This document shows positions 1 through 64,000 of a DNA stretch of 64,000 nucleotides, in pieces. The notes below the pieces were generated by a model that was not told where the DNA came from, did no database searches, and saw nothing but the letters and a program-made list of their open reading frames with translations. How positions within the stretch are numbered: position 1 is the stretch's first letter; every line of letters begins with the position of its first letter. The DNA is from Apostichopus japonicus (taxonomy: Eukaryota > Echinodermata > Holothuroidea > Aspidochirotida > Stichopodidae), in NCBI RefSeq assembly GCF_037975245.1, contig NC_092571.1:977501-1041500 (forward strand), in the 5' to 3' direction. The position numbers and the translations under genes are program-made.

Positions 1-2468
1 GATGAACAGCCATCTCTTCGCCCTCATCACGACTCCTCGACCTATACCATAAATATCGCCCTCAATACCCAGGGCAAGGACTATGAGGTAGGCAAGACAT
101 CTCTTATGGTCATCTCTCTGATTAATTGTTCTCTTATACTTATTATATGATAGAATCAGGTGTGCTAGAGGTTGTGGATTCAAGTCCAGGTGTAACATTG
201 AATGTTGTTGTTGTTAGGTGGTAGGTTCAATGTAGACCAAGCATTGGAATCAGGTGTGCTAGAGGTTGTGGGTTCAAGTCCAGGTGTAACACTGAATGCT
301 GTTGTTGTTAGGTGGTAGGTTCAATGTAGACCAAGCATTGGAATCAGGTGTGCTAGAGGTTGTGGGTTCAAGTCCAGGTGTAACATTGAATGTTGTTGTT
401 GTTAGGTGGTAGGTTCAATGTAGACCAAGCATTGGAATCAGGTGTGCTAGAGGTTGTGGGTTCAAGTCCAGGTGTAACACTGAATACTGTTGTTGTTGTT
501 AGGTTGTAGGTTCAATATAGACCAAGCATTGGAATCAGGTGTGCTAGAGGTTGTGGGTTCAAGTCCAGGTGTAACACTGAATACTGTTGTTGTTGTTAGG
601 TTGTAGGTTCAATATAGACCAAGCATTGGAATCAGGTGTGCTAGAGGTTGTGGGTTCAAGTCCAGGTGTAACACTGAATACTGTTGTTGAAAGGTTGTAG
701 GTTCAATATAGACCAAGCATTGGAATCAGGTGTGCTAGAGGTTGTGGGTTCAAGTCCAGGTGTAACACTGAATACTGTTGTTGTTAGGTTGTAGGTTCAA
801 TATAGACCAAGCATTGGAATCATGTGTGCTAGAAGTTGTGGGTTCAAGTCCAGGTGTAACACTGAATACTGTTGTTGAAAGGTTGTAGGTTCAATATAGA
901 CCAAGCATTGGAATCAGGTATGCTAGACGTTGTGGGTTCAAGTCCAGGTGTAACACTGAATACTGTTGTTGTTAGGTTGTAGGTTCAAGATAGACCAAGC
1001 ATTGGAATCAGGTGTGCTAGAGGTTGTGGGTTCAAGTCCAGGTGTAACATTGAATGCTGTTGTTGTTAAATTGTAGGTTCAATATAGACCAAGCATTGGA
1101 ATCAGGTGTGCTAGAAGTTGTGGGTTCAAGTCCAGGTGTAACACTGAATACTGTTGTTGTTGTTAGGTTGTAGGTTCAATATAGACCAAGCATTGGAATC
1201 AGGTGTGCTAGAGGTTGTGGGTTCAAGTCCAGGTGTAACACTGAATACTGTTGTTGTTGTTAGGTTGTAGGTTCAATATAGACCAAGCATTGGACTCAGG
1301 TGTGCTAGAGGTTGTGGGTTCAAGTCCAGGTGTAACACTGAATGTTGTTGTTGTTAGGTTGTAGGTTCAATATAGACCAAGCATTGGAATCAGGTGTGCT
1401 AGAGGTTGTGGGTTCAAGTCCAGGTGTAACACTGAATACTGTTGTTGTTAGGTTGTAGGTTCAATATAGACCAAGCATTGGAATCAGGTGTGCTAGAGGT
1501 TGTGGGTTCAAGTCCAGGTGTAACATTGAATGCTGTTGTTGTTAAATTGTAGGTTCAATATAGACCAAGCATTGGAATCAGGTGTGGTGGAGTTGTGGGT
1601 TCAAGTCCAGGTGTAACACTGAATACTGTTGTTGTTAGGTTGTAGGTTCAATATAGACCAAGCATTGGAATCAGGTGTGCTAGAGGTTGTGGGTTCAAGT
1701 CCAGGTGTAACATTGAATGCTGTTGTTGTTAAATTGTAGGTTCAATATAGACCAAGCATTGGAATCAGGTGTGCTAGAGGTTGTGGGATAAAATACAGGT
1801 CTGAAACAGTATGATGCTAGAGCCCAGACCTAAGAATGAAATAAAGTATTCAAGAAGTGGGATCCATTCCCAGGCCTAACAATGGAGTATAATGTGGTAG
1901 AGGCTAGGAGCTAATGCCCAGGCCTAACAATGGAACCAAATATGCAAGTTTGGAATCTATTATGCTAGATGTGCATTCAAGTCTAGATCTAACGAAGGAG
2001 AGAGGTGTGCAAGACATCATGGATTAAAGGCCAAGTCTAATAATGGAATCCAATGATATGATGTTTGTATATAAGGTTTGCTTGTTATGTGTAATGTCCT
2101 TTTAGGCATAATTGAGAAAAATGTTAAAGGTTGAAAATTTGCCTGTGAAGAATTACCTGTCAAAAATTCAATGCTGTTTGTAGGGTATGCTGCTCTGAGC
2201 TTCACAATCACAGAACTTTTGTAAACGGTTTTGCCTGAGCTGTTCCAATATACTATCTTGGAGTTTGTGGAATGTTTTTGTGAAACATTTGCTTCCCTTT
2301 TAATTCTTGCAGGGCGGTGGTGCCAGATTCACTCGTTACAACTGTAGCTGCATCGGCCTCAAGAAGGGCTGGACACTGATGCATCCTGGGAAATTAACGC
2401 ACCAACACGAGGGATTGCCAACAACAAACGGAACCCGGTACATTATGATTTCCTTCATTGATCCATGA
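1..2468 (+). CDS. PLOD: Procollagen-lysine 2-oxoglutarate 5-dioxygenase, last two exons (3' partial gene)
   Basis: Two exons, 1-87 and 2313-2468, join in phase 0 (GAG|GT...AG|GGC) and give 80 codons ending in TGA at 2466-2468. This is the C-terminal Fe(II)/2-oxoglutarate dioxygenase domain of lysyl hydroxylase, which hydroxylates collagen lysines in the endoplasmic reticulum. Visible motifs are HHDSST, which holds the H-x-D iron ligands; the distal histidine in [11 protein letters not shown]; the arginine in GTRYIM that binds the 2-oxoglutarate carboxylate; and the family terminus SFIDP, matching the vertebrate SFVDP ending. [12 protein letters not shown] is near-identical to the vertebrate family. 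One difference is Ala in GGGARF where vertebrate PLODs usually have Cys. The rest of the gene lies left of the window. Which paralogue (PLOD1, 2 or 3) it matches cannot be decided from 80 residues, and many invertebrates have a single PLOD. Confidence 0.93.
151..1790. repeat. ~94-bp tandem array, about 18 copies, in the last PLOD intron
   Basis: The unit contains GAATCAGGTGTGCTAGAGG, GTGGGTTCAAGTCCAGGTG, a short variable GTT run, and TAGACCAAGCATTGG. CCAAGCATTGG recurs 17 times at about 92-98 bp spacing. Length differences come mainly from the number of GTT triplets. Copies are nearly identical, so expansion is recent. Each unit carries GGTTCAAGTCC, which resembles the B box of RNA polymerase III tRNA promoters, but I see no complete tRNA fold. 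Confidence 0.95.
1791..2060. repeat. Degenerate older copies of the intronic array
   Basis: Beyond the clean array the sequence keeps echoes of the unit: GCTAGAG near 1816, CCCAGGCCTAACAATGGA twice (about 1870-1935), and GCTAGATGTGCATTCAAGTC near 1965. These look like diverged units, possibly with a shorter ancestral period of about 55-60 bp. Confidence 0.5.
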
Positions 2469-2660
2469 ACGGCGCTTGCTGTCGTAATGTTTTATGGGAA
2501 AAGAGGTTTATTTTTGTACGTTTTTGTAACTTTTTGTACCTCATATTACCAACAAGTGCTATGGAAGGAGTTAGAGGAAGAAATAAGTAGAAATCTGACA
2601 AGTTGACAAGATGTGAATGGAAAGGGTGACATGGGTAATTAAATAAAGGAAAATGTAAGA
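2469..2660 (+). other. PLOD 3' untranslated region with candidate poly(A) signal
   Basis: Sequence after the PLOD stop has no open frame. AATAAA at 2642-2647, about 175 bases past the stop, is a plausible polyadenylation hexamer. No cDNA evidence is available, so the real 3' end is uncertain. Confidence 0.45.
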
Positions 2661-5248
2661 ATCAATTTATTTCAACTTTGAGTGAGAGGAGAGATCATGG
2701 TGGTCAGGCTCTGGAAATGTTATTTTTAATGTTATATTTGTTGGTGGGGAGGGGGATGTGAGAGAGGGAGGGGGAGGGGGGCAAGAAGGTAAATGTGTAA
2801 GTCAGTGACTTGATAAAATTGAGTTGTAATTGTGAAAGCAAGCTTATAGCAAGTAACTGACTTCAGAAATAATTCACTGTAATAATAGTGCTGTGATTAT
2901 GTTACACATGTCATTAATTTGGTCACACATTTTTTTTTCCCCTTTTTGTCCCAGTTATTCTTGTCTTCAGTGAGGTTTTTGTTTAACTTTTCACTTGTTT
3001 GCTTTTTCACTCAGTGGAAATAGGGTGGGGCAGGAGGGGGGGAGTAATTTTATGTGATTCAAACTGCCAAGATTATGCAATTTTCCAATCAATAAGGTAA
3101 CAATATGTAGCCAATTCTTCTTGCATTCAGATATTCAGAAAACCACCCAATTATATTTTTGTCTGTTGCAACAATGCAAATTAAAGTTTAACATTTGACA
3201 CTGCAAGATCAATGAAATAATTTAAAAAAATTTATATTAATTTGTGCTATGCCAGAGGTCTTGAGTATTTTTCTTAAGATGTGTATAAAATTTACTTAAA
3301 ACTTTGAAATATTTATATTTATTGATTCTTCCCACCCCAGAGTCGTATACTTACACGGTAATGTCACATTTTTTTCTATTTTTATACATGTTACGCTTGA
3401 TTCAGATACTCGTTTGGAGTCCGATATTTTGAAAACTAATTTAATGGTCATTTGTGTCCTTCTTGACGATTGATAAATTCTCTGTTCATTTTTCTTAATT
3501 TTTCTGCATCTTATTTCCGGTTTTGTCATCTTGCCTTGTTAACTGGTTATCTCTCTCATACATCTGCTCAAAGGAATTTACTAATTACAAGAAAAACTTA
3601 ACATGTGTTAATGGTGGATTAAGAGAAAAAAAAACTCTAGTTTTTGCTCTTACGTTGTTTGTTTTTCAATATTTTTTTTATTTCTCCTTTTTTTGGGTCA
3701 ATTTTTCAGTTTATATTTTTTAATATTTTTTACTATATTTTTTAAGATAAAGAGGTTTTATTCTTGTCTACACATTGCTGCAGTTCTTGCCATTCTATGT
3801 GCTGCTCAGTTTAGGCTTTGGTTTTCAATTTCAAACCACACCAGTCTTGGTGTCGTTATTTTTAATATTATTACATATTATGTGATGCTAACATTCACAT
3901 TCATATGTATATATTGGGTACATGCACTCTTTGAGTGGGACATCACTGTTTTGTCACAGAGAGGGGGATGAGGGGGGGGGTGAAGAAGGGAGGATAAGAG
4001 TAGCATTTGATATTAAAGCTTACTTTTGCATCCAGTAGGAAATACATCATCATTCTAGTTGAGTGCTGACTAACTAGGATGTATATGTAGTTACAACAAC
4101 AAATCTGAGAGTCTAATCTGAGAGTTGAATCCAATCGCAGAATAGTTTGTGTCCCACACAATTAACTTAATAAACTCCTCCTCATTTTCCAATTTCCAGA
4201 ATTTATATCATGATTAGATAACAGTATGCAAAATATGAAAATGAAAAATACAAAATGTTTCTAAAATCGAAAACAAAACGTACTTGGTAGGACGACTATA
4301 AACATTTACCAGTTTGGTTCAGATAAGATCTCTCTTATTATTGACGCAAAAATTCCTGGTTTTCAACCCCTAGTCAAACCTCTGATCCAAATTATATTTC
4401 CTTTCTTCATGTAATCGAGTACTAAACTAGAATTCGTTTGTTATTTGAGATTCATTATTAAACTATTCACTTAATTTTGCATTAGATTTCACATCGTTTT
4501 TTACGTCTATTTAGAAATCCATTGTTTTCTGATATTGTCGTTAGCCATCCGTTGATGTTGTTTTTGTAATCTATTCTGCCAGTATTAGTTTGAACTGAAA
4601 ACTGTATGATTTGCCATATTCAGTTTATTGCCCCAATTTTTATGTTGCCAAGTTTTTTTTATTCTTTTTCTTTAGTTTAACTTTTGTTAACACTAACAAA
4701 TAAAAATAATTGACAAGTGTAACGAGTTAAAAATAAAATTAAAAAAAGCAAACTTTCATGCATTATTCCTTTACTGACGGTATAGTTGTACCATCACTGG
4801 GATTCTTCAGTAATGACTATTGAGTCCCACATTTGATGATTCAGCTTATAGTATCACAGTAGCTACAGGTGTATCCCTGGGACTGGGACACAATGACTAG
4901 CTCTGCAAACAGGACATAGCGGCCCAGCTGTGTTTGGAAATCTATTCCGTGTTTCCCCGATATGAGTCTAAAAGAGACAATATTTCATGCAACAAATTTA
5001 ATTGCTGAAATTTGTTGGACAAAGTGACTTTTTAGGACATCAGTTCCAGCATTCCTAGCATTGCAGCATTTTAAGTGAGGAACAAACAATTTTTTTGCCA
5101 CGGGGGACGTTTGCATATCATCGCTTTAACCACAGCATTTTACCCATATGATTAAATAGCTCATCACTTAGAGTGGAAGAGGTACCACGGTGTATTAAAG
5201 ATTTTAATATTCTGGTCGCGTTTGTCTGCTAGAATTTAAGTAAAAGCT
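2661..5248. other. Intergenic, no gene seen
   Basis: AT-rich DNA with only short random open frames. A G-rich tract lies at about 2740-2795 and another G run at about 3961-3980. No splice-bounded open segment, RNA gene or transposon end was recognised. Confidence 0.5.
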
Positions 5249-7937
5249 TCCCCCATCCCTCCCCGTACACCTCCCCATCCCTCCCAGTACAGCTCCCCAC
5301 CCCCGTTCACCTCCCCCATCCCTCCCAGTACAGCACCCCATCCATCCCAGTACACCTCCCCCATCCCTCCCAGTACAGCACCCCATCCCTCCCAGTACAG
5401 CACCCCATCCCTCCCAGTACAGCACCCCCATCCCTCCCAGTACACCTCCCCCACCCCTCCCAGTACAGCTCCCCCATCCCTCCCAGTACAGCTCCCCCAT
5501 CCCTCCCAGTACACCTCCCCCATCCCTCCCAGTACAGCACCCCCATCCCTCCCAGTACAGCATCCCCATCCCTCCTAGTACACCTCCCCCATCCCTCCCA
5601 GTACAGCACCCCCATTCCTCCCAGTACAGCTCCCCCACCCCTCCCAGTACAGCATCCCCATCCCTCCTAGTACAGCTCCCCCATCCTTCCCAGCCCCCAT
5701 CCCTCCCAGTACAGCACCCCCATCCCTCCTAGTACACCTCCCCCATCCCTCCCAGTACAGCACCCCCATTCCTCCCAGTACAGCTCCCCCACCCCTCCCA
5801 GTACAGCTTCCCCATCCCTCCCAGTACAGCTCCCCCATCCTTCCCAGCCCCCATCCCTCCCATTACAGCTCCCCCATCCTTCCCAGCCCCCATCCCTCCC
5901 AGTACAGCGCCCCCATCCCTCCCAGTACAGCTCCCCCATCCTTCCCAGCCCCCATCCCTCCCAGTACAGCTCCCCCATCCTTCCCAGCCCCCATCCCTCC
6001 CAGTACAGCTCCCCCATCCTTCCCAGCCCCCATCCCTCCCAGTACAGCATCCCCATCCCTCCTAGTACACCTCCCCCATCCCTCCCAGTACAGCACCCCC
6101 ATTCCTCCCAGTACAGCTCCCCCACCCCTCCCAGTACAGCTTCCCCATCCCTCCCAGTACAGCTCCCCCATCCTTCCCAGCCCCCATCCCTCCCATTACA
6201 GCTCCCCCATCCTTCCCAGCCCCCATCCCTCCCAGTACAGCTCCCCCATCCTTCCCAGCCCCCATCCCTCCCAGTACAGCACCCCCATCCTTCCCAGCCC
6301 CCATCCCTCCCAGTACAGCTCCCCCATCCTTCCCAGCCCCCATCCCTCCCAGTACAGCATCCCCATCCCTCCTAGTACACCTCCCCCATCCCTCCCAGTA
6401 CAGCACCCCCATTCCTCCCAGTACAGCTCCCCCACCCCTCCCAGTACAGCTTCCCCATCCTTCCCAGTACAGCTCCCCCATCCTTCCCAGCCCCCATCCC
6501 TCCCAGTACAGCTCCCCCATCCTTCCCAGCCCCCATCCCTCCCAGTACAGCTCCCCCATCCTTCCCAGCCCCCATCCCTCCCAGTACAGCATCCCCATCC
6601 CTCCCATTACAGCTTCCCCATCCTTCCCAGCCCCCATCCCTCCCAGTACAGCTCCCCCATCCTTCCCAGCCCCCATCCCTCCCAGTACAGCTCCCCCATC
6701 CTTCCCAGCCCCCATCCCTCCCAGTACAGCATCCCCATCCCTCCTAGTACACCTCCCCCATCCCTCCCAGTACAGCACCCCCATTCCTCCCAGTACAGCT
6801 CCCCCACCCCTCCCAGTACAGCTTCCCCATCCTTCCCAGTACAGCTCCCCCATCCTTCCCAGCCCCCATCCCTCCCAGTACAGCTCCCCCATCCTTCCCA
6901 GCCCCCATCCCTCCCAGTACAGCTCCCCCATCCTTCCCAGCCCCCATCCCTCCCAGTACAGCATCCCCATCCCTCCCATTACAGCTTCCCCATCCCTCCC
7001 AGTACAGCTCCCCCATCCTTCCCAGCCCCCATCCCTCCCAGTACAGCTCCCCCATCCTTCCCAGCCCCCATCCCTCCCAGTACAGCATCCCCATCCCTCC
7101 CAGTACAGCTCCCCCATCCTTCCCAGCCCCCATCCCTCCCAGTACAGCATCCTCATCCCTCCCATTACAGCTTCCCCATCCCTCCCAGTACAGCTCCCCC
7201 ATCCTTCCCAGCCCCCATCCCTCCCATTACAGCTCCCCCATCCTTCCCAGCCCCCATCCCTCCCATTACAGCTCCCCCATCCTTCCCAGCCCCCATCCCT
7301 CCCAGTACAGCTCCCCCATCCTTCCCAGCCCCCATCCCTCCCAGTACAGCTCCCCCATCCCTCCCATTACAGCTTCCCCATCCTTCCCAGCCCCCATCCC
7401 TCCCAGTACAGCTCCCCCATCCTTCCCAGCCCCCATCCCTCCCAGTACAGCATCCCCATCCCTCCCATTACAGCTTCCCCATCCTTCCCAGTACAGCTCC
7501 CCCATCCTTCCCAGCCCCCATCCCTCCCATTACAGCTCCCCCATCCTTCCCAGCCCCCATCCCTCCCAGTACAGCTCCCCCATCCTTCCCAGCCCCCATC
7601 CCTCCCAGTACAGCTCCCCCATCCCTCCCATTACAGCTTCCCCATCCTTCCCAGCCCCCATCCCTCCCAGTACAGCTCCCCCATCCTTCCCAGCCCCCAT
7701 CCCTCCCAGTACAGCATCCCCATCCCTCCCATTACAGCTTCCCCATCCTTCCCAGCCCCCATCCCTCCCAGTACAGCTCCCCCATCCCTCCCATTACAGC
7801 TTCCCCATCCTTCCCAGCCCCCATCCTTCCCAGTACAGCTCCCCCATCCTTCCCAGCCCCCATCCCTCCCATTACAGCTCCCCCATCCTTCCCAGCCCCC
7901 ATCCCTCCCAGTACAGCTTCCCCAGCCCTCCCAGGAC
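5249..7937. repeat. 2.7-kb C-rich minisatellite of 23-bp and 16-bp units
   Basis: The array is built from a 23-bp unit (CCTCCCAGTACAGCTCCCCCATC and variants) alternating with a 16-bp short unit (CTTCCCAGCCCCCATC). Together these make a 39-bp composite that dominates from about 5830 onward; the first ~400 bp are mainly the 23-bp unit. Larger blocks recur too: the series from TACAGCATCCCCATCCCTCCTAGTAC through TTCCTCCCAGTACAG appears near 5650, 6045, 6355 and 6730. The minus strand is long-open in several frames (WEGWG-type repeats), but this follows from the stop-free unit and does not indicate a gene. The minus strand is dense in GGG tracts. Confidence 0.96.
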
Positions 7938-10065
7938 CTTTACTCAAGTCATTCTAGGGTCAGAATACTTAAACTTCATTTTGTTTGACCATTTTGAGAA
8001 TCCAACTTGGCCGATGCTACATTCTTAGTTGACTTCAAACTATTGTTTATGTAAAGTTCATCTATGTAAGAACTTCTAAGTCAAAGATAGAAAGTTGCCT
8101 ACTTGACTACCAGTGTCTGGTCAAGTGAGGGGGGGGGGGGTCCCCTACCTCCCATCAGTCACGGGGTAGTTTTGCATCCCGCCGGGGATTAATTAGACCT
8201 CTACTGGTACATTGCCACCTTTTTTTCAAGCTCACATATAGTATTTAGTAGCACAACCTTGTGTATAGAGCTGCTTATGAATGCCTGGTTTACGATGTAA
8301 CTATGCCTCAGAATGCACCATATAATGTCTAAATATTTAATGTCATTCCCGGGGGGGGGGGGTAGGGGGATTCAGACCCCTTACATGGGAGTCGGCATCA
8401 ATGATTCCCTTACTTTGATTCCTTCATATGCATCTGGCCCTCCCATCATGTATCAGGCCCCGACCTAAAGCAGTCGGGGAAGGTGGGGAATTCTGGTTCA
8501 AGCCTGCTCTATATACAGCCCTTGATAGGCTGTCAAGGAAAGACATTTAAATATATTGTATATAATTGAATATCCTTCCGCCATCCAACTCCCGTTGGAC
8601 CTTTACTATTCATATCTTGCTTCCCACGCTGTTACCCATGGGTCAATAGTTCCTGATTTAGGGCCATCTTCATACATTATAAGTTTTATTCAATTAATAA
8701 TAATAATGAGAAGAAAAACAGGATGTGAGCAAAAATGAATTTTTGTTGTAAATTCGGAGACGACTTCCTCAAAAAGTAAAAAAAAAATCGTTCAAGCTCG
8801 GAAAGTTCTGCTTCCTTTGAAAGTCGATTTAGTTCCGACCAACGCTTGAAAAGATCCTTTGAGTGTAGTGGTAGTGGAGAGAGAAGGGAAGGGGTGGACA
8901 GGATGTATATTCCTACAATAATTCTTCATTGGCGGGAATTCTCGTTTTATGATTTATTCATGAGTTCGATGACGACATTTGGAGTAATAAAGTGCTGGGG
9001 CTGTGTTTTCTATAAATGTCTTATTCAATATCAACCCTCCCTCAGGCCTATGTGATATCTGAAATGTCGACGACGAAAGCCACAATCTGTTAGGTTGACT
9101 TCTTTCCGTACGTTAAAGCTAAGCAAAATATGAAAGATTGGGTTGTTTCTGGAAACCCAATTCTGATAATGTTATTACGGATGGTCAGGTTGTTAATTTA
9201 TACTCTCACGATTGATATCGTGTCAGCAATGACAAGAAAAGTCACGAGTGGTTTCGCTGCGAGGAAAAAATGAGCCCATCCATGTATCTATCGACTTCTA
9301 GTTTACATACTAGGGAGCTTTGTGATGAGTAACCACGTCCTCCCCAGTCTCCGGGAAAGAAGGAAAACACTTTTTCTTGTGAGAGATGGCATGGATCAGC
9401 TTGCAATGTGTGTATATTTGCAATGTGTGTATCGTAGTGTACAATTCTCTCAACACATATACACAAGTTCAGTCATTTACAGTGCAAACTAATCCTCTGG
9501 ATACCGACTCAAAAAAAATCCGCGCCCAATTTATCACTACCCGTAATTGCTTTGATAACATATAGGCCTAGATGTGGCTGCATACTTAGTGCCAAACGCA
9601 TTACACGATCCAATTCCTAAGGAACTTCGATTCTCTTTAGGAATTGATTGGTCTCAATGCTCCTAGTTTGAATACCATGAGCCTTTTCTTTAATCAAGTC
9701 TTTTGTTAGACTATCTGTGTTCAATTGTCTGTAATATTTTTTTATAATATTTTTATATTTGTTTTACGTAATTTGTGAATGATGGCTTGATTCCAAATTG
9801 ACTGAAAATGTACTTAATATCACCCCTATTTGTAAGAAGGTTGATTTGATTGTAATTATAGACAGGTCAGTCTTACTACTGCTCTCATTATCCATGGGTG
9901 GTGGAGTGGTGGGGTGGGTGGTGGGGGAGGGGTAAAGTGCTATGGTAACAGTGTATCGGTAGCTTCCTGTCCTGGTCGCAGATCGGACGCCCATGCTTGA
10001 GACTATTTCATGTTCCTGATTAGACAAACATCCCGGGTACACATTAGGAAAGTAAAGATGACAAC
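7938..10065. other. Intergenic, no gene seen; poly-G tracts
   Basis: No supportable coding exon. It contains 12-base G runs at 8129-8140 and 8351-8362. There is a hairpin-capable pair at 8458-8480 (CCCCGAC / GTCGGGG) and a 10-bp inverted repeat CAATTCCTAA / TTAGGAATTG at 9611-9620 and 9637-9646. Confidence 0.45.
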
Positions 10066-10128
10066 CGACTCTACTGACGTAGATGACGTAGATGACGTAG
10101 ATGACGTAGATGACGTAGCTCTACTGAC
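10066..10128. repeat. 9-bp tandem repeat of TGACGTAGA flanked by a direct repeat
   Basis: TGACGTAGA recurs about five times in perfect 9-bp register. CTCTACTGAC lies on both sides. Each unit contains TGACGT, the half-site core bound by CREB/ATF-type bZIP factors. Whether it regulates anything is unknown; it lies about 4 kb downstream of the LRR-Ig gene's start and outside any identified promoter. Confidence 0.8.
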
Positions 10129-10299
10129 AAAAGACTTACACATAGTACGTATGTTTGTTCAATAATGTATATCGTAGTGAGAATATATGAATACAAAATA
10201 ACGCCGCCCCTCCCCCCATATTAAAAACAAAAACAAAAACGACGTTAGTTACAAAGCGATCCAATCTAACGACATTACGGTCACCGTCAGCATCTAGTA

Positions 10300-10620
10300 T
10301 ACATGCATACGGCTAGTATGCTCCTCATCACCAGAGGTATGTACAGCCAATATGCAGCTAGTATGAACTTCATCACCAAAGGTAATTAAGCATCCATTCA
10401 CCTGGCATGAACCTCACCACCGGAGGTTTGTACAGCTAATATGTAGCTTGCATGCACCTCATAATCATCTGAACCATTTACAATATACACATGTACACAC
10501 AGCAGACATACACTTCATTATAAAAGGTATTGACAGTATACGTTCAACTAACATGCCCCTCATCACCAGAGATAAGTATCCATACAGCTGGCATAAACCT
10601 CATCACTAGAGGTATTTTTG
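10300..10620. repeat. Degenerate ~45-bp tandem repeat
   Basis: About seven poorly matching units share the core ATGAACCTCATCACCAGAGGTATGTACAGC, seen near 10318, 10365, 10409, 10455, 10510, 10552 and 10585. Divergence between copies is high, so the array is old. Confidence 0.6.
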
Positions 10621-11988
10621 TCGGTAGCTTTGAAGATATCAAAATTTCTTTGAAAATGACTGGTGTAGAAATACTTACTGTGAGGGTGTGACGTCATATC
10701 CTCACTTCCTTAACATGTGTGAATATATTTCTTTAAAATTTCTCTACATTTTTTTAACCCATTTGAAAATAATATAATCAAAAATTCTTCAGATGTTTAA
10801 TCTCAAATACTTCTTTTGACAAATATGAGATCTCCTGACATATCTTTTGGTTGAAAGTCATGAAATCTCACAAAATATTTAGAAAGAAAAAAACAAAGAA
10901 CTTTTCAGGAATGTGAGGATGTGACATCACAGCTAGTCAGATTTCAGCAGTTTCTACATTATCTGGTAAAACTTTACACTTGAATATCTCTTTAACCGAA
11001 AAAGATATTTGAACAGTTTTTCACCATTGTGTTTCTTTTATTGTCCTCTTTCATAATATGATTATTACATAAACATGTATGACAACTGAACCAATCCTTT
11101 AGCACGTGAACTTTAGTAACTATGTAAATAATAGAATTGGTTCAAATTGACGATTTCAACAAAATCTAAATGTAACTACAATGAAAACAATGTAACGAGA
11201 CTTCCTTTGAACTACCCAAAATTACTGAGAAGTTCATTCATCGGATATATCGGAATATTGATTCGTTTGGTAGAAATTATTCAAGCAGGTAATAACTCAC
11301 TTAAAATAGAAGCTAATTCTAGGGTGTCCTAGTCAAATTCATGGTACTGTGGCAGTTGCTAGTAATATAGGACAAACAATATGATGGTGTCACGGTGTTA
11401 TACCAGTTTGAAGTTGTACTTAGTTTACAGCCTGTGTCATGGTTGCCAGTTTTTCTGTAACACAACCTGTCAAATTTAGAGAATTAACCGGCCAAATCGA
11501 GTGAATAAAGGCCAAAAACATTTTTGTCCCTATACATAAGTAGCCTACAATTTGGTGGTTTGCATTCCTTTTCGACATGATGACTCTATGTAGGCTACCG
11601 GCGTAGATAGCTTTTCCAAAGTGTGGAGGACAAAAGGCTTAGATATACCGCTATGCCTATGAAATATATTTGTGTGAGATCTCTCTACGTTGTTCTCCAA
11701 ATTCCCCTCTTCATGGTCCCCCATTTCTCCCTCCAACTCTTTCCCCAACTCCCTCCTATCTCTCTTATCTCTCATTTTTTTTTGGGGGGGGAGGGGAGTG
11801 GGGACTGCCCAGTCGCCTTTCTGGCAACGCGCTTGTCCGCTATTCGTCCTTTTTGGAAACAGGATCCGCCACAAATGATCTTTTCATCAGTTTTCTTTAT
11901 GCGTATGATATACTTTACATATTGTAAACATATACAATGTTCATAGACCAGCTAATTTAACACATCCGCTCAAGTCTCTGCATGCGCT
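10621..11988. other. Intergenic / 3' flank of the LRR-Ig gene
   Basis: No coding exon recognised. Overlapping short open frames at 11545-11946 run on both strands through a pyrimidine-rich and G-rich patch (11700-11810) and have no domain. The 3' untranslated region of the minus-strand LRR-Ig gene must begin here, but I could not pick a convincing poly(A) signal. Confidence 0.4.
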
Positions 11989-14152
11989 TCATTCAGTATT
12001 GATTCCTCCTACGTCACGATGACGCATTGCGATAGGATCGATGGTTGCATAATTCGGATCAAAGGTACACACAGTAGAGTTTTGATAAGTTTGCGTCGGG
12101 CCAAGTGTGTCTGATTTCATGGGGACCATGTAACCTTCTGTTTCACTGGATTCGTCTGGGATTTGGGGTAAAGTCCCTATTCTACCACGCGGTTTACCGT
12201 ACGGATCTTCATAAGTATCATAATTGATTTCATCACTTTTGTTGTTTGCGTTTGTGTCGACCTTTCCGTGAAGCTGTGCCTTTATTTCAGAGCCACTGCA
12301 GTAACTGTTTAATTGAGATCGTTTACTCGACGTGTTGCTTGCCTTTTCAAGTTCCGACCCAACTGACATCGCAGAAAGCCGAGTCACCGCAGTGCGAAGT
12401 GAAGAACCACTTTCACATGTAGTAGATTTGGCAAACCTCATTCGGTGTCTCTCAGGGACAGGTTCAAAATGACCGAAAAATGTCTTGGACCTTGTCAACA
12501 CTCTTTTATGATAACAACAAAATATCAAAGTTAAAAATAGTGACGTGGCTAAAAATGTTACAAGGCAAGCCAGAAATATGGCTTTAGTTAACGTCGCCTG
12601 GGGGTTGAAACATTCTTTCAGCACGCCATCCTTTTCTTCTGCGACTTGTTGGTTTTTGTCACCATAGTGATTCGCAATGTTCTCCGTTGTCGTTGTTATG
12701 GTAGTGACGTCACGTTTTTTCTGAACTGAAATGTTAATGGCTAATGTAAAGGTTCCTGCAATGTTCGTTGCTTTACAAGTGTATCTGCCGGAGTCTTCAA
12801 CAGACGCCCTGGATAATATAAGAGCGCCATCTTCATCAACTGTCACTCGCTCTTGCAATTCTCTCAATTCGGTCCCGGGATCGATCCTAGTTCTGCTTGG
12901 AACTGAAGCCCCTGACGGACTTGACCAAACTAAAGATGGCGCTGGTTGACCTTTCACTTGAGGTTGAATAATCTTCTCCGCACCTTCTATTATCTCTACT
13001 GGTGTTTGAACCTGAAAATAGATGTTAAACTACTACGTGAATTTGTCATACAGATGCTTCTATTCTAAGAACAAAATTTGATGTTTTTGTTATGGAATAT
13101 GGATGGAAGGTCCCTTTAATATATCAGCATTTGGTGATTGAGTCATAAAGATAAGACTTTTTATAGCTATTGATCACAATGCGAAACTTAAATTATTCAA
13201 ACTCAAACTCTCCAACACAACATGCAAGATCAGACGAGATCAGATGTTTATTTATGATATAATGATAATATGTAAATTATGTAATATTCATACAGACCTA
13301 TTGTTCTTACCTGTGAAATAAAGGGTCGTGTGCACCTCAAAATTATCTGCTCAAATCTCAAATCTTTTCCCGCCAAATTAGCTGGTTCACTGCATGTTAC
13401 TGGGTCCTGGATTAGAGTTGAAATCAGCGAGCCATGCGCGCGCATCCACTGTCTGAAGAATTCCATTCTGCAGTCACATTGAAAGGGGTTCCGCGAAATT
13501 CCTAGTCGAGTCAGTTTAAGGACATCACCAAATATATCTGGAATATTTTGTAATTTATTTCTCTTCATTCGGAGAATCTTTAGCTCTCTGAGGGTCTGAA
13601 AGGCTGTTGGTGCTATTGTGTGTATTTGATTCCCGTCCATGTATAAATAATGAAGATGGGGCGAACCGTTGTATACCCCACCTGGCACAACGGTCAGCTT
13701 ATTATTGTTAAGGTTTAATAACATTAATCTTCTTAATCCATGGAATGACCCCGGTTCGATGAAACCGATTTTATTTTGCGCCAAAGAGAGATAGCGGAGT
13801 TTTTCTGCGCCAGCAAATGTTGTATACCGAATGTTTTCTAGAGCATTTGAGGAGAGTAGCAGTTTCGTCATGGCAACTAGCCCGACGAAGGCACCTGGCT
13901 CAACGACTGATATGTTGTTGTGCGCCAAATCAAGCGTCGTTACGTGATTGTATTCACGAAATACACCGGCTGGGATGTTGGTTATTTTGGCGTGTTGTAT
14001 TTGTAGGGCGGCTTGGTTACCCTGGTTAGGCGGTAATGTGCACCCCGGCGTGCGTCCGTTCAAACAGTCAGATAGCGCTGTCGTGGATGCCATGGTAATT
14101 ACACTTAGAAGGTAAATACACGTCAATTTGTAGTCAACCATCTTTGCAAGAA
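11989..14152 (-). CDS. Leucine-rich repeat and immunoglobulin domain transmembrane receptor
   Basis: Coding exons 14141-13311 and 13011-11989 join in phase 0 (CAG|GTAAGA ... TTTTCAG|GTT), giving 617 residues. Order: hydrophobic signal peptide (about 1-23), LRRNT cysteines in CLNGRTPGC, six LRRs (about 66-205), LRRCT starting NPFQCDC, one Ig domain (about 278-373), a TM helix (about 421-443) ending at CCYHKR, then a cytoplasmic tail of about 174 residues. Six LRRs plus one Ig resembles AMIGO or Kekkon-type adhesion receptors; the tail does not let me name an orthologue. The Ig domain keeps the F-strand Cys in YTCKATN (356) and the core Trp (306), but proline (294) sits where the B-strand Cys should be. 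The tail has YEDP, YGKP and YMVP (YxxP SH2-type sites), YQNS and YATI. The exon likely starts at 14152, after a polypyrimidine tract and TTTTACAG, so an upstream non-coding exon is expected. Confidence 0.88.
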
Positions 14153-15728
14153 CTGTAAAAGGAAAAGGAAGGAATATTAATTATAGTGGGGGATGTTTGA
14201 TAATTACGAACGGAACGTCCACAGGCCAATATAACCCACATGCTTAACTAGTACAAGGCACTGCAACTTTCTGTTGTCTCGGAAAGACGTTATAGCCTAT
14301 TAATATGTAGGCCAATTTGATTGTGATGGTCAATTCAGCAGCATACATATATATCTTGAAAGTTTAAAGTTCCTGAAGTATTCCTTGTTGACTAAACCGG
14401 GGTTTACCATCTCACTTTCGCTGACAATTAGTCTTTTTGCAGCCGTTATAATCTAATTTCCAGAATAATAAGCACAATTAGAGTTTAGTCATCCGTTTGA
14501 AGTGAATGTCAATCTTCCAGTTGATTAATTGGCAGCAAAATTAAAATTCTCCGGATCGGAACTGGGATTTCAATTTATTGCTAATGAAGTTGCAACCTTC
14601 TGGATTGTCTGTACGGATATCTGAAGAAATTGTGTCACATCCTGAATAAGTTGTCCAGTTAAATGTATAGGCTTGTGTATACGTAACCTCGAATGGTATA
14701 CGGAAAATGCCCATGCAGTCATTTCTCCTTTAAACATTTAGGTATTATCATATGTGTATTGTATCACCCCCTTTTTTTCTTTAAATAACGTCTTCCCTTA
14801 TTGTGCCCTTTTAGTGGTAGGGGATATTGTACACTCTCAAAATGCAAAAGTGCTAACACCATTAACACGGTTTTACCGTATTTAATAATAGCGTTAGGGT
14901 GGATAGTGTTGCTATAAGTAATTGGTCCACTCTCTACCATGCAGTCCCCGTACAACCACTGTTACTGTGTGATTATAACTGTGTTATTCGAGTGAGATAT
15001 CACAAGTCCATTCGAAAGGGATTAACTAATCTACACCACTTGGTGAAAGGTTGGTACGTGTAGTGCCGGATACTGATGTAATCGATAACACTGAAAATAT
15101 GGACTTTTCAAGTTTGCCTAATATATTATAATAATCATTCAGCCATTAAAATTCACATTTTCACAACACACTGAGTACACTCCCTTTACGTTTAACATAA
15201 CAAAAAAACAAATGCATATATTGCTAAGGCTCCAGAATTGATTACTATTTCGAAAAATGCATTGTTTAATTAAGTATTAATACCTCCTGGGGTTTTAAGT
15301 ATCTTTACCTTCTGTTTTTCAGGTAAACGCCTTGTTTACACGAATATTAATGAACCTATATACATGAAACAAAATTATGTATAAGAACCTATTTTGTGAT
15401 TTTAAATAAGGCCTATAGGCAAATTACGTTACACTGTACCGGAAAAGAGTTTCAGGCAAAATATTCAATTTGGGAAGTTTTCGGAAATGAAATTGCACAA
15501 TTATTACGTGTACCGAAATCGACAAGAGAATTTCGCTCGAAAGTATGATCATATTGAACATATTTATTGATTGAATACTTTGACATATTTAAACGAACTG
15601 ATGTTCCTTTCCCCCTGCAGATCTCGAATGGCGATGATACGCGCGTTATTATAGGTATAATCTGTAACACGTCATTCCATAATGAATGTTTTCTCAAATT
15701 TGAACTTTTCAGATAATTATTTACTTAC

Positions 15729-15800
15729 CTGTAAGTTTACTTCCCTCCAAGAATAATAACATTAAATTCCTATCATAGTAACCGTACCACGCAGAAGACA
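15729..15800 (-). other. Candidate 5' untranslated exon of the LRR-Ig gene (donor at 15729)
   Basis: The acceptor TTTTACAG just before 14152, 11 bases upstream of the ATG, implies an upstream exon. The best minus-strand donor in reach is a perfect CAG|GTAAGT, with the exon ending at 15729. The exon's 5' end is not defined by anything I can see; the end coordinate given is only a placeholder. Confidence 0.35.
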
Positions 15801-18371
15801 GTATATAGCTATGACTGTTAATAATCCATAAATTGCCCAGTATTCATTCGATTGCCTCGACTACAAACAGTCTAACGTCTAAATGTGTTTCTATGTCGTA
15901 TCTATGAAGTTCATGATTTGTCACTGTATCGTATTTAATGAGAGTTCCTTCCGTTACTAAACTTCATAATATAAAGCTAGGACAATGTCTGTACCTTGAC
16001 CGCGTTAGGCTATTGTGAAGTCAGGAAACCCGTCTTATTCAATTAACCGTTTTCACGTGCGGCCAAGCATGTGTGTCCTTTAGCTGTTGAAGGCTGGGGG
16101 GAAATCCTAATATAAATTGACGGTAATTCATGACGGTATAAATTTAAACGCTATCACAGCTGTGTCACAGCTGTGTGCATGACATAAGGTAAATTTTAGC
16201 AGCTTGTGAAATGTGTCCTATGATCTCCATCAAATATTACTGGACAGTGAACCATATAGGAGGTGGATCTGGAGGTGATAGCGTGCCAAAGATTTGAAAT
16301 GTGTTTGCGGTGTTTGCGATGAGGTGGAGTGGAGGGCACTTAAATTCAAAATTTCTCCGACTGATTTAGGTAGGAGACTGAACTTTGATGGAACGGCTAG
16401 AGGCGAATCAAGAATATTAGTAAAGGAGAGGTTACTGCCCTGGGGTCATTGAAGCCGACCCCTATGTAGGGGGGGGGGGGGGGGTGAATTTAGACGATAC
16501 ATTAGATCTAGCCATAATAAGTAGCTCTAAACTCAAGCTTATGCTAATAAGTACTTTGTGGGAGTTTATAAAATAGGGGAGGGGGGGGGGAAGTCGTGGG
16601 TTTGGGCCCTGGGGTATTCATCCAGGTAAAATTCCACGGATTTTCTATCTTTAATGGTCTTCTAAATTGTAAACAAATCCACGATGAGATATAACTGTAA
16701 ATTGGATAGCCACTCGACGTGTAGTGTACGTATAGTAGGCCTAAAAAGCCATTCTGATTAGGGTCGTACGTAGAATAACCGCCTAATTCCATGCTCATTT
16801 TAAATATATTAGGCTAGTTCCATTACTATACTACGCCATTGGACATATCTTGAATTGACTATCATAGATCTGTGAATTAGAGTTTGTTACGGATGTTAAT
16901 ATATATCATACAAATTCAATTTGAATATCCATGAAATGTGTTATAATTTATATTTAAATAGTATATTGAGGTATCCATAATTATGTTATAGGGGACTGAA
17001 ATTATTCTTAGTAAGACATCCGAACAGCTCTTAGGTTGTTAAAATGGCTTTTCTTGAACGACGTCTTCTTGTGAGGTCACGTGATAGATTAACTACTTCA
17101 AACCAATTTCAGACCCGTCTATGAAAGAAAAGAAAATAGGAATATTTTCAACTTTTCTATCACTGGAAATCGGGAGATTTAGAAGCCAAAAAATAAGTAG
17201 GATTGGGAAAAACACAACTAATACAAGAAAAATGGTAACATAGAAACATGTTTGAATTTTACACGTCATCTCTGCAATAAAATAGGCTACGTAAAATTTA
17301 TTGTCTCGCTTATGTGAGGTCTGCAGAACACAATGGCTTAAGCATTTTACACAATTATTTCTCGATAAACGGGATTTTTCACCACGTTCCTAACGCAGGT
17401 AAAAAACAATCACGCATCGTCTTCGATGATCGCAATTTAGAAAAAACAAGGATAATGACAAGATCAAAATTTACGGGGATATTAGCAAATCAATCATCAC
17501 GAAATTGTTTTCATATCCCCCGGACACTGGCCCGGAAAGTTGGCAGCCTACTAATTTAATTTTAATTTGCCAATAAGACAGTAAGTGTGGTCAGCATACT
17601 CCAACTGCTTGCATTTTTTTTGGAAACTAGAAATGTAGGAGTGCTCGTGAATCGATGAGGGGGGGGGGGGTGTTTAATATCAAACAGCATTCAAAAATAT
17701 TAATCACGGAAGTAGAACTGCATTTGCCAACCAATTTACGCAGTATCGTAGTGTGCGTGGAGTGCTTGCAGTATTAAGAACTCTTCGGTTGTTCAGTGTT
17801 ATTTCTTGGGCGGACAACACGCTGGGGAATTTATTCATGTAGGTACCTACAAAGTGAGGGCGCTTGTGAGCGGCGTGATAGGCTCATAATAACTTGGCTA
17901 CGCAGCTAGCCTCAGAAACTGCAAATGTAAAGAGAGCCTATGAAAGTTTCAACATTCCAGTCATATAGGTGTCATTCACTTGGCCCGTAATCATTAATGC
18001 CAATATTGTAGCGCGCACTGCAATAACTATACCATGCATACAATTGAACTAGTAGAACGTAGCATAAAGATCACCCACACCCTTTCGCCCCACCCATAAA
18101 TGAGTTATTCTGTTGTTCGGCGGAGATGCTGACTAAATCATTGCGTGCATATTTGTGAAAGTTACTTCTTTTTTTTTCCGATGGTGTTTTGAGATGGACT
18201 GATCAGAAGTCTTGTAGTACTGCACTAGTTGTGTCTCAGTTTAAAACTGTCACATGACCCATTTGTATGATTGTTGGTTCCTATTTGCTTTCTATGCAAA
18301 TCTAACATATGTATTAAAACTCCCTCTAATCTTTGCATGTAATGGTCATATTCATCACATCCTCTACCCTA

Positions 18372-18445
18372 TTAGATTCAGATTCTCTTTATTGCATCCC
18401 AAACTGGGCAATTGATTGCTCACAATATAAAACATATGTACAGTA
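18372..18445 (-). mobile_element. Possible 3' end of a CR1/L2-like LINE
   Basis: On the minus strand the segment reads CAATTGCCCAGTTTGGGATG, then CAATAAAGAGAATCTGAATC. A short stem-loop followed by AATAAAG and an AATCT-type repeat tail is the usual form of non-LTR retrotransposon 3' ends. No reverse transcriptase remains next to it, so it would be a 5'-truncated copy. Confidence 0.35.
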
Positions 18446-20633
18446 CATAAAATACACACAAAATATATCAGATATATATTAACCTTTTCATTTCTTGTAA
18501 AAAGTGAAAACCAAGACCCCTTGCCCCACCCTCCACTTCCCACAGAAAGAACCCCCAATTTAAAGAGATAAACATAAAAGCTAACACATAAAATACAATT
18601 TTTTCTTGTTTATTTTCGAATTAATATATAAGAAAATCAAATCCACAAAAAAAAATGTAAAAGATTGTTGCTAATGATTAATAACAGTCAACGACTTCAT
18701 TTTGTTTGGAAATCCCCAGCAATTGGTAATGTACAAGCATAGCAGATAGTTGCCTACTACAATAACTGTCATCTCAGATGCTAATGAAACAGTTGATTGA
18801 TGGCACAGCATGACTGCATTATTCAAATCATTTACAGATTCCATTAACACAGGGTATTTTATAGCCATTGATGTGGGGGGTTGGGGGATGGGAGGGGGAG
18901 TGCTGACATTGATATACATGTGTCTTGGGCAGGAAAGGGAGAGGGCATTGTATCAGTAGTTAAGTCCCGTCACTGAATGTGTAATTGGTATTAAGCAAGT
19001 AAGGACTCCATCACTTATTTGACCAAATTTCCTGGTAACCATACTGTGATACATTTAACACAATAGTACTACAATAGAACAAGCCTTGGTACAACACATC
19101 TGCTTTTAAATATTCAACCATCAATATCACATTTCTTCCTTCTTAACTGCAGAGGAGCAACAATGAGTAGAAACAATTCAAACTTTACAAATCCACCCTA
19201 CTTAAATATGGTAATTAATATACACACTCATGGATTAAATTGGGGTGTTTTTAAAAAAAATTCTACCTCTACCAGTTCTACCTTCCAGTGTATAGCTTAG
19301 TAAGTTCCTCTTCTGACTTGATAGTCACATTAAATACTTAAGTATCAGCCTATGTGTAAAGATCAGACTAAACCAAAGAACATTTTCAAGAAACTTGTAG
19401 GCTGCATTTTGTTCTTTAAACTATAACAGTACTGCTGGTGTGTTTTAACTTTTATAGTTTGATAGCAACTATTTGGTTAGGATGTTGCAAACAAACATTT
19501 CAAGTAACCACCACTATGCCTCCAAATGAGGTGCAAGTATGTTACAAGCTAACAGAAGCTTGATTAGATCTATCAGTCTGCAAATTTGTGGTATGAAGGG
19601 GCATTGATCTGGAAACTAAGAACAGAAAATATATTTTACTTAGCTGTTAAGACTGACTGAGAATGGAATAAATTATTTCTATCAAAGCAAACTCTCAGAC
19701 AGGGCAGATTAGGTAGAATGACAGATTCTACTAAACAAAACTAGCAAGTGCAATGTATAAAATAGTCACAATTTCATAATTTGCATATCGTCATTTTGGA
19801 GTTTATTCCTCTTTAGTTTAAACCTTTCAATTTTATGTTTTCATACCTAATCGTTCTAGAACTCATTGCAATGACCCCAACTATTGTGTATTAAAGAATT
19901 ATTCAGGAAAGAAAGAAATACCAACTATTGCTTGTAACACTATTTCTCCTTGAACTTGGGGTGGCCATAATGTTATAGCAGGAAACTGTTACAACTGATC
20001 AAGCATATTTGTCAAATATAATATGTTTATTAGCATGTTGATTAGTCGTGGGGCAGTTTACATAGTCTCCCCTAAATACAGTATTATCTAATACACAGCA
20101 GGTGTGAGTTGTAATTAATCGCTAGCTTCAAACAGGGTTTCAGCACAAAGGAATTCCTGACCATGATATCTATTAAGCAGTTTTACTTTTACACGAAAGA
20201 AACAACAACGACATTAACTTCGATAAAAGCCCGCATCACCAAACGAATATTCAAAGAACCCTTTTAGTTGCCGCCCTCCAGAGGCTGCTTCGTCTTTTCA
20301 AGCTGTATTTCAGCATTGTTGGTAATCTTACCACGTAAACACATTAAAATGTTTCACACTATTCTTAACTGGCGTATGCAATCACCATTTCTTTTATATA
20401 GTTTAGCCAAAGAATTAAACAAATTTATGCTACCCCTTCCACCCTCATCCTTTCTAAAAAGAAAGAAACCAAAAAGAGAAAAAAAATTGTGTAACTATTC
20501 AACTATGATGGACCAGAGGATATCTATAATTGTTGTCCTCGGTTATTCAAGATGTTTTCTCCTGATAAAGGTAAAGGCTAGGCCTGCAGGGTCCACCCAT
20601 CTTGTCTGGTACTTTAACACAACAGCCACTCTC

Positions 20634-23600
20634 TCATTTTCTTACATAACCAGGAAAGAAGAAAAGTTTCTTCGTCAGCATGGTCACAGGGGCGGGCATC
20701 TGCTTGTTCTTCCCGGAGGATGACTCAAACGCTTTAGCAACTTTGGAGTTCACCTGTGTAAAAACAAAAACATGAACCCCCTTGATGAAAAACTGAATTT
20801 TTTATCTAAATTTCAAGAATGCAACTATTGGGGAAATAACTTCATGATTTCTTTACCATAACAAGGAAAAACAAATCCATGTCATCTTGGAAGCTTCAGA
20901 CTATACGTTCATATATTTAACAGTAATGTTGACAATTGAATGTCCTTGATGATAATAATATAATATATTATGTTTATTCTCTGCTTACCACTGGGAGCCA
21001 GTGCTTTATTGGATCCAAATCATTTGTAACATAGAAATTAGGGCCATTAATGGTTTTGTTTACCTGTTCATTGCCTTTTGGTTACTTATGTAACAGGATG
21101 GCTGTGCATTGTACTAGGCAGCATTCTTACATAATGTGAATCAATATGAGATGTGTACACGTCTCTGTGTTAGTCCTTGATCTGAGTTCTACTCGGGCAC
21201 TTCCAAAATACACTTGAAGACCAGAACTTAGCTAAACGGTGCTCTTCTTGGGAATTATTGTTTCTATTTATATACAAAGTGATACCCTTTACTTATGATA
21301 GGATGGTGATACCTTCACTAATGATAGGATGGTGATACCTTTACTTATGATAGGATAATGATACCTTCACTAATGATAGGATAGTGATACCTTTACTAAT
21401 GATAGGATAGTGATACCTTTACTAATGATAGGATAGTGATACCTTTGTTAACATTGAGAGTAAATCTTCAGATTGGCTGTACTCTAGGATGACCTCCGTT
21501 AAGGCTTGGATAAACCAACTGCCTCTTTCCGAGTTCCTCCAAGAAACATAACCTGAAAAGAAATTTGTCATTATAAAGTCTGGTTAATGCTGACTTAAAA
21601 AAAATAACGAAAGAAACAAAATCATGCATACCCAATGAAATTATGAAAGTCATACCTTAAACTTACACATTGGTGGTGCATTTCACATCAACATCGACTC
21701 ATCGCAAATATTCACTTAGGTATTACTTGATGGCCATGCTCCCTAAAATGGTTGTGCAGTATATTCCTATTTATATAATAAGGTAACTTGTAGCTCAGCT
21801 GAAAAGAAACTCACGGATAACGGCATGTTCCCCCCAGAGGTATACACATAAAACTAGGCTAGGCATGGGTACATATGCTATGGTGTTGATGTTAGCCAGC
21901 TGTAGACATGTTTTTTATAGTATTTAAGTGTTTGTGGTTGGTGTTAAGGAGCATGCTTATAAGACTGGAGAGGGTGTCTTCTCATGGTGCTTAAAACCTT
22001 GAATAGCAACTGAGTTCAAGTGCACAGAAGAAGATGTAAGTGGAGGGGGAGGGAGGGAGGAAGGCAAGAGGGTGGATCATCTATCCTAGAGCAAATCCTT
22101 GTTAGCTACTCCCATCTGACATCTCTTTTAGTTTGAAATGAGAAAACAAAAGATAAAGAATGTATACGTATACAGAGTACAAAATTTGACATTGGCATAT
22201 TTATTTACTCTAGTATAACTATAAAAATGTTCAAGAAAAGGAGTAAAAATAACATGTAAGGAATAAGAATAGAAATCAATTCCAAAGATTAAAAAAAAAT
22301 ACCCAAATGTTTGAAGGCAGCATGATGACTCACCAGGGACTGTAGCGTATGCAATCAACATGTCACTCATTGAAGGGACTTTACTACGAGCACTGGCAAA
22401 TGCATCTGGAGCCTCAAACTCCAGCCGTAGCATGGAATCCACCAGAGCATTCGCATCTTGGTCACCATTCTCTCTTGGAGGGGGCGCTGTTTCTTCTACG
22501 TAGCCAGCTCCAGTAGCATCAGTAGATTCAACACCTTTATCAAAGCGTTCTGGAAGGTCATGAAGATAAAAACTGTGAATTGTTAGACTGGACAAAAGCC
22601 TGGCCTTGTATCTTGTCGAATAAACCATACCCAAGGAGAGGAACCTCTTACTGCACCCGATTTCCATCTCCAGAAGTAGATATAAAAACTCTTTGAAAGG
22701 AGACATAAGACTTCACCTCTCCCAACTGATCCTACATCCTCCCAAAACTACCCAAATAAAACATATTCCAACACAATCACATGATATTAACATTGATGCA
22801 CAGAACTCCCCATAAAACATAGTCCAACACAATCACATGATATTAACATTGATGCACAGAATTCCCCATAAAACATAGTCCAACACAATCACATGATATT
22901 AACATTGATTCACAGAACTCCCCAGAACTAGACTCATTGTCATATTTCACAAAAGTTTTCACTGCGAACAGGAACATTTAAAACTTAGGCACGGAAGAGC
23001 GAGATTTCTGAGTTTTTGAAACCAGGAAGCCAAGTGAGGGTACAAGTAGCCTACCTCCTCTGCATGCCTGAAGGATGACAATCTTAGGTTTGCCAATGAG
23101 AGTCGGCGCTCGAGTAGCGTCAAAATACTTGAAGACATCTTCTACCGCAAGTTTCTTCTCATCCACCCCATAGAGGGCTCCCTCTACACCGTGTGTTAAT
23201 ATCGCTAATATTACACAGTCAAATGTTGAATGGTTCATCTTGGCAAACTCTCTAATGAATGTGGCCATTTCCTGCATGGTGAGAAGGGGGAATGGGGAAT
23301 GAAATTCTGATCATAAGTGATTACGACACGTTGATTATGAATAATAATGATAATAATAGGATGAGGTTTCTGTATGATTAACTTTCTTGTTTGCTAGTCT
23401 GGAATGGCTTTGATCTAGTTGGTGTTTCAAATATTGTGTGAGCTACTGGTTTTTAAAATGACGTCATCTGAGTTGGTAATAATTGCATATTGGCACATCC
23501 ATTTTGACTATTGAGATTGGAATAAGTCTCGGTCAAAACGAGAAGAGCACATTTGAGACACAACTGAACCATGAACAAGATGCTGCCAGGCTCAAGACCT

Positions 23601-26600
23601 CTGACTTTTACACATTTTTTCTGACACGGGTAGCAGGCTAGTTAAAACTCTTTTTGTTCTCAATCCAATATTAAAGCCAACAGTACCAGAAACTTTCACT
23701 TCGATTGGATTTAAAACTGCCGCCATGGCTGTCAGAAAAAGCAGTACAAAAACATGACAGAAATATTCATCTATTAGGAAGAAAGGAAGGATTAGCAGAT
23801 AAACTGACATATTACTGGGCATTGGCAGCTCCAGGACGACTAACAGCCACAGGATGACTCAAACAGGGAAGATAAGCTATGGGAATAATTAGTGTTTACA
23901 GTGGGAAACAGGTACCCAAGAGCCTTTACAACGACATGGAAGGCTGCCCTCCTAACAGGCTAACTTTACCAAAGCGGTTAGGTTGACTTTGGTATCCACA
24001 TTGAAGTGCAATTCTCTGAATATGTGGTGTAGATTTTTAGCGTCCACATCTGTCCCTTGTCGGGTCTTCATTGTGTAAAAGTCTCTGTTGTTTATTATCA
24101 GCGCTAAACCTCTTGGTTCTGAGCCCATTCGGTAAACCTCATGAGGAAGAGATGAAAGAGAAAAGAAAGAAGATAGAGAAGTCGTGACTCTCGGCTACTT
24201 TACCTGACCCTTCACATTTGTCTTGGTGTCTACATTGAATCCAAGTTCTTTGAAGACGTGATGTAGGTTTCGACCATCTACCTCCGTCCCTCGCCTCTCA
24301 GGCATTGTACGGAATTTCATATTGTTGATTATCAGTGCCAGACCTCTTGGATTAGATGACATACGATAAACCTTCGTGGATGAAATGCAAGTGTTGATGA
24401 GATGTCATGTGGGAATGTGGTCATGTGACAGTACGAAAGTTAAGATTGAGGGGTACCCATCAACGAACAGTAGAAACTCCTCTATCTGGAGGAATGCCAA
24501 CCTTCTCTTGATTTTTGTCTACGTTTTCAGAAAACAGAAAGAAATCAGTCCTATAATTTCTCAATTTTAAAAACTACTTTTGGTATTAACTTTCACAGCA
24601 AGCAAGACCAACTTGACTTGGATTCCCCCCCCCACTACACCCCCACCCCCTTCTAAGGAAAAGAAAATTTCCAGGTCTGACATGAATGGGTCTTCAAAAT
24701 CACACAACAGATACGGGCAGAAAAGGCATAACAGGACAACATTAAACAATGACATGAAAGTAATATATAACTAAGGAGGCTCAACAAAAACTGAACATGG
24801 AATACAATGAACACAAAATAAAGTAACAAAACAAAGTAACAAAACAAAGTAACAAAACAAGTAAACAAGGGTGAAATGAAATGAAGAAATCATTATGAAA
24901 CCAACAACGGACACACCAGTTTGGAATAAGTGAAGAGATTTGTTATCATATAAGTAACGGTACTGTTGCACAATGCCTCAGACTTTATGCATGTTGTTTA
25001 CTGTGTATTTGAAATACTGTTGTAGTATTACATTGTATCATGGTTTATCAATCATCCTTTCCATTGTTTATCTTTGAAACCTCCTCCAAAACCAAGTATT
25101 TCTCTCAGAATAAAACCTCCAAGGCCAAAGAAATTAAAGGTAACTGAAAGTTTGATTTTGAAGCCATTTACCAAAAAACCAAAGAAAATGGTTTGACCTA
25201 CAATTTAAAGCTGTGAAACTATTCACTGGATCTGGGGATGTTTTTTGCCTGTGCGTTGGAGAGACCTTGTTGAGTGAGTGTGAATGAACCTAAAAGCATG
25301 GCTTATAGAGCTTATACATAGAGATGGTCAAACAGTAACAAATTTAAATTATTCAGGGCCCTTTTACAAATTGCGGGATAGACACACGTAATGATTTGGC
25401 AACATCATATTAAGTTTGGGGATGCTGCTAGTCCAGGGATAGTGCACGAAACATGGAAATATAATCAGATACCACCATGCACGTCTGGAAACTATTCACC
25501 CATCTGTCTGTCTGTTATAATCAGTCTTGGCTCTGATTGGCTGATATAGAATCACATGACTTCCTTAAGAAAAGTTTTTATTGAAATTACCCATCATTTT
25601 TTATTGTATAGAGTTCTGCTGTTGCTAGTGAGTATGACTCATTGTCACTTTGGCAACTAACAAAGTGCTTATATGGTATATAAAATACAATGGATATTTT
25701 ATGCTTCAGGCTTAATTTGGATCCAATTTGGACAGTCCTAAAGGAAACAGATTGCAACACTTACCAATCTATCCAGGGGTCTCTTATATTGCAAGCATAT
25801 TTAATCATTCTTAATGTGTGTCATTACCACCCCTTGTCATCTTTACAAGACAAACTGTTAACATTACTATAAAACTTTTACCTTTGCAGTTATAGTTCAC
25901 TGTAAAAATGTGTTAACTTTGCACATTGTGAATGGAAACATTTGTTACCATCCACGGCGCAAAGTTTCCATTATTTATGACAATAAAATTAAAAAGAATT
26001 TGGGTAATAGAAAAAAAAAAGGAACCACATCATGAATCCCATTCTTTCAATGTTGTCACACGGTCTGTTGCGGGACTTACTACAAATATATATTTGTTTT
26101 TTCTTACAAGGTTTCGTTCTTGTTATTTGTAAAAGAGGCAGTGCAGTGTCTGCCATTGTCCCATATGTAAGGTTTCTATCACCTATAAATGGCCTAAAGC
26201 AACTATATTCCAAAATGTCCCACTTTGAATCATCCAGTCTTGGATAAGAGGCATTTTACTGTACATTTACCACTTTTCTACAGCAAGGTATTTCTGGACA
26301 GCCAAAGATCATTTCTCTGAAAGAAGGCAAAGTGCTGATATTGGTTAAGATAATCTGAGAATTTAAAATGTATGAAGTACTTTTTTGGAATTCTTACCTC
26401 ATTGCTATCAACCATTTCAGTTTTCACTGGGACTTTTGGTATGTGATACTGCTCCAACACTGCTGGGATGCCAGGATTTGGCCAGACACCAGCATCTGTG
26501 GATGGGTAGATATTAACAAAGTAAGCCACATACTTTTGTGATAAAAGTTATCTTCTTGTGTTATTTAGTCAATATTATTATTATCTTTCATTTGGTCAGG

Positions 26601-28606
26601 AATAAAATATCCACTGAACTATTCTGTAACAAAGCCTGCTTATCATAATCAATGCCATGGCTACTAGCTACGTTAGACAAACTTCTTACCGGTTGGTTGT
26701 GAAACAAGGCTTTCGGTCTGCATGGGTTCATAGTGTTGCTCACTTGGTTTTGTTGACGGCTGCGTGGTTTCCTTTTTCCGTATTGCCTCTGCCAGGTGGC
26801 CCTGACCTGCACTTGTCAGTGCACTTATGAATGCTTTGTAGGCTTTTGGCCCTCTTGTCTCGATACTGTTCAACAGAGCTTGATTTTGAGCCAGCTTCCC
26901 ACCTTTGGCCTATGAAATCAAAATATGTTTGAATGATTTGAAGCATTGTTTAACCAAACCAAAAACATTTCAAAGTAACTCACAACACCAATCCTTTAAA
27001 GGCATGGGGACGGTTTCTGGATTTCACATACTGTCCCCACACCGTATTGAAGCCATTATTAGAAAATCAAGTGGTATGATCGGGGAAATTCAGTCCTACT
27101 AACAGCTTCTAGAGGTTAAACTAGACAAGATTATGCATGATGATGGCCACCCACTTTGTGTGCCTCTGGACCCTTAATCCCTCAAAGTGGTAGGATGTGG
27201 TTGCCATTTGCCGGTACAAATCGACACTCCTCCTCCTTTATTTCACAATGTATAAAACTTTATAACTTAAATTTCAAACACTAGATCTTGCCTACTTGTT
27301 AGGACTGTTCTGGTCTCTTGCCTTGTTCATTGTATTGTTTTAGGATTGTTTGTGGATGTCACTATAATTTATATACCTTTGTATACTGTCTACTGTTTCA
27401 TGCAAGCATTTACCTTTTTGGATTTAAAAAAGTTGATCTTATCTTATATTATATGTCTCCATATTTTAAACTAGAACTGTATCTATCCCCAAATTTGCAG
27501 AAAGGACCTAAATAAATCGAAATGTCAATTTCATCAGTTTGGCCTTCTGTTGGTAGAAAGAGCTTGAATGTAACCAGTGATTGGTTACAATTAAAATCTG
27601 GATTGGGTGTTTTAAATTAAATTAACAATCATCCTTGAACACGGAACCACCAAAAACACTGAGATGCCCCGAAAATTCCACCCTCCCTTTCACATAGAGG
27701 AGGTAATTCACTCTTGAGGTCAACATGAGCAAGGTCAACATCAATATCAAGTGCCAAATGTCCTATAAATAGTAAGATCACATATGCTATTCAGTACAAC
27801 TGAAAATAGCAAGTAAATGTATAAGTTTGCACATTACTAACACAGAAGGTTTACATCTTTCCCACTGTTCCATGCTCACTAAAAACAGCAGGAATAATTT
27901 CTGTAGAGATTTAACTTCCCTACCCAGAAGGTACTGCACTGATGGGCTTCACATAGAGCTCTAATACTTGTTGATTTCCATACATGAAACACCTTAAATC
28001 TGTCTTTTGCTTTTCTGCAACAATGGCTTATGGTATTGTAAAATGATAAATTTCAAGAAACAATTTGTGCAAACATTCAACTCTTTAAATGACAATCATG
28101 AGAAAGCTACTGTTTTGATAAAGTAAAGTATAATGGTAATTCTTTTCAAATCACCAATTGAAAGGTTTCATAACATCTTGATAGCAACTGTATTTGACAA
28201 CATGAATCTACTTCAATGGCAACTTGTTAAGATAATTCAAAATGTTAATGTACTTCAATGTTAAAAAATGAAAAGAAAACAAAACACTTGTTGAAAAAGG
28301 GAAAAAGGGACCCTGCCCCCCCCCCTCCCCACTGAATTGCATAAAGTCAGTTTGTCTTTAATTGACCTGAATGTGACAATTTATAAAATGTTTACTATGT
28401 TTAGCTTTCCTTCCATCTATATGTAAGTTATGTACAAACAATATTAAAGGTTTATTGGGTTAGTTCTCTCTCACCTTGAATGTATCTGACATAAATGGTT
28501 CATATATTCCATCCTGAATCAGGGAAGGCATCACTAACTCAAGTTCCAAATCTTTGCTCAAGATAACATAGTTGGCACGAATTGCTTTCCTGTGAAGGTC
28601 CTCCAT
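20634..28606 (-). CDS. CASP2-like: CARD-containing initiator caspase, caspase-2-like
   Basis: Coding exons in transcript order: 28606-28475, 26909-26690, 26495-26398, then 24371-24204 or 24137-23970 (alternatives), 23271-23055, 22549-22334, 21552-21443, 20753-20634. All junctions are GT-AG with matching phases and give 426 residues (1281 nt with TGA at 20636-20634). The N-terminal CARD (1-~92) matches caspase-2 best in RANYVILSK, the FKAK stretch, ETRGPKAYKAF and GQGHLAEAI. A linker leads to p20 with VYRM.S.PRGLALIINN, catalytic His233 in THGVEGALYGVD and Cys276 in QACRG. The p10 part has SDMLIAYATVPG, YVSWRN and GSWFIQAL, and the end LFFFPGY resembles caspase-2's LYLFPGH. The family is a cysteine protease cleaving after Asp, activated by CARD-driven dimerisation (PIDD1/RAIDD in vertebrates). 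Length and catalytic residues are intact, so it should be active. Caspase-9 is the alternative; HGVEG.YGVD and VYRM favour caspase-2. Confidence 0.92.
21279..21450. repeat. 26-bp tandem array overlapping the caspase exon 7 splice donor
   Basis: Units start at 21279 (27 bp), 21306, 21332, 21358, 21384 and 21410, with a partial unit at 21436 that runs into the coding exon. The unit is GTGATACCTTTACTAATGAT plus AGGATA. Read on the minus strand, each contains AAAG or GAAG followed by GTATCA, the same sequence as the real donor at 21443/21442. Confidence 0.93.
22755..22924. repeat. ~56-bp direct repeat, three copies, in a caspase intron
   Basis: Three near-identical units begin at about 22755, 22812 and 22868, each with CCAACACAATCACATGATAT followed by TAACATTGATGCACAGAA. 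They lie in the intron between 22550 and 23054. No function is apparent. Confidence 0.9.
23970..24137 (-). CDS. CASP2-like: Caspase alternative p20 exon B
   Basis: Also 168 nt, 56 codons, phase 0 at both ends, from acceptor CCTCATGAG|GTT to donor TTG|GTAAAG. It encodes VYRMGSEPRGLALIINN, then RDFYTMKTRQGTDVD and a segment ending VNLTAL. Stop-free and with intact splice sites, it keeps the conserved core and the S1-type Arg, while changing residues in the L1 loop and the last five residues. The two exons are separated by 66 nt. Including both would keep frame but duplicate a core strand, which should wreck the fold. Confidence 0.86.
24204..24371 (-). CDS. CASP2-like: Caspase alternative p20 exon A
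   Basis: The exon is 168 nt, 56 codons, phase 0 at both ends, from acceptor CCACGAAG|GTT to donor CAG|GTAAAG. It encodes VYRMSSNPRGLALIINN, then MKFRTMPERRGTEVD and a segment ending TNVKGQ. This covers the first strand of p20 and the following L1 loop. Arg at exon position 26 aligns with the S1-pocket arginine of caspases (R64 of caspase-3). It shares 37 of 56 residues with exon B. Its ending VKGQ joined to EMATFIREFA resembles the usual family sequence, so I take it as the ancestral-type form. Confidence 0.88.
28030..28205 (+). repeat. Dispersed repeat, copy 1 (inverted partner at 37219-37397)
   Basis: Starting TATGGTATTGTAAAA and containing CATGAGAAAGCTACTGTTTT, this ~176-bp block is found in reverse complement at 37219-37397 with only scattered differences. 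It is an unclassified interspersed element. Confidence 0.85.
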
Positions 28607-28621
28607 TTTGCTCCGGCAGGT
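28607..28621 (-). other. 5' untranslated bases of caspase coding exon 1, after an acceptor
   Basis: On the minus strand CAACACTACAG precedes ACCTGCCGGAGCAAAATGG, so the first coding exon probably starts at 28621 and the transcript has at least one upstream non-coding exon. Minus-strand donor candidates upstream are GTGTAAG|GTAAGT, ending an exon at 29638, and GTG|GTAAGTT near 29767. Neither can be chosen without transcript data. Confidence 0.45.
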
Positions 28622-29640
28622 CTGTAGTGTTGAATTAGTTAGAGAACACAAATGATAAACATAGGATACACGAGAAAGGTCAAGAAAACATGAATATATG
28701 ATGGAAAAAGAAGAAAATCTGTTATAATTCTTGAATTATCATACATCCACCTACCCACCTCTCCATTTCTGGATTAAGAATAATAGAAAACAATGATAGG
28801 ATGGGTCTGGTTAATCTCCGGTTGAATCTTTTAATAGTAAATATGTTATGTAAGCAATGCCAACAAACCGCAATAGCAACAACAAATATTACTAGAGTAG
28901 CAACGATACAGCAGGCAACCTAAACTTTGCAGCCAAGCAGTTACATATTTGTTGAGTTTTAATCCATTTCATGTATATGCTGATCAAATTGTGTTTTTTT
29001 TAAGCTGCTAACACCCTCTCCGCAGTTTTGCACATATTTTTGGCATTTGGAAATCTTACTCCCTACATATAACCAAAATTACCTCGATATGATAACACTA
29101 CTCTCTGGGACCTGACCTGTCTGAGCTTAGAGGCTCAGAGTCAGAGCATAGCAAATAGCATCCAAAGTCAATGGATGAATACCTAGGCCTACACTACAGT
29201 TAGCTTATCGACCAATGTGTAAATTTAGGGGTATGAAAGAACTTTACACGGCAGACATTTTGTGGTCAATGTCTGCTCAATTGTATGTTGCGTAGGCACA
29301 GAACAGTAAATATTTTGAGATCATTACATTTCTGAGGAACTTCACATATGAAAAACGCATACAGTTGAGTGATTTGGATATTTCGTTGATAGACATTGTT
29401 AATCAAATCCTTAAGTGTGCAATTATGAACCCACCATGCTTTATGTAAGTGTAATAATAATAAAAAAGGAACTACTCAAGGTGATTCAAATATAGGCCTA
29501 TATAATACTTTACTACCTATCAACACTGCCCATGCATATGATACAGGGATAAGCTAGGGGAAATTCCTTAGACCTTAGTACATGTAACCTGGCAGGGATT
29601 AACTACCTATAATACCTACTTAACAAATAAAACTTACCTT

Positions 29641-30015
29641 ACACTAAGAAGTAGGCTTTAAGTTAGGCTAGGCATATCCATAGTACTAGGCTAACTTATG
29701 CTAGTGGGGTAGCCATGTAGTATAGCCATAAGCTATGCCTAATTAAGCTAAGCTAAGCCTAACTTACCACCACTAACATAGTTAAAACTTACACCTCGGC
29801 TAGGATGTGAGTTGCTAAAAAAAAGGATTTAAGTTAGGCCTATCTAAAGTAATAGTGCTAGGTCTAACTTAGGTAAGACTGGGTTAGGCCAAAAGGTAGG
29901 CTATGTAAGTTAGCCTAAGCCTAACTTATCACTAACGTAGTTATAACTTACAACAAGGTTAGGCTTTGAGTTGCTAGGCTAAGCCTATACTATACTACAT
30001 TTGACAACTTAGGCT
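29641..30015. repeat. Low-complexity TTAGGC / GCCTAA-rich tract
   Basis: Short motifs such as TTAGGCTA, AAGCCTAACTTA and GCTAGGC recur irregularly on both strands. A weaker patch of the same kind is at 34640-34760. There is no fixed period. The caspase 5' end probably lies in or near this tract. Confidence 0.6.
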
Positions 30016-32036
30016 ACTGTAGCCTAGTAAGAAACATTCGTGTTCACATAACCCGGAAATATAAACCTTTGAAGAATCGCTCAGAAATGAGAACTTCAAA
30101 AATACCGTATCCCAAATACCTTAACACCTTATGGAATCTTTGCAGGCATGTGTATCACTAAATCTAAAGTTGTAGCAATTGCCTAATCTTGCTTTGTAAC
30201 TTGGGTTTGGCTTAAGGGCAGAAGCTATGTACTAAAGTTACCCTTCGCATTGTAAGCCTAGCCTACATATGTGTACGTAAAGGCGCTTTCACTTTGGGGA
30301 CGGGAAGTATATATATTGGTATTCAACAACAGACTTCCACGAAAATAAATTTCAAACATTTTCAATGGTTTTATGTATTGAGTAAATTTAGTTAATTGTT
30401 TGCACTCATCTAATCAACACCGGGGAAGGGCGTCAGACCGATCATTTGTGTTTAAGAAGGTCACTTATTCCCTGTTTCCCCGTCCCCATCCAAACTATCC
30501 TTGCTTTTCATAATTCGCAAGATGGGATAAGAGAGGGGGTTACAAAAAAGGACCTTGGGCCAGTATACCAGACATGGTCCATATGGTTGCTAAATACGTT
30601 CACTTAACCATTGGGATCGTAAACTTTACCATTTTACCAGGTTCTGATTGATCATATAAGTATAAACGTACTCCATTCCTGGGTTGATTTTCCCTTAAAA
30701 GCGGCACACTTAAAGATCTGCTGTATAGTCGGCTATCTTGGAAAAGTTTCTTTAGATTACGTAATCGACCTGCTTTGATCGTAAAAAACACACTATATTT
30801 ACCAAATAGTCTGCAGCGCCTGCATTAACATATATTTTCTTTTATGAGGGTATTTTTGTGTGAACGCTGTACGATTAACAACACTGTAGACATGAACATA
30901 TTTCTACACAGTGTTTACACAAAGAATATAATGGTGTTAATTAGAAGCTATGCAGGCTAATTGTGGAGCATGAGGTCGATTTACGACCGTGGCAGGTCGA
31001 TTACGTCATCACAAAACTTTCCTAGCTATAGCATGCTATAATTGGAGCCAATAAAGCAGATCTTTAAATTGACTTTATCGAAATTAATTTTCCAGAACTT
31101 CTTGTTCACCAGAATATTACACTAGGCAGAGCCGTCCCGTGTCTATCTATACGGCTCTGTATATGTATGGCTTAGATAGTCCAGACCGAAATTTGCAACC
31201 AATGCCACATAAGAAATACTAATAATAATAGTAATAACAACAACAATGAAAAAAAGGGGAGGCAGAAACCGGTGGGGTGTGAGGAGTATAGCCTGCATAG
31301 GCATCTTCATTTAATAGATGATATTGTGGGCGGGATAGGGCAGTGGAAATTTTGTTTCAATTATTTCATCACACAATTCGTCTTAAGCCGTAATTTCCAT
31401 TACTTATAGTTCACTCTCTACGAGCAATACGAAATGTCTACAGTTTATAACGAACTTCCGACGTTTTATGTAACGAAGTTTGTCTTGTTCCTCGAAACTT
31501 AACAATTTTTTTTTTGAGATAACGATTTTTTGAGATAACGACTGTTTAAAATAGTTCTAACATGCCAAAGGTCTTATTATTTTATATTCAATTAACACGC
31601 GATTGTTTTCTTGAAGTTTGGACGGACGTGTTCTCGCAATTTCCATTGTTTTATTTATGTGACTATTTTCTCTAATTAAGAACTGTGTCGCCACATTCCT
31701 TGAAATCTCCACTTTTCCATTCAAAATTTCAGCCGTTGTCAAATATATTAAAATGTATCTCCTTTTTATCCAGGGATATCAATTTATTAACTTAAAAATA
31801 CCGCTTTAGCAAAAATAGCAATAGATTATTTTCATATGTTCCTCGAAATTTCGACTTTATTCAAAGACCTATCGCAATTCCGACGTTTTTCGAGTTGATG
31901 TGCTGTCTCAAAATGTGATCTTTTTATCATGTCCAAATTGTGACCATTTATGTAACACTTGGGGCTTAAAGTTTCGTGTCGTGTCAAAATTTCGACTCTC
32001 ATGTCGATTGTCGAAATTTCGACATGTCATGTTGAT

Positions 32037-32356
32037 ATCTTATCGTTTTATTAATCGTTTTAATCCTATTATATTCGAGTACTTTTTCACATACAATAAA
32101 GACGTATACAACTATAATACTAGACAGGCTGACAATACACCAAGGTAGATTCGTTACACACAGCGCGTACGCTATCGTGCAAATAACAACTGGAATAATC
32201 TGCCAAACTCTATCAAATCACATGTATCTCCACTTTCATAAAAAAGAATCTAAGTAAGGTATACTTAGATAAGTATTAATTCATATAATTTGCATCGTTT
32301 ACTCTTTCTCTTATTTGTTTCTTGGTTTTCTGTTTTCTTTTTCCTCGGAAGTGACT
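32037..32356 (+). mobile_element. Dead non-LTR retrotransposon (CR1/Jockey-like) 3' part
   Basis: The plus strand encodes FINRFNPIIFEYFFTYNKDV, YNYNTRQADNTPR, a stop, then IRYTQRVRYRANNNWNNLPN, SIKSHVSPLS and further stops. The pattern YNTR, about 20 residues, then WNNLP-SIK is the usual C-terminus of LINE reverse-transcriptase proteins. Several stops show it is inactive. The element's 3' untranslated part continues past the inserted MITE to about 32815, where AAATAAATGAAATGAA-type repeats form its tail. The 5' limit is not visible. Confidence 0.6.
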
Positions 32357-32673
32357 CTACAAGTCAGGCGCGTAGCGAGGAATTTGCCAAGGGAGGGGCG
32401 AAAATGTAGGCAAACTATCAGAGCCATAGATAAGGCATTGCAAACTATCTAAGCGTAGTGCCACAATGTTGGCGCGAAGCGTACAAGAAAATTTTGACAT
32501 GCCTCCCAGACCGCTGGAAATGGCACTTCCCAGGCCTTGTATAAGTTTCATCTTAGCATTTTCTCTTTTGAAATTACTAGCTATATCATAAAACATTAAA
32601 AGAAAGAAAAAATATGCTTAAGGGGCGGGGCGGCTGCCCACTTCGCCCCCCTGGCTACGCCCCTGCTACTAGT
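32357..32673 (+). mobile_element. hAT-type MITE, copy 1, with target site duplication
   Basis: The element is 32365-32665 (301 bp), starting CAGGCGCGTAGCGAGG and ending TGGCTACGCCCCTG, terminal inverted repeats with two mismatches in 14. The flanks CTACAAGT (32357-32364) and CTACTAGT (32666-32673) match in 7 of 8, an 8-bp target duplication. CAG...CTG ends and 8-bp duplications are the mark of the hAT superfamily. No transposase is encoded, so it is non-autonomous. Confidence 0.88.
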
Positions 32674-32815
32674 TAAGTCTACTCAGGTTTAATAGATCAC
32701 TTCCCTTCTCATTGTTCAATGACTTTTGTTAATTAATATTAATTTGTCTCTATTTCAATTTTTGTACACTGAGGAAAAAACAAATAAATGAAATGAAGTG
32801 TCAAATGAAATGAAA
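32674..32815 (+). mobile_element. 3' tail of the same LINE remnant, right of the inserted MITE
   Basis: AT-rich sequence runs to ACTGAGGAAAAAACAAATAA followed by ATGAAATGAAGTGTCAAATGAAATGAAAT, a simple-repeat tail typical of LINE 3' ends. Continuity with 32037-32356 is inferred from the MITE lying between the two parts. Confidence 0.45.
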
Positions 32816-34570
32816 TATCGAAAGTAAAAACATGATATTTGAAACAAAAACTTCATCAATTGATTCCCTAGCACCCTTTTTGATAATGCAAATTAAATTC
32901 CAACATGAATGGTCCAGTTTATATATTGCTATGGGGTGCTCCCCCCCTTCCCCGTCCTCTGCCCATATGCGTATGAAGTAATTAAATCCTATAGGAACGA
33001 TATAGAGGCCATTGTCTTAAGCTGCAGAAAATGTGCCAATGTGCCAATGTGCCAGACAGAGGCGTACTAAGCGGGGGGGGGGGGTCCATCCGGGTAACAG
33101 TCAGGGGTGCCATGCCGCAGCCCCACAAATTTCTGTAAATTTTTGTGTAATCAGCTCAAAGCTTTGCCAAAGATAACACGTACCATTTTGCATCTATAAG
33201 CCACCTAACATAAGCAAAATTTCTCACCCCTCCCATAAGGCTCTCCCTCTGCACGAGGTGACACAATTGAGGATCCGCCTCGGGTGCCAGAGTCCTGAAG
33301 AATTGTTTTTTTTGCAGAGGGTTGTGAATGAATGAAATGGTTACCTATATAGTCACGACGCGGTAGTTATCAATGGTTATAGATTGCTTCGGGAGGTTAT
33401 TTTAAGAATTGCAACAGGATTTGATATTACTGTTTTCCTCTAATTTTCTCTTACAGGGTCCTCGATTGCTACTTTTTGTCCACCTAATGCTTTTGTCATT
33501 ACTAACTAAACTAACCTAAGCTAAGGATAGACTGGACTGGACTAGAATTGACTCGACTCGACTATACTAGGACCTAAACAGGCTATACAACATACTGTAC
33601 AAAGAACATCGAAATACCCAACAGGTATTTCAACAGTTATTTATATAGTCTTGTTCTACACACTATTATTATCACTGAATATGTCGTTAAGCGTTAGATA
33701 CCGATGCGTGGTTATAATATTAGATTCGCTCACTTGACACTTGATTCATCTGATGTGGTAATTTGTGGACCGATTTTGTCAAGGAGGAAGAGGAGGAAAT
33801 GGAAGTGAGTTTTATGTATTGCAAGTATCGTATACTACCACGAGTAAATGTTAGATATTATTATCATTATATGAAATTATATGAATAAAAATTGTAATTG
33901 GGTAATTCTCAAAGGTCATTTACTCTCAAACTTCAAAACCGGATAAGGATATGTTTCGAGTTTTGTATTGTCATGGTTATTTACGATAACAAACCCCTCA
34001 AAACTGTCGGTCTATTCTGCTTTTATAAAGTTTGTTAAAGCTAAATTAACTTCCCTCGATCGTACCCAAATTGCCACAATGCATCTTTTTCAACTGTTCA
34101 TTTCCGCTCTGTTATTACCAATCACACGAGCAGATACTTCATGAAGGATGCAGAACTCAAAACACAGGACTTCTGATACTTGAAACGAAAAAAGTTCATG
34201 GTAGATAAAATTGAGTTGCTGCTTGGACTGCGTAACCGTGAAATGAGTTCAAAACCTAATGTTGTAGAGCGCCGTTCTTTCAAGATTCTGGCTGAGTACG
34301 AGAATCAAAATGTAGGTTCCTATATCATCGACAGTGTGAATTAGTATTGCACAATAGCACAGTAAAGTTAGTCCTCCAAGCAGTATGTGTATAACCTTTC
34401 TGGCTTTCACGGGGTAACTTAGGCGTCGTGAATAGTGTTGTTTATAAACACTTCATATGGTCCTGTTGTGCTGATAATACATTGAATGATCAAACCGTTT
34501 GAAGCAAGATACAAAAATATCTTGAAAATGTTGCGGATAACCTAGTTAGCATGGGTTATGAACAGTTACA

Positions 34571-34634
34571 ATGAATAGTCGTTCAACAGAAGTGACTTCT
34601 ATGGATAAACACGAAAATTGGAATTTGAGTATTG
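34571..34634 (+). CDS. CAMTA: Candidate first coding exon of CAMTA
   Basis: ATG at 34571 opens 21 codons (MNSRSTEVTSMDKHENWNLS, then I) and one extra base before the donor TTG|GTGAGT. It ends in phase 1, exactly what the CG-1 exon at 52332 needs; the joined codon is GAT (Asp). MNSRSTEV resembles the short N-terminus of vertebrate CAMTA2, which begins MNTKDTTEV. Exon length, phase, strand and that similarity support the link, but the sequence is short and the intron would be 17.7 kb, so other first exons remain possible. Confidence 0.5.
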
Positions 34635-35549
34635 GTGAGTAACTTAGGCTAAGTTAGGCCTAACTGTTACTAGATAACGTTGTGTAGGCCAGGCCAAAGT
34701 TACATTGACATAACATTACATAGGATTAGGCTAACTTAAGAATAAGGTTTAGGAGCTGCATGTACATCGACCTGAACATCAGTCACCACGGCAAGGTTGC
34801 GCCTACATTTATTCAGTTGATTTTGGCTGTGCATATTCATTTTTAGGGGCCTAGGCTGAAATTGGGCTAGACATGACTAGGCCTATAGGCTCTAAATTAG
34901 TTAATCCTGTAATTTGGCTGTAGCATGTAGTGTAGTGATGTCCATATAGCCTATCTAACACGGAAAGGGTATCAAATCAGCTACTGTAAGGCTTCCTGAT
35001 CCTTGGGTCTCTAAACTAAACTAGATGAACAATATTGATTGGTTGCTGAAGTCATTGCTCCTGTGATTGGGGAAGAAATACACCTTTCCGTATGAATGAA
35101 GACTCTACCATTTTCTTGCTACGTAGGCCCTTTGGCATGTGTGTATGTTGCAAGTTTACGTACAAAATCAAAACAAAGGAGTTAACCCCTGGTCGACCTC
35201 GCAAGAGGTCCTAAGGGGGGTAATAAGATTGTTTTTATAGAATAGACACTGTAGTTGCTAGCCTATGTAACGATACAAACAATCAGAGCATGCTTTCCTT
35301 ACATGCTCTTTGGACTTGGCAGCTTTAGCCTTCTTATTTTCCTCAAGGAACACCATGATCATTAGTTTGGCCAGGACTAAGGTCATTATCATATTTATCC
35401 TTGAAATGTTAAGGCATAACATTCAACTTTTCTGTTCACCATAGGACATTCAGTTAGTGATTTTCCCATTATAGGCTAGGTCTAGGCTAGTACTATTTGA
35501 GTTTTGAGTAATTCAGTGATACCTGGAATGTTACATTTATACGGGTGTT

Positions 35550-36201
35550 ACTAAAACGAATGACAATTGCGTTACACATAAGAATGACAATATGTTGTAC
35601 ACACTAAAAAATTGCGTTGACTAAAACGAATGACAGTAATGACAGCACAGACATTTGCTTCAACCGGATTTCACAGTTCAGACTTCGTGGGTATATTAAA
35701 GCCACGCAAACCGAGTGGACGCGAAGTGCGTGGCTTACAGATCTAGTAAAGTACGGACAAGATACAAACGTACCTTATAGTAAGCGAAATTGTAAGTCTG
35801 ATTTTAAAAAGTAAATTTAACGTCATTTTTCCGATATTAATTGTTAGAAACTAACAATACAATGATCTTGAAACGGCTTCAGTTATCTTTCTATATAAAT
35901 CTACAGAGGTAAATGTCAAAAGCACAGCGCGCACTTGAGCACATTCTCACACAAAACTTTCCCTGTGGCTCCTATCCCTAAATTACACCAAAACCCCGCA
36001 ACCACGTAACATGCGATTTTTCTCAAATCATATTTGCGCAGAAAACCAATAACCGCATTTACTCCATTCCGTTAATCATTCTATCTCTTCTCACCACTGT
36101 CCTTCGTTGTCATTCGTTGTCTTTCGCTGTCATTCGCGAATGATAATTAACCCTGTACCAAGTCAATTTTCATTCGGCCATTCGCTGTCATTCGTTTTAG
36201 T
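35550..36201. mobile_element. Putative foldback-type element with clustered terminal repeats
   Basis: ACTAAAACGAATGACAG at 35620-35636 is the exact reverse complement of CTGTCATTCGTTTTAGT at 36185-36201, bounding 582 bp. An extra outer ACTAAAACGAATGACA lies at 35550. Further CGAATGACA or TGTCATTCG words crowd both ends (35581; 36108 and 36127). No transposase is encoded. The only flanking match for a target duplication is TTG, which is too short to be decisive. Confidence 0.6.
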
Positions 36202-37218
36202 TTGTCCCCATTTATACCAATATTCAAATGTACAGCTTACAGTACATAAACTGCAGAAAGTGTTTTTTGTAATAGGTCCTACCTTTAGATCTCCTAATAC
36301 CTGGTGTTTTATAAAGTTACAAGGAAGTGTCTTCCTGTGTGTTTCAGGGTTGATTCTTGTCAAACTCCTGTTTTCAAGCACATTAAATTAATGTGTGACC
36401 AGTACTATATTTCATCTTTTAGGGGAACATACATTAACTGGCAAACAATCAGCCTATTAGTCCACTAAATTGATTATCTCGCCAAAAACTTATGAATTTA
36501 GACCTGCTATAGATCTGCAAAGTTGTGCGAGTAAATTAATAAAGTATTTCCGTAACTTTGACTATTGGCCAAAATGGTTTGTAATTCTTGAATGAGTGCA
36601 CTATATTTGCTCCTAATGTTGTAAGAGATTGTTTTTTGTGTGTGCAATATTTAGTACCTATCGATGATCAGTTAAATTCATAGTCCAAATGGTTGTAATA
36701 AAGTTTGCAAATGTGTTATATACAAGTCTGAGTTCTTGTTTATCTTCACTTAGCACTCTCCTTACATCCCATCTAAAAGGTCTAGAACTTTGGCAGCTAC
36801 TCCCAAAATAAAATATAAATACAACATTGATAGGGTTTGGGATGCAGAAGGCTATTAAGTGCAGAGAGATAGAAACAGACCCATGTACATTATTGTGTGG
36901 ACCAACTTCCAATCCTTACAATTTAAGTTTTACCACAAAAGATTTTTAATTCATGTAAAAACAAAGTGTCAACAATAGGCAAGGAGAAGGTTGGTGACAA
37001 AAGTTGTAATTGGTCATCAGTGTTTTGCACATATATAATTGTACAGTAAAGAAATGTGTGTTCTCTTTTTTTCCCCATCAAAAAAGACAAGAAAAGAAAA
37101 GTAGTAATCAGAAATTCTATGGATTTTCATACTTAGTGATTTACATCATTCGTCTTTTACCTGTCTCCTATACGTATGCACCCCGCCCCACCACTGTGCC
37201 CACCCCCTCCCCCAATGA

Positions 37219-37397
37219 TTCATGTTGTCAAATACAGTTGTTATCGAGATGTTATGAAAACCTATAAATTTGTGATATTAAAAGAATTACCATTACACTT
37301 TATTTTATCAAAACAGTAGCTTTCTCATGATTGTCATGTAAAGAGTTGAATGTTTTCACAAATTGTTTCTTGAAATTTTTAATTTTACAATACCATA
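37219..37397 (-). repeat. Dispersed repeat, copy 2 (inverted relative to 28030-28205)
   Basis: It reads TTCATGTTGTCAAATACAGT through AAAACAGTAGCTTTCTCATG to TACAATACCATA, the reverse complement of 28030-28205. The two copies are 9.0 kb apart and bracket the caspase 5' region and the CAMTA first exon. Confidence 0.85.
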
Positions 37398-37609
37398 TTG
37401 GAGTATTTGTTGGGATGTATGTATTCCATCAATTCTACCCTGGCTATCAATATTTGAGGATAAATTGAAATTATCAGGGTTCAAAAGTTTAGTTTAATTT
37501 ATTTATTTCTGCAATTTGAAACATTCCAAAAAAAAGAAGAAGGGAAGAAGTCAAAGTTTTAAGCATGAATAACGAAATGTTATTGTTTTTTGGTAATAAC
37601 ATGTATTAA

Positions 37610-38320
37610 AAACAAGTGTGACGTATGGAACATGTGAACGTATTGGATATTTGCCTTATAAAGTAATGTTTTTGTCTAAATTTTGTGTCGAATAAGAATG
37701 TTTTGGCAAAGAACCACACTAACACAATTTTAGTACTGGAATGGATAATATGAGATTAATGGTTTGTATGTTTTTTAGTGCAAAACTGGAAAAATTAATA
37801 TTTTGTCCGTCATATATATCTCTTCAAAAACAAAATGCTGTAGGTCATCATTCAAGAACAAATTAATCAACCAATCACATACAGTACGTATAGCTAAAAC
37901 AACACCCTGCTAAATTCTGGCAAGATATCAACAAAAAATATCATTTAGTTCATTATGTAATAACATGATTTATGAAAATAAGGCTTAATGTATCATTCTA
38001 TGGGACATGTGATGTATGGGACATTTCTTTTTTATGAAAAGGTTTCCTTGAAAAGTAATGTTTTAGTCTTAAATTTTTGTGTCAGATACGAATGTTTGGT
38101 GCAAATAAATATACCAACACAACTTGAGCACTTAAATGGAACTTTAATGTTAATGGTTTGTATGTTATAAACTTGTGCAACATGGGAAAAAAAATGTGTT
38201 TGTCTGTAACATTGTATATACGGTATCTCTTCACAAACAAAATACTGTATTTCATTATTCAAGAACAAATTTGTCAAAACACATATTTCTAGCTTAAACA
38301 ACACTGCAAAAACGATTTGG
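37610..38320. repeat. Diverged tandem duplication, ~390-bp unit, two copies
   Basis: Matching landmarks recur about 393 bp apart: AAGTAATGTTTTTGTCTAAA / AAGTAATGTTTTAGTCTTAAA, TTAATGGTTTGTATGTT, TATCTCTTCAAAAACAAAAT / TATCTCTTCACAAACAAAAT, and TTCAAGAACAAATT. Indels and substitutions are frequent, so the duplication is old. Confidence 0.75.
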
Positions 38321-41300
38321 GAAAGAGGTGGGGGTGGCATGGGCTGGGGAGGGGAGGCGAGGGAGAATGCTAATACCTGTCTTTATGAATCAACGTTTGC
38401 AATTTGTTGAAGGAAAGTAATAACATGATGAAGTAATTTACTTTAGAAAAGAGTCAGGGGAAAATTAAAATAAAAGTCTTAATTAACAGTAAATGTACTG
38501 TTGAATTAAACTTTTAAATCTAATGGATTTGCAATTTGCCAAATTCATTTTCATTTTGTTCATTCCAGTATAAAACAAGTTATCCATTATAGCATTTGCA
38601 CATAAAGCAGAAATATTGAGAGGAAAAATTATTAACATTGAGATCATCAGATGTAAAGAGGATAAATAGTTTAGACAGGTACAAAGTAGTCTATAAGAAA
38701 TATTTCCTGCTTGAAGAAAGATTGAGGCCCCATAAATGAAAGATTATCTGAAAATTTTGAGATTATTGATGCTGTGATTGGCAAAGTTGTCTCATGTAAT
38801 TTGTAGGAAACAGTTGATGATGTGATTGTCTGAATGTTAGACTTTGGTGCTGTGGAAAATATTCTTTCCATCCACAAATTGTTGAATCATTTTGAGCTGT
38901 TTCTTGGTAACACTGTCATTCAATTTATTAGCTACAGCATCCAACATATAGTACCAGACTACCAGTGCTGAAAATGTCAAAATATATACAGCATGCCAAT
39001 TCCCTACAGGTAACATCATTTATTTATCATTGGTTTCATTTTCATGTGATATCGACACAGTAAAACTTCTATTTGGCTATCTGGGTGGTTTTGATTGGAA
39101 GAATGAACCATCTTTTGAATGGTTTTCAAGCTTATATTATGGACTGATGGTTGTGAGGCATGGTAGTATCCTGGTGCACTTTTAACTTTATGGCCATTGA
39201 GAAAAACTTGATGGCTCAGCACTGCATAAATGTTCCATACATCACGATGTGTCCCATAAATCACATGTATGAAGTAAAATATGTAATTAGTATGAATCAT
39301 AATTTCAAAACAAATTGTACTTGTTTTGATAGCCTTAAATGTAAATTAGAACTTTACAAATATCTTTGAAATATATCAACTACGTCCAATAATATATCAA
39401 TACTTATAAACACCTACTCTACTAAAACAAATGTGACGTATGGGGACATTCAGTGTTGGAAATGATCTAATTAGCATAAATTAAATTAATTAACAAACTT
39501 CAAGCAATTGTCAAAAGTTTGCAAAGGATTGGTTAATTAATTTCCAAATGAATTTCTTTTGATAATAATTGAATGGGACTAGCTATCACATCAAGATTTG
39601 AATGTCCATATGTCACGCTCCTTTAATTAATTATGCAAATTATACACAAATCATTGTAGCTAATATTATTTTAAGTCCCAAACACATGCAATGCCAGCTA
39701 TAAATTTATGCAGCAAGAAGGCTGCCTATCATTGAAGATTAACCAACTTTTCTGAACGTTGTGTTCACCAAAAAGTCAATTTACTGGCAAATCATTAAAA
39801 CTGGAAAGTAACTGAGTTATTCCCAATACCACCCTCATGATGTTAAACAACCACCCTTAACCACAAGATAGACATTCAACCAAATCAAACATTTACTCAG
39901 TGTGGTCATTTTGATGATACACTATGTACATATTGTGGCATGCAGGAAATGGTTCTCTGAGCTCATATGACAAAAGAAGATAAAGAAAAGCAAAGAAACA
40001 AGAAGCACTTCTTGTGATTGTATTATGAACAGTGTAATTTTTTTACAGGTATGCTCTGCAATAACTGACCTTGAAATACTATGTACAGAGAATATAATGA
40101 ATTTTATGTATACAATCAAATTTAGACTTCCTGGTACTGTAGAGATATACATGTATTGAATGTATCTCACTATTGGAATATAGACTTCACCTGTTATGAT
40201 GCCAACTTTCTTATGTTAGCCTTGACTATATAATATGAAACCATAGACCTCTCCATTGAAGCCATTGGTAGATATCTGAAACCATGTCCTGGTTGCATCT
40301 GTCAGTCCTGTACATGTTTATGTTGTATGTCTTCTGTAATGATTTAAATCACATTTTAACCGTGCCCAGGCTCATGACCATATTAATCACTTTCATACTC
40401 ATGTTGTGGTATTATGATGAGGTCAGTTTGCTACAATGTAGTACATTCTCAACAAGCTACGTAATGTTATCACATGTGATCGGAGACTATGTAATCTAAC
40501 GAAAAGAGTGTCACAGTGCAAGAGAAAGTTATACTAACATTTGGTTTAATTTTGTACAGAATATTTGTCTTTCACAAACTGCAATGGATTTTTGTTGATG
40601 CAAACTTCAAAAGTTCATGTCTTGATGCCAATTTGGGGACCAGAATGATAGCTATGTGTCTTTAGGCCATGAACTATATATGATACCGAAGGATTCTGGT
40701 GTAAAGCACATTGCATAATGTAGTTTTGGAGGTCCATGAACAGTACAATAAGTGTAACATTAAGTAATGTTCCTCCTTGTCACGGCTCATTCTGGATTTT
40801 CTGTTTGTTACATTTCACTACACTGTTCACTTAGCTGTCTCCACTCAAATTGTGCAGTTCTAATTACCAAAGATCACAATCTGCTAACCTTACATCCTAT
40901 GTACCTTACTATTGTAATGGGTGGTGGTGGTGGGGTGGTTGGTGCTAGGGCATTAAATATTCAGAGATGATGACATAATTAGAAAGATTGAAGCTGGTCT
41001 GTTGGAAGTAATCATTTACATATGGTAAACACAGTTAATAGACAGTGTAAGATATAAACGTACCTATCGAGAAAAATTGAGCCTGTCTGTTTCTTAGTTT
41101 TTCTCCTCCCCCTTAAACCCTGTTTCTCCCCCCCCCCCCCCCTTCATTCCTGCAGGCAAACATAAGAGGAGACATGTAAGAAAATATCTTTTGAAGTTGC
41201 TAATATTTATTACCTCTCAACAAAAGAAGAAGAATATGTTGAAAGCTTCTTAAGTGTGTACCCCTCATCTGTTAGAGCATGTGTCAATGAATATCTTAGG

Positions 41301-41515
41301 GAAGACTGCAGCACGGTTAGCAACCGTATGTCAGATTCAGAAATGTAAAAATAAAGGGTTTATTTCCAGTAAATTTTACACAAGACTGCGGATGTACCTC
41401 TGCTCTTGAAATAAAGAGAGACTTTCTAGAGGTTACAGCATAGCTGAAGCAAAACGTAATGATAGCTTAAGTTAGTGAGTTATTAATATTTCATACTTTA
41501 GAAGCAATGAATGTT

Positions 41516-41582
41516 ATTTATTTATATATATATATTTATTTATTTTATTTATTTATTTAAATTAATTAATTAATTAATTTAT
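41516..41582. repeat. AT-rich microsatellite (TATT / TTAA)
   Basis: Simple runs of TTTAT, TATATA and then AATT repeat units. Confidence 0.9.
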
Positions 41583-42526
41583 ATGAAAAATCATGTTATA
41601 TTTATAATTTTTGTTTTTATAAAAACTAGATATTTACCAGAAAAATAAGAACTAAGATAATTTAATATATTATATAGAAGAAATAAAACATAAGCAAAAG
41701 AAATGATAGAATTTTAACATTTGATGATAGAATGATAGGTCAGCCCTACTATGCTACATTGAATGTTAATTGGATTTACAAGTAATTAAATAAAGCATAG
41801 AAATATGTTTTATTTTTCTGGTACCTAATGCATTTTAACACGTGCAAAGCTGTAATATAGTAATTTACATCGAAGTATAAAATAGACATAATAATTGCAC
41901 ATCATATATATTTGTCATGTACATTTACATTGAGTGTCTAGACCTATATACTGTATATAAGTTTGTGAAGCACTTTACATCTGTAGCATTGTAGTATGCT
42001 ATCCAGTGTGGCCTCATATCCTGTGTGGCCTCAAGTCATACAACAGTATAACATATATTGTTCACTGTGTATTTTAATAGTATTACTTATTATTCCCTGT
42101 TTGGCCTCATACAACAGTATAGCATATATCTACTATTATCATAGTATTATATATTATTGTGTTGTCTGGTATCACACAATGCATATCATGCTGTACATAC
42201 AGTCTGACATATTGTTCACAGTGTATTATATAATTACATATTGTTCACTGCGTGGTATTATTATTTTCATTGAGCATAAAATTCTTGATGAGCTTGCTCC
42301 TTTCTTCTTGTCAATACTACAGTATGCATTCCAGTTTCATTAATATCCTATCTGATATCCCTCCGGCTAGCTTAGCTGGTTGCCAGAATTTCGAATCGCT
42401 CCAGCGGCAGTTAATATACCACATGGAAGCAGTGTTTTGATGACCAGGTTAGTAGTACAATGTAATGCTAGCCTCTGTTAGAAAGGTAGTGTGTTGGATT
42501 GGGTTGCAGTCTTGTCTCTTCTTTGC

Positions 42527-42963
42527 TTGTCAGCTGATGTCATGAATAAACATATTGGCCAGCTAGAATGCCCTCCTGGGTGATAATGCTATACTGTAGG
42601 TCTGTTGAGATGCCATCGTCATTGGTTGACCAGCTTGTCAGCTGATGTCATGAATAAACATATTGGTTAGCTAGAATGCCCTCCTGGGTGATAATGCTAT
42701 ACTGTTTGTCTGTTGAGTTGCCATCTTCAATGGTTGACCAGCTTGTCAGCTGATGTCATGAATTAACATATTGGCTAGCTAGAATGCCCTCCTGGGTGAT
42801 AATGCTAAACTGTAGGTCTGTTGAGTCGTATATCGTCATTGGTTGACCAGCTTGTCAGCTGATGTCACTCATGAATAAACATATTGGTTAGCTAGAATGC
42901 CCTCTTGGGTGATAATGCTATACTGTAGGTCTGTTGAGTCGCCATCATCATTGGTTGACCAGC
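42527..42963. repeat. ~107-bp tandem repeat, four copies
   Basis: Units begin CTTGTCAGCTGATGTCA at about 42527, 42633, 42741 and 42850. Each also contains GCTAGAATGCCCTCCTGGGT and ends ATTGGTTGACCAG. Copies differ by a few substitutions and one short insertion (ACTC in the fourth). Confidence 0.93.
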
Positions 42964-44295
42964 CTTAGTGATACAGAAGGCAAATTATTACCGGGTATCA
43001 TGCAGTAGGGATAACTTTATTTCAGTTTTTGAAAAAGAAAACTGGGAATTTTAATCTTTAAGTTAGCTGTTCGATAGAGATTCTAATGATAAATGTGAAT
43101 TCTGAGCTCACGCGATTCCATGATAAATTTAAGTGAAATTGTTTTCTCGGTTTAGTTATAAAGTTTTTTACCTGGGGCTGATTTCAAAGGAATGCAGCTT
43201 ACTGATTGTTTGTCTACTAAAGATGACCATTTTGGCAACAGATTGTATCAATGGTAAAACTGGTTGTCCAGAAAGATTTGTGTATATATGTAAAAGGGTT
43301 GGTTCAGTACTTTCTATATGAATTGTATGGCCCTCAGCCGACCCAAGAATAATCTGACTGTGGATGAGAAAGTTTGTTCTTTTTTTGGAGGTTGACTGGG
43401 GACAACCATATAGAAAAAACCCAGTCCTGACAAAATAACTGCCTTTAAAGCTGCCTTTTGGATTAGGTTTTGGTGAAAATGTTGAGATTGCTTTAGAAAT
43501 ACTAAAACCCCATAAGCAATGTAGGTCATTTTCTTTGGTTTTCTGTGTTAAGAAACGAGTACTATTTCACAACCGTTGTCAGCATGTGTAACAGAAGCTT
43601 AAACCCACCTTGGCAGTTACATGATGCTATAATTGAAAATATAATTATAAAAGTAGAAAATGGAGCATATATACATCGGGAACTTATGAGTTTCTGGTGG
43701 CCAAGTAATATCGATGTACATTTCATATCAGATTATGGTAGGGTTTGCTTGTGCTTTTAAATGTATATAGGTATGTGTTATTATGTGTGTTGTGGCACTT
43801 TTTGCAGCTGAAGCTATCTGTGTATTTCTGCTCATGTCTATGTGTGAACGATGGATATATTCATACCTATACAACACAGTTTCTTTTATCAATATATTAA
43901 ACATTGATTTTACCCATAATATTATATCATACTCCAATGACCAAACACAAGTTTGTGCTCTTTTCCATCAACATTGCACCAGGAAGAATGAAATCAAGCA
44001 TGAAGGTGCAACTTAGGATTACAACTGAAAAAAAAGAAGATAAAAACATTACATTAAATTTGTGGGACAATATAATTTAGGACATTTTGAATATTAAAAC
44101 GAAAACGTTTTGAATAAATTTGAGTAAACGAAAACGAAAATGTATTCGATGTGTGGCTATATTTGCGGTTTGGTAACTCTTGATAGAATTTATGTATCCA
44201 AAAGTGAAAAAAACCAACAGTAATAAAATGTAGCTTTAACCTGTTGCCATGTTTAAATGATGCCATTATTTCAATACAGACCAGAGATCAATATA

Positions 44296-44602
44296 CTCTC
44301 AGGCAGGCGCGTAGCCAGGAATTTGCCAAGGGAGGGGCGAAACTGTAGATTCGACATTGCAAACTATCTAAGCGTAGCGCCACCATGTGTTGGCGCGAAG
44401 CGTACAAGAAAATTTTGGCTGTAAATGCCTCCCAGATTGCCGGAAATGGCACTTCCCATGCCTTGTAAGTTGCATCTTAGCATTTTCTCTTTTGAAAATA
44501 CTAGCGATATCATAAAAACCTTTAAAATTTTTGTAAAAAATATGCTCAAGGGGGGGGTGGCTGCCCCCTTTGCCCCCCCTTGGCTACGCGCCTGCTCTCA
44601 GG
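44296..44602 (+). mobile_element. hAT-type MITE, copy 2, with perfect target site duplication
   Basis: The element is 44304-44594 (291 bp). Its ends CAGGCGCGTAGCCA and TGGCTACGCGCCTG are perfect 14-bp inverted repeats. CTCTCAGG at 44296-44303 and 44595-44602 is a perfect 8-bp target duplication. The interior is clearly homologous to 32365-32665, sharing AATTTGCCAAGGGAGGGGCG and TTGGCGCGAAGCGTACAAGA. Confidence 0.93.
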
Positions 44603-47600
44603 CTAAAGTTAAACAACATGAGCTCTAACAAGAAAGTGAGAATATCAAGTTAAATCGAGATAAATTTATACAGGCAGTGTAGAGATACACGGTCTGTCTT
44701 CGTAAACAACGTCTCTAATTTGCATTTTATTTCCTAGTCATCCCGTCCCTGTTCACGCAGTTTAATGTATACATGTATATACATCCACTATGAAACGAAT
44801 TGATTTGTATAATCAAAGTTTGTTTACAAAATGTTGAAATCTATTCCAGATCAGTTAAAGGCAAACTCCGGATTTACGATTTTGAGATAAAGGTTGTGTA
44901 TAAACACTTGTTTCTAAATTTAGAGATTTTACTGTAGCCTACCGCAGGCTATGGACTGAATAAATTCAGTGTTTAATACAGTAACTTGGAGGAAGACTCA
45001 AATGTTTTATAACAAGCTGTTTGATCTATTACAAGACGTTTCTTGACAAACTTAATATGTGATAAAATAAATTTGGTGCTAAGGCATCTAACCATCCATG
45101 CTTATCTAAATGTATATATCTGTGTGTATGTATGTATACATGTGAACTTGCAACCTTTGTGTAAACATGCTATGAAATGTTGTTTGTTTACTTTGCCTAC
45201 TTTATAGCAATATAAATTACACAGTCAATTCAGTTTCAGTTTTAGTGTTAGATCAAATAATGGGAGCAATTTTTCAATTGATCATCTTCTGATAATATCT
45301 TCCAACTTGCTTTTTGTTTGGTGTTTGTAGATTATATAAAACTGTCTGGATGACTTTTAAACTTTAGTAGAATCAAGTAACCCTGTAAAAGTGTTCCTAC
45401 AGTAGAGCTCGGATGGTTTTGATTAAAGTTTTGAATATCTAAGTATGCTGTCTTACTGTAGTTTGATGAAGTTTCAGTCTTGTTAATACGAATAGCAGAG
45501 AGTGTAAGTATATTGGTGGTACCTGGATTTAACCACTCGTTAAGATGAGTTGATCAGTGTTCTGACTGAGACTAGTAGCAACTAGCAAGTTTGCTATTCA
45601 CTTTATGTGAAATCAACTGCCATCTTAGCCAGAGTACACTAAGAATTCCGTACATAACCATGAGAAGCCATTCAGATCCATAACCATTAACTTCGAAAGT
45701 TGTAATGATAGGTGATCAGGTCCTTGCTTAGTTTTCCTCTATTTTTTAAATTTTTTTAAAAATTTTTCTGTGTTTGTTAGTGTTCAGTTTCCAGTTTCTT
45801 GTAAACTTACACGAATAACTGTAAACGGCCCTCTTCCAAAACCCCCAGCCGCCTCAAGAAAACCTGCCCAAAAAAAGTTGCTGCAATGATCTACGTAGGA
45901 ACTTGTGTAAAATGGTGAGTTTACTAAATTTACATTCACAGTGTCCATTAACAGGTATCAAGGAGACTTAAATCATGGAATTACTCTCAGTCTCACAGAC
46001 AGGAATTAACTATACAGAAAGACATGAAGCGGTTTGGCTTCGGTTAACGGTCAGCCGGGACGTCATGAATATTGATAGAAGATGTTAACAGTATCTGTAA
46101 TATGGCCATGCTTCAGTGCATGAAATTGCCAGGTTGTCAGTCACTTTGAAGTGTTTTTTTGTGTGTTTTGTGTAATGTAGGAAGTGAGGAACATTGCATC
46201 CTTCTGAACAATTATATATTTATATATTTACTGAATACTCCTCAAATTAACCGTGACGTGTATGTGTCTGCAACTTCAATCATTTGGCTAGAACTCCTAA
46301 TTAGCAAGTTGTAATCACTACTCTTCATGGCGATTAAATCTCGATAATTAAAATTAAAATAGAAATACACGAAAAGCAGCGCTCAGTCATATGTTGGCTC
46401 AACATTAATGTATTGAACTTTACAAACTTTAAATATTGTTGTGGTAATTTCATTAAATTCCTGATGCCATTACAACTAGTGAACTAAGGTATTAAAGTAT
46501 TGTAAATATTTCTAAGGAAGTTATCTTTCTACAATACACACATGAAGTCATACACAACATATTGTACAGAGTTCTGCTACACAAATTCCTGCTACATAAG
46601 CACCTGTACAATGGCTTGATATTTATTAGAATCCCAATTGCTACCCTTAGGCTACACACTCTCTTTGCAGTATACAATTGCTAGACAATGGTAAATAAGG
46701 TTGCATATAAATTAGCCAAAGCACCTATGTATTTTGTGTTGTTAGGAGGTGGTGGAGTGACGTTGCTTGTATTAATATAAAGATGACATTACTGTAGCTG
46801 TATCGAAATGCTCACGTCTGGTCTGCTGTACATACGGTATCCTTCCGTCATCATTCTAATAACAACATCAAAAATCAAAAGTGGCCTACAGAACATCTCT
46901 TTTGAATTTACTTGTAAGGAATATTTGCTGTGTAACCTATAAATTGCTTTACCAGACCCCTAGTCAATGCACCTTTCTAATATCTTCTTTCTAAAGAACA
47001 TAGATACTGTATATAGCTTCACCAGGTCATGAGAGAATTCAGAAACCTTACAATCATATCTGGCTGTTAAAAGTACATGAACTTTGCTAGGTTCACAAAT
47101 GCATTCCAATTCCCGCCCCCTCACCCCACAAAGAGCATCACAAATTAGTTTTGTACTGTACCAGTGTTGAAAAGGTGTGTCTTGTAACTTGTAAGTTCAG
47201 CTTCAATTGCAACCAGGATGGAAACTGTCAATGTTAGTTTAGCCACCTTCCTATTGTGTCTTTCATAATAAGACATTTAGATGACTCATAAGTTGAAATC
47301 TCCTGCTGTTATTATGAACTTTAACATTTATATATGAAATTGTCTCAGTGGTTTTGGATCTAGGCTCTGGTCAAAAAAAAAAATTCCTGCTTCTTTCTTC
47401 TAAATGTGATCAGTGAAGCTTGGGTTATAAAACTTTCCCACCAGTATATATACAAATTTGAATGATTTATTTATAGAAACTCACTGATGTGTGCCTTTTT
47501 TATTCTTTTTTTTTTAAATTTCAGATCTGGTAGTCTTTGCAACTCTACTCCCTTATTACTCCCATAGTAGTCTTTGTAGTGTGTCTCTCCTTTCATTGTT

Positions 47601-48016
47601 TGTTTACTTAAACATATTTCACCACTGTAAAGTTTTTGAAAAAATTGGTTCTCCCAAGGTTATTCTCCCAAGGGTATTCAAGCTGATGTACTTCTTTATG
47701 GATGCCACCCCTCCCTCCCCCTGTCCCTAAGTTTATAGTGTCCTTCTAGGTGTTTTTCCTTTAAACTTCTGTTATATGAGAAAAATTTGATTCTTGTCAA
47801 AACCTATGAACTATTGGTTTGGTTTTGAAGCAGGGATAGTTATCATATACTCAGAACACACCTACACACATGTCTGAGTCTGGAGCTATGGCATCCCTTA
47901 TGTTACCAATGCCTGTAGATACCTGATATAGTCTTGGTGCACCCTGTTGTTATTAATCTCTGATTAAAGTTTGAATTGGCAGCAAGATGATGTTGATATC
48001 CTTGAGTGTTCTTTTT

Positions 48017-48265
48017 AATACCTCTTCAATCTTTGAGGTTTAGTGTTAACTCCAATCATAACATGTATCATCCATATTTTTTACCTCTTCAATCTTTGAG
48101 GTTTAGTGTTAAGTCCATTCATAACGTGTATCATCATTATTATTTATCGCTTCAATCTTTGAGGTTTAGTGTTAACTCCAATCATAACATGTATCATCCA
48201 TATTCTTTACCTCTTCAATCTTAAAGGTTTAGTGTTAAGTCCATTCATAACATGTATCATCCATG
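48017..48265. repeat. ~63-bp tandem repeat, four copies
   Basis: Units share CTTCAATCTTTGAGGTTTAG, then TGTTAACTCCAATCATAACA or TGTTAAGTCCATTCATAACR, then TGTATCATCCAT. The second and fourth copies have the AAGTCCATTC variant and the first and third mostly AACTCCAATC, hinting at an alternating two-unit history. Confidence 0.9.
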
Positions 48266-48980
48266 CCCTCATGAATTATCCAGAACAAACAAAACACCAT
48301 GCTCTGTTTATAAAGTCAAGTGGAACTTTTAATGCGGCTTGGAGTTAACTGCGGTAACTAATATCCCAATTTGGATTTTATGACTAAGTAACGTCAGCCA
48401 TTTGAAAGATCTTAGCAAAGTTCAAAGTCTCTCTTCCAGTAAATAATTTTTCCAACTTTGACATTTAGGAGAGTGGCGTTGGTTTCCTTTTCGAGACTGC
48501 TCGGTCAGATATTTAAAAGAAAATGTTGGTAGATTGATCTATTGTCCGGTGCTCGGCTTGGTTTGAAATATAGCTTGCATTAAATTATTAAACACAAAGT
48601 AAATATTGATCAGGAATTGTTTTTGGCTTTTAAACCAATTGACGTACAGAGTCATATGTAGGATGATGTCAATGGAAATGGATCAAGTCAAATTTAAAAT
48701 CAACTTGAGCAATTGGAGGTATTATTTTTTTTATATCGAAGAACCAAGAACGTTTGGTATGAAATCTTCGCTCCAGCACAGATCTGACCCTGCTGTCTTT
48801 ACAATTAAGGACAAACATAAAAAGAGTCAATATTGTGGATTATAACAAAGGAGGAAGTTCATAAACAAAAATATTTTGTCATATAGATTTGAAAATATTG
48901 TTTATTTGTTGTCGATGTGTGAGGTAAGCCCTCAGCATACTGCTGGACTCATCACGACCGGACTCAACTCCAGCGTCAGG

Positions 48981-50305
48981 CAGTGATTAGCAGCAGCTTT
49001 TACCCTTTCACTATGAATGGCAGTGTATAGCGGCAGCCTTTACCCTTTCACTATGCTGGCAGTGTATAGCGGCAGCCTATACCCATTAACTATGGTGGCA
49101 GTGATTAGCAGCAGCCTTTACCCTTTCACTATGATGGCAGTGTATAGCGGCAGCCTTTACCCTTTCACTATGCTGGCAGTTTATAGCGGCAGCCTTTACC
49201 CTTTCACTATGCTGGCAGTGTATAGCAGCAGCCTTTATCCTTTCACTATGCTGGAAGTGTATGGCGGCAGCCTTTACCCTTTCACTATGTGGCAGTGTAT
49301 AGCTGCAGCCTTTACCCTCTCACTATGCTGGCAGTGTATAGCAGCAGCCTTTATCCTTTCACTATGCTGGCAGTATATGGCGGCAGCCTTTACCCTTTCA
49401 CTATGCTGGCAGTTTATAGCGGCAGCCTTTACCCTTTCACTATGCTGGCAGTGTATAGCAGCAGCCTTTATCCTTTCACTATGCTGGAAGTGTATGGCGG
49501 CAGCCTTACCCTTTCACTATGTGGCAGTGTATAGCGGCAGCCTTTACCCTCTCACTATAATGGCAGTGTATAGAGGCAGCCTTTACCCTTTCACTATGAT
49601 GGCAGTGTATAGCGGCAGCCTTTATCCTTTCACTATGCTGGCAGTGTATAGCGGCAGCCTTTACCCTTTCACTATGCTGGCAGTGTATAGCGGCAGCCTT
49701 GACCCTCTCACTATAATGGCAGTGTATAGAGGCAGCCTTTACCCTTTCACTATGATGGCAGTGTATAGCGGCAGCCTTGACCCTTTCACTATGATGGCAG
49801 TGTATAGCGGCAGCCTTGACCCTTTCACTATGATGGCAGTGTATAGCGGCAGCCTTGACCCTTTCACTATGATGGCAGTGTATAGCGGCAGCCTTGACCC
49901 TTTCACTATGATGGCAGTGTATAGCGGCAGCCTTGACCCTTTCACTATGCTGGCAGTGTATAGCGGCAGCCTTGACCCTTTCACTATGCTGGCAGTGTAT
50001 AGCGGCAGCCTTGACCCTTTCACTATGATGGCAGTGTATAGCGGCAGCCTTGACCCTTTCACTATGATGGCAGTGTATAGCGGCAGCCTTGACCCTTTCA
50101 CTATGCTGGCAGTGTATAGCGGCAGCCTTGACCCTTTCACTATGCTGGCAGTGTATAGCGGCAGCCTTTACCCTTTCACTATGCTGGCAGTGTATAGCGG
50201 CAGCCTTTACCCTTTCACTATGCTGGCAGTGTATGGCGGCAGCCTTTACCCTTTCACTATGCTGGCAGTGTATAGCGGCAGCCTTTACCCGTTTCACTAT
50301 GCTGC
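48981..50305. repeat. 39-bp minisatellite, about 34 copies, open in several frames
   Basis: The unit is GGCAGTGTATAGCGGCAGCC plus TTTACCCTTTCACTATGCT. Since 39 bp is 13 codons, stop-free frames persist on both strands: LAVYSGSLYPFTM-type on plus, VKAAAIHCQHSER-type on minus. Single-unit indels near 49287 and 49505 shift the plus frame between two readings, which argues against selection for a protein. It lies in the presumed CAMTA intron, with no splice sites framing it. A run of ten units between about 49770 and 50150 shares TTGACCC in place of TTTACCC, a sign of local amplification. Confidence 0.95.
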
Positions 50306-52331
50306 AAAACTACTGCTGTTATATTGGTGTGCAGCAGAAGTATTACACATGTTGATAATATATTTAACAGTTAAGTCTGTACACCACCTACAGGTACAGT
50401 GTAGTAACTATTACATTCAAAGTTTACAATGTTTGTACTATGCCAGTTGATATTAATACTGTGTCTTGCTTATAGTAGGTTTTGTCCATAAATCTTGGCA
50501 GTTGAAAGTTTATATTAACTAGGTATGAGTACATATAAATATCAATATTTTAGCAATAAGCCTGTAAATCTTAGGATGATAGCAGGTTGATTAATCATCT
50601 CATGGCAATTTTTTCCATCATATTGTGACAGCTTTTGACTTATTCCAGAGCAAGTTTGTAGCAAGAAACAAAAATATGCAGAATAAAACTTAAGACAACA
50701 AATGAACAGAATGAATAACGACTGAACAATAATTAATTCTAGTAATTTTTTTCTAAATTTTATTTTCGTGAGTTTTGTTTTCTGCTTGTCTGTTTGCAGC
50801 TTAGATATTCTTGTCTAACATCTGCGTGAAATATTATTAAAATCTGTAATTATTAACAGTAAATGTGCATTCAGAAAACTTGAAAATTACTCAAAACAAA
50901 TATATAACTAAAACAAACACTTGAGATTTGATTATTTTCCTCCACTTTAGTCGTCAAATTTAAGCCATGCCCTAAAACTCATCCGGTTAGACCCTGATTT
51001 TAAGTCATTAATTATAGTATCTTGCAAAATATGTAACATTTGAAAGACTCAGCTTTTTGTTTTTTTTAGGTTGGAATCTGCTAGTTAATATTACCGACAA
51101 AAGTCCCTGTGAATAATTAGTGAGGGATAATCTAGTGACTACTTGCTAATCAATGTAATTAACATATCTTTGGTTGGCTACAAAGAAAAATTTAATTTTT
51201 TTTTTTAATTCGTACTGTATACAGTAGCATGAAGACCACTTCAATTAGAACAGTCATTGGGTATTTTTATATATATTCAGTACACTGCTTTAAGTTGGTA
51301 GCAAGAGAGATCAGTTTACAGACTGGTGGAGCATCATTTAAGCATCTTCCACATTGAACTGTCTGGCCATGTAATACACCACCGATGAACAAATTGTCTA
51401 TCTGGTATTTCTTGGCTAGCTGGTTTGATAAGGGGGCCGTATGCCATGTTTCTCTGCCACAGTAAGAAGACTGATGCGTATAGTCTGTAATCACTTGCCT
51501 GACTGCTCCAGTCTGTATAAAATGCTAATCTCCCACGGGATATATGGCAATGGAGATCGTTAAATACTTCAATTAGGTCATTGCTTGTTAAATTGCTCGC
51601 TGAGGCAAACCAATGATGGCTTCACTTCTGAGATAATTTGGATACAGTACGAGAAATGATGATGGCCCGGAAAGCCTTGAATGGTATATAAAACAAGGAT
51701 TAAAATGTACACACACAAAAAAAGAGGGCAAATAATTACTAAAACATAAAGAGACGAAACACACCATGGCTTATACAAAGTTGATCATAACATGGTTTAA
51801 GTTTTGCTGAAGAAATTTATGCAAATATGTTTTTTAAAGAGACGGTGAAGAGACTTGGTTTTTGACTACAGGGGAGTACATCAATTACTGGTAGGGATTC
51901 AGTAAGTAGTTTGACTGTAGTGTTACCCGAAAATAAAAGCGTGTAGAGATACAGTGGCAGGGGGTGGGGGCGGGTTGGAAGGGCGGGGGGGAGGGGTTGG
52001 TGGTGGCCCTCCCTATATATGAGCTGGGTGAGCTGATAACTTACATTATCACTTAGTAAGAATACTGTACATAAATGAGAAGTTGCTAAGTGTAGTCTGT
52101 GAAGACTTTCTGCTTTGGGATCCAGGGAAGACATACAGTATTTATCTGTGACGATACATTTTGTGACAGTTGCTTGATAATTCCAGAAGGGGTTGCAGGG
52201 AGTGGGATGGGGGGTGCAGGGGTTAAATGATGCTTTGTTTCCCCCCCCCCCTTGAGCAATAACCCTTGATGCACATCAAGTTCTAAATATGAATCTTATC
52301 ATCTTCATGTTCCTCTTGTTGTTTGTTTTAG

Positions 52332-52438
52332 ATCATGTTAACCAGTGCCCAAACAATGTTGCCCTTCCGGAGATTCTGAAGTCGATTCCCAAGTCAAGCA
52401 AATTACCAAAGGTCCGACACCGATGGAATATTAATGAG
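52332..52438 (+). CDS. CAMTA: Calmodulin-binding transcription activator, exon opening the CG-1 domain
   Basis: The exon is bounded by TTGTTTTAG|AT and GAG|GTAAGC, phase 1 in and phase 0 out, with 35 full codons. It encodes CPNNVALPEILKSIPKSSKL, then PKVRHRWNINE. In CAMTA proteins the stretch LP-x-L-x-x-x-P, LPKERHRWNTNE opens the CG-1 DNA-binding domain and is followed by EIAAYLI, so this is the domain's first exon. CAMTAs are nuclear transcription factors with CG-1, TIG, ankyrin and IQ regions. The next exon (EIAAYLI onward) was not found by 64000, so the following intron exceeds 11.5 kb; long 5' introns are also typical of vertebrate CAMTA1. Confidence 0.85.
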
Positions 52439-54832
52439 GTAAGCATTGTTACCTGGAGAGACAGAAAAGTTTACCAAAGAGGGGAGGGAGGGGGTGGGGG
52501 AGGGGAAAGGTCCCTAGGGTCCAGGTCATGGATTGTACTCCCTGTCAAAAGGTTGCAGCAGCTGCACAATCCCCCCACAGGAAGGCTGAATCCATATCAA
52601 ACAATACAGATTAACACTGCAGACCAGCTGTGTTTATTGGGTGAAACTGTAGAGCTGAAACTGTAGAGCCGAAAAGATGACATCGTACGCAGCCATGCTT
52701 CAACCATTCTGCAGCCGAATCTTTCTGGCTGAAATCCTGACGAGATAAGAAACCTTGGTAGATTGAAGATTTACCCCCGAGATCTTCTGTTCCTGCGTAC
52801 ATTTGACTACCCTCACTGAGTATGTTTTTCTGTGTCAGGTAACACGTCGTAAATTACTTTTGACATTTATTCAGCTACTACCCTATGGCTTCTTAGATTA
52901 ATGTTTAACCCATTTTGATGTCAGCTAATGAATGATCAAGGAAAGGGGTTGCATAATTTGTGGTAAATGATTGATTTTTTAACATTTGAGCACTCTTGAC
53001 AAATAAACTATGAGCACTGCAGTTAATATTGAAGTTATGACTTCTCCTTGAGATCATTCCAATTTGAATTTGGCCTAAAGTAAGGTTTTCAGAAATGTAA
53101 AACTTTTATCTGTCAAAGATTATCACAAATTGATATATGTCAAAAATTAAAAGTTAACATGATCAGGAGAATGCAAACTGAAGAAGTAAAATCAAGCTTT
53201 GCTTAATAGTTTCAAAATTCAAAGTTTGAGACTATTTTTTCTACATACATTGTTATTGCCCCGCTCAGACAATTCCAGAAGCACAAAATCCTCACAAAGA
53301 ACATTGTGTAGACATAAAATTTGTAAAACTGTCCAAAAATTGCTTCATAGGTGGTATATTTGTACTTAAAGAGAACTGCTTTCAATTTTGTGAATGTATT
53401 GAAAAGAGTGGTAGTATGCCCTATGCAGCTTCTTCTGGGTACAATTCAGTTGCCTTGATTTGCATCGGTGGTGAAATAAAAAGTGACTTTTTGTGAAATT
53501 TGTGAGTTTTCTTTATTATATCATAAAAAAGTAAATGTTTCAGTTCGAAGGGTTCTGTGTTACAAAAATGCATATTTTCATATTTTTAAATATTTGTTTA
53601 AATGCGGTATCTGTCGTGTTTTATCACATAGATAAAGTATCAAACTTTTGGCGTAGTTCTCTACGTACCAAGTCCTCGATGTCACCCGGCAAATCCAGAT
53701 TTACCGTTTCTGAAGCTGCTGTGCTTTCCGTGACACAGTTTTGAAAATCTTTACCGCGCAGGTGTTGCAGCCATAACTCGCACCTCTGTAATTGTTTCCC
53801 AGCATAATAAAATCAATTTCTGGAGTGGCATTACGCTGTGCCCATGACTTTGCTATCTTCTGTAATTCAGAAACAGTGTGCAGCAGTTTGCAATGTCACT
53901 TATATAATTGACTCCTTGCTTGTTGGAGGTAGTGTTTGGGAGAAACATTTTGCTTTTTGATGCATTAGTTTTACCAAACATACCAAAGTATAGATGTGAA
54001 ATGCAACTGATCCATCCAAGATATTTTTGCTAAATAGACTTTAATGAACCTCGTCATTCTGACAAGTTTGTCTCTGGAATTCCTTTGATTCATCCTTTAG
54101 TCAAATACAAAATCACGCAAATTCAGAACGAGAACTCCTAACATGCCAACCAATTGTTTGGTTTATCCTAGAAATAAAAATTAGTGCACAGTTTAGCTAA
54201 ACATAAATATATGAATTTATGCAACTTTTATCGTGATAACAAAAATTGTCAAAATAGCAGTTTTAGCGGATGAATTCATAACAGTGTTGAAGGACAATTT
54301 GTTTAAATGAAAGTGGATCATGCTTGCTGTAGTGGGTATTATAACACACAGACACAACAAACGGGATTACGTGGACGTGAAACACCGACACAACAAATGG
54401 GATTAGGTGGATGTGACACACAGACATTTAACACATGTATGGTGACTGCTGCTGGAGTAATTTGAAATGCCCTTGAATATTAAATAATACACCTATCTTG
54501 AAGATCTTTTATGAATGCCTGTTACAGAATGAAAGACTTCAGTGTTTGAGAATTAAAAATCATAAACATATCCTTGTGTAAATATTGATTGTAGTATAAA
54601 CAAGGTTTAAAAGTAAAACCTTTATTGCAGAGTTTGATTTGACTTCACATCCCTCTTACCTGTCTCCATTCTATATATGCACTCAAATCAACCTAGCTTA
54701 CACATTTTGGGGTTTTAGGTTAAGAACAGACCTGTCAAAATATGGGTCAGCCCACGTAACATCCACAAACTTTTATAACTAATATTAAAAAGGTGATCAA
54801 AACAGATCTGTCTTCTACTTGTTCGCACATCA

Positions 54833-55385
54833 TATCAAATACTATGTAAGCATTCACTTCTATTCACATCAAATCAAGTAACATTCACTTTTCTTCACAT
54901 CAAAGCAACTAGCAGTCACTTGTCTTCATGAAAAAGCAAGTAGCAGGCACTTGTCTTCACGCTGAATCAAGTAGCATTCACTTGTCTTAGCTTCAAATCA
55001 AGTAGCATTCAATTGTCTTCACATAAATCAACTAGCAGTCACTTGTCTTCACGTCTTATCAAGTAGCAGTCACTTGTTATCACATCAAAGCAACTAGCAG
55101 TCACTTGTCTTCATGAAAAAGCCAGTAGCAGTCTTCATGCTGAATCAAGTAGCATTCACTTGACTTCGCTTCAAATCCAGTAGCAGTCACTTGTCTTCAC
55201 GTCGAATCAAAAGCATTCACCTGTCTTTACATTGAATCAAGTAGTATTTTATTGCCTCCACATCAATTCAAGTAACAATCAATAATGACTGCATATCTTC
55301 TGTAAGCAAGTCAAACAATTTGACTTCACTTCTGTTCACATGCAATCAACTACCGTACAGTAGCAGTCACTTGTCTTCACATCTC
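54833..55385. repeat. Degenerate ~37-bp repeat
   Basis: Around fourteen imperfect units share CAAGTAGCAGTCACTTGTCT followed by TCACATCAAAT. Unit length and sequence vary widely, so it is an old array. Confidence 0.8.
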
Positions 55386-58300
55386 ATCCTGCAGAATAAA
55401 ACACCATTTGTTTGTTTTCAGTTGTTATCAAAGTTAAGTTTCAGATCCTGGGGTGCTTAGCAATTATTTCTGAAAAAGTGATGTTTGTCAAATGATTAAT
55501 TGCTTACAAGATTTCTTCATAGCACACAGATATACCAACTCAATGCTTTGTGTTATCGGTAGTTTCTTCAGGTCCCTGACTCTGCAGAATTGTTTATGTA
55601 CCAAGAGTTTATTCAAATATTTCTACCAACTAATTAACTCCCATTTTTTCATAAATCTGTGAGAAAATGGTGAGCACTTTCATCTGTGCCTTTTTCAAAA
55701 AGAAACTCAGTAAAGGACTTGTTTTTGTGATGAAACAAGTTAGACCAGAGTTTTTGCCCAAACAATCCCCTTAGAGTGATGGTCACAGCTTGTCAGTAAC
55801 GGCTGAAGAGGCCATCACCATGGCAACCGTAGTATCAGGGAACAAACATCAATATGGTGGATGGAAAAAGCTTTTAAATTTAAGGAAAAAACACAAGGAT
55901 GATGAAGACTCCTTGATGCAGAGGCAGTTTGTTGGTTGATTATCAGTGTGATTGAAAAAGATGATTTGGTTATGCTCCCTGAATTATTGAGGCAAAGAAA
56001 GCGACAACGATGGCGATGGTGCCCTAGCTTCCAGAGAACAATATGACGGAGATTAGGCATGAGAGAGATTTAGCGGCTATTGATTTTAGGTGTCGTGATG
56101 ATCAAATACTTGACTTAGTGGTACAGGTGTGAATAGACACGAATATACACAATAAAGGATTACTTTAAAAAACCTGTGAGTTGTGTAACTGGCGGATTGC
56201 AGGTAAAATAAAGTCACTGAACAAGATTGTCTTTGGTGTGAATGCTAGGAAGTATTAAATATGAAATATTAAAGTGGAAGGATTTGTTGAAGGCATGAGG
56301 AGGAAGACTTGAAAATAAAGTCAAGTTGTGAATTTGCATTGAGTCATAAGAAAGACATAATAAGTGAAATGTCTTGTGTGAATAGCATTGCTCTACTTGA
56401 CCACAGCACTGTGTGAAGCACTCTCATTGGAAAGTTGGAAAGGCAGATGAAGGATGTGACCAGTTTTCAGTAGCAGTTAAATGCTAAACATGTTACCAGT
56501 TTACTCTAGACTTAGTATTCATGATAAAAGTGCAGGTATTGTGAGGAGACAGGGATTCAGTAAACAGAGTTAATTCAACCAAAATATGCCAGAAAAAAAA
56601 AGAAATTCTACTGGCTATAATACAGTTCTCACTGGCATATTACTTAATTACAAAACATACCCCATTAACCATACAGGCTTAAATTGAGAGATATATAGCC
56701 AATTTTAATAGCAGTGATTAAGAGCAGTAATTTGTTAGGTACTGACATGATGCCGATTCTTTGACGAACGATTGTTAACACAGAAAGAAATCATTTGTTT
56801 CTGTTGTTAATGTTTAAAATGTTAAAATTGTGGGTGCCTTTTTTACCTACTGGCAGCCAGTATTTATTTATGCAATGGCATTTAGGCAGTATTAAGTAAA
56901 TTGCCAGATTTTTGAGGCCCACAGACCTGTCCAATTCAGATTTCATAGGTTGACATGTTTGATATTTGATATTGTACTTGCCTGTACAGTATGTTCATCC
57001 CAGGAAACAACCTCTGATCTAATTACTCTGCCATTAGTTTAATCAAGTCATTCATTACAAACAGACTGGGACATTCTGAACTACAGTTTTGCAATCTGTT
57101 TATCTCATTTCAAGTCAAAAGTTGAATTCTCCTTCCCTATAATCTTGCTCCCATGGAGACAAGTCCCTCTTTTTCACCTCCTGATATTTTCTGTGGATTA
57201 TTTTCCCTTTCAGAGACGAGATTGTTAGTCCTTTCATACTTCTTTGTGAGATTTGCTTTCGGCCATGTAGAGATCTATTGCTTGACTCAGCTCTACAGGT
57301 TATCTTTATTGGATGATATAAAATGTTTTGCTGTTGCCCTGGAATCCCCACAGCATAATAACTATCACCACACACAACGCTTGGAAAACCCACTTGACAG
57401 CAGCAGCTACATTGTGAAATATCATAAAGTCAGGCCAGAACAGGCATTGATATTTGGACTTTCTCTCCTCCAAAAGATGAAGGATTTTGCAGAATTAAAA
57501 AGGAATATGAAAAATAAAATGAAGAGAAACAAGAAGACTTTAGAGCCGTTTTATGTAGTTTTAACGAAATGTTACCGTTATGCTTCATTGCAATTTGATG
57601 TTACACGTTCATTCACTCCTTTACAGATCTGTTTATATTAAAATGAATTTACGGGTGACCTCATTGGTTATTAAACCATTTTACCCCCGGATACTCCCTG
57701 CTCACCATATCGTTTTACCTATGACCCTCAATGCAGCCCCCTTCTCAATAGATGGATGTATATATATGGCAAATAATTTTACAAACAATTTAGTGATATT
57801 GGAAAGATTGGCCACAGTTCTACATATATATAATATTGTTGTGTGTTAAATAATGATACCTCATAATAGATCACTGTGTGTTTTTGTTAAGAGTTCACCA
57901 ATTAATGTTCTATGTTTGTGTGTGATACATGCACTTGACTTCCTCCTCTATAGGGCGTCATAAAAGATATAATGTCGTATTAAGGAAGCCTCTCTCACAG
58001 AGATAGCGAAATACTAGCCAAGAAATATCATCCCAGAATGTCAATTGTGAAAAGAAAATAATGAGTTCTGGATAATGACTTCATTTATGATGTGCTGTGA
58101 TGTCATAAAGCAGGAAGCAGAGAAAGATTGATAACATCCTAGGTGTGAAATGAATCGAACAATTTATGATACTTTTGTGATATATTATGAAGTCAGCCTG
58201 CAATTAACAGTCTGTGGCCAAGCAAATCAGTTTGGTCAGAAGTGACTTGTGCTCTTTTCCTATAAAGTCTGAAAGGGAACAAGAAAAAGAGAAAATAAGA

Positions 58301-59266
58301 AAAAAAAAGAAAATCAATATCAGGTCAATATTTTTTTCTGCCAATAAGAGTATTTTCTTTGACTTTGCTACTTTTGATCCTTTTTTATAGCAATTCTCTG
58401 GAGGATAGTTTAGTTTTTTATATATTTTTACTGAAGTTACAGGTAGGAGAAAGCAGTGAAGTTAGTACGGAGTACTTGAAGCTAAAAATAGTATTTAATG
58501 TACATTACACTGAAGTATATTCAATTACACATTAATTAGGGAAAGGTTAAAGCAGAAATCTAAAGCTTGATTCGGCTTGCAGAATCTTGCAAAGAAGGTT
58601 TAATGATGGTGGCCAGTATCAACCAAGAACATACATCTGTATTTCAATGAAAATATTAAGCTAAGATATTATTATGAATTAAAGAAAATTCATGCAAAAT
58701 TAGTACAAATTTGAGAAAATTGTAATGTATGAATACCAGGTCAGTTCAGGTTAGACGTTACCATACATCACTTACAGTAGCAGCGCTAGTTTATTAGTTT
58801 GTTTGACCAACAAAAATTCTGAAAGTGTGGTCGCATCTAAATTGGTTCACCAAATCGTAAAGAAATAAGTAATATTAAACTGAAAAAAAGATCATTATTG
58901 TTGGCTCCACACTGTGATGAAATAAGAAGACACACTACTTTCAACTTTGTACAATGTATGTTACAATAGTCTGTCTGTCATTGTGCCAGCCATGATGTCA
59001 AAACTGGGGCAAGTCTTATTAAGATTGAATGCAAGAGATATCACATACACCATTGGATCTGGTACTACAGGCCTGTTGGCAATTTAAGATATAATTAGTC
59101 AGTTAAAGTAACATTGTCTGCTCACATTAGTTCAATGGTCTACAAAGGAGAAAGTTTCTTGGAAATGATGCTGACTAGAGGTAACATTCCTCATACACAT
59201 GATATGTATTTGTGTCATTTAGAGGACAGATGAAACATACAGATGGTCATACAACATGGAAGAGGT

Positions 59267-59431
59267 TCAAACCCGGATGAAATTGTCAATGACCCTGCCA
59301 AGACGAGTACCCTCCTCAAGGACCCTTGAAATGGCAGAGTAAATCCATTCTTTGCCAAGTTGCTTCTCACAAATCTGGACGTGCTCTTGTTTGATGATAG
59401 AATCCCACTGGCAAGCCCTATTGTAGCTATC
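59267..59431 (-). pseudogene. Unidentified coding-like fragment
   Basis: A minus-strand frame of 53 codons reads DSYNRACQWDSIIKQEHVQI, then CEKQLGKEWIYSAISRVLEE, then GTRLGRVIDNFIRV and a stop. Its composition (balanced charged and aliphatic residues, G/C-rich wobble positions) looks like real protein, unlike the AT-rich DNA around it. I do not recognise the family. A longer open frame overlaps it in another register (59215-59655) but looks less protein-like. It may be an exon of a minus-strand gene, or debris of a retroelement or processed gene. Confidence 0.25.
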
Positions 59432-62400
59432 TCATTATCGACAGCGTGAAAAAAGGTGTGAGGCGAGTAGCACTGGGGTGTCATCCAGGGATTCAATGGT
59501 CGGTATTGATCCAGAGTGCCGTTCAAGAAAAAATTGATTCCCTTAACTCTTTTCTTTGAAAATGTGTATAGAACTTTTTTTTCCAGAAAGATCAAGTAGA
59601 AGATATTGACGTGTTCTTTAGCTTGTTGGAATCCCTGTTCTAAGGGAACATGCACAATAGTAGTAAATTAGAAAAGTGTATGAAAGTGAGTGGCTTTACA
59701 TCATGCGGGCATAATTTATGGTAAATTCAAGTTGATATAATATGAAAGGGCATGTTGGGAGCACAGTAACTTCCTAGCAATGGTGGAACATGTGGGATAT
59801 CTAGGATAAAGGGGATATAACATGATGCACTATGTTCATCTTGAAACCAACTGTTACAAGTCCTTCTATTAATCAGTCCGTTCAATTTATCTAGTTGTTT
59901 TTGTGTGTCCATTTCCCTCTGTAGATCTTATCCAGACATCAGGCCTTTTAACGTTTATATGCACTTATCTAAACAAGTCAATTGCCATAAATTTAAACAG
60001 ATTTTAACAGCTCTTTTGCCCCATGGAATCCTTAAAATTCATTCCTTATTTATCTCTTTTTAATATTGAATATTATATGTAGTTGTAAAAAACTCAGTCC
60101 GTCCCTTTCGCTGAAGTTTCCTGTTGAGAATATAGGTCTAAATAGCTATTATTGCAGTCCTTACTTATTGGTAGCCATTTTAAAATAATTCCATTTCATT
60201 GTTATATTTATATCACAAGAACTGCTTAATAATGTTGAAACATTTCTCACACAAAGAAAACTCCAACTCTATTGACAAACCAATTGATAGATGCTTATTA
60301 TGGAAGATAAAGACATGATATGATATGTTGTCACCATGATCTCGGTCTTGCGTGTCTCTCGGTGAGATTTAACTGGAAGCGTGGAGGAGATACTTGGATG
60401 AACAGCTTAGTACTGTTACTGCAGGGAACCATTGCACACTGTTAGTAATATGTAATTTGAGGTGTGAATGACCAGCTCTTAATCTCACTCTGTTAGATAT
60501 CACTATCAGAGATGTCTGTAGGGATATAAGGCTGTGAATTACTGTTTGTGTGGAGTGGTTTAATATCATTTCAGAATACTTAATAAGTAAAAACCCACAA
60601 ACACACACGTATGAATAAAAATAAAGATGAAGGAAAAAAGAAAAAGAAAGAAAAGGAAACAGGCTGAAATTTGAGAAAGCACATCAAACTTCTTGAATTT
60701 TAGATGGTTGATTTATTGGATAAAATATTCTGATACAGTACCGTAGAGGTGACAGCCATATTGCCTCAAAGCAATCAATTCATTCTTCAATTTATTTTTC
60801 ATACTGTAACTCTGTCAAGTCGACTGTTAGATCCTCGACGAATCTAGCAGACCTAGGAAGAAAAGTTATAAATTTTCTTTCATTTTCGTTTGGGGGAATC
60901 ATTTTCCAACTTCAGGAAGGATTGTACATTACCAACACGAAACTGTGTTCACAGATGCAGAAGGCGTATCTAAAGAGTCTATTTTAAGCAAACTGTTTTT
61001 TAGTTGTTTCTTTTTTGTTAATTACTTTCAATTAATACTCCTTTCGGTACCTTAATTTCTGTGTAATTTACCTTAATGTAGATGTCTGGAGAAACATATA
61101 ATATATGTACACTTAACACCATGTTAGGATTCACTTCCTTCTTTGATTATGTGGTATTTTCTTCAGGTTTATGTCTTCATAATGGTGGATTTGGAAGGAA
61201 GAGACTGTGGGGATTGATCCTGGAGTGGGTCAGTGGGGGTCGCAATACCAGTTACCAACATGGGTCTAGGTTAGGGTGCATTAAGTGGCATATTGGTGCT
61301 TGGACACAAGTTAAAATATTGCCGTTGGTAAACGTTGCACACAAGTAAGTTTTGCGTTTTCCTGTTATATTAATCACATCAATGAAAGACATATGTCTGC
61401 TGACTTGATGAGACCTAAATCTTCATCCACAGATACAGTAAGAGAAGAGGCGGGGATAATTCATCTCATGTGCTGTTCAATAACGGCCAAAGCATTATCA
61501 AAGCAAATTTGGACTAGCTACATCATGATGCTGCCTTCCAAACTCACTTGAATACAACATTCATTGTTATGTTGATATTTTGGTCTTTCTCTGAAGTTGG
61601 TTTTCATATTTGTCGCATACTTTTCTCATTTTTGGAGAAATAAAGTTTTACTTACTTTCATATCAGCTTCAATTTCCACTAAATTGAATTAACCAATTAA
61701 CAGAAGGGTGGTTTAATTAATATTCTGACACATCCTGTATTACCTGTGTAACCCTAACCCATCCTGTAATACTTCAAGAATATAGAAACAGATATGTGAC
61801 TGTTTGGAACAATGCGAATAATACGCTGTGCCTCATCATACGAAACTTTCCTACCAGATATACTATGCATATATGCATAACCCAATTTGCATATAAGATT
61901 CTGGACAGAGGATGTTATTGTCATCAAGCCCTTGGTCTAATTATGAACTGATTGCAAGTTTTGGGGCAAAGAGAGATATTTACTACATCCTTGAAGAGAG
62001 ATAAGTCATGGCATTAGAATCCATGCAGAACTGGTGAGATGGTCATGATTATAATGGTTAATTGTAAAGTAAAATAGGATTTTAAACAGATTAATTCCAA
62101 ATATAATTTTTCACCAAACCTGACGGAAGTTATCTGCATCGTTTGGTCAAAGTTACATCCTATTTATGGTATTTGGATTTGTAGAGATACAGATATTTAG
62201 ACTTTGGTGTAGTTATATACAGAATGCTTTCGAGTATCAGCCGAGTATCAGCCGAGATGTCATCGTGGCAGTTGAACTAGAAACTGCGTACAGTATTTAT
62301 GTTTATAATGTACAAATCATTTAATCAACCTCCTGGATCAAGGAAGGGTTTATTTAAATACTTCTCTCATCTCTTACCTGTCTCCTATATATATACACAC

Positions 62401-63072
62401 ACTTTGATCTACTATGGCTACAAAGTGTTCCCAGTGATGTACTGCACCCTCAGCGACCCCCTCTCTAAGGTCATCAACCTCGTCCATCTGAATCTATCTT
62501 CATTTATAAATGCCCACATCAGTAAGTTATAGGAGTATATGGTCAAATCAGATTACATTCAAACACATCCTTTATCTAGAGTCAACCATTCCAAACGGGT
62601 AGTGTAGAATTACATTTCTCTACTATAAATATTACTGGGTTGTCTTGAAGTTTAATTGTTTCCTGTTCGTTGCACTGTACTGCACTATGTTTGTAGCACT
62701 TAAGGCCTATAAAGTAGTATTCGCCTGGTTTTTACAACTTTGCGATGAAACAACGCTTCATCCAGCCGCTGAAGACTGAATAACAGATCCGCTGGCTAAT
62801 TTACTCTGATAGATTTTCCATTACTACTCATGATGTTTGTCAGCTGAGGTCACTTGCCTGTTATCGTTATGAGTAAGTGCAGGTTTTCTATGAGCAACAT
62901 GGAGGTGTCTTCTGACAGCTTTAAGGCCCTCCTCTCACCTAACAACATCAGTCTTGATAAGCGCAGCTTTTAAAGTAAGAGTTAGTCGCCTCAAAATTCC
63001 TTCTTTAAAAGTATCAGGTGGTGTTTGTGTGTTTATAAATGAGAATAAAACTCAGACTGAATGCATGTAAAG

Positions 63073-63175
63073 GTGGGGGAGGGGTGGGGGAGGGGTGGGG
63101 AAGGGGTGGGGGAAGGGGTGGGGAAGGGGTGGGGGAAGGGGTGGGGAAGAGTGAGGGGAAGGGTGGGAAGGAGGG
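63073..63175. repeat. G-rich minisatellite (GGGGAAGGGGTG-type)
   Basis: Runs of GGGGTGGGGGAGGGG and GGGGTGGGGAAGGGG alternate for about 100 bp. The plus strand has well over four G tracts and so could form G-quadruplexes. Minus-strand proline/serine-rich open frames here are a by-product. Confidence 0.92.
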
Positions 63176-64000
63176 TGAAAGGTAGGTGACATGAATGAAA
63201 AACAGGCCAACTATGTAACATACTGTTTTGGTGTGCAGGATAATTGACCTAATTGACATATTCTTTATAATGTTGCGGTATATTCTTCCCGATGTTTCTG
63301 AAGGATTCTTCAAGATATTTGCATTACTTTCAACAAAATTTGGAACTCGCTTCATCAATTTTGATTAAAAAAAAGAGATGAAGTTTTAGGGAAGAGGGAG
63401 ATTGTGGTAGATTGATGGTGATCTGTTTATCTATTGGTGAAGTATGACAAGTACTGTCAGTTACCTATGTACGTTAGTTCCATCTTTCTTCAATTTTGCT
63501 TCTGCATGTAACTGTTATGTGACATGTTCTGTATATGGAATATATTGTGATATACAGGGTGCAAACATCTCTCTGAACAGTTATCTTCACTAAAGGATTT
63601 GTGACACCCGATGAAAGTTAACTTCCATTTCAGTTATCCCCGCCGTTCTTCAGATAAGGAGAAATCGATCAACTTGAAGAGTTTTGTCACTTTAAATATT
63701 TGTGGTTGCTTTAACACCTACAGTATCCTGATTGGTGGATCCCAACCTGCAAGGGCCTAAATTAATAATAAAGGAACTAAATGTGTTTTTTTTTTAAAAT
63801 ATATTTCTTGGACAAATCTACCCCATTTGCTGGATGGCATTGTGTGGATCACTATGTATTTTTGTTATACCATCAATAACCCAAGTGTTTGGAGATTCAG
63901 TGAGTATTGGAAATCTTCTTAAATAAACTCAAACCTCTCCAACAATTACGAAAAAACAGGTAGAATTGAAATTCAACCTCAAAATCAATTTAGTTTAATC

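Follow-up and report, generated by a model that had tools for sequence, protein, structure and literature searches.

Structure of the locus

The window analyzed here (the whole 64,000-nt stretch of the Apostichopus japonicus genome, NC_092571.1, positions 977,501 to 1,041,500) contains a complete CARD-caspase gene on its minus strand, extending from 28606 to 20634, with GT-AG boundaries at all junctions. The coding part of E1 (28475..28606, 132 nt) holds the start codon and the first part of the CARD; translation from this predicted start yields 426 aa, the length published for AjCASPX1. The CARD is completed in E2 (26690..26909, 220 nt) and followed in E3 (26398..26495) by a linker upstream of p20, which ends in SNE at the donor GAG/gtaagaat. 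Next come two copies of a p20 exon, each of 168 nt and phase 0/0. The first, E4A (24204..24371), has the donor CAG/gtaaag and an acceptor in which 65% of the 20 scored bases are pyrimidines; the second, E4B (23970..24137), has a long pyrimidine tract and the weak donor TTG/gtaaag. The 66 nt between them (24138..24203) comprise the E4A donor and the E4B acceptor, including a 48-nt AG-free zone; here pyrimidines make up 90% of the 20 scored bases. E5 (23055..23271) starts with EMATF and encodes the part of p20 that carries the catalytic His in LTHG (residue 233) and the catalytic Cys in QACRG (residue 276). The intersubunit linker and the start of p10 are encoded by E6 (22334..22549), p10 with SWRN and GSWFI by E7 (21443..21552), and the end of p10 and the stop codon by E8 (20634..20753).

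A first-pass annotation of this DNA had reported the two homologous exons; their minus-strand coordinates, equal length, phase 0/0 and AG/GT flanks were confirmed. Its further proposal, that either copy fits between the exon ending in SNE (26398) and the exon starting with EMATF (23271), also holds: E1-E3, followed by E4A or E4B and then E5-E8, form a single open frame of 426 aa. The frame is kept as well when both copies are included (482 aa) or when neither is (370 aa).

Several other features were observed in the window. The donor of E7 borders an array of 26-nt tandem repeats (21278-21446; 6.5 copies, 91% matches), the unit of which contains the E7 donor sequence AAAGGTATC; two such sites are visible, so that the array repeats the splice site. 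Past the 3' end of the caspase gene, open frames with LRR and Ig domains on the minus strand (11992-14180) probably represent an LRR-Ig receptor gene. Two minisatellites, one with a 39-nt unit in 34 copies (48979-50304) and one with a 23-nt unit in about 129 copies (5249-7934), have long open frames on both strands, of up to 477 aa and up to 792 aa, respectively. Elsewhere in the assembly, several COX1 pieces were located on G000:C29:14745-31219, in addition to the mitochondrial contig C35; they may reflect either mitochondrial DNA within the nuclear assembly or a remnant of the assembly process. When the mitochondrial contig is translated with table 5, Lys stands at sites where animals conserve Asn, and Met at sites where they conserve Ile, in line with the echinoderm code; its gene order is that of sea urchins and sea cucumbers. 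Bindin is also encoded in the assembly, but since it occurs outside sea urchins too, it does not point to a particular class.

Comparison of the two exon copies

E4A and E4B, both stop-free, are 66% identical in protein (37 of 56 residues) and 64% identical in DNA (107 of 168 nucleotides), a similarity well beyond chance (tblastn E 6e-23). Each copy alone matches the caspase profile PF00656 (46.5 bits for E4A, 47.4 bits for E4B). A DNA search located the 451-base stretch containing both copies at a single place in the assembly, and no third copy stood out in a tblastn search across the window.

By alignment with caspase-3, exon 4 spans the start of p20, the L1 loop and the S1 arginine, and continues onward to the next exon; the structural names used for it (L1 loop, S1 Arg, and the helix and strand that follow) are those of the caspase fold. 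The arginine of caspase-3 TSRSG, known as Arg64 of the S1 pocket, aligns with residue 26 of either copy (within PERRG in E4A and KTRQG in E4B), so the S1 arginine is kept in both, as had been claimed. The four residues around this retained arginine read P-E-R-R in E4A and K-T-R-Q in E4B. The first-pass annotation had also located the differences between the copies in the L1 loop and at the exon end. Five of the six final residues do differ, and L1 has a higher density of changes (6 of 10 positions vs. 13 of 46 elsewhere), with the clustering in L1 suggestive only (one-sided Fisher p = 0.063).

Coding constraint on both copies

Between the copies pN is 0.24 and pS 0.79, although only 6 of 14 four-fold sites differ. 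Differences by codon position number 15, 14 and 32 (p = 0.0065), a distribution that, taken alone, is compatible with neutral drift of one copy. Loss of frame by stop codons was tried as a test of constraint and rejected: after 30 or 61 neutral changes, the simulated copy was still stop-free in 16-43% of runs. Because stop codons alone made such a poor test, the copies were scored instead against a profile of the exon family, built from 14 paralogous exons of the A. japonicus genome plus CED-3, insect caspase-1 and caspase-3, with E4A and E4B themselves excluded. E4A scored 77.7 bits and E4B 74.3 bits. Neutral decay was then simulated from either copy with 20, 30 or 43 base changes, accepting stop-free outcomes only (six sets of 1,000). 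The score of the other copy was reached in 0 of 6,000 decays, the best attaining 71.7 bits. Since neutral decay does not preserve the family score, E4A and E4B are both coding exons under constraint.

Geometry of splicing between the copies

The 66-nt intron between E4A and E4B is short by the standard of its surroundings. The shortest of the gene's eight other counted introns is 194 nt, and the shortest of 28 introns sampled from caspase and myosin matches is 183 nt; the latter sample is small, was paired by hand with ends accurate to some tens of bases and with further pairs unused, and very short introns may exist elsewhere in the genome. Within the AG-free zone, adenines occur at intron positions 19, 22, 30 and 51, plus one at position 62, only 4 nt from the acceptor. 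Of the adenines at a usable distance, the one at position 51, which is 15 nt from the acceptor, has the best context by simple branch-site criteria.

A steric limit on the distance from donor to branch point has been placed near 50 nt, and in exons 4a and 4b of OGDH, exclusivity is described as enforced by branch points located 25-41 nt past the donor (PMC7969005). A survey of human exons likewise set the limit at 50 bp; by that measure, 57 of its clusters (9%) were potential cases of steric interference (PMC5740500). The candidate adenines at positions 19, 22, 30 and 51 are all at or under the threshold of about 50 nt (PMC7969005). With an intron of 66 nt and candidate branch adenines so close to the donor, joining of the two copies should be blocked. 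As the adenine of best context (position 51) sits right at the steric limit, we consider such a block likely rather than certain.

Retention of the 66 nt would introduce an in-frame stop. Inclusion of both copies and skipping of both are each in frame, so decay of faulty mRNA would clear neither product. A search for docking/selector pairing, as in control by RNA structure, found short inverted repeats between E3 and E5 (best perfect match 12 nt among the 25 longest of 36 repeats), judged by eye, without shuffles, to be at chance level, and such control was rejected. The donors of the two copies differ in strength, scoring 0.0 for E4B and 3.6 for E4A on a generic matrix.

Identity of the gene

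Membership of the caspase family is clear from profile matches. The A form (426 aa) scored 222.9 bits against Peptidase_C14 and the catalytic region of the B form (276 aa) 223.8 bits, with a cut-off of 21.4; the N-terminal CARD (residues 7-88) scored 40.7 bits against PF00619, with a cut-off of 23.9. The hallmarks of a caspase are present: H233, C276 in QACRG, the S1 arginine in either copy of exon 4, and GSWFI. CED-3 is the best relative of solved structure by sequence, with E values of 2.3e-63 (form A) and 2.7e-56 (catalytic region of form B).

The gene had been described at first pass as caspase-2-like, a label that we have replaced. The p10 encoded by E7 contains SWR (SWRNSERGSWFI), which marks the caspase-9 lineage in a published classification, whereas a p10 lacking SWR marks caspase-2 (PMC11121444). 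Given SWR and GSWFI, CED-3 as best solved relative, and the placement of AjCASPX1 in the CASP9 lineage (PMC11121444), the description caspase-9/CED-3-like fits better. In place of the vertebrate caspase-9 motif QACGG the gene has QACRG, which is also the active site of Hl-CASP9 from Holothuria leucospilota (PMC9330033).

The published A. japonicus caspase AjCASPX1 is a 426-aa protein with CARD and p20/p10, containing QACRG, SWR and a fully conserved GSWFI; it induced apoptosis of human cells with activation of CASP3/7, and its authors assigned it to the CASP9 lineage (PMC11121444). The gene described here matches it in length, in CARD and p20/p10, and in all three motifs. An assembly-wide search for the pattern WRN-x3-GSWFI within one exon returned an exact match at E7 only; such a search would miss a motif interrupted by an intron. 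On published length and motifs, the gene is very probably AjCASPX1. The published mass and pI are each slightly off both predicted isoforms. These two properties were also considered as guides to which copy the published cDNA contains, and were rejected: the mass of 47.52 kDa is nearer B (47.47) than A (47.41) without an exact match, and the pI of 6.58, in conflict with the mass, is nearer A (6.74) than B (6.19). The main text of the paper makes no mention of isoforms or exons (PMC11121444).

The homolog Hl-CASP9 is 420 aa in length, with His228 and Cys271 (PMC9330033) where our gene of 426 aa has residues 233 and 276. Its motifs HSNFDCVALAILTHG and KPKIIILQACRG are identical to ours at 13 of 15 and 11 of 12 positions, respectively, when counted by eye. 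Splicing, isoforms and exons go unmentioned in the main text of that paper (PMC9330033). The published lengths of AjCASPX1 (426 aa) and Hl-CASP9 (420 aa) fit the presence of one copy of exon 4, rather than two or none.

Origin of the duplication

Fourteen other caspase genes with matches to the start of the domain were inspected within fetched stretches of 2.4-6.4 kb, and each contained one convincing copy of the exon; by its definition, this set omits caspase matches that miss the profile start (for example, on contigs C16, C17 and C20). One weak extra match of 54 nt among the 14 genes (at L044; E 0.018) was attributed to chance. Many caspase exons lie on one contig (G000:C1:13824648-14392390), and their number there suggests expansion of other A. 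japonicus caspases by gene duplication, in contrast to the exon duplication in this initiator.

In a tree of the exon (54 columns; the 14 paralogs plus three solved caspases), E4A and E4B grouped together weakly (71/75). The 40-base stretches following the two donors were more alike than shuffled sequences (p = 0.027). However, this signal vanished when the donor hexamer was removed (p = 0.76), and a footprint of the duplication in the flanking introns was rejected. No such footprint exceeded shuffles in the acceptor flanks (p = 0.15).

Proposed and alternative explanations

We consider it probable that this gene, a CARD initiator caspase of caspase-9/CED-3 type and very probably AjCASPX1, carries a duplicated p20 exon of which each mRNA receives E4A or E4B, through steric blocking by the 66-nt intron and competition between splice sites. 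One p20 exon would have been duplicated in tandem long ago, and mature mRNAs carrying one or the other copy would now give rise to two 426-aa caspases. The two forms would have in common the CARD, the catalytic His and Cys, and p10, and would differ at 19 residues around the wall of the S1 pocket and the L1 loop. Joining of E4A to E4B would be prevented by an intron that puts the branch adenine too near the E4A donor for the spliceosome, and the choice between copies could be set by competition, E4A having the weaker acceptor and better donor, E4B the long pyrimidine tract and weak donor. That each mRNA would contain one copy of exon 4 is well supported, as the lengths, phases, coding constraint, 66-nt geometry and published cDNA lengths all agree; to this extent the mutual exclusivity proposed at first pass is supported. 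What the sequence shows are the exons, the frame, the constraint and the geometry, from which we infer the splicing outcome, its regulation and any effect on substrate choice or activation. The accompanying proposal of two initiator caspases is plausible, given the common CARD and catalytic His and Cys and the S1 arginine in both copies; that they would behave differently is a further step. From the position of the exon we hypothesize that the A and B forms prefer different substrates.

It seems unlikely that splicing normally takes in a single copy, with the other one seldom used or silenced not long ago. The weak donor of E4B would fit such a history, as would the single form described in each of the papers on homologous cDNAs (PMC11121444, PMC9330033), but E4A and E4B match the caspase profile to a similar degree, both retain stop-free frames and splice dinucleotides, and none of the simulated decays matched them, with the reservation that silencing in the very recent past would not show. 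Less probable again is the use of the copies as independent cassettes, joined into a protein of 482 aa in which the start of p20 occurs twice, or both skipped to leave a 370-aa protein lacking exon 4. Such use is consistent with the frame being kept in all combinations; it is opposed by an intron far shorter than any of the 28 sampled, by candidate branch adenines at or under the steric limit, by published cDNA lengths that fit a single copy, and by a caspase fold that would presumably have no room for a second start of p20. An artefact in which two alleles of one exon were assembled in tandem is extremely improbable: we found no point in its favor, the copies are far too diverged for alleles in protein, DNA and pS alike, they occupy one location in the assembly, the window contains no N, and HiFi reads underlie the published A. 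japonicus assembly (PMC10344927).

Relation to known systems and implications

E4A and E4B are homologous, neighboring, of equal phase, and compatible with both flanking exons, as expected of mutually exclusive tandem exons. Tandem duplicated exon substitution events are known from PKM (PMC9741552), from exons 4a and 4b of OGDH (PMC7969005) and from exon 5 of SNAP25, where homologous neighboring exons similarly exchange a single segment while the rest of the protein stays the same, and OGDH resembles our gene further in its intervening intron, with branch points close to the donor (PMC7969005). None of these proteins is a caspase; the piece that would be swapped in the A. japonicus gene belongs to the active-site wall of a protease. 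Human caspase-2 offers another likeness, in that splicing alters the product of an initiator-caspase gene; there, however, a cassette exon yields pro- and anti-apoptotic mRNAs with long and short isoforms (PMC8003524), rather than a choice between homologous catalytic exons.

Among the open-access matches listed, a set that leaves subscription journals mostly outside, we found no caspase in which homologous exons are used in a mutually exclusive way, and the first-pass remark that none had been described goes uncontradicted there. A study of amphioxus caspases makes no mention of splicing, isoforms or exons (PMC3196919), the main texts of two surveys of human exons do not mention caspases (PMC5740500, PMC9741552), and a paper on duplicated exons in U2AF1 names a caspase in passing (PMC5224494). 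Exclusive tandem exons are thus a known kind; their use to swap the groove wall of a caspase appears undescribed within those open-access matches.

If both forms are made, they would constitute a natural experiment, in which the same CARD and catalytic dyad are combined with one swapped groove wall, and any differences in substrate, dimerization or activation would map to 19 residues. There would also be a control point over an initiator of apoptosis at the level of splicing. Diversification of caspases in animals usually proceeds by gene duplication; in the present gene, duplication of an exon seems to have diversified an initiator caspase inside its catalytic domain. Sea cucumbers are known for autolysis and regeneration. 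We offer as a tentative idea, one that may well prove wrong, that exchange of a groove-wall exon lets one initiator-caspase gene alter its substrate preference or its threshold of activation, with the 66-nt spacer enforcing the choice, and that such a specificity switch may act in echinoderm cell death or innate defence.
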